55,286 bases of DNA, taken from Desulfuromonadales bacterium (GTDB lineage: Bacteria; Desulfobacterota; Desulfuromonadia; Desulfuromonadales; BM103). The stretch is from positions 1 through 55,286 of the forward strand of contig JAQYVY010000024.1 in the NCBI GenBank assembly GCA_030145195.1, written 5' to 3'. The position numbers were made by a program, and so were the translations under genes. The notes under the pieces are model-generated. The model saw only the letters and a list, made by a program, of their open reading frames with translations. It did not search any database and was not told the DNA's origin. Positions 1 through 55,286 of the stretch are shown in pieces; positions within the stretch are counted from its first letter, which is position 1, and each line of letters starts with the position of its first letter.

Positions 1-6
1 GAAGCC

Positions 7-549
7 ATGCCAGTCAATCACAGAGGACACGCGGCCGTTGCCATGGTTCTCAAGGAGGGCCCAGACGGCCCCGAGATTCTTTTTATCGTCAGAGCAATCC
101 ACGAACAAGATCCATGGTCAGGCAACATTGGTTTTCCTGGCGGGCGTCTGGATCACGGCAAGGAATCACCCCGCCAGGCAGCAGAGCGGGAAGCGATGGA
201 AGAACTCGCGCTCGATCTCGGTCAGGCTGAATATCTCGGTCGTCTGAATGATCTGTACGGCACAACGCTACCGGTGCTTGTCTCCTGTTTCGTTTATCGC
301 CTCAGGGAAGAACCCGTGTTTCAACCGAACCGAGAAGTTGCAAAAGCCTTCTGGTGTCCGCTGGCCACACTCCTCGAACCGCAGCGGCAGAAGCAGAGCA
401 CCTTCACCTACCGGGGCATAACCGGCACCCACCCGGTAATCGAGTTGCTGACTTCAGAAGAACCGGTGCTCTGGGGTATCACGCACCGATTAATCGGCAG
501 CTTCCTGGCACTGTGCGATCTTACGTTTGAATCGTGTGAACCCGGTTGA
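7..549 (+). CDS. Nudix hydrolase, CoA-pyrophosphatase (NudL)-like
   Basis: A 180-residue Nudix hydrolase. The segment SGNIGFPGGRLD followed by a REAMEEL core matches the Nudix box, and the SGxxxFPGGxxD form before it is typical of NudL/CoA-diphosphatase relatives, which cleave nucleoside diphosphates linked to another moiety and use Mg bound by the RExxEE glutamates. The spacing inside the box is one residue longer than the textbook G-x5-E, as in NudL-type boxes. The frame is open to the left edge of the window, so the true start may lie upstream. The ATG at 7 is simply the first one visible. Substrate cannot be told from sequence. Family call is firm, subfamily is inference. Confidence 0.8.
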   Translation: MPVNHRGHAAVAMVLKEGPDGPEILFIVRAIHEQDPWSGNIGFPGGRLDHGKESPRQAAEREAMEELALDLGQAEYLGRLNDLYGTTLPVLVSCFVYRLREEPVFQPNREVAKAFWCPLATLLEPQRQKQSTFTYRGITGTHPVIELLTSEEPVLWGITHRLIGSFLALCDLTFESCEPG

Positions 550-561
550 TGGGTCCATAAC

Positions 562-589
562 TTGCCTCTATGGTGATCTACGATAGAGT
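562..589 (+). promoter_or_regulatory. Possible sigma70 promoter with overlapping dyad
   Basis: TTGCCT (562-567) and TAGAGT (584-589) are separated by 16 bp upstream of the PilZ gene. An inverted repeat, CTCTAT (566-571) and ATAGAG (583-588), overlaps both elements and could be an operator. Pattern only. Confidence 0.35.
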
Positions 590-672
590 TTTAAGATCAT
601 TGTTCCGTAATGTTTCGAAGAATTTTTCTACCAAAAAGCAACATTATCTCGGGGCTTTCCCAGGGAGGTCAG

Positions 673-1029
673 ATGCACAACCGACGTTTTCGCAGAGTTC
701 CCTTTGAAGCTGAAGTCAGGCTCACCTTCAAGCAGAACAGCTGGTCTTGCGAGCTTCTCGATGTCGCCATGAAGGGTGCGCTGTTGGCTTCGCCAACACC
801 GCTGGCCCTCTCTCACGGCAATATCTGCAGACTCTGCATCACCTTGCCTGGCTCGCCCATTGCTCTCGATTTTCAAGCTGAAATGGTCCATTGTGAAAAA
901 GATCAATACGGCTTCAAATTTATCAGTGAAGATCTTGAGACGCTGACCCACTTGAGAAAACTGATTGAACTCAACACCGGCGATGCCGAAGCCACCCGTA
1001 GCGAACTCACAACCTGGCTCACGGACTGA
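673..1029 (+). CDS. PilZ domain protein
   Basis: A 118-residue, essentially single-domain PilZ protein. PilZ domains bind c-di-GMP through an arginine-rich N-terminal motif and a following D/N-x-S/A-x-x-G motif. Here RRFRR sits at residues 4-8 and DVAMKG about 30 residues later, so both halves of the binding site are present, with Ala for the usual Ser. The ATG at 673 is chosen because GGGAGGT lies just before it (663-669) and because the RR motif then falls near the N-terminus as usual. An in-frame start at 610 would add 21 unsupported residues. Probably a cytosolic c-di-GMP effector; its output partner is unknown. An HD-GYP gene lies about 1 kb downstream on the other strand. Confidence 0.8.
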   Translation: MHNRRFRRVPFEAEVRLTFKQNSWSCELLDVAMKGALLASPTPLALSHGNICRLCITLPGSPIALDFQAEMVHCEKDQYGFKFISEDLETLTHLRKLIELNTGDAEATRSELTTWLTD

Positions 1030-1068
1030 CCGCAGCAAGCCAACTGCGGCGCCTTATCATCAAAAACA

Positions 1069-1098
1069 GATCGAAAACCTAAACCAAGGTTTTCGATC
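1069..1098. terminator. Perfect 12-bp inverted repeat after the PilZ gene
   Basis: GATCGAAAACCT (1069-1080) and its exact complement (1087-1098) enclose a 6-nt loop. No clean T-run follows, so it may be part of a compound terminator with the hairpin at 1117-1144. A smaller stem, CCGCAG/CTGCGG, lies at 1030-1049. Confidence 0.4.
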
Positions 1099-1116
1099 CT
1101 GATTGTTGTTTCACAA

Positions 1117-1144
1117 AAAAAGGCGGCCCAAAGGACGCCTTTTT
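1117..1144. terminator. Bidirectional intrinsic terminator
   Basis: AAAAAGGCG (1117-1125) pairs with CGCCTTTTT (1136-1144) across a 10-nt loop. The A-run on one side and T-run on the other let it work for both convergent genes, the PilZ gene (+) and the DUF4350-like gene (-). Confidence 0.75.
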
Positions 1145-1163
1145 ATCATATCAAGTCAATAAC

Positions 1164-1925
1164 CTACCTGCGACTGAGCCAGTTGACCAGATTACTCACC
1201 AGCTTTAGATTATCCACATCGAGAAAGCGATTTTGAAACAGAGCATCGTCACCAAAGACAGCAAAACGGCCCTGACCTGCTTCTCCAACCACCAGCACCC
1301 CGAATTTCTGCGTCACATCTCCGGGCGAAAGTTCCCCGCTATGATCAAGGTCGACCCAGGAATGGTCACTGCTGTGGGCAATAGTCTTCACGTTATCAGC
1401 GGTTCCGCGAAGAGCCCAAGAACCATACACGGAAAAGCTCTCCAAACCGGCGGTCAAGGGATGCTCTGCAAAATCGTAGAGTTTAAAATTGAGCGGATTG
1501 TTGTCGATAACATGACGCATTTCACGCGCTGGGCCGTTGCTAAAATCAACCTCTAAACGCTGCAGCAAAGCACCCACCGGAGGAGCAATATGCAACATGA
1601 CAGCCACACTTCCACCAGCACTGATAAACTCAGCGATTGCATCAACTTCGTCACTGCTCAGGGGCTGAAAAGCACCGGAGATCACCAGCATATCAACATC
1701 TGCCAGATTTTCCCGCAACAGAGGCTCGACGGTTGTCCTGACGGTGCAACCATTTTGGGAAATCGCTGCGGCCAAGCCAGAAAGATCGAGGGGCCCGTCA
1801 TTCTCGATAAGAAATTGCTGCTGGTGAGACTCGTCAAAAAGAACCACCGGACCAGCAACAGCAAAAGCTGTCGAACAGAACAAAACCAAGCACAGAGACA
1901 ACAAACAACACCATCGAGTCAACAT
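1164..1925 (-). CDS. Exported DUF4350-like protein
   Basis: A protein of 253 residues. It begins with a signal peptide (MLTRWCC, a leucine-rich stretch, then an AFA-type cleavage site) and continues with a glutamine-amidotransferase-like fold of the DUF4350 type: VVLFDESHQQQF near the N-terminus, LVISGAF in the middle, GRFAVFGDDALFQN near the end. Such domains occur in periplasmic proteins of unknown role. The start at 1925 is chosen because a GAGGTGAAG ribosome site precedes it and it places the signal peptide at the N-terminus. Longer in-frame starts up to 2081 would overlap the preceding HD-GYP gene. It lies 46 bp after that gene and is probably co-transcribed. Domain assignment is from memory of the pattern, moderate. 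Confidence 0.65.
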   Translation of the reverse strand: MLTRWCCLLSLCLVLFCSTAFAVAGPVVLFDESHQQQFLIENDGPLDLSGLAAAISQNGCTVRTTVEPLLRENLADVDMLVISGAFQPLSSDEVDAIAEFISAGGSVAVMLHIAPPVGALLQRLEVDFSNGPAREMRHVIDNNPLNFKLYDFAEHPLTAGLESFSVYGSWALRGTADNVKTIAHSSDHSWVDLDHSGELSPGDVTQKFGVLVVGEAGQGRFAVFGDDALFQNRFLDVDNLKLVSNLVNWLSRR

Positions 1926-1971
1926 ATCTTCACCTCTACTAAGGGGAGCAAACAAACAAAAGAAACGCACA

Positions 1972-2931
1972 TCAACTCCGTGGGATCGAAAAAGGATCCG
2001 GTTCGCGAACGGTGACTGAGTTTTTGCTTTCATCAGCCAGGATACCATAACAATTTCCGCTTGGCGGCGTTCCACGGACATTTTTTGATACGATAATCCG
2101 ATTGGGGTCAGCTCCGCTACGTCGGTTGCACGCGATCAGGGCTTCGACGCACGTCCAGCTCAAAGTTCCCTTCTCAGCCAATCGGGTTAACTCCTCCAGA
2201 GCAGTCCGGTTATCGAATGAAAGCGGTCGGTACGGCCGGGGGGAGAGCAAGGCGTCATAGACATCACAGGCGGCCATCATCTCAACAACCGGATCAAGGG
2301 TCGTCGTGCCCCGAGGATAACCGCTGCCATCGCGGCGTTCGTGATGATCCCGAGCCACCAGAGCCGCGGGATGAAGATGATCGCCCAGATAATAAGCCGC
2401 GAGGACATACCCCGACATAGGATGACATTTAAGAATATCCAACTCTTCGGCGGTCAAAGGTCCGGCCTTTTTCAGAATATGCAGAGGAACACAAATCTTG
2501 CCGAAGTCATGGGACGGACCTGCCATGAAATCGGCTTCTGTGCGTTGCCCTTCCTCGAGCGGTGAATTAATCAGCAGCGAAGACAAAGTAAAAACCATCA
2601 GGATATGCCGGTAGGTGTGAAAATCGTGCTGGCGAAAATAATCGAGAGCTTGCAACAAAGGCAAAGGCAAACGCACGCTCTGCATCCTGGCAAAGATTTC
2701 ACACACCAGCTCCTGATCGGCAAAGATATCGCAATATGGTGGAATCAACAGGAATCGCTGTAGATCGGTGGCAACAGTGCCATAATCAAGCAGTACGCAC
2801 GCTTGGTGTGACTGCATACGCCCGAGAGCCGCAACCTCGGCAACGACCTGCTCGGTTATCATCGTACCTGCAGGCAAAAGTTCCTGTTTATCGAGCGTAG
2901 AAACAGAAATTGGCAGTTCATACTGGAACAT
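1972..2931 (-). CDS. HD-GYP domain protein, predicted c-di-GMP phosphodiesterase
   Basis: A 319-residue protein. The C-terminal two thirds is an HD-GYP domain: His108 in YRHI, the HD pair at 141-142 in HDFGKI, HH at 196-197 and the signature DGSGYPRG at 201-208, so GYP is intact. HD-GYP proteins hydrolyse c-di-GMP to GMP using a bi- or trinuclear metal centre. The first 90 or so residues match no sensory domain I recognise. There is no signal peptide or membrane helix, so it is cytosolic. The exported protein gene at 1164 follows with a 46-bp gap. Activity is inferred from intact ligands. The C-terminal tail after about residue 285 is low-complexity and probably unstructured. Confidence 0.85.
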   Translation of the reverse strand: MFQYELPISVSTLDKQELLPAGTMITEQVVAEVAALGRMQSHQACVLLDYGTVATDLQRFLLIPPYCDIFADQELVCEIFARMQSVRLPLPLLQALDYFRQHDFHTYRHILMVFTLSSLLINSPLEEGQRTEADFMAGPSHDFGKICVPLHILKKAGPLTAEELDILKCHPMSGYVLAAYYLGDHLHPAALVARDHHERRDGSGYPRGTTTLDPVVEMMAACDVYDALLSPRPYRPLSFDNRTALEELTRLAEKGTLSWTCVEALIACNRRSGADPNRIIVSKNVRGTPPSGNCYGILADESKNSVTVREPDPFSIPRS

Positions 2932-3344
2932 GATTTATCCTAACAACCAGGGAAAAGAAATGACGGCCCCATGGCCACACGAGCAAAGCAACCTGAGCTT
3001 CAACATTAATGCTTGTGATCACCCAAAAACTAATGAGCTTAAGCATAACCAAAAACCTCAAAAGCTAAAAGAATATAAGTCGGTTTTTTCTCTTTAAGAT
3101 TACCGATTAGGCCGCCTTTTCACTGTTAATTCTGCACAAACTTAAAGATTTGCCCCCTCCAATAATCCACAAAATAATGGTTTCTACCAAAGCAATTACT
3201 TGGAACAACAGGCACTTAACTAACGCGACCGCTTGGGACAGCTAAGGATATAACGAAGAAAAAGCAAGACGTGTTCCTTAAAATATGTTATCAATATTCC
3301 CGACTTAGGGTTAGCAAATAAATTCATTGAGGAGGCTTATAATC
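2932..3344. other. 413-bp intergenic stretch, no gene seen
   Basis: AT-rich spacer between the divergent HD-GYP and ferritin-like genes. It must hold their promoters, but I see no convincing -35/-10 or -24/-12 pair and no conserved RNA structure. Confidence 0.5.
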
Positions 3345-3809
3345 ATGGAACTGATTGACATGCAGAAGGCAATCAAGGAGGCCATCCAGACAGAAAAAGA
3401 CGCCATGGATTACTACAAATATGGTGCTGAGCATATGACGGAAGAAAAGGCCAAAAAAACCTTTGAAATTCTCGGCCGCGAAGAATATCAGCACGCCGAA
3501 TCTTTCTATAAAATCTATACCGGCGATGACATCCCCTCTTTTCAGGAATTCATGGACGCACCCCCAAATACCGAATCCAGCTGGTGGAAGAACCTCCAAG
3601 CTCTAATGGTTCAGAATTTTGACGAGCGCAAAGCCCTAGAATTGGCCATAGACCAGGAAGAAGCCCTGGAAAAAGTCCTGCGTGAGATTGCTGCAAGCAT
3701 CGATGATCCTGAGATTTCGGGTGTTTACCTCGCTAACGCTAAATCCACGCACAATCATCTGGAACTGGTTGAAGACGATTACAAAGCCATGTTCGGTATG
3801 GGTGGCTGA
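3345..3809 (+). CDS. Ferritin-like diiron protein (rubrerythrin-type four-helix bundle)
   Basis: A 154-residue all-helical protein with E-x-x-H type metal ligands: AIQTEKDAMDYY in helix 1, REEYQHAESFY in helix 2, AIDQEEALEKVL in helix 3 and STHNHLELVEDDY in helix 4. This pattern is that of the ferritin-like/rubrerythrin superfamily, whose members bind two irons and often reduce peroxide or store iron in anaerobes. No C-terminal rubredoxin (CxxC) domain is present, so it lacks the electron-accepting part of a true rubrerythrin. The ATG at 3345 is chosen because GAGGAGG (3329-3335) precedes it at good spacing. A TTG at 3327 would overlap that ribosome site. A strong terminator follows at 3959. 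Confidence 0.8.
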   Translation: MELIDMQKAIKEAIQTEKDAMDYYKYGAEHMTEEKAKKTFEILGREEYQHAESFYKIYTGDDIPSFQEFMDAPPNTESSWWKNLQALMVQNFDERKALELAIDQEEALEKVLREIAASIDDPEISGVYLANAKSTHNHLELVEDDYKAMFGMGG

Positions 3810-3958
3810 GGCTGGCTATTGCAACCAGACCTCGCGCAAAAGCGTTACCAAGAGCCCCCACCCATCGTTATCCACAAGGCATGGCCGACCTGCCCGTGCG
3901 AGGGAACAGCGGCTTGCTGACAACAGCCTACGTTTGCTCGTTACGCTGGACAAACCAA

Positions 3959-3991
3959 AAACGGGACCAGAATTCAATTCTGGTCCCGTTT
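3959..3991. terminator. Bidirectional terminator, 16-bp perfect inverted repeat
   Basis: AAACGGGACCAGAATT (3959-3974) is exactly complementary to 3976-3991. It sits between convergent genes with A- and T-runs at its ends. Confidence 0.75.
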
Positions 3992-4040
3992 GACTTTGAT
4001 CGTTCTCAATGAGCCTTCTGGTTTAGGCCTTAAGTCTCCT

Positions 4041-6023
4041 CTACTTAAACATTCGCTTAAACAGCCCTTTCTTCTGCGCTTCTTTTTGTTCCTGCAAGGT
4101 CCGCAGCCCTTTGCGAGCCATCATCTGGTGAGCATCAAGCTTCAGAGCCTTGTTAAACTCTGCTTCGGCTATAGAGGTCTGCCCTGATTCCAGCAGCATC
4201 CAACCTTTGTACGCAAAGGCCTGCGGAGTGCGCTCCAGAGTGACTGATTTGTTGATCATCTGGCGAGCTTTATTCTGCATGGCCTGGCTGTCAGCGTATT
4301 TAGGGTTGCGATAAATAGCCCAGGCCAAAGCAGCCAGATAGTCGCCGCTGTTTGAATCAAAATTAACCGCTTCCTGCAGCGCTTTTTCAGCGTTGTCCCA
4401 TTCCTCCATTTCGAGAAAGACCTTACCCGACTCAGCTTGGACTTCTGCCTGAAACCGATCATCACCCTTGTGCCCAAGGCCGACCTTGTCGGAACCGAGC
4501 ATTTCGTCGTAACGCTCTTTTTTGACCACATCGGAGAGGGTATCGTAAGCTGTGGCAACCGTCGATAGAATCTGCTCGACCAAGACGGCTTCTTCGCCGC
4601 CGAGTTGCATCAGCACTTCGGGGCCAAATTTACGGGTGATCGCAAAGTAGCGCTCTTTGAGCAACTCAATGGAAAACTTGGCGGGTTTGATGCCAAAGAC
4701 TTCGTAATGATCCTTCTTTTCCAAGCTCTTGGCAATCAGACGAACCTCCAGGCCAAGTTCGTCCTCCTGAGCTAGCGGAGACAGGGATACTGGAGCAGGG
4801 GATGGTTCGGGCTTCGGGGGCTCTGGAACGGCACGTTGCGTCTCTTCTTCGACCAGGTCGGAGAAACTTTCCAGGATTTCGTCAATTTCAACCGCGACGT
4901 CCTCCTCAACAGCGTTGAATAGTGTCCGAACCGGCAGATCCCCCGGTACGGCCGAGGGGGCCGGTTGAGCAGCAAACCGGACCATATTGAGGCTGGTCAG
5001 GGTGAACAGGATCGGGCCAGGGTTTGATGTTTCAGCAACCAGCTCCGCCAGACGGTGCTGACCGTCGAGACGCTGGACAAAGCGTTTTTCCACTTCGTTA
5101 AGACGCAGAAAATTGATGTGCCGATAATAGTCTTGGTCAAGAAAAACAAACTTGTCATTAAAGGTTTTTAGCAGTTGTGCACCAGACTGCTCGGCATATT
5201 TATGAAAGCCTTCATAAAAGAGTTGAGGCACGTTCAAGGTAATCAGTTGCAATAGTTCGGGTGATGGCATGGCCTTCCAGACAGCAGAGGAGGAACCACT
5301 GCCAAAAGCATAGACCAGCTCCTGATCAAGATAATCCAGCTCCGCCTGTAACAGGTCATTGTATTGAAGACAACCGATCTGTACCAACACATCATGCCGA
5401 AAGGCTGCACCCGTTGCGAAGTAAGAGTATTCATCGTTTGTAATCTGTCTGCGGTTGCAGAGAAAATCGCCGAAATCACGGCTTTTAAAGCCGGGTCTTA
5501 GCGCGACTGGCGCTCCGTTAATAAAAGTCAACAACCGTACCGTATCTGGATAAGTCAGGGTCAGTTGTCCGGAAAAACGTTTTAAAAAAGCCGTCCGAAG
5601 ATGCTGTGCAAAGGGGCGAGCGTCAGCGATAGGTATTGGTGTCGCCGCCACAGTAGTGGACAATTCCTGACGAATAGCAGCCATAAGTTCAGCCGCTTTG
5701 AACGGTTTTTCCAGATAATGTCCAACGCCGAGTGCCTTGGCGGCAGAGTGAAACTTTTCCCCTCTGTAGGCCCCGGTGATAATGATCACTGGCAGCTTGG
5801 CCGTACGTGGGCTCCGGCGCAGCTTTTTGAGCAGCTCGATACCGTGCAGGCCGGGCAATTTGAGGTCGAGTAGCAACAGGTCTGGCGGTGAGGCAGAAAT
5901 CGACTTTAACGCAGCAATACCATCGCCCTGCTGTTCGACTTCAAGCCCCTGCCGCTTAAGCAGTTCGGCGATCGTCGCAGCCAGATGCTGATTGTCTTCG
6001 GTCAGCAGGATGCGTTTAGCCAT
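4041..6023 (-). CDS. Receiver-PATAN/DUF4388-like-degenerate J domain-TPR protein
   Basis: A 660-residue multidomain protein. Residues 1-120 are a response-regulator receiver with phospho-acceptor Asp53 (LLLDLKLPG), acidic E9/D10 and the Lys in LEKPF. Residues about 140-350 resemble the PATAN/DUF4388 region found in gliding and type IV pilus signalling regulators (FSGQLTLTY, then INGAPVALRPG). Then comes a Pro/Glu-rich linker (about 370-415), a J-domain-like segment (KKDHYEVFGI to KERYDEML) and tetratricopeptide-like helices to the C-terminus. The J-like part lacks the HPD tripeptide needed to stimulate DnaK (KFG at that place), so it is probably structural. It follows mltG by 32 bp. A signalling scaffold is the likely role. 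No DNA-binding domain is visible. Confidence 0.75.
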   Translation of the reverse strand: MAKRILLTEDNQHLAATIAELLKRQGLEVEQQGDGIAALKSISASPPDLLLLDLKLPGLHGIELLKKLRRSPRTAKLPVIIITGAYRGEKFHSAAKALGVGHYLEKPFKAAELMAAIRQELSTTVAATPIPIADARPFAQHLRTAFLKRFSGQLTLTYPDTVRLLTFINGAPVALRPGFKSRDFGDFLCNRRQITNDEYSYFATGAAFRHDVLVQIGCLQYNDLLQAELDYLDQELVYAFGSGSSSAVWKAMPSPELLQLITLNVPQLFYEGFHKYAEQSGAQLLKTFNDKFVFLDQDYYRHINFLRLNEVEKRFVQRLDGQHRLAELVAETSNPGPILFTLTSLNMVRFAAQPAPSAVPGDLPVRTLFNAVEEDVAVEIDEILESFSDLVEEETQRAVPEPPKPEPSPAPVSLSPLAQEDELGLEVRLIAKSLEKKDHYEVFGIKPAKFSIELLKERYFAITRKFGPEVLMQLGGEEAVLVEQILSTVATAYDTLSDVVKKERYDEMLGSDKVGLGHKGDDRFQAEVQAESGKVFLEMEEWDNAEKALQEAVNFDSNSGDYLAALAWAIYRNPKYADSQAMQNKARQMINKSVTLERTPQAFAYKGWMLLESGQTSIAEAEFNKALKLDAHQMMARKGLRTLQEQKEAQKKGLFKRMFK

Positions 6024-6055
6024 TCCAGAGTGCCTTTCTTATTGCCGGTGCAGGA

Positions 6056-7060
6056 TCAGTGACGTAACTGATATTGACGCACCGCACGGTTGTGTTCCTT
6101 CAAGGTAGCACTGAATTGATGGGTGCCGTCCCCTCGGGACACAAAATAAAGAGAGTTCGAAGCTGCCGGGTCTGCAGTCGCAGCGAGCGCAGCCAGTCCG
6201 GGGCTGGCAATCGGTCCCGGCGGAAGTCCCCGTTTGCGATAGGTATTATAAGGCGTCGATGTCTCCAGGTGCCGCCGAGTCAGATTTCCATTGTAGTTTG
6301 CGGCATCGTAGATCACGGTCGGGTCGGCTTGTAGCGGGATGCCTTTTCTCAAACGGTTATGAAAAACCGCTGCAATCAAAGGCATCTCCATAACATTCCC
6401 CGCTTCTTTTTGAACAATCGAAGCCAGGGTAATCAACTGATGTCGGTTCAAGCCATGTTCCCTTGCCTTGTCCAATAGGTCGGAGGTCAATTGAACCTGT
6501 AGCTGCGTCAGCATTAACTGAAGCAATTTGGCCGGAGTTGTTCCGGAATCCACGGTATAGGTTTCGGGAAAAAGATAGCCCTCAAGGTTCGAGGTTTCGA
6601 CACCCATTCGTTTACACAACTCGGGGTCTTCAGTCAGAGCCAGGAACTCCGCCGCCGAGCTAATACCCGCCTGTTCAATCCGAACAGAAATCTCCTTCAG
6701 GTTCAGCCCTTCCGGAATCGTTACCTGACTCTTCCGCACATCTCCAGCAACCAGTCGATCCAGAATGTCTTTCGGCCCAGATGCCGCCTCGAACAGGTAT
6801 TCGCCAGCGTGGATTTTTCCGGTAGCTTGATGCCAGCGAGCCAGCAGGGCGAAGCGGCGCGCATCACTGATGACGCCAACCTGCTCCAGTTGCAAGGCAG
6901 TATGAGTAAAAGAGGTTCCTGGAGTAATGACGACAATCTGTGGTTGCGTGGGCGTAATCACTGTAGCGACAAAAGCTTGCCACCAAAGGCCTACGACTAA
7001 GAGCGCAATACCGACCAGGACAAAAAAGGATGCAAGCAATTTTCCAGGGCGCAGTTTCAT
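6056..7060 (-). CDS. mltG: Endolytic murein transglycosylase MltG (YceG family)
   Basis: A 334-residue protein with one N-terminal membrane helix (about residues 9-30) and a periplasmic YceG domain. The catalytic glutamate is E219 in ASIVQKEAGN, equivalent to the E. coli E218 motif. EGYLFPETY, FHNRL, LQADPTVIY and STPYNTYRKRGLPPGPI are all characteristic. MltG cleaves nascent peptidoglycan strands at the inner membrane and sets glycan chain length. Length is normal for the family. It lies between plsY (120 bp upstream) and the receiver/TPR gene (32 bp downstream) on the same strand, so a joint transcript is plausible. Confidence 0.95.
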   Translation of the reverse strand: MKLRPGKLLASFFVLVGIALLVVGLWWQAFVATVITPTQPQIVVITPGTSFTHTALQLEQVGVISDARRFALLARWHQATGKIHAGEYLFEAASGPKDILDRLVAGDVRKSQVTIPEGLNLKEISVRIEQAGISSAAEFLALTEDPELCKRMGVETSNLEGYLFPETYTVDSGTTPAKLLQLMLTQLQVQLTSDLLDKAREHGLNRHQLITLASIVQKEAGNVMEMPLIAAVFHNRLRKGIPLQADPTVIYDAANYNGNLTRRHLETSTPYNTYRKRGLPPGPIASPGLAALAATADPAASNSLYFVSRGDGTHQFSATLKEHNRAVRQYQLRH

Positions 7061-7180
7061 GAGATTCCAGAGTATCGTTCGGGTCCGTCAGTGACTCACG
7101 GTCCAAGTGCCCGTGGGATAACAACACCCCATTATTGTTGAAGCGTTCTGGAGAAAAGTCAAGGGAACCATACGGTGGTC

Positions 7181-7777
7181 TTACGCCTTAAAGCGGCTTT
7201 CCGTGCCGTCGAGCAAACGGCGGAGATTGCCCCGGTGTCGCCAGACCACCAAGGTCGCAATAAAGAGCGTCGCAAGAAAAATCGGTGGCGGATGATTCAG
7301 CATCAGAATCAGTAGCGGAGCCGAGAGTGCCGCGAGAACTGAACCGAGGGAAATATAGCGGGAGATTGCTACTGTTAAGGCAAAGACAATCAGGGCCCCG
7401 GCGACGGCTTGTGGCGAAAGGACCAAGAAGATACCGAGAGCGGTAGCCACACCTTTGCCGCCCTTGAACTTGAGGTAGATCGGATAACAATGGCCAACAA
7501 TAGCGATGGCACTGGCAATGCCGAGCTGCGTTGACGTCGGTGCCAGCCAGAGCTTGATCGCCAGCAGCGGCAACAGGCCTTTTAGGGTGTCACCGATCAA
7601 GGTCAAAACCCCAGCCAATTTACCGGCCACTCGATAAACATTGGTCGCACCAATATTGCCACTACCCTTTTCACGGATGTCCGTGCCACCCATCAGGCGA
7701 GCCAGCACCAGGCCCGTTGGAATGGAAGCAACCAAGTAGACCAAAACCAGGATGATACTAAAAAGGATGTCGCTCAT
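7181..7777 (-). CDS. plsY: Acyl-phosphate:glycerol-3-phosphate acyltransferase PlsY
   Basis: A 198-residue polytopic membrane protein. It carries the PlsY motifs GSGNIGATNVYR (residues about 38-49), KGGKGVATALG (about 104-114) and HRGNLRRLLDGTE near the C-terminus. PlsY transfers an acyl group from acyl-phosphate to glycerol-3-phosphate, the first committed step of phospholipid synthesis. Hydrophobic segments between these motifs fit the usual membrane topology. The start at 7777 has a GAGG ribosome site 5-6 nt upstream. Complete and unremarkable. Confidence 0.95.
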   Translation of the reverse strand: MSDILFSIILVLVYLVASIPTGLVLARLMGGTDIREKGSGNIGATNVYRVAGKLAGVLTLIGDTLKGLLPLLAIKLWLAPTSTQLGIASAIAIVGHCYPIYLKFKGGKGVATALGIFLVLSPQAVAGALIVFALTVAISRYISLGSVLAALSAPLLILMLNHPPPIFLATLFIATLVVWRHRGNLRRLLDGTESRFKA

Positions 7778-7939
7778 AAATGCCTCAAAAAACGAACGCG
7801 GTCACAACATCGCCTTCGTGCTAAAAAACAAATCAGGAGGACGGGGCTCGAGCCAGCAACCACCCGCCTATCCCCCAACTCACGGAGTCAAATTACACCA
7901 GGAAATTTCTAGCATGATACACATAAAACCACAAGAGCA

Positions 7940-7968
7940 TTGCCTGCATCCTTCTGGCATCTTATATG
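7940..7968 (+). promoter_or_regulatory. Probable sigma70 promoter for the ANTAR gene
   Basis: TTGCCT (7940-7945) and TATATG (7963-7968) with a 17-bp spacer, 60 bp before the ANTAR gene start. Confidence 0.5.
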
Positions 7969-8028
7969 CAGAATGACCAATAAAGCGTATACTTGAAAGC
8001 ACATGAACTATCCAACAGGGAGTGTTTA

Positions 8029-8592
8029 ATGAAAGTCGCAATGGTTGTAGATGACGAGCCTTTAATCCGTCGTCAAGTATCTGAAATTGTAGCTGACTAC
8101 GGCTTTGATGAGATTATTGAGGCGTCCAATGGTGCTGAGGCAATTGCTGCGGCAGAGGTAAAAAAACCGCTATTGATCGTCATGGATGTTTCCATGCCAG
8201 GAGTAGATGGCATCACAGCTGCCGAAAAAATAGGCAAGACTCTCTCCTCGCCAATCGTCATGTTGACCGGCACCGGTGATGCCGAGACCATTGAGCGTGC
8301 ACGCCTGGCCGGCGTTATGAATTACGTGATGAAGCCGTTCAACGCGGCTCAGGTCTATGCCGCAGTTGACTTGGCCATTCACCAGTATGTTGAGGTTTCG
8401 AGCTTGCGCGAAGAAGTATCGAAACTCAAAGAGTCACTGGAAACGCGTAAACTGGTTGACCGGGCCAAAGGGCTTTTGATTAAAAAGGGTTTGAGCGAAC
8501 CGCAAGCCTATCGAAAGATGCAGCAGATGGCTATGGATAAGAGGAAAAGCATGAAGGAGGTTGCCGAGGCAATTTTGCTTCTAGAAGGATAG
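8029..8592 (+). CDS. Response regulator with ANTAR RNA-binding output
   Basis: A 187-residue protein. The receiver domain covers 1-118 with acidic D8/D9, phospho-acceptor D53 (VMDVSMPG) and the conserved Lys in VMKPF. A short coiled-coil linker (SSLREEVSKLKESLE) leads to a C-terminal ANTAR domain (LVDRAKGLLIKKGLSE, EAYRKMQ-like, SMKEVAEAILL). ANTAR proteins bind paired hairpins in nascent RNA and prevent termination when phosphorylated. The ATG at 8029 is preceded by GGGAGTG. The gene has its own promoter and a terminator at 8664. The gene after it (9020) has a leader with a terminator-like hairpin, which makes it a candidate target. No cognate kinase is adjacent. Confidence 0.9.
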   Translation: MKVAMVVDDEPLIRRQVSEIVADYGFDEIIEASNGAEAIAAAEVKKPLLIVMDVSMPGVDGITAAEKIGKTLSSPIVMLTGTGDAETIERARLAGVMNYVMKPFNAAQVYAAVDLAIHQYVEVSSLREEVSKLKESLETRKLVDRAKGLLIKKGLSEPQAYRKMQQMAMDKRKSMKEVAEAILLLEG

Positions 8593-8663
8593 CTTTCGGC
8601 TCCCCATTGGCTTTTGTGCGCCGTAGGCATGACCACCAGGCAGAGCACCCTGTACACTTAAAC

Positions 8664-8705
8664 AACCAACCTAGACCCACAACGAGCGGACCTAGGTTGG
8701 TTTTT
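8664..8705 (+). terminator. Intrinsic terminator after the ANTAR gene
   Basis: CCAACCTAG (8666-8674) pairs with CTAGGTTGG (8692-8700), extendable to 11 bp, followed by a T-run from 8701. Confidence 0.8.
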
Positions 8706-8815
8706 AAACAAGCAGTCTTTACCACGGTTTAAAGTCAATAACCTCTAGGTTTTCACCTCCCCGCGAATTTTCCCTCCTCGTTTGGTATCTTTTGTGGGGA
8801 GAATCGTGTATTCTT

Positions 8816-8847
8816 AAAAGATGAATGTGCACCCCTGATCTTTTTTT
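8816..8847 (+). terminator. Weak AU-rich hairpin with T-run in the spacer
   Basis: AAAAGAT (8816-8822) pairs with ATCTTTT (8838-8844) around a 15-nt loop, followed by T. It lies in the 427-bp spacer between the ANTAR and zinc-ribbon genes. Could be an upstream leader element or chance. Confidence 0.25.
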
Positions 8848-8950
8848 AAGCCACCACTACCCTTCACATCGTACAGCAATACCGTTACGGTATGAAGAGA
8901 CCCGTAGGTCGTGCCGGGTTTTCCAAACACGTCAATTGTCAAGTGTGTCC

Positions 8951-8981
8951 AATTGCTTCCAGCAATTTTGCTGGTTTTTTT
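8951..8981 (+). promoter_or_regulatory. Attenuator-like leader: overlapping antiterminator and terminator hairpins
   Basis: A terminator-shaped hairpin, CCAGCA (8959-8964) with TGCTGG (8969-8974), is followed by seven T and ends about 40 nt before the zinc-ribbon start. An alternative hairpin, AATTGCT (8951-8957) with AGCAATT (8961-8967), shares 8961-8964 with it, so the two exclude each other. This is the layout of transcription attenuation. Control by the ANTAR protein next door is inference. I did not find the paired AxxGxx hexaloops expected of a classical ANTAR target. Confidence 0.45.
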
Positions 8982-9019
8982 GAACACGTATTGGCTGGTT
9001 CCAGAAAGGGAGTACCGCT

Positions 9020-9424
9020 ATGCAAAGCACCACACTTTCGGCCGGTGATCCGATCGAAGCTCGCTGCACCAAGTGCCGCAAGAACACCAACCACATCATT
9101 GTGGCCATGACCGAAGAAGGCCCAGCCAAGGTCCAGTGCAATACCTGTAGTGGTCAGCACAAATATCGGCCGCCCACGGCGCCCAAAAAGCCCGCAGTTC
9201 GGCGAACAGTCGACCCGAAAATCGCCGAGCAAAAAGAATGGGCAGAATTGCGCCCCAGCATGAATGAAAAACAGGCGACCGATTACTCTATGACAGCAGC
9301 GTTCAAGACCGGAGCTCTGATGAACCACCCTCTTTTCGGTTTAGGCCTTGTGCAATCCTTAATTGGGCCCAGAAAGATCAAGGTCCTCTTTGAGGATGGC
9401 AAGAAAACAATGCGCTGTAAATAA
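9020..9424 (+). CDS. Small zinc-ribbon protein
   Basis: A 134-residue protein. The N-terminus holds two CxxC pairs (ARCTKCRK and VQCNTCSG), about 20 residues apart, a probable zinc ribbon. A Lys/Pro-rich linker follows. The C-terminal part (residues about 95-132: HPLFGLGLV, then KIKVLFEDGKKTMRC) has the H-x-x-FGxGxV plus K-V-x-F-x-D-G-x-K pattern of small SH3-like barrels found at the ends of helicases and in nucleic-acid-binding proteins. I infer nucleic acid binding. Function is unknown. It starts at an ATG with a GGGAG site (9008-9012). The leader carries a possible attenuator and the ANTAR regulator gene is immediately upstream. Confidence 0.75.
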   Translation: MQSTTLSAGDPIEARCTKCRKNTNHIIVAMTEEGPAKVQCNTCSGQHKYRPPTAPKKPAVRRTVDPKIAEQKEWAELRPSMNEKQATDYSMTAAFKTGALMNHPLFGLGLVQSLIGPRKIKVLFEDGKKTMRCK

Positions 9425-9439
9425 CCCTACCGCCTCCAC

Positions 9440-9468
9440 GGCTACTCCCAACATTAGCGGGAGTAGCC
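9440..9468 (+). terminator. 10-bp perfect hairpin after the zinc-ribbon gene
   Basis: GGCTACTCCC (9440-9449) and GGGAGTAGCC (9459-9468) with a 9-nt loop. Only a broken T-rich stretch follows, so termination may be partial. Confidence 0.5.
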
Positions 9469-9950
9469 AGGTTTGGTATTTAGTAAAGACACGAGGAACA
9501 GGACTACCAGAGCCTGACGTGCGAGTACAATCCACCCGGAGCACGACTAAAACGGTTCACCATAGGCCATGGCTGCAGGAAGTTAGCGAAGCTTTTGCGT
9601 AACGCGGAGAAGCCAAGAACAGGCAAGCAACCGAAAAGGTGCTCGTCTGTTTTTTTGTTATGTGACCTCCGAAGAGGGGAGAAATCAATTCTAGGGATCA
9701 AAGCGGTGACGGGGAACGGGTCGTCGTTTTCCAGTGACCAGGGGCGCCTTTTCAGCGACGCTTGTCTCTGGAATCAAACTTTTTGTTATCTGCGGTACGG
9801 CAGACGAACTTCAGGGATAAATGACCTGCGTGGCCACAGCTGAAACCCAGCACCGCACTCTGGAAGACTTCTGAAGTCTTGAGAATGCGTCTGGTTTCGC
9901 TGCATTGCACGGCAGGGATCTAACGAAGTGCATAAGCTAACGTTTAAACG
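9469..9950. other. 482-bp stretch without a recognised gene
   Basis: Several short reading frames run through it, but none has a ribosome site plus a plausible protein. It contains a good rho-independent terminator on the plus strand (9619-9656), an AAGACTT/AAGTCTT hairpin near 9864-9880 and a 22-bp palindrome at its right end. A small RNA ending at 9656 is possible (see findings). Confidence 0.5.
9619..9656 (+). terminator. Strong intrinsic terminator with no clear gene upstream
   Basis: A long imperfect stem starting at ACAGGC (9619) and closing at GTCTGT (9650), with a GAAAA loop, followed by TTTTTT. No coding gene ends nearby, so it may end a small RNA or back up the hairpin at 9440. Confidence 0.6.
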
Positions 9951-9956
9951 TTAGCT
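9935..9956. repeat. 22-bp perfect palindrome
   Basis: AGCTAACG, TTTAAA, CGTTAGCT forms a perfect palindrome centred at 9945/9946. It overlaps the stop codon of the 49-aa gene. No T-run follows on either strand, so it is not a standard terminator. It could be a protein binding site or 3' RNA-stabilising stem. Confidence 0.6.
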
Positions 9957-10100
9957 CTCTTCTTCTGGAGGAACCTCAGTGCCCTCCGGGGGTGCCTCGA
10001 CACTGCCTTCCAGTTTGGCTTTTTTCTTTTCTTCTTTTTTAGCTTTCTTGGCGAGCTCTTTCTGGCGCTTTTCATAGCCGTAATTCGGTTTTCTTGCCAT
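9951..10100 (-). CDS. 49-aa highly charged small protein
   Basis: ATG at 10100 to TAA at 9951. The protein starts MARKPNYGYEKRQKELAKK, has a strongly basic/helical middle (Lys, Glu, Ala repeats) and an acidic, Pro-rich tail ending EEES. The ribosome site AAAGGA lies 8 nt upstream of the start. Very small proteins with an N-terminal MARKPNYG/F-type motif are widespread in proteobacteria and uncharacterised, as far as I recall. It precedes a bidirectional terminator shared with the cold shock gene. No function can be assigned. RNA or ribosome association would fit the charge pattern but is only a guess. Confidence 0.7.
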   Translation of the reverse strand: MARKPNYGYEKRQKELAKKAKKEEKKKAKLEGSVEAPPEGTEVPPEEES

Positions 10101-10180
10101 CTAACTATCCTTTCACTAGGTTTTTACTACGGTAAAGCCTGCAAGCAGGCGTCAATTTTCCCGGTCTGACTCCAATTAGA

Positions 10181-10216
10181 AAAAAGAGCCCTACGACAAA
10201 CCGCAGGGCTCTTTTT
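10181..10216. terminator. Bidirectional terminator after the cold shock gene
   Basis: AAAAAGAGCCCT (10181-10192) is exactly complementary to AGGGCTCTTTTT (10205-10216), loop 12 nt. On the minus strand it ends the cold shock transcript. Confidence 0.85.
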
Positions 10217-10237
10217 GTAATATATGCGAAAGTTTAT

Positions 10238-10438
10238 TTAAATTTTGCGCACATTAGACGACTGAGGACCTTTTTGACCCTGAGTGACATCAAAAGTAAC
10301 ACGGTCGCCCTCGGCGAGAGATTTAAAGCCGTCACCTTGAATTTCGGAAAAATGAACGAATACGTCCGGCCCATTATCCTGTTCGATAAAACCAAAGCCC
10401 TTTGCGTCATTAAACCATTTCACTGTACCTTCTGCCAT
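10238..10438 (-). CDS. Cold shock protein, CspA family
   Basis: A 66-residue protein consisting of one cold shock domain. RNP1 (KGFGFI) and RNP2 (VFVHF) are intact, and length and start ([14 protein letters not shown]) are typical. Binds single-stranded RNA/DNA and acts as an RNA chaperone. The ATG at 10438 follows a GGAGAAAG ribosome site. An in-frame start at 10483 would add 15 atypical residues. The mRNA leader is about 80 nt if the TTGACA promoter at 10527-10555 is real. Confidence 0.95.
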
Positions 10439-10496
10439 TTTCTTTCTCCATTGTTCCCGATACGGGAGCATTTCTCTGTGCAAATTTCAACCACCC

Positions 10497-10529
10497 AAAA
10501 AAAAACACACGCCCAATCGGGCCTGTGTT
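10497..10529 (-). terminator. Intrinsic terminator of the PEP/pyruvate-binding gene
   Basis: Read on the minus strand, ACACAGGCCC, loop ATT(G), GGGCGTGTGT is followed by nine T. It ends transcripts coming from 10676. Confidence 0.7.
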
Positions 10530-10555
10530 ATTGATCCAGACTGACACCTTGTCAA
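10527..10555 (-). promoter_or_regulatory. Probable sigma70 promoter for the cold shock gene
   Basis: On the minus strand TTGACA (10555-10550), 17-bp spacer, AATAAC (10532-10527). Predicted transcription begins inside the terminator hairpin of the upstream gene, so that hairpin would not be fully formed in cold shock mRNA. Confidence 0.5.
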
Positions 10556-10675
10556 CCTAGTGAGCAGCAAAAAACTTACACAAACTTTCTTAAGTGGGTT
10601 GTGTTTATCACATCATCGCCCTACAAAGCAAGCACTAAACGCCTGCGAGACAAAAAACCCGCTGAGACGCTTGCC

Positions 10676-13276
10676 TCACCGACTATCGTCCCAGTAGCAG
10701 GCCAGCTGTTGAGTGACAACATCCGCCATCAGCATCAAATTTTGCCGGGAGACGTCGAGGACTTTGACCGTTGGCTTAAAACGGCTACTGCTGGGCATCA
10801 TACCCTCGAGAGCATTGCTGTGCTGGCAAATCCAGTTACTATTGAGCGTACAAGGGAAGGCCTCGGGGAAAAGGGCCAAGTAGAAGATATCCGCCTCGAC
10901 GAGATCCTGGAAGAAGTGTGATCCGAATGAAAGCTCAGGCATCAAACCGCCCTCAGTGAAGGCGACTTCGCCGATGGCCGCCATATTGTTGATCTCAGAG
11001 AATTTCACCGGCACCCCAAGGGAAGGTGTCGACGTTCCCCAGCGGCCAGGCCCGAGCAGAAGAGTCGGCTGGTCCTCTCGTGAGCTGATCCGCTTATTCA
11101 GTCGGCCAATCAGGCGTGCAACCTCATGCTTATCGGAGATTGACAGTTGGGCGTATTGTCTCGGGTCGATCCAGATCACCCTCTTTATCGGCAAGGCCGT
11201 GTTGCCCCCCATGAAGCCTCCTTCCGCACTGAAGAAGATTTTATCCTCAGGAATCTTCTCGGGGAAGCTGATTCGTTTTTTAAGCCCCTTGGTCTGCAAA
11301 GGTCGACACTGCAACAGGTTGAGCTTGATACTGTTGTCTGCGGCCGTATTGACAGTAAACTCTATGTCGACGGGATACTGATAGGCCGTCTCGATAGCCT
11401 TAAGCAGGTCATGCATCATCTTCGGGAAAACCGTCCGGGTCAGGAGATGTTCAAATGTTAACAACCAGAGCTGCTGCGGGGGTCGACCCCGCTCTCGCAG
11501 TCGGTCTATGGCCTCGCGGTCGAGTTCACCATATTGCTCCAGATTGAGATTGATGCCCTCACGGATCACGCGGCTCAACGGAAGCGACTGCAGGCTGTTG
11601 TCAGTAACGTTGATCAGGTCGATATCCTTCTGTGAAAAACGGCGGAGATCTTCATGTCCCTTCAATGGCAGCTTCATCGGTTCATCGAGAGCAACGATCC
11701 GCGGATAATCTCCCTCTACGCGGTCAACCGCCCTGGTGCCAAGGCCAAGGACTAAGCGCAACATACCGGCCTTCGGATCCATATGCTTGTCCCAGACAAA
11801 CGTATTGTACGAAATGCCGACTCCCGCCAACTCAGGAAAGTAGTACTGCTTATGGTAGGAGCCAGAAACCCGCTGGATCAATAACCCCATCTGTTCTACA
11901 TGCCGGTCAAGCCCCCGCTGCTTGCGGTAGGTCAGGGCATCTTCGCTCATGGTACTGGCGAAGATCTTGCGCACGGCCTCTTCAAGCTCGGCGTAGCGCT
12001 CCTCCGGTGAGCCTTGGTTGGCGCAGAAGAAACTGTCGTACTTGCCAGCGAAGGCGTTGCCGAAGCCATCCTCCAGTAGCGAACTCGAGCGGACGATGAT
12101 CGGATACTGTCCGTAATAATCGAGCATACGCTGGAGTTCTTCGCTCAACGTTTCAGGGAAAGCCCCCGTGAGCATCTTTTTCTGAAGTTCAGCTCCGGCC
12201 GAAAAGTACCCCTCGGGGGTTTTCTGAGCCGCGTAAAGCTCCCACCAACCGTTATTGACGATGTAAGAATAATAGACATTCGAACCAACGAAGAAGGAAT
12301 CATGCTGTTCGAGGAGATTGCTCCAGTCGAAGTCTGCCTGCGCTTCCAGGATACGTCGGGCCAGCAGCATGCCGACGGCCTTGCCGCCGATAAAGCCGGT
12401 GCCAATCATCCGGTTCTTGATTCCCAGCAAGTCCTCAAGGGAGAAGTAGCACCATGCAAGGTCAAGAATTTTGCCTTCAAGTCCGATCAGGTGACGGCAG
12501 AGGTGTTGGACCATGAGTTGCTTCTCTTCCGCTGACGCCTCCGATGTATTGAGTTCTTCGGCTTGCAGGAAAAGACGCTGCCAGTGATCCAACTGGCGAT
12601 TGCCGGTCACAGCGTCATGGCGAAGAACGTTTGCCAGCAGCTCAGTCGCCTCGATGCTGTTGGCCAGAGGGATGAAAGTCTCCCCTCGCTGTTGGTGCGG
12701 CAGAAACATGGTCGGCGAGTGGCGCTCCCAAACCTTGATCGGGTGCATGAAATGATCTTCACCACGGCGGTGAAGATCAAGTAGGACTTGGGTGGTCTCG
12801 CGAATGAGTGTAATCGTTTTGTGTGCATGTCGTTCACGCAACAGCGCGAAGTAAGCTACGGTATCAAGGCGGAACAGGTAGGGGCAGGTCACGTGGAAAA
12901 AGTTGGCAATCATGTGATCGGTCGCCCACGCTGAAAGCAGGTCGGAAAGGCAGTCGAACACATAGAAAACGCCAACGCCCTTTTCTGTGGCGATGGCGTG
13001 GATGGCGCAGGCAAAGGTTTCAAACCCCTCGCTCGGGTCGAGTTCATAGGTCTCAACTGACAGCTCCGGGTCGATCAGCGCCGGGTGCTGGCCGAATCGA
13101 AAGTAGACGACCTGCCGACCTGCCGCAAGAGCCTCTCTGACATAAGGCCCGACGAAGTCACGGTAGTCATCGATAGAATCAACCTTCCAAACAACATTAT
13201 CCCCGAGTCGCAAGCCATCTAGAATTTCATCAAGACCCTTGAATCCAGTTGACACCCATCGGTTCTCTTCTGTCAT
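10676..13276 (-). CDS. PEP/pyruvate-binding (PPDK_N-like) protein with degenerate KaiC-like N-terminus
   Basis: An 866-residue protein. Residues about 5-200 look like a KaiC/RadA-type RecA fold (STGFKGLDEILDGLRLGD at the start), but where Walker A should be the sequence reads KVDSIDDYRDF, with no GKT/S, so ATP binding there is unlikely. The middle and C-terminal parts carry a pyruvate-phosphate-dikinase N-terminal type ATP-grasp domain (TGFIGGKAVGM, then YPIIVRSSSLLEDGFGNAFAGKYDSFF). The phospho-histidine swivelling domain and TIM-barrel domain of full PEP synthase/PPDK are not recognisable. So it is not a complete PpsA. Substrate and product are unknown. The ATG at 13276 has an AAGGG site. 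A TTG at 13306 is the alternative. A terminator separates it from gdhA upstream. Confidence 0.75.
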   Translation of the reverse strand: MTEENRWVSTGFKGLDEILDGLRLGDNVVWKVDSIDDYRDFVGPYVREALAAGRQVVYFRFGQHPALIDPELSVETYELDPSEGFETFACAIHAIATEKGVGVFYVFDCLSDLLSAWATDHMIANFFHVTCPYLFRLDTVAYFALLRERHAHKTITLIRETTQVLLDLHRRGEDHFMHPIKVWERHSPTMFLPHQQRGETFIPLANSIEATELLANVLRHDAVTGNRQLDHWQRLFLQAEELNTSEASAEEKQLMVQHLCRHLIGLEGKILDLAWCYFSLEDLLGIKNRMIGTGFIGGKAVGMLLARRILEAQADFDWSNLLEQHDSFFVGSNVYYSYIVNNGWWELYAAQKTPEGYFSAGAELQKKMLTGAFPETLSEELQRMLDYYGQYPIIVRSSSLLEDGFGNAFAGKYDSFFCANQGSPEERYAELEEAVRKIFASTMSEDALTYRKQRGLDRHVEQMGLLIQRVSGSYHKQYYFPELAGVGISYNTFVWDKHMDPKAGMLRLVLGLGTRAVDRVEGDYPRIVALDEPMKLPLKGHEDLRRFSQKDIDLINVTDNSLQSLPLSRVIREGINLNLEQYGELDREAIDRLRERGRPPQQLWLLTFEHLLTRTVFPKMMHDLLKAIETAYQYPVDIEFTVNTAADNSIKLNLLQCRPLQTKGLKKRISFPEKIPEDKIFFSAEGGFMGGNTALPIKRVIWIDPRQYAQLSISDKHEVARLIGRLNKRISSREDQPTLLLGPGRWGTSTPSLGVPVKFSEINNMAAIGEVAFTEGGLMPELSFGSHFFQDLVEADIFYLALFPEAFPCTLNSNWICQHSNALEGMMPSSSRFKPTVKVLDVSRQNLMLMADVVTQQLACYWDDSR

Positions 13277-13308
13277 CGGTCTACCCTTCAATGTTCTCTG
13301 TTGCAATC

Positions 13309-13340
13309 AAAAAAAAGGCCGGGGAACACTGTCCCCGGCC
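13309..13340 (-). terminator. Intrinsic terminator of gdhA
   Basis: GGCCGGGGA/TCCCCGGCC stem (13317-13325 with 13332-13340), followed on the minus strand by eight T. Confidence 0.85.
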
Positions 13341-13359
13341 TGGTGTGACAGTTTGACGA

Positions 13360-14778
<1,419 letters not shown>

Positions 14779-14868
14779 TCAATCAAGAAAATAATATTTT
14801 TGCCTCTTTTTTATACATATTTTCCGCACCCTAGAATGCCAGACACTTTCCGTACCGCGAAAGCTGAT

Positions 14869-14899
14869 TTGACACATGAAGTCACAGGAACCATATGAT
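14869..14899 (+). promoter_or_regulatory. Possible sigma70 promoter for tadA
   Basis: TTGACA (14869-14874) and TATGAT (14894-14899), spacer 19 bp, 45 bp before the GTG start. Confidence 0.4.
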
Positions 14900-14944
14900 A
14901 TGATCAGCGAAACAACTTAACCTGCAGCACCAGCAGAGAGCCCC

Positions 14945-15433
14945 GTGAACCCACCTACAAATCAAAACATCATTTTCATGCAGACAGCTCTGTTGGAAGC
15001 GAACCTAGCCAAAACCCTCGGTGAAGTGCCGATCGGTGCGGTCATTGTTTTTGAAGACGAAATCATTGGCCGTGGCCACAACTTGCGTGAAACCAGCAAT
15101 GACCCGACGACTCACGCCGAGATGGTGGCAATCCGCCAAGCAGCCGAGAAGATTGGCCACTGGCGATTACTCGACACCACCCTCTACGTTACCCTGGAAC
15201 CATGCACCATGTGTATGGGCGCAATCATTCTGGCACGCATCCCTCAACTGGTTTACGGTTGCCGTGATCCACGGGCTGGCGCGGTCGGCTCAATCTACGA
15301 CTTTTCGCAGGACGAGCGCTTTAACCATAAGGTTGAAGTAACAGAAGGTGTCCTCGCAAACGAATGCAGTCAATTGCTCAGCGGGTTTTTTCAGGAATTA
15401 AGGGCTGGAAAAAAATCACAAAAGACATTATAA
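14945..15433 (+). CDS. tadA: tRNA-specific adenosine deaminase TadA
   Basis: 162 residues of the cytidine deaminase-like fold. Zinc ligand His57 and catalytic Glu59 are in THAEM, and Cys87 and Cys90 are in LEPCTMCMGA. The C-terminal ARIPQLVYGCRDPRAGAVGS is diagnostic. TadA converts A34 to inosine in tRNA-Arg(ACG). The start is a GTG at 14945, which keeps the short N-terminal strand before FMQTALLEA. An internal ATG at 14978 would trim the fold. The next element is tRNA-Ser, 25 bp downstream. Confidence 0.95.
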   Translation: MNPPTNQNIIFMQTALLEANLAKTLGEVPIGAVIVFEDEIIGRGHNLRETSNDPTTHAEMVAIRQAAEKIGHWRLLDTTLYVTLEPCTMCMGAIILARIPQLVYGCRDPRAGAVGSIYDFSQDERFNHKVEVTEGVLANECSQLLSGFFQELRAGKKSQKTL

Positions 15434-15434
15434 A

Positions 15435-15456
15435 GGGTGTCCCAAACAGAACACCC
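15435..15456 (+). other. Small hairpin between tadA and tRNA-Ser
   Basis: GGGTGT (15435-15440) and ACACCC (15451-15456) with a 10-nt loop. It starts one base after the tadA stop. Could be a weak terminator or a processing signal. Confidence 0.3.
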
Positions 15457-15458
15457 AC

Positions 15459-15546
15459 GGAGGGGTGTCCGAGCGGCCGAAGGTGACAGACTCGAAATCT
15501 GTTGTGGCGCAAGCCACCGGGAGTTCGAATCTCCCCCCCTCCGCCA
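15459..15546 (+). tRNA. tRNA-Ser(CGA)
   Basis: 88 nt including encoded CCA. The acceptor stem GGAGGGG (15459-15465) pairs with CCCCTCC (15536-15542), discriminator G at 15543, CCA at 15544-15546. The anticodon loop is CTCGAAA between ACAGA and TCTGT, giving anticodon CGA (codon UCG). A long variable arm (TGTGGCGC-AAGCCACC region) and GTTCGAATC T-loop are those of a class II serine tRNA. A terminator follows directly. Confidence 0.95.
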
Positions 15547-15551
15547 TATTG

Positions 15552-15583
15552 CAAAGGCCCGGTCAGAAATGACTGGGCCTTTG
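15552..15583 (+). terminator. Intrinsic terminator of tRNA-Ser
   Basis: A 14-bp stem CAAAGGCCCGGTCA (15552-15565) with one G-T pair and a GAAA tetraloop, closing at 15583, followed by a loose T-rich stretch. Confidence 0.75.
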
Positions 15584-16055
15584 TGCTTTCGCTGTTTTGC
15601 AGGCCTGATAATCCTCTCAAGAACAACAAATGCAACAAGAAGAGCAGAAAAGTTTCATCACGCCAGCGCCGGAGAGGACCTCAAGGGCCTCGGATCCTGC
15701 GCGGGATCAGTAGCCCGTTGCATATCCTGCGACTCCGTCATTAAGTAACACCGTCACCTGGAGCAAATCATGCCCTCCGCCAGGAGCTAAGCTTTTTTGC
15801 TTACTTTTTTAGCGTTGAAAAAAGTACGTCGCCTGGCAGTGCGAGAACTGCCGGTTTTGATCTTTCGGTTCTAGGGGCTGTCCCTGGGGTTAAGGTTGCA
15901 GCATTACATAGTTCAATCCCGGGACAGCCCCGCGAGAAGCCGGGACAGTCCCCTGGTTCCAAAGATATCAACTCAGCAGGCCTTCTGCCTGAATCTGGAC
16001 ATTTAAAGCCGGATTCCCGGTTAAATCATTCGTGGCAATCAGTGCTTTCCCTGTC
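15584..16055. other. 472-bp stretch without a gene, rich in palindromes
   Basis: No convincing coding frame. It holds the inverted repeats described at 15802-15953 and then the promoter of the toxin-antitoxin pair. Confidence 0.5.
15802..15953. repeat. REP-like cluster of inverted repeats
   Basis: Four elements in 150 bp: TACTTTTTT/AAAAAAGTA (15802-15826), GGCAGT/ACTGCC (about 15836-15853), GGGGCTGTCCC (15874-15884) with its inverted copy GGGACAGCCCC (15921-15931), and a further GGGACAGTCCCC (15942-15953). The GGGACAG palindromes resemble REP/RAYT-associated elements common in this group, but no transposase gene is present here. Confidence 0.5.
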
Positions 16056-16094
16056 TTGACATATAGCACCCTGAATAGTACTGTTAACCGTACT
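16056..16094 (+). promoter_or_regulatory. Promoter and operator of the toxin-antitoxin pair
   Basis: Consensus TTGACA at 16056-16061, with TACTGT (16079-16084) 17 bp further as a poor -10. The inverted repeat AGTAC (16077-16081)/GTACT (16090-16094) overlaps the -10, the place where antitoxins usually autorepress. Confidence 0.5.
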
Positions 16095-16119
16095 CTAAAT
16101 GGGTAGAGAGAGGAGTGAT

Positions 16120-16380
16120 ATGAAAACAATTGCGGCAAATGAATTGAAAACAAAAGGTGTCTCGTCGATCGAGAAGGCCCTTGAAGAAGATGCGGAGGCG
16201 ATGATCTCTGTGCGTGGCCAGGAACGTTACGTGGTTATGGACAAGGAAGAGTACAATCGTTTGCGTGTCTGTGAACTTGAAGCAGCTCTTTATGAAACAC
16301 GTCAGCAGATTGCTGTTGGAGAATTTACTGAAGAGAGTGTTGAGGATCATATTTCTCGTATCCGGAAAACGGCAAAATGA
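16120..16380 (+). CDS. Antitoxin, Phd/YefM-like
   Basis: An 86-residue protein starting at the ATG at 16120 behind AGAGAGGAG. The N-terminal half (MKTIAANELKTKGVSSIEKALEE, then MISVRGQERYVVMDKEEYNRL) has the strand-helix pattern of the Phd/YefM/RelB-like DNA-binding dimerisation domain. The C-terminal half is charged and helical, as expected of the toxin-neutralising tail. It overlaps the next gene by 4 bp (ATGA), the typical type II toxin-antitoxin arrangement. It likely binds the dyad at 16077-16094 to repress its own promoter. Confidence 0.8.
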   Translation: MKTIAANELKTKGVSSIEKALEEDAEAMISVRGQERYVVMDKEEYNRLRVCELEAALYETRQQIAVGEFTEESVEDHISRIRKTAK

Positions 16381-16652
16381 GCTACCGTTTAATCTACACG
16401 ACGAGTTATCTGAAACGTGCGACTAAATTTGCCAGGCGGCACCCTGATCTCCTGAACCAGTATGAAAAAACGCTGAAACTTCTGGAGCTAAACCCACTTC
16501 ACCCTTCTTTACGTCTGCACCGCCTAAGTGGTTCCCTGTCTGACCTGCATTCAATCTCAATCAATATCGGCTATCGCATCACGCTCGAATTTCTTGTTGA
16601 AGACGACAAGATTGTTCTGGTGAACGTCGGCAGCCATGATGAGGTGTATTGA
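16377..16652 (+). CDS. RelE/ParE superfamily toxin
   Basis: A 91-residue protein of the size and pattern of RelE/StbE-type toxins: YTTSYLKRATKFARRHPDL at the N-terminus, then NPLHPSLRLHRLSG, the YRITLEF strand and a C-terminal VNVGSHDEVY. RelE relatives with HxDVY-like ends cut mRNA at the ribosome, and ParE relatives poison gyrase. The terminal HDEVY favours the mRNA interferase side. The start codon overlaps the antitoxin stop. No sign of truncation. Activity is inferred from family. Confidence 0.8.
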   Translation: MSYRLIYTTSYLKRATKFARRHPDLLNQYEKTLKLLELNPLHPSLRLHRLSGSLSDLHSISINIGYRITLEFLVEDDKIVLVNVGSHDEVY

Positions 16653-16797
16653 AGCATTAGATAATGGGGGCAAGTCTGCTGTTGGCTTGTGTTGGCGTGA
16701 CGGGTTGTTTAATTTATTCTGAAAGAGGGTTCAATTCCGCGTAGCTTGCTGCGGGGTCGTTCATTTGCATTTGTTGTTTATTTTAAGGAGGGGTGTC

Positions 16798-17679
16798 ATG
16801 TTGATTGTTGTCCGAGGGGGGCGACCCACGTCGCCTGGTGTAGGTCTGCTTAAAATTGTTTCGTTGCTGTGCTGCCTGTTAGCGTTGCTGGCAGTACGTG
16901 CCATTGCCACCGAGCTGATGTTGCCACAGGTCTACTCCGAGCAGGTGGACGTCTCCGGTTGGTTGATGAGCGAAAAACTCGACGGAGTACGCGGTTACTG
17001 GGACGGTAAACAGCTGCTGTCGAAGAACGGCAACCGCTTTTATCCTCCGCCGACATTTGTTCGTGACCTGCCACCGTTTCCCCTGGAAGGCGAGCTCTGG
17101 GGAGGCCGCGGTACTTTTGAGCAGACAGCCTCAATCGTCAAACAGCAACAGCCTCACGATGGTTGGCTGCAGCTCAAGTTTGCTATCTTTGATGTACCCC
17201 AAGAACCCGGTGGTTTTACGATGCGGCTAAACAGGCTAAATGACTGGTTTGCTGCCCATCCCTCCACCTATGCTCTCGTCATCGAGCAGATCACGGTTCG
17301 GGATCCGTTGCATTTACAACAGGAATTACAAAGAATTGAAGCTCTCGGTGGTGAAGGGTTGATCGTCCGTCGGCCGGAAGCCGTCTACGCTGCCGGGCGC
17401 AGCCCTGAAATCCTCAAAGTGAAAAATCACCAGGACGCCGAAGCGACGGTGCTAGCGCACCTGCCTGGTAAAGGACGAAACGAGGGCAAGCTTGGCGCCT
17501 TGCTGGTGGCGCTTGCCGATGGTACGCAATTCAAAATAGGCACGGGGTTCAGTGATGCCGAACGGCAATCGCCCCCGCCGGTCGGCGCTGTTGTGACCTT
17601 CAAATTCTACAGCACATACCAATCTGGAATCCCAAAATTCCCGTCTTTCATGCGCATTCGGCAGGACCTGGGTATCTAG
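16798..17679 (+). CDS. Secreted ATP-dependent DNA ligase, LigE type
   Basis: 293 residues. A signal peptide (basic start, hydrophobic LLKIVSLLCCLLALLAV, then a likely cleavage near AIA) leads to a minimal ligase: motif I EKLDGVRG with AMP-binding Lys60, motif III LKFAIFDV, motif IV EGLIVRR, motif V LKVKNHQDAEATV, and a C-terminal OB-fold of about 80 residues. There is no extra DNA-binding domain, as in the periplasmic LigE group. It seals nicks using ATP. Where ATP would come from outside the cytoplasm is an open question for the whole group. The ATG at 16798 follows AAGGAGGGG. It lies downstream of the toxin gene and faces comM, whose product helps natural transformation. Confidence 0.85.
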   Translation: MLIVVRGGRPTSPGVGLLKIVSLLCCLLALLAVRAIATELMLPQVYSEQVDVSGWLMSEKLDGVRGYWDGKQLLSKNGNRFYPPPTFVRDLPPFPLEGELWGGRGTFEQTASIVKQQQPHDGWLQLKFAIFDVPQEPGGFTMRLNRLNDWFAAHPSTYALVIEQITVRDPLHLQQELQRIEALGGEGLIVRRPEAVYAAGRSPEILKVKNHQDAEATVLAHLPGKGRNEGKLGALLVALADGTQFKIGTGFSDAERQSPPPVGAVVTFKFYSTYQSGIPKFPSFMRIRQDLGI

Positions 17680-17981
17680 GAGACTGTCCAACAATAAAAG
17701 CCCGGCTGCAAACCCAGCAGTTTGGCCCACACCTCAAAGTTCGCATAAGTGACGTCATGCCATTCTTTCGTCTTGCCGAGGTTGAGCGCGTATTGCCTTT
17801 CGTTATCGATATAAACGCTGGTAGTGACGATGGCATAGGCGGGAGAAAGTCGCGGTGTGACTTGATCAGAGTAGAGCAAGCTCCAGTTCTTTAGATGCGC
17901 TTCGCCATGGGCCAGAAGGATATTAACCAGCAGACGCCTGGCGAATTGTTGTGTGACGAAAAGCCACTGATACGTTGCTTT
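17676..17981 (-). pseudogene. HipA-like kinase, C-terminal remnant
   Basis: An open minus-strand frame (from an in-frame TGA at 17984) encodes FARRLLVNILLAHGEAHLKN, then SLLYSDQVTPRLSPAYAIVTTSVY, the well-known C-terminal kinase segment of HipA toxins (NGDxHxKN, then PAYDLV). In functional HipA the first motif carries a catalytic Asp. Here it is GEAH, with Glu. No start codon or N-terminal part exists, the end is short of the full domain, and no hipB is adjacent. It is a decayed fragment lying between the ligase gene and comM. Confidence 0.7.
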
Positions 17982-18049
17982 TCATGGGGAAGTTCTTGCA
18001 GTAGCAAAAAGAGCGCTCTTGAACCAACTTAACAGAACGCGCACCCCAC

Positions 18050-19579
18050 TCAGACGGTTTTTCTATCGAGCGAGCGATACTGGATCGCTTCGGCGAGATG
18101 GCTTGCACTAATCTCCGCCTGTCCTGCCAGGTCGGCAATAGTTCGCGCCACCTTAAGCAACCGGGTATAAGTTCGGGCCGATAGTCCAAGTCGTTCGGTC
18201 ACCTGGCGCAACAACTCCTGACCAGCGGTGTCGGTCTGACAGAATCTCTGTAGCTGTCGTGGACCCATCCGGGCATTACAGTGAATCTTCGTCTTATGAA
18301 AACGCTCTTGTTGCACCTGCCGTGCCCGCTCCACCCGGAGACGAATGACTTCGCTCGCTTCGGCCGGACGCGTATCGGAGAGATCGCTATGGGAAATCCG
18401 CGGCACCTCAACCTGAAGGTCAATGCGGTCAAGCAACGGACCAGAGAGCCGGGTTCGATAGCGCTGCAGCATCGCCGGGGTGCAGGTACAGCTGTGTTTG
18501 GGGTCACCAAGATAACCGCAGGGGCAGGGATTCATTGCCGCCACCAACATAAAAGAAGCCGGATAGGTCAAACTCTGCGCGGCGCGGCTGATACAGACTT
18601 GACCATCCTCAAGAGGCTGCCGCAACATCTCTAAGATATTCTTTTTGAACTCGGGCAATTCATCCAGGAACAAAACCCCATTGTGCGATAAAGAGACCTC
18701 GCCTGGGCGCGGATGTGGACCGCCGCCGATCATGCCGGCATCAGAAATAGTGTGATGTGGCGAGCGGAAGACTCGTTTGGCAACGAGCGCTTGGTCGGTA
18801 GAGAGCAAACCAAGGATCGAATGGATTTTGGTTATTTCCAAGGCCTCCTCAAAAGTCTGCGCCGGGAGAATAGTCGAGATGCGCCGGGCCAACATGGTTT
18901 TGCCACTACCGGGCGGACCGGCCATCAAAATATTGTGCCCGCCAGCGGCCGCAACTTCGAGTGCCCGCTTGACGTGCTCCTGACCGCGCACCTCAGAGAA
19001 GTTGACGTCATCTTGGGCGGCGTTTTCTATCATGGCCTCAATATCGACCTGACACGGTTCCAGTTGCCGGTTTCCGGTGAGAAAATCAACCACATCGCCC
19101 AGAGTTTCTACGGCGTAAACGGGCAAACCATCGACCAACGCCCCCTCTTCGGCATTGTCAGCAGGCAGAATCAACCCGTCCAGATCCCAACTTCGCGCCG
19201 CCGCAGCCACTGGCAGAACACCCCGCACCGGCTTGATGCTGCCATCCAGAGAAAGCTCACCCATCAAAAGAAAACGAGCAGCACGCTTGGTCGGCACCAG
19301 GCCGGTCGCCGCCAGCAGACCAACGGCCATGGGCAAGTCGAAGGCGGTCCCCTCTTTGCGGATATCAGCTGGAGCAAGATTGATGGTAATACGACGAGTG
19401 GGAAATTCGTAACCGGAATTCTTAATCGCGGATTTGACGCGATCTTTGCTTTCCTTGACCGCGCCCTCGGGAAGACCAACCGTGGCAAACTGAGGTAGGC
19501 CTTGAGCAATATCGACCTCAACCTCAACCGGGTAGGCGTCAATACCGAGCAACGCCCCGGACAGAACCTTGGCGAGCAT
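18050..19579 (-). CDS. comM: YifB/ComM family Mg-chelatase-like AAA+ ATPase
   Basis: 509 residues. The N-terminal Lon-S16-like fold (residues 1-170, no catalytic Ser/Lys function known) is followed by an AAA+ Mg-chelatase domain with Walker A GPPGSGKT, Walker B VLFLDELPEF and a CPCGYLGDPKHSCTC zinc-type insert. ComM is a hexameric branch-migration helicase that helps integrate DNA taken up in transformation, and is also found in non-competent bacteria. The start at 19579 has CAGGAGGG. Length is normal. It neighbours the secreted ligase gene, which could reflect a shared link to incoming DNA (inference). Confidence 0.92.
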   Translation of the reverse strand: MLAKVLSGALLGIDAYPVEVEVDIAQGLPQFATVGLPEGAVKESKDRVKSAIKNSGYEFPTRRITINLAPADIRKEGTAFDLPMAVGLLAATGLVPTKRAARFLLMGELSLDGSIKPVRGVLPVAAAARSWDLDGLILPADNAEEGALVDGLPVYAVETLGDVVDFLTGNRQLEPCQVDIEAMIENAAQDDVNFSEVRGQEHVKRALEVAAAGGHNILMAGPPGSGKTMLARRISTILPAQTFEEALEITKIHSILGLLSTDQALVAKRVFRSPHHTISDAGMIGGGPHPRPGEVSLSHNGVLFLDELPEFKKNILEMLRQPLEDGQVCISRAAQSLTYPASFMLVAAMNPCPCGYLGDPKHSCTCTPAMLQRYRTRLSGPLLDRIDLQVEVPRISHSDLSDTRPAEASEVIRLRVERARQVQQERFHKTKIHCNARMGPRQLQRFCQTDTAGQELLRQVTERLGLSARTYTRLLKVARTIADLAGQAEISASHLAEAIQYRSLDRKTV

Positions 19580-19620
19580 ATATCCCTCCTGATTGTCTAT
19601 TGCAATACCCCAAAAGGGGC

Positions 19621-19647
19621 AAAAAACGCGGCACCCAAATGGGCGCC
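19621..19647 (-). terminator. Intrinsic terminator of trxB
   Basis: On the minus strand GGCGCCC, loop ATTT, GGGTGCC followed by GCG and six T. Confidence 0.7.
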
Positions 19648-19736
19648 CAGCACTTAATACTCAAGAACCGTTCAGTTCCGTTATTTATCCTGCAGCGATG
19701 GAGCTTTTGACATAATATTAAGCTACTGGCGCACTA

Positions 19737-20663
19737 CTACTCAAAACCATCCAGATACTTCTCGGTAACAATGGCAGCAATGGCACCGTCACCAACCGCT
19801 GTGGCGATCTGTTTGAGAATTTTTTTGCGCACATCCCCGGCAGCAAAAACGCCAGGCATAGAGGTTCGACATTCTGAATCGGTCAGGATATAACCTTCTG
19901 GATTGAGGTCAAGGATATCGGCCAGGAAATGTGCTTTTGGCGTCACCCCGATAGCGACGAACATGCCGACGGCATCAAGAGTGCTCTGCGTATCATCCTT
20001 GCGATTGCGCAGTGTCAGAGCGGTCACGCCAGTATTATCTCCGATGACCCCTTCCACCAGGCTGTTCCAGATCGGTTCGATCTTGTCATTGGCAAAAATA
20101 CGATCTTGCAAGACCTTGGTCGCACGCAGTTCGTCGCGACGATGAACCAGATAAACCTTGCTAGCGAAGCGACTGAGAAAAAGCGCCTCTTCTGCCGCAG
20201 TATCGCCACCGCCGACAATAGCAACCGGCACATTGCGAAAGAAAGCACCATCGCAGGTGGCGCAGTAGGACACACCACGACCAACAAATTGGCTTTCTCC
20301 AGGCACACCGAGCTTGCTCGGCTCAGCGCCGGTGGTAATAATAACCGCACGGGCCCGCAGCTGTTTGCCATCAACAGTAACAAGCTTCTCCTCGCCTTGG
20401 TCAACCAAAGCGGTGACTTCACCAGTCATGGTCTCAAGACCAAACTCTTGACAGTGCTCCTGAAAACGCGCCATCAGGTCGGGGCCGTCAATACCCCCTG
20501 GGAAACCAGGATAGTTTTCCACTTTGGTCGTGGTCATAACCTGCCCGCCAAGAATCATCCGTTCGACCAAGAGAGTTTTCAACTTGGCGCGTGAGGTGTA
20601 GAGCCCAGCCGTCAGGCCAGCGGGCCCTCCACCAATAATCAGAACGTCATAAACTGTTACCAT
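19737..20663 (-). CDS. trxB: Thioredoxin-disulfide reductase
   Basis: 308 residues with all TrxB landmarks: FAD-binding GGGPAG at 11-16, redox-active CATC (Cys134, Cys137), NADPH-binding GGGDTAAEEA, and a C-terminal GVFAAGDVR FAD motif. It transfers electrons from NADPH to thioredoxin. The ATG at 20663 has a GGGAGG site. It is divergent from the CDF transporter gene. Complete and typical. Confidence 0.95.
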   Translation of the reverse strand: MVTVYDVLIIGGGPAGLTAGLYTSRAKLKTLLVERMILGGQVMTTTKVENYPGFPGGIDGPDLMARFQEHCQEFGLETMTGEVTALVDQGEEKLVTVDGKQLRARAVIITTGAEPSKLGVPGESQFVGRGVSYCATCDGAFFRNVPVAIVGGGDTAAEEALFLSRFASKVYLVHRRDELRATKVLQDRIFANDKIEPIWNSLVEGVIGDNTGVTALTLRNRKDDTQSTLDAVGMFVAIGVTPKAHFLADILDLNPEGYILTDSECRTSMPGVFAAGDVRKKILKQIATAVGDGAIAAIVTEKYLDGFE

Positions 20664-20724
20664 CGGATAAATCCTCCCAAAAATCGACGCTCAAGATAAC
20701 ACAACCATAGACAGAAGGGAATGC

Positions 20725-20754
20725 TTGCCTGAACGGCACCAAGCTTGATATAAA
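20725..20754 (+). promoter_or_regulatory. Probable sigma70 promoter for the CDF transporter gene
   Basis: TTGCCT (20725-20730), 18-bp spacer, TATAAA (20749-20754). AAGCTT occurs on both sides of the -10 (20741-20746 and 20753-20758), a short symmetric arrangement that could be a metal-regulator site. Confidence 0.5.
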
Positions 20755-20803
20755 GCTTGCTGTAAGTATTGACCTGAACATGACTTCAAAGGGCTTTGAA
20801 GAG

Positions 20804-21805
20804 ATGTCCGAACATAACCACACAGACCAACACGAGCCCCCGCATGCGCCCCACGAGCATGGGCAGCTCGACCGCGGCATAACCCGCGGCTTTGTCATTG
20901 CCATCGGCTTGACTGCAGTAACCCTGGTGGCTGAAGTGCTTGGTGGGTTCTGGACCAACTCCCTGGCTCTCCTTTCCGATGCTGCCCACGTTTTCATGGA
21001 TTTGTTTGCCCTGATTCTGTCTCTGGCGGCGATCCATCTGGCAAAGCTCCCGGCCGACAATACCCGTACTTACGGCTGGCATCGTGCCGAGATCTTCGCC
21101 TCATTAATCAACGGCACGACCTTGCTCCTGATCGCCGTTGGGATCCTTGGTGAAGCCTGGGGCCGCCTGCTCCATCCTGAAGCCGTCAAGAGCAAAGAGA
21201 TGTTTGTCATCGCTTGTATTGGCTTGGTCATGAACTTGGTTGCCGCTGGTCGACTGCACAGGCATTCCCACGACGATCTGAATGTTCGTAGCGCCTTCTT
21301 GCACGTCATCGGCGACGCCATTGCTTCGGTCGGCGTCATCCTCGGTGGTATCATCATGCTCTACACTGGCTGGTATGTGCTTGACGCCTTGATCTCGATG
21401 GTGATTGTGGCAATCATCAGCTGGGGTGCAATCCGGATTCTACGCGAAGCCGGTCATATTCTGCTCGAAGGGGTGCCACCACACATCAAGCTCAATGAGC
21501 TGGTCGACAAGATGCGAGCGGTCAGTGGAGTGAACAATATCCATCACCTGCATGTCTGGTCAATCTGTTCTCACATCACGGCGCTCTCGGCTCATGTCGA
21601 TATTGAACCGGACTATCGGTTGCAACAGGGTGAAATTATCGGTACTCTCGAACTGATGCTTGATCGCGATTATCATATCATCCACACGACCCTGCAAGGG
21701 GAATGCGCCAGTTGCCCAACGGGTCCGGTGATTCAGCAACTCAGGCACCGTCCACGCAAACAGTCCGGCCGTCACAACCATGACTCCGGCCATCAAAAGC
21801 ACTGA
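20804..21805 (+). CDS. Cation diffusion facilitator, zinc-type (CzcD-like)
   Basis: About 333 residues. A His-rich N-terminus (HNHTDQHEPPHAPHEH) precedes six membrane helices. Helix 2 carries LSDAAHVFMD and helix 5 carries LHVIGDAIAS, the paired HxxxD sites typical of Zn/Cd-exporting CDF proteins. The cytosolic C-terminal domain (GVNNIHHLHVWSI) and a second His-rich tail with a CASC motif follow. It exports Zn and similar ions in exchange for protons. The start is uncertain: the ATG at 20804 has AAGGG about 11 nt upstream, while the one at 20780 lacks a ribosome site. Confidence 0.9.
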   Translation: MSEHNHTDQHEPPHAPHEHGQLDRGITRGFVIAIGLTAVTLVAEVLGGFWTNSLALLSDAAHVFMDLFALILSLAAIHLAKLPADNTRTYGWHRAEIFASLINGTTLLLIAVGILGEAWGRLLHPEAVKSKEMFVIACIGLVMNLVAAGRLHRHSHDDLNVRSAFLHVIGDAIASVGVILGGIIMLYTGWYVLDALISMVIVAIISWGAIRILREAGHILLEGVPPHIKLNELVDKMRAVSGVNNIHHLHVWSICSHITALSAHVDIEPDYRLQQGEIIGTLELMLDRDYHIIHTTLQGECASCPTGPVIQQLRHRPRKQSGRHNHDSGHQKH

Positions 21806-21812
21806 GGCAATC

Positions 21813-22172
21813 ATGCACCGCCTGTTCAAACCAATCTTCTGGACCTTTTTGTTTCTGGTTATGATGCTCGCCATCGACCAGCTACTGGTTCAGGTGCCCC
21901 CCATGCACCCCGCCCATGCCGCTGTCGCCAATTTCTACCAGGACTTTCGCAGTCGCCTGATCGACCTTGCCTTTAGTGAGAAAAAAACAGCCCCGAAAAC
22001 TGTAGAGGCTGTCATTGCAGAACGACAAAAAAAACCAACGACGGTAAAGACAGCACCAAAAGCGACACAGCGCTACCTTTATTCTGACGATCAGGGTGTG
22101 CTTCAGTTTGTTGATTCGCTGGAGGAAATTCCAGAAAAATATCGGACTTTAGCTCAGCCAATGGGACAATGA
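21813..22172 (+). CDS. Single-pass anchored protein with DUF4124-like end
   Basis: 119 residues. One N-terminal membrane helix (about 8-28), then a Lys/Thr/Pro-rich linker and a C-terminal segment YLYSDDQGVLQFVDSLEEIP that fits the short DUF4124 pattern (Y-x-D-x-x-G-x-x-x-F-x-D, then IP). It lies 7 bp after the CDF gene with a GAGG site, so the two are probably co-transcribed. The role is unknown. A periplasmic accessory is possible but unsupported beyond position. Confidence 0.65.
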   Translation: MHRLFKPIFWTFLFLVMMLAIDQLLVQVPPMHPAHAAVANFYQDFRSRLIDLAFSEKKTAPKTVEAVIAERQKKPTTVKTAPKATQRYLYSDDQGVLQFVDSLEEIPEKYRTLAQPMGQ

Positions 22173-22289
22173 CCCGAAACGAGCCATACGGGGAAACCCT
22201 TTTTAGGCAAACGGACAACTTCCCGAGGATCTGTCCCTTTAGGTTCATTCAAAACGTTCCCCTCCGTGCAAAAATCATTGACAGACAGA

Positions 22290-22337
22290 AAAGCATGAAG
22301 AGCAGAAACCTTGGAGGTCTTCCGCTCTTCATGCTTT
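22290..22337. terminator. 14-bp inverted repeat between convergent transcripts
   Basis: AAAGCATGAAGAGC (22290-22303) and its exact complement (22324-22337), with a smaller ACCT/AGGT stem in the loop. On the minus strand the stem ends in TTTT and a pyrimidine tract, fitting termination of the cytochrome operon. Confidence 0.6.
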
Positions 22338-22428
22338 GGATATTGTCTCTTTCGGCCAGCTCTCGAACCTTAGCCTTAATAGTAACATTCTGAGAATTAA
22401 ACCAACGCGACATCTGAGGAGAACAACC

Positions 22429-22962
22429 TCAACCCGAGACCTCGGACTCACGCAGGTGTTTATGCATATATGACCATATCCCCACCTGTTCGACAGCATA
22501 AAGCAGTATTCCAATGCTGATCACAGCGACAAAGTTTTCCGGCAATGTCGTTGACACCAGGTAGAACAGATAGAAAACCGACCGGCAGAGCAGATGATGC
22601 CAACCGACAACCGGGTTTTCGCCCGTGGCAATGCGAATCATAACCGGAACGACCACAGTGAAGCTGTAAGCGGTTATGGCCAGATGGATCAATATAGCTG
22701 GCGGCGGGCAACCAAGGATCTGCAAAACCGGCTCGGGAAAGGCGTGATAAAGGTTGAAATCCTGAGCCAGAAAAGCCGCGACGCTGACAAGAAGGAAAAT
22801 AAGCAGCCCCCAGAGGCCTTTTCGAGACAACGCGTGCAGTGCAGAGGAATCCATGCTGTCCCCCGTGTTTTGCTGCTCATCGATGTCACCATCAAGCCAG
22901 CGCTCATCCACAGGAACTGATCGCACCTTCTGCGATTTATCAGAATTTTTGTGAGATTTCAT
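22429..22962 (-). CDS. Four-helix membrane protein of unknown function, last gene of the cytochrome operon
   Basis: 177 residues. The first 45 are hydrophilic (Lys/Ser-rich, then acidic), followed by about four membrane helices. Between them are AFPEPVLQILGCPPPAIL and GENPVVGWHHLLCR, which contain His and Cys that might bind a cofactor but match no motif known to me. GGAGG precedes the ATG at 22962. It follows the cytochrome b gene by 69 bp on the same strand, and a terminator lies about 90 bp downstream. I would treat it as a possible extra membrane subunit of the cytochrome complex, by position only. Confidence 0.6.
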   Translation of the reverse strand: MKSHKNSDKSQKVRSVPVDERWLDGDIDEQQNTGDSMDSSALHALSRKGLWGLLIFLLVSVAAFLAQDFNLYHAFPEPVLQILGCPPPAILIHLAITAYSFTVVVPVMIRIATGENPVVGWHHLLCRSVFYLFYLVSTTLPENFVAVISIGILLYAVEQVGIWSYMHKHLRESEVSG

Positions 22963-23031
22963 TATGTCCTCCTTGTCACCTTGCCGGGGAATGACTCAGT
23001 GACCATTTCCCTCTGAATCTTAGAGCCTCAG

Positions 23032-23688
23032 TCAAGAAGCACTGTGGGGGTGATGATCTTCATCTTCTTCTTCCCAACCGGTCCACATTGGCTTGATATA
23101 GGCCATTGGCGTCTTGCCCAGAGTCGCAAGATAAACGTGCGTAAAGAGGAACGCGCAGAGGCTGCAAGCCAGCAGGAAATGGATGGCAATCAAGATCTTG
23201 AGTCCACCGACCAAAAGCACCAGATCGCGCATTGGGCTGAGGTTGGTCAACAACAGGCCGGTCAGGCTGACCAGAGGAACCAGGAGAAACATTATTGCGA
23301 GGTAAGCCGATTTCTGCATCGGATTGAATTTGTTATCAGGGGTCGGATGGTGCGGGTTTGCCCAGCCCAGGAAGTAGGTCAACATGTAGAATTTGGCCTG
23401 ACGCAACAACCCATTCTGTATATCGTCTACACTCGGGATATAAACATCGACCATGTTACGGCGGACCAGGGCGTAATAGATAAACCAGAGCGTGAATGAG
23501 AAGGTGACGACCAGGCCAGCAGCGTTGTGTAGCAAGATGGCGGCTTTGTAATTGGCAAACAGGTGCACGTGCTCGGGGAAGCGGATTTGGACGGCGGTGA
23601 CGCATAAGGTGATGATTCCCAAAGCATTCAACCAGTGCCAGATACGGACCGGCGTTGGTTGCAGATATATTTTGATTTTTGATGACAT
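23032..23688 (-). CDS. Cytochrome b561/Ni-Fe hydrogenase-type b subunit
   Basis: 218 residues with about four to five membrane helices and histidines at helix positions expected for two b haems: RIWHWLNALG in helix 1, ILLHNAAGLV in helix 2, IAIHFLLACSLCAFLFTHVY in the last. This is the pattern of membrane cytochrome b subunits that link quinone to periplasmic partners (formate dehydrogenase gamma, hydrogenase b, thiosulfate reductase b). It starts 2 bp after the stop of the seven-haem cytochrome gene with a strong GAGGAGG site, so tight co-expression is likely. It ends with an acidic/His tail, possibly cytosolic. Confidence 0.8.
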   Translation of the reverse strand: MSSKIKIYLQPTPVRIWHWLNALGIITLCVTAVQIRFPEHVHLFANYKAAILLHNAAGLVVTFSFTLWFIYYALVRRNMVDVYIPSVDDIQNGLLRQAKFYMLTYFLGWANPHHPTPDNKFNPMQKSAYLAIMFLLVPLVSLTGLLLTNLSPMRDLVLLVGGLKILIAIHFLLACSLCAFLFTHVYLATLGKTPMAYIKPMWTGWEEEDEDHHPHSAS

Positions 23689-23690
23689 AG

Positions 23691-24746
23691 CTATTCCTCC
23701 TCGTCCTTGCGGTTTTTGCGGGTCAGGAAACGCAAGGTTCCATGTCCGAGCGGCATAACCATGCCTCCGGCTAGAATCGCCATACCCACGTAATTGAGTG
23801 CAGAGCTCCTGGAGGCTCCGACCATATAGAAATCAGGCGTTCCGTACAGAGCGTCGAAAACAGCCCCTTTCTCAACGGAGACCCGATGGAAACTGCCATC
23901 ACTCTCAGCCAGAGACAGATAGCTCACCTGCATGGCTTCCGGTCCGGAGGCGTGACAGAAAGAGCAGTCCCAGCGATCATTTCGCGTGCGGAAGTCATGG
24001 CTAACATTCTCAGGAGTCATCATGCCCTGTAGGCGCAACTGCTTATTTTGTGAGTCGCGATTAAACATACGGAGCTCCGCCAGCGAAATGTAACCGTCTG
24101 CATTGATGTCAACCAACTCTTGAACGGGCTTGCCACCAGAGAGTTCGTTTAATTCCTCATAGGAAGCGAGTTCAAATCCTCCGAAAGGCGTGCCGCTCTG
24201 ACGTTTGATGATGTACAAACTGATGACATATTCATCGGATGCGGAATGGCAGGTGATACAAGGCAGCGTACTGATGTGTAAATCAGCTTGTGGCAACCAC
24301 TCAGCGTGTTTTGCTTGCATTTCAACGTTTTCATGGCACGTAGAGCACTGCAGATTCATATCCTGTCCAGAGACCGCGGTTGGCCCAAGGGCCCGGTGAG
24401 GATTGTGACAATCGTTACAGCTTGCATTTTCAGCGTGGATACTGTTGACGTATTCTTCACTGACACCATCATGACACTCCGCACAGCTTGCCTTGGAAGG
24501 AGCCAAACCGTCATCTGGATGGTCCTCTGTGACCGAAGAATGACAGGCTGGACAGCCAACTTCTGCATGTGCTGTTTGGTCAAAAGTCAGTGCCTCAATC
24601 ATTAACTCCTCACCGACCATATCCGTATCGTCATGGCAGCTTTTGCAATCACTGCTTTCCATGGCCAGAGCCATGGTTGGCACCAAAGTCAAGAGCGACA
24701 ACAAGACTCCGATTTGCATGGTTTTTCTGAATACTTGTGTGATCAT
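23691..24746 (-). CDS. Seven-haem c-type cytochrome with EF-hand and C-terminal membrane anchor
   Basis: 351 residues. A signal peptide (1-28) precedes seven CxxCH haem sites at residues 34, 65, 88, 110, 134, 163 and 261. Between haems 6 and 7 lies a canonical EF-hand loop, DINADGYISLAE (213-224), with Asp, Asn, Asp, Gly and terminal Glu in the right places, so calcium binding is likely. A hydrophobic segment near 318-335 followed by RKNRKDEEE is a C-terminal anchor. The cytochrome b gene directly follows. Together they could form a quinol-to-cytochrome or cytochrome-to-quinone complex. It resembles NapC/NrfB/doubled-CXXCH type cytochromes only in general terms and I do not recognise a named family. 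Confidence 0.88.
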   Translation of the reverse strand: MITQVFRKTMQIGVLLSLLTLVPTMALAMESSDCKSCHDDTDMVGEELMIEALTFDQTAHAEVGCPACHSSVTEDHPDDGLAPSKASCAECHDGVSEEYVNSIHAENASCNDCHNPHRALGPTAVSGQDMNLQCSTCHENVEMQAKHAEWLPQADLHISTLPCITCHSASDEYVISLYIIKRQSGTPFGGFELASYEELNELSGGKPVQELVDINADGYISLAELRMFNRDSQNKQLRLQGMMTPENVSHDFRTRNDRWDCSFCHASGPEAMQVSYLSLAESDGSFHRVSVEKGAVFDALYGTPDFYMVGASRSSALNYVGMAILAGGMVMPLGHGTLRFLTRKNRKDEEE

Positions 24747-24777
24747 ATCGATTTCCTTAAATGCTATTCAGCAAGCC

Positions 24778-25026
24778 TCAGCGAAGTAAAACCCTGATTG
24801 ATTCTGGCTTCTTCTCTGTAACATCATGAATGAGTTCACGAATAGCTGTGAGCGACGAAAAGACCTGAAACACGACGATGATTCCGCAGTAGCCGAGAAA
24901 AAATCGGATCGTCATGCCGCTGACGCCTTCCATCAAATCCATGGTCAGCCATGTTGCAATACCGACGCTGGTGAACAAGGCCACACTTGCAACCCATAGA
25001 AACAGAAGCTTCAATCCGATTTTCAT
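24778..25026 (-). CDS. Small two-helix membrane protein
   Basis: 82 residues with two hydrophobic segments (about 5-28 and 38-60) and a charged C-terminus. The second helix reads FFLGYCGIIVVFQVF, comparable to FLGMCALIVIVQLMP in the next gene upstream (25070), so it may be a distant paralogue. GGGAGG lies before the ATG at 25026. It sits 31 bp before the cytochrome c gene. No known family recognised. Confidence 0.65.
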   Translation of the reverse strand: MKIGLKLLFLWVASVALFTSVGIATWLTMDLMEGVSGMTIRFFLGYCGIIVVFQVFSSLTAIRELIHDVTEKKPESIRVLLR

Positions 25027-25069
25027 GATGACCTCCCTTTCTTAGTTCGCCCATCCTCAGACAAATTGA

Positions 25070-25318
25070 TTACTTTTCACCGTTTGCTTGCAAATTAACT
25101 GGGCTCTGCTTGTTGCTCGGGAAAAGCGACTTGAGCATGCCAAAAATCAAAAACATGGCTGGCATGAGCTGGACGATCACAATCAGGGCGCACATGCCGA
25201 GAAACATCCAGACCAGGAACATGCTGGTATCCTCTCTAACACTGCTTGCGGCCATGAGCTCGTTAGCCAAAGCGAACTGAGTTACCAAAACTGTTATGAT
25301 TGTTATTGTTCTTTTCAT
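25070..25318 (-). CDS. Small membrane protein, paralogue of the operon's first gene
   Basis: 82 residues. The first 23 residues could be a signal peptide (ending LMAAS), followed by one strong membrane helix FLGMCALIVIVQLMPAMFLIFGMLKSLF and a polar tail. The motif I-V-QL-x-PA-x-x-L-x-x-G-x-x-K-x-x-F is shared with the protein at 25828. GGAGAACG precedes the ATG at 25318. The function is unknown. Its place in a sigma54-driven cytochrome operon suggests an assembly, regulatory or structural subunit. Confidence 0.65.
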   Translation of the reverse strand: MKRTITIITVLVTQFALANELMAASSVREDTSMFLVWMFLGMCALIVIVQLMPAMFLIFGMLKSLFPSNKQSPVNLQANGEK

Positions 25319-25360
25319 TTTCGTTCTCCTTTTTAATGTTAGTCAAACCCTTGGTTTGTT

Positions 25361-25771
25361 TCAGTGTGTATGGCAGGGCTTAGCTGCGCGTATCAACTTA
25401 TTGCAGGCACACTCGACAGCCAGTTGCAGCTCATCCCACCCGAAATCACAAAGCGGTCGATTGGTACGGTAAAAAATGCCCTGCTGACGCACCTTGAGTT
25501 CCTCAACCGGCGACACCTCATCGGCAGCAAGAATGATTGTTGAATGTGGATCGCAGCTTTTCAGCAAAGGAATCAGAGTCGCCACCGACAGTCCTTCTTC
25601 CAGGCCGTCACCAAGCACAACAACCGACAACCTGCCATGCAGCAGGTTGTGCATCAGGCAAGCTGCAGAGCCGGTGGTTTCAACAGCGTAGGCCTTTTCG
25701 GCCAACACCCTGGCCAACCGAGTGCGGAGACCATGATTATTTTCAGCAATTATGACTTTGGGTTCTGACAT
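25361..25771 (-). CDS. Stand-alone pseudo-receiver domain protein
   Basis: 136 residues with the alternating strand/helix pattern of a response-regulator receiver: KVIIAENNHGLRTRLARVLAEKAYAVETT, then LSVVVLGDGLEEG, then HSTIILAADE. Key residues are altered: the acidic pair after strand 1 is AENN, Gly occupies the place of the phospho-acceptor Asp (the nearby Asp is shifted by one), and the conserved Lys near strand 5 is missing. It probably does not take phosphate and may act as a protein-protein module. The ATG at 25771 has an AGAGG site. An in-frame start at 25792 is less likely. Confidence 0.6.
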   Translation of the reverse strand: MSEPKVIIAENNHGLRTRLARVLAEKAYAVETTGSAACLMHNLLHGRLSVVVLGDGLEEGLSVATLIPLLKSCDPHSTIILAADEVSPVEELKVRQQGIFYRTNRPLCDFGWDELQLAVECACNKLIRAAKPCHTH

Positions 25772-25827
25772 GTTGACCTCTTTCCGTTGCAACTAAGTTG
25801 ATGGGTTCAATCGACTCATATCGAAGC

Positions 25828-26052
25828 TCAACCTTCCTGTTTTTTTTCCTTACCAGCAAAAGCCGCCTTAATCAGGCCGCCGAGCAGCATAATGGCCGGA
25901 ACCAACTGGATCGCAATGATGGCAGAGACAAAAGCAATAAAAAGTGCCTTGAGAGGTTCATTGCCGAGGGATGCGCCTCCAGCAAGAGGAATAATTGCAG
26001 TTCCGGTCGCGACGACAACGATGACCAACGTGTTCAGCAAAATTGGTTTCAT
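25828..26052 (-). CDS. Small membrane protein, first gene of the sigma54-driven cytochrome operon
   Basis: 74 residues starting at the ATG at 26052 behind GGAGG. It has a hydrophobic N-terminus that could be a signal or first helix (MKPILLNTLVIVVVATGTAII), then a helix IAFVSAIIAIQLVPAIMLLGGLIKAAF and a Lys-rich end. The QLxPAxxLxxGxxKxxF motif recurs in the protein at 25070. A good -24/-12 promoter ends about 35 bp upstream of the expected transcription start region, so this gene heads the operon. Longer in-frame starts up to 26184 would run through that promoter and are rejected. Confidence 0.7.
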   Translation of the reverse strand: MKPILLNTLVIVVVATGTAIIPLAGGASLGNEPLKALFIAFVSAIIAIQLVPAIMLLGGLIKAAFAGKEKKQEG

Positions 26053-26096
26053 GACAGCCTCCATGGTTTGAGTTGTTCTTGTTGCCATACTTATTG

Positions 26097-26113
26097 AGCA
26101 ACCGCCATACCAA
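26097..26113 (-). promoter_or_regulatory. Sigma54 (-24/-12) promoter of the cytochrome operon
   Basis: Minus strand TTGGTATGGCGGTTGCT: invariant GG and GC separated by exactly 10 bp, and close agreement with TTGGCACG-N4-TTGCT. The first gene starts 45 bp downstream. Confidence 0.85.
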
Positions 26114-26209
26114 GTAGGAGCCTTCCTGTTAATAGTTTTTTTTATCAATAATTTCGCATGTTTACGTAAATATCGTGCCGACATTTAGCACTACGAAATT
26201 CCCGCCACA

Positions 26210-26259
26210 CAGGAAAGTGTCTTGCCAAGCAGGAAGATTACGGTCGAGCAGGAATTACG
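26210..26259 (-). promoter_or_regulatory. Putative enhancer: three TTCCTG repeats
   Basis: On the minus strand TTCCTG occurs at 26254-26249, 26235-26230 and 26215-26210 (19- and 20-bp steps, about two DNA turns), centred about 125 bp upstream of the -24/-12 promoter. AGGAATTACG (26250-26259) recurs exactly at 27695-27704. Likely binding sites for one or both sigma54 activators encoded next door. Confidence 0.6.
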
Positions 26260-26277
26260 TGTTGAGGGAAAGAGCGA

Positions 26278-27504
26278 TCAGTGGAGTGCGATCTGGTGTT
26301 TTTTCAACAAAGAGTAGAGGCGTGATCGAGACAGGCCAGACAGCTGGCAAGCTTGGCGGACATTCTGCCCGGCTTGCCGGACAAGACTGGCCAGGTACTG
26401 CTTCTCCGCCAAGCGGAAGACTCCAGTGCGAAAATCTTGCAGACAAGGCAAGTTTTCAGAGGTGTACTTTGACGGAGGAGCATCGCTGATGCTACGTGAT
26501 TTGAGTGCCGCTTTGGCGGCCTGAATACGGATATGCTGCGGCAGGTTTTTGGCAAAGAGTGTTTTTTCTTGTTGCGCCATAAAGAGCGCTTGCTCCAGAG
26601 AGTTAATTAATTCCCGAATATTCCCAGGCCAAGGGTAAAGCGAAAGAGTTCGGATGAATTCAGGAGTCAGTTGTTTGGGACAGAAGCCGTGTCTCTGGCA
26701 CAACCGATCTACGTGATAACTAGCCAGGATCTTGATGTCATCGGTGCGGTCACGGAGAGGGGGTAATTTGATAAGATATGACTGCAATCGGTAGAACAAA
26801 TCCTTCCGAAATTGGCCCTGTGCGACGCTTTGTTGTAAATCACGGTTGGTTGCAGCAATCAGACGAAAATCACTTTCAACCTCAGCGTTATTGCCGATTG
26901 GTCTAAAACGACGCTCCTGCAACACCCGCAGAAAGGATTTCTGCAATGTCGGCGACAATTCCCCCACTTCATCAAGAAAAAGCGTTCCGCAATGTGCCTG
27001 GCGGATTAGGCCCTCACACGTTTTGTCTGCACCGGTGAATGAGCCCTTTTCATGCCCAAAGAGAATGCTACCGACAATCGTTTCAGGCAGAACCGTACAA
27101 TCGACAGCAACGAAATTACCCTGCGCTCGGGGACTGTTTTTATGGATGGCTCGAGCGAAGAGTTCTTTGCCCGTGCCGGTCTCACCATAAAGCAATATGC
27201 TGGCATCGGTCGTTGCTGCCTCAAGTAGCAAGGTCAGGCAATCTGACAGCTTCTTGCTGTTGCCAATAATGTCGCCAAAGAGGTCATCGGTATGATGGGA
27301 CACAACAGAATCAAGCATCTCACGCTCAGCGCAGATGTTGAGCAAAACATCAGAGATTCTGACATCTATCTCATCGGCGCTAACACCGGGCAGTTCCACA
27401 TTGACATAGAGCCGACCACCTCTCTCCACAACATCAACTCGCGAAGATGGCTTCAACCCTGACGGATCAGAAACCGGAGTAGGCACTGGACGTTTTGGTC
27501 CCAT
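26278..27504 (-). CDS. Sigma54-dependent activator with Hsp20-like N-terminal segment
   Basis: 408 residues. Residues about 20-62 (SSRVDVVERGGRLYVNVELP, GVSADEIDVRISDVLLNICA, ERE) match the first half of an alpha-crystallin/Hsp20 domain, including the LPGV turn. The AAA+ sigma54-contact domain follows: Walker A GETGTGKE (107-114), GSFTGA at 154-159 (Ser for the usual Ala), Walker B TLFLDEVGEL, and the R-finger region. A Fis-type helix-turn-helix ends the protein (ACQLSGLSRSRLYSLLKKH). There is no receiver, so control is not by standard phosphotransfer to this protein. Its own -24/-12 promoter lies upstream. The HTH is nearly the same as that of the NtrC-type regulator at 27729. Confidence 0.88.
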   Translation of the reverse strand: MGPKRPVPTPVSDPSGLKPSSRVDVVERGGRLYVNVELPGVSADEIDVRISDVLLNICAEREMLDSVVSHHTDDLFGDIIGNSKKLSDCLTLLLEAATTDASILLYGETGTGKELFARAIHKNSPRAQGNFVAVDCTVLPETIVGSILFGHEKGSFTGADKTCEGLIRQAHCGTLFLDEVGELSPTLQKSFLRVLQERRFRPIGNNAEVESDFRLIAATNRDLQQSVAQGQFRKDLFYRLQSYLIKLPPLRDRTDDIKILASYHVDRLCQRHGFCPKQLTPEFIRTLSLYPWPGNIRELINSLEQALFMAQQEKTLFAKNLPQHIRIQAAKAALKSRSISDAPPSKYTSENLPCLQDFRTGVFRLAEKQYLASLVRQAGQNVRQACQLSGLSRSRLYSLLKKHQIALH

Positions 27505-27557
27505 GGTTATACCACCTATTGCTTGCGCTCATGTTAAGGCCCTCACCCATTCTGTAG

Positions 27558-27574
27558 AGCAGGAGCTGTGCCAA
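27558..27574 (-). promoter_or_regulatory. Sigma54 (-24/-12) promoter of the Hsp20-type activator gene
   Basis: Minus strand TTGGCACAGCTCCTGCT: GG and GC 10 bp apart, TTGGCAC a perfect -24 half. It lies 53 bp before the start codon. Confidence 0.85.
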
Positions 27575-27660
27575 AACAGTATAGGCTATAACAAGTGATA
27601 CTATATCAGTAGGTTAGCAAGAGCACCCGGTCTGAAACAGGTGCTTTAGAAGCATACTTA

Positions 27661-27704
27661 TTCCTGTCTTACAAGAATTTTCCTGTCACAGCGGAGGAAT
27701 TACG
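27661..27704. promoter_or_regulatory. Putative enhancer: TTCCTGTC repeats
   Basis: TTCCTGTC at 27661-27668 and 27680-27687 (19-bp step), plus AGGAATTACG at 27695-27704 shared with the operon enhancer at 26250-26259. The centre is about 117 bp upstream of the -24/-12 promoter at 27558-27574, almost the same distance as for the operon. The orientation is opposite to the operon copy. Confidence 0.55.
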
Positions 27705-27728
27705 CGGGAGAGTGTTGGGGCTTGAGTC

Positions 27729-29141
27729 TTATCTATCGCGGGTGATTTCGTGCTTTTTCATCAGGGCATAAAGACGGGATTGAGACAAGCCGGAAAGATG
27801 ACAGGCCTCAGAGATGTTCTGATCTGACAATGCCAACAAGTCATATAAGTAGTTTTTCTCGGCTTCACTATAGACGGCGTCACGATAATCTTGCAGCTTC
27901 GGCAGGTTGTGAATAGTGCCGTTGCCAAGAGTGACATCGAAATCGGGCTCTTGTGCAACTGAGGCCCGGGTCACTTCAACCCGGATACTGGTCGGCAGGT
28001 GCTTTGGAAAAAGGGTTGATTCATAACGGGCCGAAGCCAGGGTTCGCTCCATGGTATGGACAAATTCGCGAACATTTCCCGGCCATGGATAGGCACGCAA
28101 CGTATTGATAAAATCTGGCGAGAACCCTTTGGGCGGAAGACCGTAACGATCACAAAACCGGTCAGCATAAAACCGGGCCAGCAGCTGAAAGTCTTCGAGT
28201 CGCTCCCTCAGACGCGGAAGCTCAATCACATAGGAACGTAGTCGGAACAAAAGGTCTTCACGAAACTGGCCAGCTTTCACCATCTGGTCGAGATCACGAT
28301 TGGTCGCCGCGACCAGGCGGAAATCGCTTTCGATCTCACGACTGCCACCTAAAGGCCTGAACCGGCGCTCCTGTAGCACGCGCAGGAAGGCCTTCTGCAT
28401 ATTGAGCGGCAACTCACCGACTTCATCGAGAAAGAGAGTGCCACAGTGTGCCTGCCGTACCAAACCCTCCCTGGATTTTTCTGCACCGGTGAAGGTTCCC
28501 TTCTCATGACCAAAGAGCAGGCTCTCCACAAGGGTTTCCGGCAGTGCCGTGCAATCGACCACGATAAAATTTCCACGGACGCGTTGACTGTTCTCGTGGA
28601 CGGCCCGGGCAAAGAGTTCCTTACCGGTACCCGTCTCGCCCGTTATGAATACATTGACATCACTGCCAGCAGCCTGAGCAATCATATCAAGGCAGGACTG
28701 TAACTTTGGGCTGTCGCCGATGATGCTTTGTCGCTTGAGTGCCGCGACGGTGCTCTTTTGCCTGACGGCATGCTTCTCATGTCGATATTGTAGAGCACGC
28801 TCCAACGCGAGACTGATATCCTTTGCCGAGGAACTCTTTTCGATATAATCCCAGGCACCACTCTTAATGGCAAGTTCGGCACCGTTAGGTTCGCCAAAGC
28901 CCGTAATAATAATAACTTCCGGAGCCAAGGAGAGTGCTTCAAGTTTAGGCAACAGGTCGAGACCATTGCCATCGGGCAGGTGGACATCCAGAAAAACCAC
29001 ATCAAATCGACCGATTGCTGCTCGCTTCTGGCCATCGTGCAGAGACATGGCGCAAGCAGTTTCATGACCGCTACGCTGTACCAGGCTCGACAGGGTGGCA
29101 CACATCAAGTCATCATCATCAATAATCAACACATTTGCCAT
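27729..29141 (-). CDS. NtrC-family sigma54-dependent response regulator
   Basis: 470 residues. Receiver domain 1-120 with phospho-acceptor D52 (FLDVHLPDG), acidic D8-D10 and conserved Thr/Lys region. AAA+ domain with GETGTGKE Walker A, GTFTGA in place of GAFTGA, TLFLDEVGEL Walker B and the AATNRDL sensor. C-terminal Fis-like HTH EACHLSGLSQSRLYALMKKH. It lies 21 bp after the hybrid kinase gene, which is almost certainly its partner. The HTH recognition helix (LS-x-SRLY-x-L-x-KKH) is shared with the Hsp20-type activator, so both probably read the same TTCCTG sites. Confidence 0.93.
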   Translation of the reverse strand: MANVLIIDDDDLMCATLSSLVQRSGHETACAMSLHDGQKRAAIGRFDVVFLDVHLPDGNGLDLLPKLEALSLAPEVIIITGFGEPNGAELAIKSGAWDYIEKSSSAKDISLALERALQYRHEKHAVRQKSTVAALKRQSIIGDSPKLQSCLDMIAQAAGSDVNVFITGETGTGKELFARAVHENSQRVRGNFIVVDCTALPETLVESLLFGHEKGTFTGAEKSREGLVRQAHCGTLFLDEVGELPLNMQKAFLRVLQERRFRPLGGSREIESDFRLVAATNRDLDQMVKAGQFREDLLFRLRSYVIELPRLRERLEDFQLLARFYADRFCDRYGLPPKGFSPDFINTLRAYPWPGNVREFVHTMERTLASARYESTLFPKHLPTSIRVEVTRASVAQEPDFDVTLGNGTIHNLPKLQDYRDAVYSEAEKNYLYDLLALSDQNISEACHLSGLSQSRLYALMKKHEITRDR

Positions 29142-29162
29142 TACAACTCTTCCCTAGACCAC

Positions 29163-31490
29163 TTAATCGAGCACCCGCCTGATAACCTGGCTCATCTCTC
29201 TTCGCTCATAAGGCTTGGACATAAATTCTTCAATACCGATCGCCCGAGACTTCCCCCTGGAAAGCCCGGTCCTATCGGACGGACAGTTGCCGGAGCAAAG
29301 AATAATCGGCACTTCAGCGCGAACTTTAAGAATTTCTCTGGCCAGCATATCACCGGTCAAATGCGGCATGGTCTGGTCAGTTATAACCAGGTCAAAGCTG
29401 GCCGGATGAGCCATGAACAACTCCAGGGCCTCGCGGCTGTCTGTGCTGGCAACAACCTCGTAACCAAGTTTTTCCAACATTTTCTTGCCAGAAAAGACCA
29501 GGGCTGGTTCATCATCAACAAAGAGAATCTTCTCATGGCCTGTGGATACAATCAGGCCATCATCAACCATAGGCGTCTCGTCAACGCAGTAAATTTTGGG
29601 TAGGTAGATATGAAACTCTGTTCCTTGACCAGGGGAACTTTCCACATTCAGGAGGCCGCCATGGCTCTTAATGATACCGTGCGCAACCGACAACCCCAGA
29701 CCAGTCCCCTTGCCTAACCCCTTAGTGGTGAAAAACGGATTGAATATCTGATCAACGGTTTCACGATCCATACCATGCCCGGTATCCTTGATAGATAGTT
29801 TAAGATAACTTCCGGGATACAAACCAGCGTGGTTATTATCATGACGGGAAGTGACCATGAGTTCTTCCAAACTTAGATTAAGGACACCACCACCCTGATC
29901 TTCCATGGCATCAGCCGCATTGGTACAGATATTGAGAATGACCTGATGAAGTTGGCTCGGGTCGGCAGCGACCAACCCCAAGTTTGGTGCAATTTTTTTA
30001 TGAATTTCAATGGTTGAAGGCAGTGATGCTCGTAACATATCGAGACACTCAGTGATAATGGCTCCGACCATAACTGGTTTGCGTTCCGGGGTATTCTGCC
30101 GACTGATGGTCAGAATCTGTTTGACCAGGCTTTTCCCCCGACAACCGGCCTGATAGACGATTTCGAGGTGGTCTCGCAACGGGTTACCCTCTGGCAGATC
30201 ATCAAGAATCAGCTCTGTATTGGTGAGAATAGCCGCCAGAATATTATTGAAATCATGGGCAATCCCTCCGGCGAGGGTGGCAATCGCCTCCATCTTCTGT
30301 ACCGAACGCAGTTGCTCCTCCAGTTCGGTTTCATGGGTCACATCCTGGATAACAGCAACATAACGGGTAACATCTGAATACTCAGCCACAACAGGTGAAA
30401 TATTAGCTTGAATTTTGTATTGGGTACCATCCTCACGCACATTTTGATACTGGCCGGTGCTTGCTTCACCGGTCTTAATAACCTGTTTAACAGCGCGGTA
30501 AAAATCGTCGTTGCGTTGAGCACAATGCAGTTCATGCAAGGTGTTGCCAACAACATCTTTGACGTTAACCCCACAGATCTTTTCCCATGCCGGGTTGAGA
30601 TACTGAACACGGGCGTCCTGATCAAACGTCAGGACCCCTTCCGAGGCCTGATGAATGACCTTGGCGAGGAGCAACTTCTCCTCCTTAACCTTCTTTTGTG
30701 CCGCTTCGCTATGAATGACCCTGATTCGACTGGCTAAATCATCAATCAGTTCTTCCAATTGGCTGGCCTCTTCCGAGTCGAAGGAATCAACTTCTGCGGC
30801 GAGGACCACCAAAACACCGTAGACCTGGTTGCCATTGCGCAACGGCAATGAGATTGCCGAGACAAAACCTTGAGCCAGAGCCATCTCACGCCATGGCGTG
30901 AATTTAGGGTCTGACATGATGTTCCGCACGATCACGCTCTGACCGGTTCGGAGGGTCGTGCCAGCGGGGCCTTGTCCATAGACCGAATCATCCCAATTCA
31001 CTTTCAAAGAATTCAAGTAGCCGTCCTCATAACCCCATTGGGCCACCATCTTGACATTCTTCTCTTCATCATCAGACGCATACCCGACCCAGGCCAGGCG
31101 ATATCCCCCCAGAGCGACCAGAATCCGGCATATTTTTCGTAAAAGTTCAAATTCATCACTGTCCCAGGTCGTTGCCTTCTTACATTCGCTAAAAACCCTT
31201 AAAGCACGATTAACCCGATGCAACGACTCCTCTGAATTAATAAACGCTAATTCTCGTCGGCGGATCAGCAGGAACAACAGCTGTGCTGAGATGACGATAA
31301 ATATCCACTGACTGATGATTTTTGAGGTGCGGAAGGTTTCAGGATCAACGATCCATTTTGACAAAACCGGTTCGGAGAAAAAAATCCACGCTCCGCCGAC
31401 AAGGCTATAGATGACGCTGATAAGAAAGGCCGTATACCAAGGTTTAAGTACTCTTTTCGAGAAGGCCAAGTTTTTCACACTCTCTGCCAT
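29163..31490 (-). CDS. Membrane hybrid histidine kinase (GAF-PAS-HisKA-HATPase-receiver)
   Basis: About 775 residues. Two membrane helices (near residues 20-40 and 62-82 of this start) bracket a short periplasmic loop. Then follow a GAF domain (about 110-255), a PAS domain (ASEGVLTFDQDARVQYLNPAW), the dimerisation/phospho-His motif GGIAHDFNN, an HATPase domain with N-box (ICTNAADAM), DTGHGMD and GTGLGLSV, and a C-terminal receiver (FVDDEPALV, LVITDQTMPHLTGD). It is the likely phosphate donor for the regulator at 27729. The signal is unknown, and GAF or PAS could bind haem or a small molecule. Start is uncertain: neither the ATG at 31490 nor a TTG at 31532 has a clear ribosome site. Confidence 0.9.
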   Translation of the reverse strand: MAESVKNLAFSKRVLKPWYTAFLISVIYSLVGGAWIFFSEPVLSKWIVDPETFRTSKIISQWIFIVISAQLLFLLIRRRELAFINSEESLHRVNRALRVFSECKKATTWDSDEFELLRKICRILVALGGYRLAWVGYASDDEEKNVKMVAQWGYEDGYLNSLKVNWDDSVYGQGPAGTTLRTGQSVIVRNIMSDPKFTPWREMALAQGFVSAISLPLRNGNQVYGVLVVLAAEVDSFDSEEASQLEELIDDLASRIRVIHSEAAQKKVKEEKLLLAKVIHQASEGVLTFDQDARVQYLNPAWEKICGVNVKDVVGNTLHELHCAQRNDDFYRAVKQVIKTGEASTGQYQNVREDGTQYKIQANISPVVAEYSDVTRYVAVIQDVTHETELEEQLRSVQKMEAIATLAGGIAHDFNNILAAILTNTELILDDLPEGNPLRDHLEIVYQAGCRGKSLVKQILTISRQNTPERKPVMVGAIITECLDMLRASLPSTIEIHKKIAPNLGLVAADPSQLHQVILNICTNAADAMEDQGGGVLNLSLEELMVTSRHDNNHAGLYPGSYLKLSIKDTGHGMDRETVDQIFNPFFTTKGLGKGTGLGLSVAHGIIKSHGGLLNVESSPGQGTEFHIYLPKIYCVDETPMVDDGLIVSTGHEKILFVDDEPALVFSGKKMLEKLGYEVVASTDSREALELFMAHPASFDLVITDQTMPHLTGDMLAREILKVRAEVPIILCSGNCPSDRTGLSRGKSRAIGIEEFMSKPYERREMSQVIRRVLD

Positions 31491-32213
31491 TACATGACTA
31501 AACTTCGCTGACCACACCGAGACCCGTCGCAAGCCGACAAAATGTCCGTTTTTTTCAAAATAACCTTTGTCCGGATCATCCTATCCTACAGAAGAACATC
31601 GTAAAATAAACAGTTCAACAACAGTAGGCCTGGTTGATGAAGAAGCGGTCATTTCCGACCGCAGTTGGGGTCATCAGAAGTGCTGGATCATCAGGTCAAT
31701 CAACTCAACATGGCACCACATCTATGCGACCGTTTTTCGTCCGGCCTTCAATGCCAACATCACAGCCCCCCCCCGGAGACACCATCGGCCTAAGGGCCCT
31801 GACTCCACAGCAACCAGAACAACACCCCGAAATAGTCAACCAGTGCCACTCCAGCAACCTTAACGTCGACTAATATCTATACCCAACCGCCATATTCAGT
31901 CAATCATTACGTATAATTATTTACTTGGAGTCAAATCAATCTCTCAAGTTAATGCGGGGAATAGATTCATATTTTATGCACCGAAACAGATTGATCGGTG
32001 AGTCTACTTTCAGCATTTGACATGCTTTTAAAAAGCACAGAACCTCAATTTGAACCTGTTGTTCTGAACTTAAAACTATAAATTTGTATTTTTAACCACT
32101 GATTGCCAGCAGCAATAACTGGCGAATCCAGCTTGCGTGGCAAACGACATCGGTTTCCAGCATCTTATGAATAATTTGAGTTGTATTAACCTGACTGAAG
32201 AGACGGTGCAGGA
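31491..32213. other. 723-bp stretch without a supported gene
   Basis: Short plus-strand frames exist at 31567-31873 but have no ribosome site and no recognisable protein. The left half contains a GCGGTC/GACCGC hairpin (31645-31662) and a run of nine C (31766-31774). The right half (about 31880-32170) is AT-rich, with a TGCTTTT/AAAAGCA dyad. It must contain the promoter of the kinase gene. I found no -24/-12 site for it. Confidence 0.5.
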
Positions 32214-33359
32214 TCAGATCCGGTTCTTGCGAAGTTCGGAGAGGGGATAAAAGGTGCCGCGCCAAAAGATTCCGCCGTTGGCAAGATTACAGATCACCGT
32301 GCGGACGATAATAAAAGTGAAGAGCCCGGCAGTGAGGGGAAAGCCCAGAGCGTACCAGGGGCTGAAACCGTGAAAGCGCGCGCCATCGGCAACGATCAAG
32401 CTGATGATAACTACGGTCGCCATGTAGACCGCTAAAGTGATCCCTTCAGTTACAACTAAGGCCAGGTATGGCCAGAGGCTGGCGACCAGGTGAAAAATGA
32501 CCCCGCAGGTGGCAAGCCAGAGACTGTAATCCGTACCGGAGAAAACATTCTTTTCCAGGCCCAGTACCAGCTCACGAACGCTGGCGTACCACTCAACCGT
32601 GATCAGCCCCGTTCCGTAGACCAGCCTCTGGCGAAAGCCAGCTTGCTTGATGATCTTGCCAAGCTTCAGATCATCATCCGGCCTTAAAGCAATGGTCTTG
32701 TGCCCGCCGACCCGGCGGTAGGTTGAGGCCTTTACCAGATTGAAGGCACCGATACCAATATGACAACGGCTGCTGGGATTGGCCGCCCTCCAAGGTCGGG
32801 TGAACATGCCGAAGAAGAGACCAAATGCGGCTCCAAACATGTTGAGAAACAGGCTGGGCATGCGAGCCTCGGGAGTGGCTGCCAAGTGATCAAGGCTCTC
32901 TTGCTGCAGAAAGTTGGTGGCCCGGGCTAGTGTGTCTGGAGACATGACTACGTCGGCATCGGTGAAGAGCAACAATTCTCCCGAGGCTTGTTGACTTCCC
33001 TGCCACAGGGCATAATTTTTCCCCAACCAGCCGCTGGGAAGATTGGTAATATGAACAATTTCAAGGCGTGGATCGCCAGCAGCCATCTCATCAAGAATCA
33101 CCCCGGTCTGGTCTTCGGAGCGGTCATCAACCACGACCACCTGGAGTTGTGGGTAGTCGAGGGCCAGCAACGACTGCAGCGCTACCCGGATATTACGCTC
33201 TTCATTCCGGGCCGCAACGACTATTGAAAGCAACGGCGTCAGCGCGCTTAAAGTTGGGTTGACATCACGCAGAAAAATGATTTTTCGACTGCCGATAGCA
33301 ACCTCAAGACCGATCAGGCCATAGATGATCAGTATGATAACGCCGATCCAGAATAGAAT
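32214..33359 (-). CDS. Membrane glycosyltransferase family 2, apparent AUU start
   Basis: From 33233 downward the protein is a clear GT2 enzyme: LSIVVAARNEERNI, VVVDDRSEDQT, the DxD motif LLFTDADVV, then DDDLKLGKIIKQAG, and four or so C-terminal membrane helices. This resembles the membrane GT2 group that glycosylates lipids or carotenoids. The nearest ordinary start (TTG 33233) would cut into the first beta strand. The frame stays open upstream and encodes a plausible N-terminal helix (ILFWIGVIILIIYGLIGL) with no ATG/GTG/TTG. AAAGGAG at 33373-33367 sits correctly for an ATT codon at 33359. I therefore give 33359 as the start, about 381 residues. It follows uvsE by 43 bp. Acceptor unknown. 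Confidence 0.7.
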   Translation of the reverse strand: MLFWIGVIILIIYGLIGLEVAIGSRKIIFLRDVNPTLSALTPLLSIVVAARNEERNIRVALQSLLALDYPQLQVVVVDDRSEDQTGVILDEMAAGDPRLEIVHITNLPSGWLGKNYALWQGSQQASGELLLFTDADVVMSPDTLARATNFLQQESLDHLAATPEARMPSLFLNMFGAAFGLFFGMFTRPWRAANPSSRCHIGIGAFNLVKASTYRRVGGHKTIALRPDDDLKLGKIIKQAGFRQRLVYGTGLITVEWYASVRELVLGLEKNVFSGTDYSLWLATCGVIFHLVASLWPYLALVVTEGITLAVYMATVVIISLIVADGARFHGFSPWYALGFPLTAGLFTFIIVRTVICNLANGGIFWRGTFYPLSELRKNRI

Positions 33360-33402
33360 GATTCGCTCCTTTTTTAGTTCGTGAAGATGGCTGTCGTTTT
33401 GA

Positions 33403-34326
33403 TTAACACCCCGATTTTCGCCAGGGCGGCAAGCCCAGTTCTTGCTGCAGTTTCAGCACGGCCAGCTCCTTGGCCTTGGCCTCAATGTCAATGGTGGCGT
33501 TGAGCGACAGCCATTCTGTTGGAAAATCTTCGAGTGCAATAAAATCAGCATGTGGTCTCGGTTTCCCTTGCCAGCCGTATTTTGGTGACGAAAGATGCAA
33601 GAGGGGTTCACGGCCAACTTTTCGCCACACTTCCAGGCAGGCATCGGTCGCTTCTGCGATTGTCAGGCCATCGGGATTGCAGCGATGGTGATGGACATCG
33701 TAGACCAAAGGGATCGAGAGCTGCTCGCAGACCGGTAAAAGATCACTGACCGTGTAACTGTGATCATCGTTTTCCAAGGTCAGGCGACTGCGGATCGGCT
33801 CGGGTAGTTTAGAAATTTGCGCCACCAGTCTTTGCAGCGCGCTAGGTTTGTCGCCATAGACTCCGCCGCCATGAATGTTAATCACATCGGCGCCGATTAA
33901 ATCGGCCAGCATCGTCTGGTAGTTGAGCTCCTGAAGAGAAGCCGCGGTCACTTCCGCGCGAGGGCTGGAGAGGAGTGTGAACTGATCAGGGTGAAAGCTG
34001 AGTCGGACGGAATATTTTTCTTTAAGTGTTTTGACCGAGGCCAGGGTTGCTGTGATCTCTTCGTCACCGGGGAGCTCTGCCAAGCGATATCCGACCTCAG
34101 GGTGGGTATATAATGGAAGCAACGGTGAGGAGACGCGGAAAGCGCCAATGCCAAGCTTATGGACTTCCTCGACAGCGGTCGCCAATGAGCGGGCATTGTC
34201 AAGGCAGAGTTCACCAAGGCGTGCCAGTTGCCCCGGGCGATCAAGCTTCTTGAGAACCTTGGCGGTTGCACTTCGGAAACGGATGGGAGATTGATTGAAC
34301 AGGCAACAGAGGCCTAGGCGCAACAT
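33403..34326 (-). CDS. uvsE: UV damage endonuclease UvsE/UVDE
   Basis: 307 residues with the UVDE TIM-barrel pattern: LRLGLCCLF at the N-terminus, RVSSPLLPLYTHPEVGY, RLSFHPDQFTLLSSP, INIHGGGVYGDK, RLTLENDDHSYT, VYDVHHHRCNP and HLSSPKYGW. These hold the His/Glu/Asp metal ligands. The enzyme nicks DNA 5' of UV photoproducts, starting alternative excision repair. The ATG at 34326 has an AAGGGA site. Length is normal. Confidence 0.93.
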   Translation of the reverse strand: MLRLGLCCLFNQSPIRFRSATAKVLKKLDRPGQLARLGELCLDNARSLATAVEEVHKLGIGAFRVSSPLLPLYTHPEVGYRLAELPGDEEITATLASVKTLKEKYSVRLSFHPDQFTLLSSPRAEVTAASLQELNYQTMLADLIGADVINIHGGGVYGDKPSALQRLVAQISKLPEPIRSRLTLENDDHSYTVSDLLPVCEQLSIPLVYDVHHHRCNPDGLTIAEATDACLEVWRKVGREPLLHLSSPKYGWQGKPRPHADFIALEDFPTEWLSLNATIDIEAKAKELAVLKLQQELGLPPWRKSGC

Positions 34327-34503
34327 CGTGAGTCCCTTAGAACCGATTTGAGTTCGGCGTTTAGCAAGTTTATAATTTGTCTTGTGATAAGCTGTTTACC
34401 AGTTTAACAAAACTCCACTTTTATTGTCAGAGCTCTTTGGGGAAATTTCTCCTTCTGACAGAGTCATCATTGGGAATACGCTAGTATGAGCACGGGAAAA
34501 GGT

Positions 34504-36003
34504 ATGAAATCAATCTTTGTCGCTGGAGCAACAGGTTATATTGGTGCCCGGCTTGTGCCCCTTCTACTCGATGCTGGTTATCATGTTCGAGCGCTTGCCC
34601 GTGCTCCGGAAAAATTAAGAAATCGCCCCTGGGCAAAGCATTCGAATCTGGAAATCGTCAAGGGCGATGTTCTTGACCAGAGCTCGCTGCAGCAGGCCCT
34701 CAGTCAATGCAGTGCCGCTTATTACCTGGTGCACTCGATGAATCCGGATGTTGGCGATTTTGCCGCCACTGATCGTCAAGCCGCACGTAATATGGCGGAT
34801 GCCGCCGCAGCGGAAAATTTGCAACAGATTGTTTATTTGAGTGGTTTAGGTGACGAACAGGGCCCGCTCAGTCACCATTTGCAGTCAAGAACCGAAGTCG
34901 GCTCGATTTTGCGTCGGGGGCCTGTACCTGTGACCATTTTGCGTGCAGCCATGATCATTGGCTCTGGGAGCGCCTCTTTTGAAATCTTGCGTTACCTGGT
35001 GGATCGTCTGCCGGTGATGATCACACCGCGCTGGGTTGACACTCCCTGTCAGCCGATCGGGGTCAGGAATGTTTTGCACTATTTGGTCGGTTGCATTGAG
35101 GAGCCGAAAACCATTGGCGGCACCTTTGATATCGGCCAACCTGAGGTCACCAACTATCGCGCGCTTATGGAGACCTATGCCGAAGAAGCTGGCTTGCCGC
35201 GCCGATGGATTCTGCCCGTTCCGGTCCTGACACCACGGCTCAGCTCCTATTGGATTCACCTGGTGACTCCAGTTCCGGCTTCGATTGCCCGGCCCTTGGC
35301 CGAGGGCTTAAGCAACCCGGTGGTTTGCCAGGAAAACCGGATTGTTGATCTCTTACCGCAAGAGCTTTTCGATGCCCGCAAGGCCATTCGTCTAGCGCTG
35401 GATCGAATCAAGCAACAACAGGTAGAAACCTCCTGGATTGATTCGGGAGAAATCAATCCTGCCGAGTGGAGCGTCCCGGGAGACCCCTGCTGGGCAGGCG
35501 GGAGCCTCTATGATGATTCGAGAAGGATTATTCTGGATGCGCCCCCTGAAGAGATTTGGCCCGCTGTCAGTTCGATCGGTGGTGAAACCGGCTACTACTA
35601 CGCTGACTGGCTTTGGCGTCTTCGGGGTGTTCTGGATCGTCTCGGTGGCGGAGTTGGTTTAAGCCGGGGACGACGCCACCCCACGGAAATCTACCCCGGA
35701 GATGCCATTGATTTCTGGCGGGTGATTGACGTGCAAAAGCCTGACCACCTGTTGCTTACCGCTGAAATGAAGTTGCCTGGGGAAGCGGTGCTGTCTTTCC
35801 GGCTGAAGCGGGTGGAAGGCGGCCGGACAGAGCTCCAGCAGATTGCCCGTTTCCTGCCACGGGGCCTGTTCGGGATCCTCTACTGGTATACGGTCATGCC
35901 CTTTCATCATTATGTCTTTAAAGGGATGCTAAATGGCCTGGCCAAGGCCTCCGGGAAAGCTGTCCTGCGCGGTCCGGAACGATTCAAGCCAGATTCTGAT
36001 TAA
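34504..36003 (+). CDS. NAD(P)-binding SDR-like protein fused to DUF2867/SRPBCC domain
   Basis: About 499 residues. The N-terminal half is an atypical short-chain dehydrogenase of the YbjT/NmrA kind (VAGATGYIGARL Rossmann motif, VKGDVLD, then VYLSGLG in place of a full YxxxK site). From about residue 310 a DUF2867-type SRPBCC domain follows (GSLYDDSRRIILDAPPEEIW, then WWRL-like DWLWRLRGVLDRLGGG and AEMKLPGEAVLSF). This two-domain arrangement is known in proteobacteria, and the substrate is not. Start: the ATG at 34504 gives the usual MKSIFVAGATG opening. The one at 34486 is an alternative. Confidence 0.8.
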   Translation: MKSIFVAGATGYIGARLVPLLLDAGYHVRALARAPEKLRNRPWAKHSNLEIVKGDVLDQSSLQQALSQCSAAYYLVHSMNPDVGDFAATDRQAARNMADAAAAENLQQIVYLSGLGDEQGPLSHHLQSRTEVGSILRRGPVPVTILRAAMIIGSGSASFEILRYLVDRLPVMITPRWVDTPCQPIGVRNVLHYLVGCIEEPKTIGGTFDIGQPEVTNYRALMETYAEEAGLPRRWILPVPVLTPRLSSYWIHLVTPVPASIARPLAEGLSNPVVCQENRIVDLLPQELFDARKAIRLALDRIKQQQVETSWIDSGEINPAEWSVPGDPCWAGGSLYDDSRRIILDAPPEEIWPAVSSIGGETGYYYADWLWRLRGVLDRLGGGVGLSRGRRHPTEIYPGDAIDFWRVIDVQKPDHLLLTAEMKLPGEAVLSFRLKRVEGGRTELQQIARFLPRGLFGILYWYTVMPFHHYVFKGMLNGLAKASGKAVLRGPERFKPDSD

Positions 36004-36027
36004 TTGAATAATTTTAGCGATATGCCT

Positions 36028-36066
36028 GTGGTGACAGCTTCTGCTGCCAGCAGAAGTTGTCACCAC
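36028..36066 (+). terminator. Long hairpin after the SDR gene
   Basis: A stem of about 18 bp from GTGGTGACA (36028-36036) to TGTCACCAC (36058-36066), with an inner CTTCTGCT/AGCAGAAG stem and a 3-nt loop. No T-run, so termination is uncertain. It could stabilise the 3' end. Confidence 0.5.
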
Positions 36067-36124
36067 GGTTAGACCTTCAGGGTGTTTGCACGCCCGGCTC
36101 ACCTGCAGGTTCGCCCCTTTGCGC

Positions 36125-36526
36125 TCAGGACAGCTTTACCTCTGGGCTGCCACTGCCAATCAGATCAAGAAGTTTTTCCACTTTGAAATAAACCAGAAAC
36201 TTAGCTCCTTTGGCTTCGTCTTCCTCCGGGCTCAAGCAGCGCCTGGTCATCTGCTGGATCAGTTTGGCATCGGTGTCTTCTTTAATTTTCTTGAGATAAA
36301 GCCGAAGGCCCTTGTAACCACGTCCTTCTTCAATGAAAAGATAGGCGGCATAGGGGTTTTCCGCGAGGTTGCGGTGAGTAAGACGCTCCCGCATGATAAA
36401 AGCGAGGGTTCCATCCTCCATGACATGAGGCCTCGCGTAGATCGCGGCATCGACTTTGCCGGCGTTATCGGCTGTTGACATCACCCCGGTTCCATTGATC
36501 TGAGAAAAATAATCCTTTAATTGCAT
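36125..36526 (-). CDS. Pyridoxamine 5'-phosphate oxidase-like flavin-binding protein
   Basis: 133 residues of the split-barrel PNPOx-like fold: GTGVMSTADNAGKVDAAIYA at the N-terminus, TLAFIMRERLTHRNLAENPYAAYLF in the middle, KFLVYFKVEKLLDL near the end. Members bind FMN, F420 or haem, so the cofactor here is undecided. The ATG at 36526 is chosen for its AAGGAG site. The frame is open to 36622, but upstream codons have no such site. Confidence 0.78.
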   Translation of the reverse strand: MQLKDYFSQINGTGVMSTADNAGKVDAAIYARPHVMEDGTLAFIMRERLTHRNLAENPYAAYLFIEEGRGYKGLRLYLKKIKEDTDAKLIQQMTRRCLSPEEDEAKGAKFLVYFKVEKLLDLIGSGSPEVKLS

Positions 36527-36711
36527 GCTGATCTCCTTGATTGTTTTGTAATGTCTCATAAGCTTAGCCCAAAAGGGTGAAGGCACAATCATTACCGGAA
36601 GAAAACTTGTGAGATTATTCACCCCTCACGCCCCTTGCATTTGAAAAGGTTTTTGTCAAACTGTAGAGCGACAACGCCCGCTGAAAACGCGTTCAACTCA
36701 GGAGAAAATTT

Positions 36712-37953
36712 ATGTGTCCCATTGCCAGTATGAGTAGAAACACAATCGCGATGGTTCTGGCCGGCGGCAAGGGGGAACGGCTCAGTCCGCTGACTTTGCA
36801 TCGGGCTAAGCCGAGTGTTGCTTTTGGCGGCAAATACAAGATCATTGATTTCGTCCTCTCCAATCTCTTCAATTCTGGGATCAAGAAAGTCTACATCTTG
36901 ACCCAGTACCGGGCCTACTCGCTAAACAAACATCTGCGTGAATCCTGGGGCAAATGGACTGGCTTGGGGGAGTTCTACGTGGGGATATCCCCCGAGACCA
37001 GCAGCGAAAGCGAAGAATGGTTCAAAGGCACAGCAGATGCGATCCTGCAATACCTGCGCTTCGTCGAATCTACACATGCGGATTACGTGGCGATCTTCGG
37101 TGGCGATCACATTTACAAGATGGACGTGACCCAGATGATCAATTTTCATCGCTTGAACCAGGCGGATATTACGATTTCCGCCTTGGAGGTGCCGGTGACA
37201 GAAGCCTGCCGGTTCGGGATATTTTCTGTGGATGAAGAGTCCAGAGTCACCGGCTTTGCCGAAAAACCCGCAGCCCCCGAATGCATTCCGGGGCGCAACA
37301 CCTGTTTCGCCTCCATGGGCAACTACATCTTCCCCACACGTAAATTGATAGAAGTCCTGCAAGAATGCAAAAAGATCCATGCCGATCTGGATTTTGGCAA
37401 ACATGTGATTCCGATGATGCTGGAAAATAACGACCGGGTTTTTGCCTACAATTTTAACGATAACGTGATCCCCGGCATGAAGGCCGAGGAAAAGGGTTAC
37501 TGGCGTGATGTCGGGACTCTCGACTCTTACTACGAGGCGAACATGGATCTCGTCAAGATCTCACCACAGCTGAATCTCTACAACTACAAGTGGCCGATAT
37601 TGACTAACCAGGGCAACCTGCCACCAGCCAAGACCGTTTTTGACAATGATGAGCGGCGCGGCCAGAACCTTGACTCTTATGTTTGTGCCGGCTGCATCAC
37701 CAGCGGCAGCACAGTGCGAGGCTCAATCCTCGGACCACGCTGCAAGATTAACAGCTACAGCTTAGTGGAAGATTCCATCCTGTTCGAAAACGTCACCGTC
37801 GGTCGAAACGTAAAAATTCGCAAGGCAATCATCGACAAAAATGTCGTAATTCCAAATGGCTCGGAGATCGGTTACGATTTGGCGGCGGACCGGAGTAAAG
37901 GCTACACGGTGACTGAATCTGGAATTGTCGTGGTACCTCGTATGAACAAGTAA
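36712..37953 (+). CDS. glgC: Glucose-1-phosphate adenylyltransferase
   Basis: 413 residues. The nucleotidyltransferase domain carries VLAGGKGERLSPLT, SVAFGGKYKIIDF, the WFKGTADAI loop, GDHIYKMD and the GFAEKP motif. The C-terminal left-handed beta-helix has hexapeptide-like repeats (from about residue 300). The enzyme makes ADP-glucose from glucose-1-phosphate and ATP for glycogen synthesis. AGGAG lies 8 nt before the ATG. Other glg genes are not in this window. Confidence 0.95.
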   Translation: MCPIASMSRNTIAMVLAGGKGERLSPLTLHRAKPSVAFGGKYKIIDFVLSNLFNSGIKKVYILTQYRAYSLNKHLRESWGKWTGLGEFYVGISPETSSESEEWFKGTADAILQYLRFVESTHADYVAIFGGDHIYKMDVTQMINFHRLNQADITISALEVPVTEACRFGIFSVDEESRVTGFAEKPAAPECIPGRNTCFASMGNYIFPTRKLIEVLQECKKIHADLDFGKHVIPMMLENNDRVFAYNFNDNVIPGMKAEEKGYWRDVGTLDSYYEANMDLVKISPQLNLYNYKWPILTNQGNLPPAKTVFDNDERRGQNLDSYVCAGCITSGSTVRGSILGPRCKINSYSLVEDSILFENVTVGRNVKIRKAIIDKNVVIPNGSEIGYDLAADRSKGYTVTESGIVVVPRMNK

Positions 37954-38051
37954 TCTGTCAGATGTTCGACTCACAGCGACAGGTGCCCTGAAAGTTAAGC
38001 GGGATTGAAGAGTTCTCAGCGTGCCCAAGACCCGCTGGCAAACAGAAAAGC

Positions 38052-38085
38052 AAAGGGAGCTGCCATTTTTGTGGCAACTCCCTTT
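38052..38085. terminator. Bidirectional terminator between glgC and the CoA-binding gene
   Basis: AAAGGGAG and TGCCA on one side pair with TGGCA and CTCCCTTT on the other with one mismatch, followed by ATTTTA. Confidence 0.75.
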
Positions 38086-38118
38086 ATTTTAAAATCAATC
38101 AGCCAACAGGACTTAAGC

Positions 38119-38523
38119 TCAGTGCTCATGATAACCCAGAACCACCAGAAGACAACTGCCATCGGCGATCAAGTTGATCCCGGCCGCCTCGCAGGTTGCA
38201 ATCGCTTGAGCGCTCTCGGCTCCGGGTTGCATCCAGACATTTTTGATCCCTTTAGCTGCGGCCAGGATAACAACCTTCTCGGTGACTTGAGGCGGCGTGA
38301 TAATTGAAATGCTGGCAACATTCTCCGGCAGGTCGCTGACCGAGGCCGTGCAGGCAAGACTTTCAATCATCGTTTCCACCGGATTCACCGGAAAAACCTG
38401 CCGCTGATTCTGCAGATAGCAGCGTAAAACCTTATTACCATATTTATGTTGTTTGGATGAGGCACCAACAACCCCGAAGGCCTCGGCGTCCAGGAAAGTG
38501 TCAATTTGTTCTGCAATGGTCAT
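38119..38523 (-). CDS. CoA-binding domain protein
   Basis: 134 residues, one Rossmann-like CoA_binding_2 domain (FGVVGASSKQHKYGN, VFPVNPVE, ISIITPPQVTEKVV, VWMQPGAES, ADGSCLLV). Small stand-alone proteins of this type bind CoA and often occur without a known partner. It follows nuoN by 55 bp on the same strand and could be the last cistron of that operon. A terminator lies just downstream. Confidence 0.85.
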   Translation of the reverse strand: MTIAEQIDTFLDAEAFGVVGASSKQHKYGNKVLRCYLQNQRQVFPVNPVETMIESLACTASVSDLPENVASISIITPPQVTEKVVILAAAKGIKNVWMQPGAESAQAIATCEAAGINLIADGSCLLVVLGYHEH

Positions 38524-38578
38524 AGGAAAGATCCTTGTCGCTTAAGGGTTCAGTTCCATTGTAACCCAGATCGGTTTT

Positions 38579-39997
38579 TCAGGTGAGGATCAGGCTGATC
38601 AGGTCAAGCAGAATTCCGGGGAAAAGGCCGAGCAACAGCACTGCGCTGGCACAGACGGTGAGTACGGCATGCTCCATTGCTGAGCCGGGGTGCCAACTTG
38701 AAGTCTCGTTTTGGCTCTGGTAGAGCACCAGAATCACCCGCAGATAGAAGGCAAAGGAAATGAGTGAGGCAAAAATTCCAACCAGCACCAGTCCAGTGAA
38801 ACCCGAATGAAGGGCCGCCTGGAAGATCACCAGCTTAGCCATAAACCCGGCAGTCGCAGGCAAGCCCGCCAGTGAAAGCAAGAACAACGACAAAACGGCA
38901 CAGCGGATCGGGTGACGATAACCAAGCCCGCGCCACTGGTCAAAGTGCATCGGTTCGCCGCGCTCGTCAGCCAGAGAAGCGATGACTGCAAAAGCGCCAA
39001 AGCTGGTAATCACATAGGCGACCAGATAAAAAACGGTGGCGACATTCCCTTCGGCAGACTGGCAGATCAAACCGACCAGCAGAGTTCCCATGTGAACCAC
39101 TGAAGAGTAGGCCAGCAGGCGTTTCAGGTTCTGCTGGGTGAAGGCACCAAAGGCCCCGGCCAGCATGGTTATCACCGCCATAAACCAGAGCAGGTCTTGC
39201 AGATCGTGCCAGACGGGGCCAGCGACGGCAATCACTCCGACGAGGGCCGCCACCACTGCGCCCTTGGAACCGGTCGCCAGCAGGCCACTGACTGGGGCAG
39301 GCGCACCTTGATAAACATCGGCCGTCCAGAGGTGGAAGGGCGCCAAGGAAATTTTGAACCCGATCGCGACCAAAAACATCCCCCAACCGAGAAACCCCCA
39401 GGCCTGCAGTGCGCCCGTCGCGGTGGTGAGACTGGTCAGCGCTTCCGGCAGATGGAGCGAACCAGAGGACGCGTAGATCAAGGCAATACCGAAAGCCATG
39501 AAGCCGGTAGCCACAGCACCCGTCAACAGGTATTTGAGCCCGGCTTCGGCAGCAAATTCGCAACGCCGATTGCAGGCGATCAGGATATAGAAAGCCAGGG
39601 TGAAGGTTTCCAACGCTAAAAACAACCCGAGCAGGTGAGTCGCCGAGGAAAGCAACGCCATCCCAGCGGCCGCGTAGAGAACCAGCGAGACGTATTCACC
39701 GGCCCCGAGCCGCCAGTCGATAACATAGCGGGCCGAGATCATGATTCCGGCCGCTGCCAGCAATGACCATAAAATGGTAAAGAAGCGCGCGTAGCTTGTG
39801 GCGCTGAAGAGCCCACTGATTTCAGTAGCCGGTGGTGGCACCAGGCCCGCGGCCAGCGCGGCCATCAGCGCGACCGTCACGCCACCGGCGAGTAGCGGGC
39901 GGGGCGCCCGATACCAGGCACAAACCATCAACAGTGCCGTCCCGCCGAGCACCAGGATCAGAATCGGAGTCAAAGCCAACAGATCGTTTACACTCAT
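38579..39997 (-). CDS. nuoN: NADH-quinone oxidoreductase subunit N
   Basis: 472 residues, a polytopic antiporter-like proton-pumping subunit. Typical segments are FILIACNRRCEFAAEAGLKYLLTGAV-like in the first half, FKISLAPFHLWTADVYQGAPAPVSG, and LKRLLAYSSVVHMG with the conserved helix lysines. It starts at the ATG at 39997, whose ATGA overlaps the nuoM stop, with GGGAGG before it. Last nuo gene of the operon. Confidence 0.95.
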   Translation of the reverse strand: MSVNDLLALTPILILVLGGTALLMVCAWYRAPRPLLAGGVTVALMAALAAGLVPPPATEISGLFSATSYARFFTILWSLLAAAGIMISARYVIDWRLGAGEYVSLVLYAAAGMALLSSATHLLGLFLALETFTLAFYILIACNRRCEFAAEAGLKYLLTGAVATGFMAFGIALIYASSGSLHLPEALTSLTTATGALQAWGFLGWGMFLVAIGFKISLAPFHLWTADVYQGAPAPVSGLLATGSKGAVVAALVGVIAVAGPVWHDLQDLLWFMAVITMLAGAFGAFTQQNLKRLLAYSSVVHMGTLLVGLICQSAEGNVATVFYLVAYVITSFGAFAVIASLADERGEPMHFDQWRGLGYRHPIRCAVLSLFLLSLAGLPATAGFMAKLVIFQAALHSGFTGLVLVGIFASLISFAFYLRVILVLYQSQNETSSWHPGSAMEHAVLTVCASAVLLLGLFPGILLDLISLILT

Positions 39998-41481
39998 GGC
40001 ATGCCTCCCAACAAGAGGGGGGCTACTGTGCCGTGCAGCGGCGCGATGAAGGGTGCCGGGTAGAGACCGAGCCAGACAACCAGGATCGCCATTGGCAGGA
40101 GAATCAGCCATTCACGGGCAGTAAGATCAGGTAGAGTCCGCTTGACCTTCGCCGGACCCCAGATCGTGCCCTGAACCAGGCGCAGCATGTAGGCCGCGGC
40201 AAAGACCACCCCAGCAAAGGCAATCACAGCCCAAACCGGGTGTACCTGGAAGACCCCGAGCAACACCAGGATTTCTCCAGCGAAGTTGGCCAGACCCGGT
40301 AGACCGAGGGAGGCCAGCGAGAAGAGCAGGAACATCGCCGACAAGTAGGGGGCCTGGCCCCAGAGTCCGCCAAGCTCTTGCAGACTGCGGGTGCCGGTCC
40401 GTTCCCGGATCAAAGCGACCAGCACAAACAAAGCGCCGGTGGTCAAACCGTGGGTCACCATCAGCAGAATACTGCCCTCCCAGGCGGTGAGTTGCCAGGC
40501 CGCTAGCCCGAGAACCACCAGGCCGAGATGGGAGATTGATGAATAGGCCAGCAGCCGTTTGATGTCGTCCTCGTTATACGCGCACCAGGCGGCATGAAAG
40601 AGCCCAAACAAAGCCAGCACCGCAAGAATCGGCAGAAAATCGCGGCTCGCATTGGGGAAGAGCGGGAACGCCAGCCGAATCATGCCGTAGATGCCGGTTT
40701 TGATCAGGAGCCCGGTCAGGTCGAGCGAGCCAGCCGCCGGGGCTTCAGTCAAAGCATCGGTCAACCAGGTGTGGAATGGCACCAGCGGTGACTTGACAAT
40801 AAAGGCCGCCATGAACCCGGCAAACAGCCAGACTTCTTGAGTTGAGCTCAGCTTGGTCTGCAGCAAGTCGCCGATGACGAAGGAATAGGTGCCACTCTGG
40901 TCGCCGTGAATCTGGTAGAGAGTGATCATCGCCACCAACATGCAGAGACTGCCAGCCAGAGTATAAAGGAAAAACTTGAGTGCGGCGCGACGGCGATTCT
41001 CTCCGCCCCAGACCGCGATTAGGAAGAACATCGGGATCAGCGCGATCTCCCAGAAGAGGTAAAAGAGAATCAGGTCGTAAGCCAGGAAAATCCCCATCAA
41101 ACCACTTTCGAGCAACAACAGCAGAGCGAAGAAATAGGAGGCCTTCTCCTCAACCCGCCAGGCCAGCAGGATCGCGGCAAGCTGTAAAAAAGCCGTCAGC
41201 AGCACCATCAACAGGGCGATGCCATCCATCGCCAGAACATAGCGGATACCGTAGCGCTCAATCCAGGAGACATCTTCGTAGCGCAGCCAACCGCTGCCGC
41301 CATCGCCATGACAAAAGAACAGATAGAGACTGACGCCGAACACCGCCAAGGAGGTGGCCAGCGCCAACCAGCGGGACTCAACGGTCCGATTGCCGTGCAG
41401 CAGGCAGAGTAACGCCCCAGCGAGCGGCAACATGACCAGCAGGGTCAACCAGGGAAATTGTGGAAGGCTTGCCGCAGTCAT
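39994..41481 (-). CDS. nuoM: NADH-quinone oxidoreductase subunit M
   Basis: 495 residues, antiporter-like proton-pumping subunit of complex I. Motifs include FYLFWEIALIPMFFLIAVWGG (conserved Glu), FKSPLVPFHTWLTDALTEAPAAGS-type loop (here VKSPLVPFHTW) and DIKRLLAYSSISHLG. The ATG at 41481 shares its A with the nuoL stop (TGATG), so translation is coupled. A longer start at 41520 would overlap nuoL coding sequence. Confidence 0.95.
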   Translation of the reverse strand: MTAASLPQFPWLTLLVMLPLAGALLCLLHGNRTVESRWLALATSLAVFGVSLYLFFCHGDGGSGWLRYEDVSWIERYGIRYVLAMDGIALLMVLLTAFLQLAAILLAWRVEEKASYFFALLLLLESGLMGIFLAYDLILFYLFWEIALIPMFFLIAVWGGENRRRAALKFFLYTLAGSLCMLVAMITLYQIHGDQSGTYSFVIGDLLQTKLSSTQEVWLFAGFMAAFIVKSPLVPFHTWLTDALTEAPAAGSLDLTGLLIKTGIYGMIRLAFPLFPNASRDFLPILAVLALFGLFHAAWCAYNEDDIKRLLAYSSISHLGLVVLGLAAWQLTAWEGSILLMVTHGLTTGALFVLVALIRERTGTRSLQELGGLWGQAPYLSAMFLLFSLASLGLPGLANFAGEILVLLGVFQVHPVWAVIAFAGVVFAAAYMLRLVQGTIWGPAKVKRTLPDLTAREWLILLPMAILVVWLGLYPAPFIAPLHGTVAPLLLGGMP

Positions 41482-43361
41482 CAGTGCCCTCCCCCATTCA
41501 CCAGTTTCAAAAGAAACCATCCGAGCATAATCAAAAAGCCCCAGGCAAAAGCCGAAAGATAAGTGGTCAAGCGTCCTGTGGTCAACTGCAACAAGAGTCC
41601 GCTCCAGCGGCCGGAGAGCTTGACCAACCCTTCCAGGGTGCCGTCGAACAGGGTGCGGTCACAACCGGCCGAGCAAAAACGGCCCATGGCGGCAAAGGGA
41701 CGGACCAATAAGCGGTCCACGACCGCATCGGCCTGCCATCCGGCCAGCAGGAAGCGACTGACAGAATTGTCTAAGGGCTCGCGATAGGACCGGTAGCGCA
41801 GATGCGCCAGCAGCCAGCCAACGGCCACGATCCCGGTGGCCAGCGCAATCAACAACCATTCAAGGTCGTGGCTGGCAGTCACCTGCCGCCCGGCCAGTTT
41901 CCCATACCATTGATGCAGGCTCTCTCCGCCACCGACCATGGCCGGAAGATTAAGCAGACCGCCCGCCAGTCCCAGCACCGCCAGTGGCCAGAGAGGCCAG
42001 CGCATCAGCGCGGGAACGGCGTGTGGCTGACCTTCGCCGCGCGGTTCTCCAGCAAACACCAGGTAAACCAGGCGGAAGGTATAAAAAGCTGTCAACAGAG
42101 CGGTAAAGACGCCGATCAGCCAATAGCCTTTATAGAGCAGGGTGCCCTCGGTGAAGAGCGCCAGCAAGATGCCGTCTTTGGAGAAGAACCCTCCGGTCAG
42201 GGGCACTCCGGCCAGGCAGACCGCGGCTGCCAGAAAAATCCAGAACAGTTCTTTCGGACCATTTTTAGCCAAGCCGCCCATGCGAAAGATATCGTTTTCC
42301 TCTCCGGCAAGATGAATCACCCAGCCCGCGGCCATAAAGAGCACCGCCTTGAAGAAGGCGTGGGTCAGCAGATGAAACATGGCGCCACTGACGGTGCCAG
42401 CACCAACCGCCATGAACATATAACCCACTTGGCTCATGGTCGAATAAGCCAGAACGCGCTTGATTTCTCGTTGAGCCAGAGCGCAAGTGGCGGCGTAGAG
42501 CGCGGTGATGGCACCGACGCCAGCAATTGCCGCCATGCCAAAGACCGAAAGCGACACCAGCGGGAAGAGCCGACAGAGCAGGTAGACGCCGGCAGTGACC
42601 ATGGTCGCCGCATGAATCAGGGCCGAGACCGGAGTCGGACCGGCCATGGCATCAGCCAGCCAGGTCATCAACGGTAGCTGCGCTGACTTGCCGCAAGCAC
42701 CGACCAGCAGGAGCAGAGTGAGAACGGTGACAATTCCCGGTGAGATCATCTCTGCCTGGGCATTGATTTCAGTAATCGACAGGGTGCCGGTCAGGGCAAA
42801 CAACCAGAGCAGGGCGATGCCGAGGAAGACGTCACCGACCCGGGTCACCAAAAACGCCTTGGTGCCAGCTTTGGCATTTTCGCGTTTGCGATACCAGAAG
42901 CCGATCAGACCGTAGGAGCACAAGCCGACCCCTTCCCAGCCGAGGAAGAGGATCAACAGGTTGTCGGCCAGGATGATCGCCAACATGGCGAACACAAAAA
43001 GATTGAGCAGGCTGAAGAAACGCGCATAATCAACTTCGTCGCGCATATAGCCGATGGCGTAAAAGTGGATCAGGGTGGCGACCCCGGTGACCATCAGCGT
43101 CATCGGTGCCGAGAGTTTATCGAAGCAGAGCGCGAAGGAGACGTCCACAGAACCACTGGACAGCCAGGTCCCGAGGACAGCTCTGGTGCCTTCACCTTCG
43201 GCGTAGCCCCAGAACAGGATTGTCAGCAAGAACGCCCCGAGCACGCCACAAATCGCTAGCGTCTCCGGAATCAACCGCGGCAGGCGCATGCCGAACAGCA
43301 TGTTGATCACTGCACACGACAGCGGCAGCAAAGGTATGAGAAACAATAGTGTCTGGCTCAT
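41481..43361 (-). CDS. nuoL: NADH-quinone oxidoreductase subunit L
   Basis: 626 residues, the most distal antiporter-like subunit. It has the usual NuoL segments FLGWEGVGLCSYGLIGFWYRK, GKSAQLPLMTWLADAMAGPTPVSALIHAATMVTAGVYLL-like pump core (cut here as GKSAQLPLMTW and PTPVSALIHAATMV) and the long C-terminal lateral helix region. Its start overlaps the nuoK stop by 4 bp. Confidence 0.96.
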   Translation of the reverse strand: MSQTLLFLIPLLPLSCAVINMLFGMRLPRLIPETLAICGVLGAFLLTILFWGYAEGEGTRAVLGTWLSSGSVDVSFALCFDKLSAPMTLMVTGVATLIHFYAIGYMRDEVDYARFFSLLNLFVFAMLAIILADNLLILFLGWEGVGLCSYGLIGFWYRKRENAKAGTKAFLVTRVGDVFLGIALLWLFALTGTLSITEINAQAEMISPGIVTVLTLLLLVGACGKSAQLPLMTWLADAMAGPTPVSALIHAATMVTAGVYLLCRLFPLVSLSVFGMAAIAGVGAITALYAATCALAQREIKRVLAYSTMSQVGYMFMAVGAGTVSGAMFHLLTHAFFKAVLFMAAGWVIHLAGEENDIFRMGGLAKNGPKELFWIFLAAAVCLAGVPLTGGFFSKDGILLALFTEGTLLYKGYWLIGVFTALLTAFYTFRLVYLVFAGEPRGEGQPHAVPALMRWPLWPLAVLGLAGGLLNLPAMVGGGESLHQWYGKLAGRQVTASHDLEWLLIALATGIVAVGWLLAHLRYRSYREPLDNSVSRFLLAGWQADAVVDRLLVRPFAAMGRFCSAGCDRTLFDGTLEGLVKLSGRWSGLLLQLTTGRLTTYLSAFAWGFLIMLGWFLLKLVNGGGH

Positions 43362-43663
43362 CCGCGCATCCCGTTGAATTGGTCGGCAATCATGGTTTTC
43401 TTACGGCGCCACAGATAAACCACCATGGCCAAGGCCACCGCAACTTCGGCGGCGGTAATCGCCATCAGCAGGATGACGAACACCTGGCCGTCAGCCTGCT
43501 GCCAGTAGGCCGAGGCCGCAATAAAGACCAGCGACGCAGCATTCAGCATGATCTCGACCCCTATCAGAATCATGATGATCTGACGCCGGGCCAGGACACA
43601 CGTCAGGCCAAGGATAAAGAGCGCCGCGGCAAAAGCGAGCGCATGGCCGAAGGGAATCATCAT
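43358..43663 (-). CDS. nuoK: NADH-quinone oxidoreductase subunit K
   Basis: 101 residues, three membrane helices. Conserved Glu in the IGVEIMLNAA helix and in AITAAEVAVALAM, which belong to the proton path. Overlaps nuoJ (upstream) and nuoL (downstream) by 4 bp each. Confidence 0.95.
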   Translation of the reverse strand: MMIPFGHALAFAAALFILGLTCVLARRQIIMILIGVEIMLNAASLVFIAASAYWQQADGQVFVILLMAITAAEVAVALAMVVYLWRRKKTMIADQFNGMRG

Positions 43664-44169
43664 GACTCATCATCCTCCTTCGGTAAGGATCGTCCCAACA
43701 TGTAAGCCCCGATCGAAGCAAACAGCAGTTGGAAAGACACCACCTCAACCGCCAGGGCATAGCGCCCGAACAAGGCTTCACCAAGCTCCTGCGGGGCCAG
43801 GTAGTAGGTACCAATGATTTCGGTCGCTGCCGGGTCCTGAAAAATCAGCAGCAGAGTGCAAGCCATCAAGCTCGACGACAGCAGGACCAGCGGCCCCCAA
43901 CGGTGCCAGTTTGGACCTTCTGGAAGTTCTTGTGGCGCCAGGCCAAGCATCATGATGATAAAGAGGAACAGCACCATGATCGCGCCGGCATAGACGATGA
44001 CCTCCCAGGCCGCAACCAAAGGAGCGCCGAGCAGGTAGAACATCAGCGCCAGGGCGAAGAAACCGACCACCAGATAGATCACCGCGTGGACCGGATTACG
44101 CCGCGTGATGCAGAGCAAGGTCGCTGTCAGCATGATGAATCCGAGGATGTAAAATAGTAGTGACGCCAT
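43660..44169 (-). CDS. nuoJ: NADH-quinone oxidoreductase subunit J
   Basis: 169 residues, five membrane helices. The conserved VIVYAGAIMVLFLFIIMML helix, which contains the pi-bulge in known complexes, is intact. It begins after a 177-bp gap that carries palindromic filler. AAAAAGGG lies before the ATG. Confidence 0.95.
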   Translation of the reverse strand: MASLLFYILGFIMLTATLLCITRRNPVHAVIYLVVGFFALALMFYLLGAPLVAAWEVIVYAGAIMVLFLFIIMMLGLAPQELPEGPNWHRWGPLVLLSSSLMACTLLLIFQDPAATEIIGTYYLAPQELGEALFGRYALAVEVVSFQLLFASIGAYMLGRSLPKEDDES

Positions 44170-44199
44170 TTAAACCCTTTTTTCTACAAGCCGATAACA

Positions 44200-44340
44200 A
44201 ACAAAGGCTGAAATCGTTTAACGCAAAGGTGCAAAGGTTAAAAGAAAGCGCGCAAAGAGAACCTTTATAAAGATAGAAGCTTCACCCATTGCGTCTTTAC
44301 TGGCTTTTCTTAGCGTCATTGCGTTAGCTTTTTAGCTTAA
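44200..44340. repeat. Palindromic filler between nuoI and nuoJ
   Basis: Imperfect inverted sequences built on ACGCAAAGG (44221-44229, echoed by GTGCAAAGG) and TTGCGT (44289-44294, 44320-44325), ending TTAGCTTTTTAGCTTAA. The same style of filler is in the nuoF/nuoG and nuoBCD/nuoE gaps. Confidence 0.4.
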
Positions 44341-44346
44341 GACCTT

Positions 44347-44877
44347 TTATGGCATAAGGCTTTTCGGGTCCACCGGACCGTATTCATCCTCGTTGCCGCC
44401 GCGCTCATTGACCACGCCAATTCCGGAATGTTCGTAGAAATTATAAGTTTCGTCTTTACCGCAGCCATCAACCAGCAGGTCTTCCTTTTCGTGAACCAGC
44501 TTAAGAATATTGCGGTTGCAAATCTCGTAATCCGGGGTGGTCTGAATCGCCATGGTTGGACAGGCTTCGGTACAGAGCCCACAGAAGATACAACGCGAAA
44601 AATTCAGGCGAAACCAGGCCGCGTAACGGCGGCCATGCTCATCTTCAGCGGCCTGCATTGAAATGCAGTCGACGGGACAAGCGGCACTACAGAGATGACA
44701 AGCCACGCAACGCTCATTGCCATCAGGATCGCGGGTCAGGACGATTCGTGCCCGATAGCGCGGCGGTGGAATGCGTTTCTCCTCCGGATACTGAATTGTC
44801 ACCGGCTTCTTGAACAGATAGCCCAGAGTAATCCAGAAGGGTTGAAAAGTGCCTTTTATATCACGCCAGAGATTCAT
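44347..44877 (-). CDS. nuoI: NADH-quinone oxidoreductase subunit I
   Basis: 176 residues with two [4Fe-4S] motifs, CVACHLCSAACPVDC and CIFCGLCTEACP, which hold clusters N6a and N6b on the electron path to N2. The N-terminal region docks to the membrane arm. Normal length. Confidence 0.96.
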   Translation of the reverse strand: MNLWRDIKGTFQPFWITLGYLFKKPVTIQYPEEKRIPPPRYRARIVLTRDPDGNERCVACHLCSAACPVDCISMQAAEDEHGRRYAAWFRLNFSRCIFCGLCTEACPTMAIQTTPDYEICNRNILKLVHEKEDLLVDGCGKDETYNFYEHSGIGVVNERGGNEDEYGPVDPKSLMP

Positions 44878-44893
44878 GGTTTAATCTTCTACC

Positions 44894-45889
44894 TCAACCG
44901 TTCAAAGCCACAAGCACCGCACCGGTTATAACCACGTTCACCAACCCGAGCGGCAGCAGCACTTTCCAGCCGAAATGCATTAATTGATCGTAGCGCGGCC
45001 GTGGCATACTACCGCGCGCCCAGATAAACAGGAAGGCGACAAAAAGAACCTTCATGACAAACCAGACCACCGGCGGCAAAAAGGGCCCGTGCCAGCCGCC
45101 GAGAAAAAAGACCGTGGTCATGGCACCGATCACAATCAGACTGATATATTCACCGACGAAGAAGAGGCCGAAACGCATCCCTGAATATTCCGTGTGAAAA
45201 CCACCGACGATCTCATTTTCTGCTTCGGGCATGTCAAACGGGGTTCGCTTCGATTCGGCAGCAACGGCAATCATGAATATTATAAAGGCCAGCGGGTGGC
45301 GTAGCAGGTTAGGCCAATCAGCCTGGGACATGACGATCTCGGTTAGCGAGAAGGATTTAGCGGTCATAATAACGGGCACCAGCGCTAATCCCAGCGCCAG
45401 CTCGTAAGAGATCAGCTGGGCCATACTTCGGACCGCACCGATTAGCGAGTATTTTGAGTTGGAAGCCCAGCCGCCGAGCACCACGCCGTAAACGGCGAGT
45501 GAGGACAACCCGAAAATGTAGAGAACCCCGACGTTGAGGTCGCAGACGACCATCGGAATCTCACGTCCGAACAGGTGCAAAGGCGGCGCAAACGGCACCA
45601 CCGCGAAACTGAGCAGAGCGGTCAAGGCGGTCAGGCCCGGAGCAAACAGAAAGACCCACTTGTCAGCCCGATCGGGAATGAAGTCTTCCTTGGTGATCAG
45701 CTTGATGACATCGCACATCGGTTGGATCATACCACCAGGGCCGACCCGGTTCGGACCGTACCGCAGTTGCATGCGACCAAGGATTTTTCGCTCGGCCAAC
45801 ACCAGATAAGCCGCCATGCCGAGCACCACGCCGAAGATCAGCCCGAGCTTGACCAGGATGAGCAGCAGAGTGATCAACAGATCGTTCAT
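44894..45889 (-). CDS. nuoH: NADH-quinone oxidoreductase subunit H
   Basis: 331 residues, eight or so membrane helices. The quinone-channel subunit motifs LAERKILGRMQLRYGPNRVGP, the Glu/Asp-rich loop SKRTPFDMPEAENEIVGGFHTEYSGMRF (in pieces) and a terminal RGSMPRPRYDQLM are present. It starts at the ATG at 45889, overlapping the nuoG stop (ATGA). A longer frame to 46156 lies inside nuoG and is not real. Confidence 0.96.
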   Translation of the reverse strand: MNDLLITLLLILVKLGLIFGVVLGMAAYLVLAERKILGRMQLRYGPNRVGPGGMIQPMCDVIKLITKEDFIPDRADKWVFLFAPGLTALTALLSFAVVPFAPPLHLFGREIPMVVCDLNVGVLYIFGLSSLAVYGVVLGGWASNSKYSLIGAVRSMAQLISYELALGLALVPVIMTAKSFSLTEIVMSQADWPNLLRHPLAFIIFMIAVAAESKRTPFDMPEAENEIVGGFHTEYSGMRFGLFFVGEYISLIVIGAMTTVFFLGGWHGPFLPPVVWFVMKVLFVAFLFIWARGSMPRPRYDQLMHFGWKVLLPLGLVNVVITGAVLVALNG

Positions 45890-48288
45890 ACCTGCACCTC
45901 CCTTTCCAAGCGACAATCGAGCACACTTCCCGGCAGCATCCCCTCCAGGGCGGTATTCATCAACTGCGGCGCCATGACCTGTCCGGAAACCATCATTTCG
46001 TCGATTTTCACCACAACATGGCAGTGACCAAGATGGGTTATCAGCCGGGCGCGGTCTCCGGCGTTTAGACCCAGCTCCTTGGCCTGTTCGGGATGCAGAC
46101 AAACATACGGCTGCGGTTCCTGAGCGGCCAGCGGCGCTGACAGGTGCGCCAGCCAATGTGAACCAAGCGGGGCCGAAACCGCCAGCAAAGTCAGAGTGTC
46201 AGATGGGGTGCAGTGTGGCAGTTCGCTAGGTGGAGCAGGAGGCAATTGGCCGCTTCCGGACATACGGATCCCTGGCGTTTCCGGGGCAATGGCGGGCAGC
46301 TCGGTGAAACGTTGATCGGAGCTGGCCAGCCTTTGACGAATAGTCGCCAGGTCGCTTGCAGACTCAAGCAGCTGCGCGAGAATCAGCCAATCTTCTTCCG
46401 GTTCTGACCCTGGCGTTTGCAGAAAGAATTCACGCGGCGGGTGGTTACCCGCACCCGTCTGACTGATCGGCAAGCCCGGGTTGAGCACCGGCAGGAAGGC
46501 CTGCATACGGCCCTCGTTGTTGACGTAGCTTCCGGCCATTTCTGCACTGGCTCTTGCCGGCAGAAAGATATCGGCCCGCTGGGCGGCTAAGGTCGGGGTA
46601 GAGTCGATCGTCACCAGCAATTCCAGGTGACCGAGCGCGGCCTGGGCGCGGGCGGGTGCCATCGCTTCGCGAAAAGGGTCGCTGGAGAGACAGACCAGCG
46701 CATGGATACGGCCTTCCTGGATAGCGTCCAGCACGGTATCAAAGTCGTCGGCAGCGCCAGTCAACATGGCCCCACCGTAGCTGTTTGGTCCAGACAGCAA
46801 GACCATCGCACCAACCGGTCGTTCCGGCGTAGAAAGTTTTGTGGCTGCGGCACACAGGGCCGTGACCCCGGCCTCGGCCAACAAGTCGGCAGCGCCGATC
46901 AGAATCGGTTGCCGAGCACTTTCCAACTGCGCGGCCAGACCGTCGAGCACCGAACGCTCCTGACGGCTGAACGCACTCAGGTCTTTCTGGCTCAGTGCTT
47001 TCAGTACTTCGGGTAGTCGCCCTGAGGCTAGCGGCAGTCGCGTTGCGGAGCAAGGGAGTTTCACCGAGCGCGGATCAATCACCACCACTTGGGCTCCATT
47101 GCGCGCTGCCTGCCGAATTGCCAGTGCCAGCATCGGTCCTTCGGCCAACGGGTCAGCCCCACAGAGCACAATAAGGTCGCTTTGGCGAACATCTTCCAGG
47201 CTGCGGGCATGCTCGCCAAGGCGGGCTGCCAGCACACGGGCCGCACGATCCCGACCCTGGTGCGCCTCGAAAACCAGATGCGGCGACCCGACCTGGGTGG
47301 CCCATTCCCGGAGCAGGGCGTTGGCTTCAAAACTGGCTCGCGATGAGCCGAGGAAGGCAACTGCCGCGGGACCATGTTTTTGCACCAGATCCTGAACCCG
47401 GGTGCGAACCGCCGCCAGCGTCTCAGCCATACTTGCTGGCTGACCGTCGATGCGCGGTTCCCGTGGGCGCTCGGGATGATTGACGTGATCGTAGCCGAAA
47501 CGACCACGATCGCAGATAAAGAAACCATTGGTGGTTTCGTTGACTCCGGCTCGAATCCGTTGCAGCTCGCGATAACGACCGCCAGGGATCACGGCGCAGC
47601 CAAGACTGCAATGCGGACAGATCGACGGCGCTTCCTGAAGATCCCAGGAGCGCGACTTAAAGCGGAAAGGTTTGTTGGTCAAAACCCCGGTGGGGCAGGC
47701 GTCGATAATATTTCCCGCAAAGAAACTCTCCAGCGGGCCCTCTTCAACCCGGCCAAAAAAGACCCGGTTGCGCGAACCGAACACGCCATAATCTTCGCCG
47801 CCGCAATAGTCACGATAGGTCCGCACACAGCGATAGCAGGTAATGCAACGATTCATCTCCTGCTGCACGAACGGGCCCAAATCCTGATTGGTGAAAGTGC
47901 ACTTTGGCCCGGTATAGCGCCGAACCGCGTGACCGCCAGCGACAGTCATTTCCTGGAGCTGACATTCACCGCCCTCATCGCAGACCGGACAATCGTGCGG
48001 ATGGTTGGTCATAGCCCATTCGATGACGTGCTCGCGCAGCTCAACCGCTTCAGGATCGTTGGTCGCAATCACCATTCCGTCCTGAGCCGGGATCATGCAG
48101 GCCATCTGCACACCGGAGACCGGACCTTCCAAAAACATCATCGCGCAGAGACGACAAGAACCGACCGCGCCCAAAGCCTTGTGATAGCAGAAATGGGGGA
48201 TGACGATATCAAGTTTACGCGCCGCCTCAAGGACATTGGTCCCCTCGGGCACGGTGACTTCAAGATTGTCGATAATCAGTTTCGGCAT
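45886..48288 (-). CDS. nuoG: NADH-quinone oxidoreductase subunit G
   Basis: 800 residues. N-terminal [2Fe-2S] ligands C34, C45, C48, C64. Then the His-Cys3 [4Fe-4S] motif HPHDCPVCDEGGECQLQ, a further cluster CITCYRCVRTYRDYC...CPTG, and the CPHCSLGC...C set of the extra N7 cluster. The rest is a molybdopterin-oxidoreductase-like domain with no cofactor role in NuoG. This resembles the larger, N7-containing NuoG type. No strong ribosome site is seen before the ATG at 48288, which follows a 187-bp gap. Confidence 0.95.
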   Translation of the reverse strand: MPKLIIDNLEVTVPEGTNVLEAARKLDIVIPHFCYHKALGAVGSCRLCAMMFLEGPVSGVQMACMIPAQDGMVIATNDPEAVELREHVIEWAMTNHPHDCPVCDEGGECQLQEMTVAGGHAVRRYTGPKCTFTNQDLGPFVQQEMNRCITCYRCVRTYRDYCGGEDYGVFGSRNRVFFGRVEEGPLESFFAGNIIDACPTGVLTNKPFRFKSRSWDLQEAPSICPHCSLGCAVIPGGRYRELQRIRAGVNETTNGFFICDRGRFGYDHVNHPERPREPRIDGQPASMAETLAAVRTRVQDLVQKHGPAAVAFLGSSRASFEANALLREWATQVGSPHLVFEAHQGRDRAARVLAARLGEHARSLEDVRQSDLIVLCGADPLAEGPMLALAIRQAARNGAQVVVIDPRSVKLPCSATRLPLASGRLPEVLKALSQKDLSAFSRQERSVLDGLAAQLESARQPILIGAADLLAEAGVTALCAAATKLSTPERPVGAMVLLSGPNSYGGAMLTGAADDFDTVLDAIQEGRIHALVCLSSDPFREAMAPARAQAALGHLELLVTIDSTPTLAAQRADIFLPARASAEMAGSYVNNEGRMQAFLPVLNPGLPISQTGAGNHPPREFFLQTPGSEPEEDWLILAQLLESASDLATIRQRLASSDQRFTELPAIAPETPGIRMSGSGQLPPAPPSELPHCTPSDTLTLLAVSAPLGSHWLAHLSAPLAAQEPQPYVCLHPEQAKELGLNAGDRARLITHLGHCHVVVKIDEMMVSGQVMAPQLMNTALEGMLPGSVLDCRLEREVQV

Positions 48289-48303
48289 AGTTAAATAGAG
48301 GTT

Positions 48304-48465
48304 GCCACCAAGACACTAAGGCTCAAAGAAAAACCAGCTAGCCCATTATGTCTGAATGTTTCTCCCTTTTCCTCTCCACAACGAATGAAGCCCTGAAACT
48401 TATGGCAAAACAAGACAGTTACCGGTAAAGGTTTACACCTCTTCGCGTCTTCGTGACCTGGTGGC
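48304..48465. repeat. Palindromic filler between nuoF and nuoG
   Basis: GCCACCAAGACACTAAGG (48304-48321) at one end and CTTCGCGTCTTCGTGACCTG/GTGGC (48441-48465) at the other form an imperfect long inverted repeat anchored by GCCACC/GGTGGC. It is similar to the gap at 50263-50324. Confidence 0.45.
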
Positions 48466-48475
48466 TGTCTGGTGT

Positions 48476-49747
48476 TCAAACAAAAGGACAACACCCTTTT
48501 CGGATATGATCCTTGATTTCATCTTCAAAGAGTCGCAACAGCGCTTCTACCGGGCCCATGGCCCCTTCCGCCAGAGCACAAAAGGAACGGCCCTTGATGT
48601 TGCGCACCTGACCATGCAGCATGGCCAGGTGGTCTTCAGTGCCTTGACCGTTTTCAATCTGATCAAGCAACCAGGAAATAGTTGCCAGACCATCACGGCA
48701 GGGGGTGCACCAACCACAGCTCTCACGCGCAAAAAACTGGTTGAGATTGCGCGTCACAGCCACCATACAGGTGTTTTCATCGAAGACGGTGACTCCCGCT
48801 GTGCCGAGGCGGCTTTCCACCTCTTCGAGCGGATCGAAATCCATCATAAGGTCAAGATGTTCTGCGGTCAGATATGGGGTTGATGCCCCGCCGGGCAAGC
48901 AAGCCTTGAACTTTTTACCGCCACGCACGCCACCGCCGAAATCTTCCACCACTTCGCGCAAGGTGATGCCGAGCGGTAATTCGAAACATTCGTTGCAGTT
49001 GAGGTGACCAGAAAGGCCAAACAACTTGGTCCCGGCGCTTTCAACATTCAACGCCAGTTCTTGAAACCATAATTTACCGTGAGTCAGAATGTGTGGCACG
49101 TTGGCTAGCGTTTCGACATTATTGACATTGGTTGGGCGACTGAACAGGCCACGTTGCGCTGGAAACGGCGGTTTCGAGCGCGGGTTGGGTCGACGCCCCT
49201 CGAGGCCGTTCAGCAAAGCCGTTTCCTCGCCTAAAATGTAGCGTCCGGCGCTGCGATGAACGTGCAGTTCCACGTCGAAGCCAGTACCAAGGATATGCCG
49301 CCCCAGGTAGCCGGCTGCAGTCGCTTCGGCAATTGCTCGCTCCACCCGCTGTGAACACTCTTCATAGGCATAGCGTAAAAAGATATAGCCGACCGAGGTT
49401 TGCAGTGCATAGGCTGCGATCGCCATCCCCTCCACCAGTTGGTGCGGGTCGGCCAGCAGCAGCTGGCAGTCTTTGTAGGTCCCCGGCTCCATTTCGTCGC
49501 CGTTACAGACCAGATACTTGTCTCCCGGCTGGTCGGCTGGAAAAAAAGACCACTTGAGGCCGGTTGGAAAGCCCGCGCCACCACGGCCGCGCAGACCAGA
49601 ACCTTTGACGAGGTTGCAGACTTCCTCCGGGCTCATTTTCAAGGCGGCGCGCAATCCCAGGTAGCCGCCAGTCTTCTCGTACTCGGGCAGAAGGATCGTC
49701 TCACCCGGCCGGCGATTTTTGAATAGAACTTGTGGATAGGGGTTCAT
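48476..49747 (-). CDS. nuoF: NADH-quinone oxidoreductase subunit F
   Basis: 423 residues, the NADH- and FMN-binding subunit. GRGGAGFPTGLKW is the nucleotide loop, AGRYILGEETALLNGLEG and RRPNPRSKPPFP follow, and the C-terminal [4Fe-4S] N3 site is ESCGWCTPCRDG plus a later Cys in GRSFCALAEGA. The wording (AGRYI, RRxNPRSKPPFP) is nearer to the E. coli-type enzyme than to mitochondrial-type NuoF. It starts 3 bp after the nuoE stop. Confidence 0.96.
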   Translation of the reverse strand: MNPYPQVLFKNRRPGETILLPEYEKTGGYLGLRAALKMSPEEVCNLVKGSGLRGRGGAGFPTGLKWSFFPADQPGDKYLVCNGDEMEPGTYKDCQLLLADPHQLVEGMAIAAYALQTSVGYIFLRYAYEECSQRVERAIAEATAAGYLGRHILGTGFDVELHVHRSAGRYILGEETALLNGLEGRRPNPRSKPPFPAQRGLFSRPTNVNNVETLANVPHILTHGKLWFQELALNVESAGTKLFGLSGHLNCNECFELPLGITLREVVEDFGGGVRGGKKFKACLPGGASTPYLTAEHLDLMMDFDPLEEVESRLGTAGVTVFDENTCMVAVTRNLNQFFARESCGWCTPCRDGLATISWLLDQIENGQGTEDHLAMLHGQVRNIKGRSFCALAEGAMGPVEALLRLFEDEIKDHIRKGCCPFV

Positions 49748-49750
49748 TCG

Positions 49751-50245
49751 CTAATCATCGGCCGCGATTGCGGCACGCTCCTTTTGCAAAAGAGCATCAA
49801 TCTTTTCCGGGGTCAGGTGGCCGTAAGTGGTCAGGCCGATCATCATCGCCGGAGCATCACCACAGGCACCGAGACAGCAGGTCGGTAGCAGGGTAAAATT
49901 CCCGTCGGCGGTGGTTTGGCCGAGATTGATGCCAAGGGTTTTTTGCAGGTGCTCGGTGATCATCTCGGCACCGAGCGACCAGCAGCAGACTGAATCACAG
50001 ACGTGAATCACTCGCCGACCAACTGGCCGACGAAAAATCTTGTCGTAAAAAGTTGCAATGCCCTCCACCTCAACCGGCGACACACCCAAAACTTCGGCGG
50101 TCAAAGTCACCCCGGCGTCTGGCACCCAGTTATGATGCGACTGAATCGCCCGCAACACATCAACAATCAACTCATGGGGATGAGCCATTGCTGTGGCTTT
50201 GGCTTTGAAACTGTCGATCTGATTTTGTGGTAAAAGGTCGTTCAT
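49751..50245 (-). CDS. nuoE: NADH-quinone oxidoreductase subunit E
   Basis: 164 residues. The thioredoxin-like [2Fe-2S] domain carries CDSVCCW and LPTCCLGACGDAP, ligands of cluster N1a. Works with NuoF in the NADH dehydrogenase module. It is preceded by a 90-bp gap with an inverted repeat. Confidence 0.95.
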   Translation of the reverse strand: MNDLLPQNQIDSFKAKATAMAHPHELIVDVLRAIQSHHNWVPDAGVTLTAEVLGVSPVEVEGIATFYDKIFRRPVGRRVIHVCDSVCCWSLGAEMITEHLQKTLGINLGQTTADGNFTLLPTCCLGACGDAPAMMIGLTTYGHLTPEKIDALLQKERAAIAADD

Positions 50246-50262
50246 AAAACCTGCAATCAGCT

Positions 50263-50324
50263 ACTAAGGCACCAAGACAGAAAGAACCCGGTGTTTTCCC
50301 TTGGTGTCTTTAGTGTCTTGGTGG
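50263..50324. repeat. Inverted repeat between nuoBCD and nuoE
   Basis: CACCAAGACA (50270-50279) is exactly complementary to TGTCTTGGTG (50314-50323), with a second partial copy TTGGTGTCTT (50301-50310) inside. Could be a processing or stability element. Confidence 0.55.
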
Positions 50325-50335
50325 CAAAAAAATAG

Positions 50336-52726
50336 TCATCGATCCAAATCAGCCAAAATAAAGTCAATCGCGCCCAATACCATAATCAAATCCGCAACCG
50401 CCCAGCCCTTGGTGATTTTCGGGAAGACCTGCATATGGGCAAAGCTCGGGGTTCGAATGCGCAGCCGGTAGGGTGTGTTGTCGCCATCGCTGACCACATA
50501 GTAACCGCACTCACCCTTGCTCGACTCAATCCCGCGGTAGCACTCGCCGCGAGGTGGGGCCATGCCGCGGGTCACATTCATGAAATGATGGATCAGGCTT
50601 TCAATGTCCTTCTTACCCGCATTCCGCTCTGGATAGGCGTAACGAAAATCACTGGTCACGTAAGGACCGTCAGGCATATCAGCGGCGGCCTGCTTAACGA
50701 TGCGCAAGCTCTGGCGCATTTCGTTGAGTCGCACCAGATAACGGGCGAAACTGCAGCCGCCCGTCTCGGTCGGGATGTCGAAATCAAACCGCTCATAACC
50801 GGAATAAGGCATCTTCTTACGCAAATCCCAGTCAATGCCGCAGGCCCGTAGGTTAGCTCCAGACATCCCCCAGTCGATCGCCTCGTCGAGAGTGGTCACG
50901 CCGATCCCCTCAGTCCGCATGCGGAAGATTGGTCCGTCGGTCAGCATCTTGTCGAGTTCATCAATACGCTCGGCAAAATCGCGGGTAAAAATATCGACCG
51001 TGGTCTTCCAGCCATCAGGCAAATCCATGGGCAAGCCACCGATACGGAACCAGGCCGGATGCATCCGGCCACCGGTGATTTCTTCGATGATGTCAAAGAT
51101 CTTCTCGCGCGATTCGAAGGTGTAGAAGACCGGCGTCATCGCGCCGACATCATGAGCGAAGGTGCCAAGCCAGACCAGGTGATTGGAAAGACGGAACAGC
51201 TCGCAGAGCATAACCCGGATCACCTGGGCCCGCTCCGGCACTTCCACGCCGAGCATAGTTTCAAGCGGCAGCAGGTAGGCTAGATTGTTCTGTACCCCGG
51301 AGAGGTAGTCAATCCGATCAGTGTAAGGGATGAACTGGTTCCAGTGCTGGCGCTCGGCAATCTTTTCGGCGCCGCGATGATGGTAACCGAGATCGACGTC
51401 AACATCCTGGACTTCCTCACCGTTCAGTTTTGCGACCAGACGCAAGACCCCATGCGTCCCGGGATGGTGTGGCCCGAGGTTGAGCACCATGGTTTCATCG
51501 TCGACCCGTTCCATTTCCGAGCCACCGAAGAAGCTTTCGGCATCGCGCGGCACCATCTTCATGGCCGCTTCTGGAGTGAAGGGTGCCATCTCAGTGGCGC
51601 GGGAGACATGGTCCTTGCGCAGCGGGTGTCCTTCCCAATCGTGGGGCATAAGAATGCGGCGCTGGTCAGGGTGGCCCTTGAAGTTGATGCCGAACATGTC
51701 GTAGACCTCGCGCTCGTACCAGTTGGCGGTGGTCCAGACATTAGTCATGGTCGGTGCAGTCGGTTGCTCACCTTGGAGCGGCACCTTAACCCGCAGATAT
51801 CCTGGATCTTCGAAAGAAAGCAGATGGTAAACCAGCGTGAAATCGTGATCGGGACGTTGGTGGCGGGCGCGCTCGTCAATGGCGGTCAGGTCTTCCAGAC
51901 GCTGGTAACGCTTCGGTGCATTCTCCTTGAGGAAGCGGAGCAGCTCCGGAGCCGTTTCCGGATCGGTCCAGAAGGTCGGCATATCAGCGCCCTTGGCATC
52001 TTCCCGGATCCGTTCACCGAAATTTTCATGCAAGGCTTTGCGCAAATCGGGTGTCGAGGTGACAAACTCAACCCGTGGCTGTGCTGGACGCCAGATTTCG
52101 GCAACGCGGCTCCCCCAAAATTTGGGCGACTGCAGCGAGGTGCCGCGATTCGGGCTATTGCCATAACCGGGTCCGCGGGTATCACGGCTCTTGGTTACCC
52201 CGTCGACCAGTAGCGGCAGGCTGGTGCCTTCACAGCCGCCTGTCATACCGAGAACCTTGCGCGCCGGGCTCTCTTCATTGGCAATCTTCTCCTGCAACAT
52301 CAGCAGTCCTTGCAGGAAGGCTTCCGGGCGCGGCGGACAACCGGGCACGTAAACATCGACCGGCAGCACCTGATTGACACCCTGCATAACGCTGTAAACA
52401 TCGTACATGCCGCCAGAGTTGGCGCAGCTGCCCATGGCCATGACCCATTTGGGATTCGCCATCTGCTCGTAGACCCGCAACATGCTCGCCCCCATCTTCT
52501 TGAAGGGCGTGCCAGAGATGATCATCAAATCCGCTTCACGCGGCGTACTGCGCAACACCTCGGCACCAAAGCGGGCAATATCATAGCGCGGCGTCATGCT
52601 GGCCATCATCTCGACAAAGCAACATGACAGACCAAAAAACATGGGCCAGAGGCTATTCTTGCGACCCCAGTTGATGGCGTCATCAAGGGTGGTGAGGATC
52701 ACATTTGGTGGCAACTCTTCACTCAC
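50336..52726 (-). CDS. nuoBCD: NADH-quinone oxidoreductase fused subunits B, C and D
   Basis: A single 796-residue frame. Residues about 1-170 are NuoB with cluster N2 ligands C35, C36, C101 and C130. About 215-405 are NuoC ([37 protein letters not shown]). About 415-796 are NuoD ([29 protein letters not shown], ending with [12 protein letters not shown]). NuoCD is fused in E. coli, and here B is joined as well through a linker of about 45 residues (171-215). It starts at 52726, overlapping nuoA by 4 bp. The fusion fixes the ratio of the three subunits around the quinone site. Confidence 0.96.
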
Positions 52727-53169
52727 TGGACACTCCGTTCCACCTTGCGTTTTTCATGCTGCATCCGAGGACCCCAGTTGAGGCCGCCGGTCTTCCAGAG
52801 ATGGACCAGACCGAGAGAGAGGATAAAGATAAAGAAGCAGACATGGGCAAAACCGGGCCAGCCGAGCCGGTCGTAAGCGACCGCCCAGGACGAGACAAAA
52901 ATCACTTCGACATCAAAGATGACAAAAAAGATAGCGACCAGATAGAAGGGGACAGGACCTTTTAGGCGGGCGTTGTCGAGCGGATAGATTCCCGATTCGT
53001 AAGGTTCCTGTTTTTGTTGTGTACGGGTACGATGACCGAGCCCCCAAGAGAGCAGCAGCAAGACACCGATCAGAAAGACCGCAATGGCGACATAGATCCC
53101 GAGAGCCAGATAGGCCTCCGGGCTCGGTGGCACCGCCGTTATTGATGTCGAGGTGGTTGCAGGTAACAT
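52723..53169 (-). CDS. nuoA: NADH-quinone oxidoreductase subunit A
   Basis: 148 residues, three membrane helices. The conserved loop [20 protein letters not shown] and the helix [15 protein letters not shown] (Asp/Glu pair) identify it. First gene of the operon, so the promoter must lie in or above the 108-bp gap to rnhA. There is a small AGTAT/ATACT dyad near 53232-53247 but no convincing -35/-10. Confidence 0.95.
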
Positions 53170-53277
53170 AACCCATAAGCTGAATCGATCCGACAGTCGT
53201 CAGATCAGCTTTCAGTCTCCCATAAGTATCGAATCATACTGGCACAAAACTGCCCAATCTATACCCTAAGCAGGCGT

Positions 53278-53736
53278 TCAAGCGCCAGCCCTTCCTGCTG
53301 TAATCGCAGCCCTGGCCAGTTCGTCGCAACGCTCGTTTTCGGCGTGACCATCGTGGCCGCGGACCCAGTGCCATTCAACCTGATGTGGTTCCGTCAGTTT
53401 CAATAGACGCTCCCAAAGGTCACGGTTGGCCACCGGTTTCTTTTGAGAGTTCTTCCAGCCTCGCTTGACCCATCCATCAATCCACTCAGTCATGCCTTTT
53501 TTGACATACTGCGAATCGGTGGTCAGCGCGACCCGACAAGGGCGCGACAACGCTTCAAGCCCGGCAATAGCACCGATCATCTCCATGCGATTATTGGTGG
53601 TTTCCGCATCAAACCCGGACAGCTCCTTTTCACGATCACCAAACCTTACGATGGTCCCCCAACCGCCGGGGCCGGGATTGCCAGAACAGGCTCCGTCGGA
53701 AAAGATTTCCACTAATGTCTCTAAAGACTTACTCAT
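53278..53736 (-). CDS. rnhA: Ribonuclease HI
   Basis: 152 residues. The catalytic carboxylates are in the [15 protein letters not shown] strand (Asp), the [12 protein letters not shown] helix (Glu), TTDSQYV (Asp) and [12 protein letters not shown] (Asp), and the [14 protein letters not shown] flexible loop has the catalytic His. It degrades RNA in RNA-DNA hybrids. The ATG at 53736 gives [14 protein letters not shown] two codons upstream is possible. Confidence 0.95.
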
Positions 53737-54336
53737 TTTCACGACACACTCACAAAAGGATGAAAAAGCTAAGCTGAAGATATCCTAACATAGCTCTTTA
53801 TGCAATTCAGTCTTGATCAAATCGTACACATATTATTATTATTTCAAAAATGCTGAGTGTTAGCGACACGCGATATCATCAGCCCAAAGCTTACCAGAGA
53901 GAAAATCCCCTTTAAAATGTAAACAGCCCTCCTGCAAAAGCAAAAGGGCCGACATCTTCGTGGCTTGCTGGTCGAGGCGTCATTACCACAACAAGCAGCG
54001 TTGAAAACTATAGCACAGACGACACAAAGTCAACTCAATTGCATACTGTGTACATCTCGTACTGGTGGCCTGCAGCCAACAAAAGGCCAAGCATCCCAAA
54101 AGCAGGTGGGCTTGGCATCAGTTAAAAACCATAACAGAAAAATGCTGACTGTCCTGATCAAAGAGGCCACAAAACTGGACATTCTTGAGGCATGCAAAGA
54201 CCAAAAAAAATCTCCGCGGCGCGAAAGTTACGTATGTTTGCTTCAGCTTGATTTAAACTGTTTTGCAACAGGATTAAGCATCGTGTAATCTGTCAAGAGG
54301 TCGAAACGAGTTCGCAACCACCCCAGGGAGAGACAA
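53737..54336. other. 600-bp stretch without a supported gene
   Basis: AT-rich near rnhA (53790-53860). A plus-strand frame at 53965-54288 has no ribosome site, no recognisable domain and atypical composition, so I do not annotate it. The stretch must hold promoters for rnhA and for the PilZ/GGDEF pair. I could not single one out. Confidence 0.5.
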
Positions 54337-54693
54337 ATGCCGCAAAGACGCCAGGAAAACCGATGAAAGAGACGCCTATCGGTTCAGTTTGGAATCGACG
54401 AGCTTAAGTATCGCGGCTTTACCAACGACATTTCCCCCACGGGTCTCTATATTGAAACGACCACTGTGTTCAAGCAGGGAGTCGCGCTGAAAGTCCAACT
54501 GACGACCCGTGACAGCGAAACTATTGAGTTGGACGGCGTGGTTCAGTGGGGCAAGAAAGTTCCCCAGCGTTTTGTCTATACCCTTAAATCGGGGATGGGC
54601 CTGCAGGTGACCACCTTCAAATCTGGGGAAGAGATTTTTCACAGCTTCTGTCCTCGAGTAAAGTGTATAAACTGCACCCCTTTGGCCCCCTAA
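54337..54693 (+). pseudogene. PilZ domain gene interrupted by an in-frame TGA
   Basis: An ATG at 54337 with AGGGAG 6 nt upstream opens MPQRRQENR, then TGA (54364-54366) in the same frame, then KRRLSVQFGIDELKYRGFTN, DISPTGLYIET and on to a normal stop at 54691-54693. The whole, read through, is a typical small PilZ protein (Arg-rich start, RRLSVQFG, NDISPTG c-di-GMP motif). No alternative ATG/GTG/TTG exists between the TGA and a GTG at 54466 that lies after the c-di-GMP motif. So it is a nonsense-mutated gene, a sequencing error, or read-through. The next gene is a diguanylate cyclase, suggesting a c-di-GMP pair. Confidence 0.7.
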
Positions 54694-54743
54694 AACATAC
54701 AAACGGCCAGAAACTAACAGCGCTGACAAGATAAGGGAAAACC

Positions 54744-55286
54744 ATGATTGATCAAAAGCAGGTACTTGATACCCTGTTTGACGGGCTATACACCGTCACC
54801 CGTGAGCGCAAGATCACCTATTGGAACGCTACTGCGGAAAAAATCAGCGGCTATAGTGCCGCGGTCATGGTGGGGACCCACTGTTACGATAGCCCGCTCA
54901 AGCATGTGGACAACGAGGGCAACGACCTCTGCGGCGACGGTTGTCCCTTGAGCTGGGCGATCGCCCACCGGCGCAACCACGAAGCCGAGATCTTTTTACA
55001 CCACCGGGATGGACATCGGATTCCGATCAACGTACGGATATCACCCCTTTACGACAGCAACGGTCAGGTGAGCGGTGCGGCGGAGCTGTTCAGAGACAAC
55101 ACCCCAACCAACATGGTTGCAGAGCGCATCGCCGAACTGGAAGAGTTGGCCCTGATTGACCCACTCACCAGACTAGCCAACCAAAGTTTCGCCAAAGAAC
55201 AGATTCAACAATACCTGCTGGAGATGATGCGCCACGACATCAAGGTCGGATTGGCTTTGTTCAAGATTGACAATCTGGCTGCGGTC
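54744..55286 (+). CDS. PAS-GGDEF diguanylate cyclase, 3' end outside the window
   Basis: The frame opens at the ATG at 54744 (AAGGG upstream) and is still open at the last base, giving 181 residues. Residues 1-125 are a PAS domain (LDTLFDGLYTVTRERKITYW, then the Cys-bearing HVDNEGNDLCGDGCPLSWAI insert and IPINVRISPLYD). A short coiled helix (ERIAELEELALIDPLTRLAN) starts the GGDEF domain: DPLTRLAN is its standard opening. The GG(D/E)EF signature itself lies outside. It probably makes c-di-GMP in response to a PAS-bound signal, and follows the PilZ gene by 50 bp. Confidence 0.85.
   Translation, partial: MIDQKQVLDTLFDGLYTVTRERKITYWNATAEKISGYSAAVMVGTHCYDSPLKHVDNEGNDLCGDGCPLSWAIAHRRNHEAEIFLHHRDGHRIPINVRISPLYDSNGQVSGAAELFRDNTPTNMVAERIAELEELALIDPLTRLANQSFAKEQIQQYLLEMMRHDIKVGLALFKIDNLAAV

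Follow-up and report, generated by a model that had tools for sequence, protein, structure and literature searches.

A pseudo-KaiC and ATP-grasp fusion protein encoded beside glutamate dehydrogenase: a candidate regulatory phosphotransferase of ammonium assimilation

What is the function of a protein that joins a KaiC-like N-terminus without a P-loop to the nucleotide-binding domain of PEP synthases, and whose gene lies next to that of a glutamate dehydrogenase (GDH)? The question is raised by a gene on the minus strand at 10676..13276 of the window, by which we mean the whole analysed stretch of 55,286 nucleotides. Our preferred answer, which we hold at close to even chances, is that the product is a signal-controlled, dikinase-like regulatory phosphotransferase of ammonium assimilation, mainly dedicated to GDH. 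The open reading frame that the earlier note had placed here was borne out: it runs from an ATG at 13276 to a stop codon at 10676-10678 and encodes 866 residues. An in-frame TTG at 13306, 30 bases upstream of the ATG, is an alternative start that would give 876 residues. Of 58 genomes, counting that of the window, 41 carry the family, with identities of up to 83%, and a C-terminal remnant alone was found in two more. Chance is ruled out by this conservation. At least 569 coding relatives exist, and the family extends over several phyla; no paper on it or on its GDH link was found in the open-access literature searched. Since the frame is single, intact and conserved, a frameshifted or decayed gene was rejected. 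The invariance of residues given below refers to 54 aligned sequences that represent several phyla, and the counts in divergent members to 28 sequences (L194, L208 and L218 were left out of 31 rows). L054 and L066, in which a stop codon interrupts the matched stretch, were excluded from the sequence set A2.

The middle part of the protein is an ATP-grasp domain of the PPDK_N type (residues about 291-665, 11282..12406, minus strand), as delimited by Pfam, profile alignment to PEP synthases and fold matches. The sole Pfam match was PPDK_N (PF01326; E 1.4e-47, residues 305-678 of the 876-residue frame). The probability given by hhalign for the domain against PEP synthases was 97.5%, and VIA-align matched it to the RPH and PEPS folds with Z of 22-25. 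K299, R396, E639, Q656 and R658 are invariant in the 54 sequences. K299 is the nucleotide-binding lysine of an IGGK motif (12380..12391, minus strand) that is itself invariant in the alignment; in one divergent member, L156, R396 is replaced by G. The residues and motifs agree with those of PEP synthases in the profile alignment, and the residues also match those essential in rifampin phosphotransferase (RPH), as given in the available part of its report (PMC4844700). The PPDK N-terminal nucleotide-binding signature recognised by the earlier note is thus confirmed by the Pfam match and by the intact conserved residues.

Pfam found neither a PEP-utilizers domain nor a PEP/pyruvate-binding TIM barrel in the protein. 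Just about 200 residues follow the ATP-grasp domain and are modelled with a secondary structure unlike that of a barrel, so that the previously claimed absence of the barrel holds; a complete PEP synthase domain set was sought, and none was found. The protein shares with PEP synthase and PPDK the ATP-grasp residues and motifs, and a domain after the ATP-grasp domain in which, by the predicted model, a histidine begins a helix, but differs in having, by sequence, no PEP-utilizers domain and no PEP/pyruvate barrel. With the barrel and the canonical His domain both absent, PEP synthase and PPDK were rejected as assignments. That PPDK_N is the only Pfam match would also fit a mis-split or degraded PEP synthase or PPDK of the ordinary kind. 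This is, however, barely credible, since the 866-residue frame is kept at full length in several phyla, neither the barrel nor the canonical His domain is present, and the genome carries PEPS-like and PPDK-like genes elsewhere.

RPH was rejected because the NCBIfam model RIF_Ptrans_rph gave 34 bits against a cut-off of 999. RPH (PDB 5hv1, 5hv3, 5fbs) has a similar PPDK-type ATP-grasp domain (VIA-align Z 25.5, 292 aligned residues, rmsd 2.9) and, in the available part of its description, likewise has a C-terminal swivel His domain (PMC4844700). The window protein differs in the lack of a rifampin-binding domain, its C-terminal domain following directly after the ATP-grasp domain, in the added pseudo-KaiC N-domain, in the GDH linkage, and in a C-terminal domain whose sequence profile shows no relation to canonical His domains. 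Neither between the ATP-grasp and C-terminal domains nor after them could an acceptor-binding domain be recognised. The earlier proposal of an unknown acceptor is supported. An anti-phage defence protein was also rejected, as no PADLOC family matched at E 0.01.

The last approximately 200 residues form a separate domain (residues 668-866, 10679..11275, minus strand), a candidate swivelling beta/beta/alpha domain marked by the motifs GPGRWG and G[ST]-His-FF. GPGRWG (residues 742-747, 11036..11053, minus strand) occurs in all 54 aligned sequences and in 27 of the 28 divergent members. The histidine of the second motif, His787 in SFGSH (10916..10930, minus strand), occurs in 54/54 and 28/28, respectively, and is the first residue of a helix (787-794) in the predicted model of the protein; the model of the C-terminal domain has a pLDDT of 90.5. 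The canonical phosphohistidine domain (PEP-utilizers, GGxTSH) had no Pfam match, and its hhalign probability against the C-terminal domain was 0.2-0.3% in both global and local alignment, compared with 99% for the positive control, one canonical His-domain set against another. The best VIA-align Z was 5.7, within the background range of which the tool warns; the matches include the His domains of PPDK, RPH and EI-Ntr, all weak, with Z of 4.3-5.5. The best Foldseek match (E 0.06) was to an unrelated protein. The predicted fold thus bears a weak resemblance to the swivelling phosphohistidine class, with no sequence-profile match. The domain, in which one histidine never varies, is a candidate, still unproven, for a diverged swivel domain, and the conservation and modelled position of His787 suggest that it may be a phospho-carrier, the candidate acceptor within the protein. 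The earlier claim that phospho-His is lacking stands for the canonical domain and is not supported for the protein as a whole. The weakness of the structural matches counts against a regulatory phosphotransferase.

The N-domain (residues 1-205, 12662..13276, minus strand; placed by fold matches, with an approximate boundary) has a KaiC/RecA fold without Walker A and is followed by a helical linker (residues 206-290, 12407..12661, minus strand; from DSSP of the predicted model). The N-terminus reads STGFKGLDEILDGLRLGDNVVWKVDS. Residues 2-219 are predicted to adopt a KaiC-like fold, with VIA-align Z of about 18-22 and the best value, 21.7, over residues 3-203. Walker A, GxxxxGK[ST], is absent from the N-terminus and its place is taken by GDNVVWKVDS, the GDNVVW of which (residues 25-30, 13187..13204, minus strand) begins with G25, D26, N27 and V28, unvaried in the 54 sequences from several phyla. 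The fold match and this GDNV in place of the P-loop bear out the earlier reading of a KaiC-like N-terminus without the Walker A lysine; an intact Walker A was sought elsewhere in the N-terminus and none was found. KaiC and archaeal KaiC-like RecA-fold ATPases share the fold, the STGxxGLD start and a conserved Asp (here D108) in a Walker-B-like strand, whereas the window protein has GDNVVWxVD for Walker A, a single copy of the domain, and the fusion to ATP-grasp. BcsE, a protein of cellulose secretion, was among the Foldseek structural matches; its non-canonical RecA-like domain has a regulatory role. To our knowledge, the output of BcsE differs and it has no ATP-grasp domain.

Other proteins also contain the GDNVVW domain, there joined to HTH and cupin domains. 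GDNV(V/I/L)W was found in all 20 N-domain regulators examined, and glutamate-synthase-type, AmtB or PII genes lie near the regulators of this N-domain, HTH and cupin type in 14 of 20 loci, the neighbours being mostly glutamate-synthase-type genes. In sister kinase-like proteins without the N-domain, other regions fill its place. Both long sister forms scanned (L153 and L155) have a Response_reg match together with PPDK_N, and the same GPGRWG/GSHFF C-terminal domain as the window's protein; one sister form has a GAF-like start, as judged by eye. Since the domain is common to the HTH-cupin proteins and is swapped for other modules in the sisters, it looks like a sensor. A role as a scaffold, as proposed before, is less likely for the same reason.

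The earlier note had passed over the main clue in the neighbourhood, the GDH gene next door (13360..14769, minus strand), the product of which is the proposed partner or target. Pfam matched it to ELFV_dehydrog (E 1.6e-90) and ELFV_dehydrog_N, and we label it a hexameric-type GDH. A strong terminator-like hairpin of the intrinsic type with a T run (13316..13341, minus strand) separates GDH from the kinase-like gene, and this counts against a regulator of GDH. Neighbours were identified by tblastn in 57 loci, those flanked on each side by 1.5 kb or more among 80 kept. GDH lies within 1 kb of the family gene in 37 of these, in several orientations, and a nitrogen-assimilation gene is in the flanks of 51; the other 6 have no searched nitrogen gene there. 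In a further set of 40 loci (which includes L204, the same locus as L073), a nitrogen-assimilation gene is nearby in 33, against 1 of 20 control stretches taken 30 kb away on the same contigs, and 7 loci have none of those searched. The linkage reaches GOGAT, AmtB and PII besides GDH. Parsimony on a quick tree of 54 rows, 32 of them scored, gave 8 changes among same-strand, convergent and downstream arrangements. The pairing is therefore not one frozen operon. For sister forms without the N-domain, the neighbour is a short GDH of a different type at 10 of 14 loci; for the long sister forms, it is a hexameric-type GDH at 4 of 5. In two genomes (G374 and G505), GDH and the family gene are on separate contigs, a point against the regulator. 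No GDH residue cleanly separates 69 paired from 34 unpaired GDHs, the best being P374 (97% versus 38%), so that no phosphosite is visible; this, too, counts against the regulator.

In a phylum sample of 247 genomes, a GDH-like gene is present in 62/62 family-bearing genomes versus 122/247 overall, as raw counts that ignore kinship and have no prevalence-matched control gene. None of the 125 genomes without a GDH-like gene carries the family. The DNA-ligase gene of the window was tried as a control and was too rare for prevalence matching (15/247 at E 0.001, 6 of them with E below 1e-60). In the class of genome G301, 5 carriers were found among 229 genomes, all 5 with GDH, and the eight GDHs of this sample that come closest to that of the window include theirs. 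GDH-like genes often occur without the family (60 of 122 in the phylum sample), and this counts against the regulator, as do the loci without searched nitrogen genes.

On the observed domain anatomy, conservation and gene linkage, we infer that a regulator of GDH would work in four steps. The pseudo-KaiC domain, with no normal P-loop, would bind a nitrogen- or energy-status ligand or a partner and set the conformation of the protein. The ATP-grasp domain would bind ATP and transfer its beta-phosphate to a histidine with release of AMP and Pi, as in PEP synthase and rifampin phosphotransferase; the domain is assigned by homology and the chemistry is presumed. The swivel-like C-terminal domain would then carry the phosphate on His787, as its invariance, helix-start position and weak fold similarity suggest. 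As the protein itself lacks an acceptor domain, the phosphate would pass to, or the domain dock on, an external partner and alter its activity; the gene linkage points to an enzyme of the glutamate/ammonium node, GDH or another, as the most likely partner. The published mode of action of VadK (Rv1127c), compared here by description only, is a precedent. In the available part of its report, VadK is a PPDK reduced to ATP-binding and His domains, a regulatory dikinase that autophosphorylates at a histidine, has methylcitrate synthase and dehydratase as interaction partners, and changes flux without transcriptional control (PMC13400623). It resembles the window protein in having an ATP-grasp domain and a C-terminal phospho-transfer part without a pyruvate/PEP domain. 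The same source marks a short N-terminal stretch of 17 residues and no pseudo-KaiC domain, and the partners belong to the methylcitrate cycle. For the window protein, the link to GDH is one of gene neighbourhood and co-occurrence. VadK also keeps the canonical PPDK histidine domain (His422), whereas the C-terminal domain of the window protein has no profile match to one, which counts against the regulator (PMC13400623).

Another interpretation of these results is that the substrate, to be phosphorylated or ligated by the ATP-grasp/His unit, is a small molecule of the glutamate/2-oxoglutarate/ammonia node, with the N-terminal modules as ordinary allosteric regulators. Most characterised PPDK_N relatives that we met by name use small molecules (PEP synthase, rifampin phosphotransferase, PigC and RedH), the two-component dikinase HpeHI does so in the available part of its report (PMC12167813), and GOGAT, AmtB and PII are linked as well as GDH. 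We nevertheless consider a metabolic enzyme unlikely: an acceptor-binding domain is not recognisable, the N-terminal modules vary among sister forms in the manner of signalling proteins, HTH regulators contain the pseudo-KaiC module too, and a PPDK without the pyruvate domain can be a regulatory kinase, as the available account of VadK describes (PMC13400623).

It is distinctly unlikely that the protein senses energy through ATP/ADP at its ATP-grasp domain and clamps GDH (or PII/GOGAT) with no phosphate transfer. The pseudo-KaiC domain, the absence of a canonical phospho-His domain, and strong gene linkage with no visible GDH phosphosite would all be consistent with such an allosteric partner, but the invariance of the five ATP-grasp residues in the 54 sequences, and of His787 in these and the 28 divergent members, argues for catalysis over mere binding. 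Nor do we give much credence to a gene that merely travels with GDH, as a horizontally moved or co-regulated pair, while its product acts on something else; this seems highly unlikely. The distribution over several phyla, the closeness of the five G301-class GDHs to that of the window, and the loci without any searched nitrogen gene speak for it. Several architectural classes pair, however, with two distantly related GDH types, the arrangement has changed 8 times, and no GDH-less genome of the 125 carries the family.

A wider possibility, which we regard as rather doubtful, is an undescribed, widespread nitrogen-control system parallel to PII/NtrC, in which a pseudo-KaiC "GDN" domain would sense the status of nitrogen or energy. 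In one branch the GDN sensor would drive an HTH-cupin regulator of glutamate-synthase operons; in the other, an ATP-grasp/His-swivel phosphotransferase would reversibly modify GDH via an unrecognised phosphohistidine domain (GPGRWG...G[ST]HFF). No report of a dedicated GDH protein partner spanning several phyla was found in the open-access literature searched. GDH is central to the assimilation of ammonium, and the regulatory phosphotransferase that we favour would, if true, add a layer of control to nitrogen metabolism. It would also make VadK-like regulatory dikinases a general kind and not a mycobacterial oddity, give a dead KaiC domain a sensor role, and provide a large family without function with one. 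Response regulators with a receiver and a PPDK domain are described for Bacteroides and Heimdallarchaeota, with neither a function nor a link to GDH given, in the available part of one report (PMC5847659); they share with the window protein a signal-input domain fused to a PPDK domain, and differ in that the input domain of the window form is pseudo-KaiC.

A single intact frame on the minus strand encodes the kinase-like protein: its ATG is at 13276, its stop at 10676 and its length 866 residues, or 876 if translation began at a TTG upstream of this ATG. No NCBIfam model matched it, or five relatives scanned, at its cut-off, and a literature search for the family or its link to glutamate dehydrogenase (GDH) found nothing. 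Among the matches listed, the closest named relatives were metagenome bins of Geobacteraceae (83% identity) and Desulfuromonadales (78-80%), so that this group is the probable source of the window. The mean column identity was 74% for 22 family members of the same order and 60% for 54 members from several phyla. A scan of genome contigs gave at least 569 coding relatives, the best 80 of which were retained as loci; names among these 80 were Desulfuromonadales, Planctomycetota, Omnitrophota, Spirochaetes, Gammaproteobacteria (Thiocapsa, Ectothiorhodospira and Marinobacter) and Clostridia-type groups.

The GDH gene of the window (13360-14769, minus strand) lies directly upstream of the kinase-like gene on the same strand, with a gap of 83 bases. 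A strong terminator-like hairpin inside this gap (13316-13341, minus strand) may uncouple the expression of the two genes, or couple it by read-through. At least 1.5 kb was available on each side in 57 of the best 80 loci. GDH was located within 1 kb of the family gene in 37 of these 57 and somewhere in the flank in 42. Any nitrogen-assimilation gene (GDH, GOGAT, GltB-type, FMN-type glutamate synthase, AmtB, PII or GlnD) was found in 51, and none of this set in the flanks of the other six (L059, L068, L074, L093, L103 and L109). Since the 80 loci were picked by top score, they lean to the window's relatives. In the 37 loci, GDH was upstream on the same strand in 23, convergent in 11 and downstream on the same strand in 3; parsimony on a quick maximum-likelihood tree gave eight changes of arrangement, with 32 of the 54 rows scored, including L080, where GDH is at 1.5 kb. 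A further 40 loci were then taken, many of them picked because a narrow first look had shown no GDH; one (L204) probably duplicates L073. A nitrogen-assimilation gene was nearby in 33 of the 40, versus 1 of 20 control stretches taken 30 kb off on the same contigs.

The family was present in 62 of 247 genomes sampled from the phylum (profile E <= 1e-24), distributed across 28 taxonomic families by our own count of codes. A GDH-like gene, of the window's type or a distant short form, was found at the same threshold in all 62 carriers versus 122 of the 247 genomes overall (Fisher p 2e-24, kinship ignored). For window-type GDH only, the counts were 44 of 62 and 60 of 247. In the class of the Marinobacter genome G301, which holds locus L104, the full-length family occurred in 5 of 229 genomes. 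All five carriers had GDH at E < 1e-170, and 34 of the 229 had it at E < 1e-100 (our own count); GDH adjoins the family gene in three carriers and is on a separate contig in two. In a listing of 58 genomes, the window's genome counted in, we counted the family in 41. Two further genomes of the 58, G023 and G043 of one genus, have a C-terminal-domain remnant immediately behind GDH (L157, 3422-3973; L158, 3733-4143); apparently these genomes lost the kinase-like gene and kept GDH.

The AlphaFold2 model of the whole protein, built from a 54-row alignment, was confident (mean pLDDT 87.4, pTM 0.85). Residues 2-219 adopt a KaiC fold (VIA-align against KaiC entries: Z about 20-22, about 190-210 residues aligned, rmsd about 3), in which GDNVVWKVDS occupies the place of the P-loop. 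GDNV is invariant in 54 of 54 aligned members, as is D108, which, judging from KaiC, we take to be at the position of the Walker B Asp. The PPDK_N ATP-grasp domain spans residues of about 291-665 (E 1.4e-47), and its model resembles rifampin phosphotransferase and PEP synthase (VIA-align Z 22-25). Fourteen PEP synthases from related genomes, aligned by profile, matched this domain at the RSS/E402-D403 and FAG(K/Q) stretches, at DIE639 and at Q656-x-R658. PMC4844700 describes Lys22, Arg117 and Thr136 of rifampin phosphotransferase as essential and Glu297 as not; on the basis of motifs, we assign K299, R396 and S415 as the probable counterparts of the former three.

Pfam gave no domain in residues 668-866, which, modelled separately, reached a pLDDT of 90.5. 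For this C-terminal domain Foldseek found no significant match (best E 0.06), and VIA-align matches were weak throughout (Z at most 5.7), of a size compatible with background. Many of the top rows are nevertheless 'swivelling beta/beta/alpha' domains. Among these are phosphohistidine domains, both from PPDK (2r82 residues 380-508, Z 5.5; also 5jvj, 1vbg and 1kbl) and from rifampin phosphotransferase (5fbu residues 756-867, Z 5.3), as well as DRTGG, the CCT apical domain and the C-terminal part of pyruvate kinase from bacteria. In the whole-model comparison, alignments with 5hv3 (396 aligned, model 227-862) and 2ols 13-467 (361 aligned, model 260-865) extended beyond the ATP-grasp domain; those covering only or mainly that domain had 267-292 residues aligned. 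Because Z values this low can be background, the swivel-fold likeness is taken as a lead. Profile comparison of the C-terminal domain with canonical His domains gave no join (probability 0.2-0.3%; positive control 99%). GPGRWG was found in all 54 aligned members and in 27 of the 28 divergent ones; G[ST]HFF, which holds His787, was found in all 54 and in all 28 (the divergent counts use 28 of 31 rows, three mis-framed rows being left out). In the model, His787 follows a short loop and starts a helix, after which comes a strand, an order that we take to match GGxTSH-helix-strand of PEP synthase. Given the near-universal motif and this local order, we propose His787 as a candidate phosphate carrier.

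Forms without the pseudo-KaiC domain (about 760-930 aa) occur in the phylum beside the full-length form. A distinct, short GDH was alongside in 10 of 14, and three of the other four were at a contig end; one such form, L160, has a GAF-like start by eye. The shorter relative L156 had no GDH alongside. Among five long sister proteins (about 1000-1500 aa), window-type GDH was alongside L154, L155, L162 and L196 and not L153; all five carry the ATP-grasp and the GPGRWG/GSHFF domain, with GQGRWG in L162. Both long forms scanned (L153 and L155) gave a Response_reg match and weak DUF5752 matches, and by eye L154 and L155 have one degenerate receiver and a second, complete-looking one. Receiver-PPDK fusions are recorded in a survey, where the record gives no function for them (PMC5847659).

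The pseudo-KaiC domain is also joined to HTH_3 and Cupin_2 (two proteins scanned). GDNV(V/I/L)W replaces the P-loop in all 20 such proteins whose loci were drawn from the family search list of the 247-genome sample; at 14 of the 20 loci, genes for FMN-type glutamate synthase, GOGAT, AmtB or PII are close by, and another adjoins NuoE/NuoF-like genes alone. Such nitrogen genes were also near the first five loci of this kind fetched. At L146, L147, L148, L289 and L292 the neighbours of the HTH-cupin regulator include genes for FMN-type glutamate synthase and NuoE/NuoF-like proteins; these loci may represent a glutamate-synthase operon, NADH-linked and hitherto undescribed, that carries a regulator of its own.

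A functional link of the kinase-like protein to GDH or its pathway is likely, and is the claim we hold most firmly. A signalling enzyme fits better than a pathway enzyme, since the input modules vary, the output of ATP-grasp and C-terminal domain is constant and the GDH partner is persistent; we lean, with less assurance, to a regulatory role. The domain set suggests chemistry like that of VadK (Rv1127c) with an external acceptor and a putative phosphoenzyme. VadK is a published precedent: as PMC13400623 presents it, it is a PPDK cut to ATP-binding and His domains that autophosphorylates, interacts with methylcitrate-cycle enzymes and tunes flux. The kinase-like protein would differ in using a putative carrier domain of a kind so far unrecognised. 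ATP would be converted to AMP and Pi through a putative phosphohistidine, and the acceptor would lie outside the protein. For the mechanism as a whole, we see close to an even chance. The narrower form, in which His787 is phosphorylated, GDH is the modified target and a nitrogen sensor is shared, seems less likely than not. Residue comparison of paired versus unpaired GDHs showed no visible phosphosite in GDH.

Several other genes of the window are worth recording. An ATP-dependent DNA-ligase-like protein with DNA_ligase_OB_2 (16765-17679, plus strand) has strong relatives in just five other genomes of the 247-genome sample. A 660-residue protein (4041-6023, minus strand) combines a receiver domain with weak matches to DnaJ and TPR. 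A UvdE-type UV endonuclease (33403-34326, minus strand) and a 505-residue fusion of an NmrA/NAD-binding domain with DUF2867 (34486-36003, plus strand) are also encoded. At 50336-52726 (minus strand), a single frame of 796 residues joins NuoB, NuoC and NuoD parts, with other complex I genes nearby.
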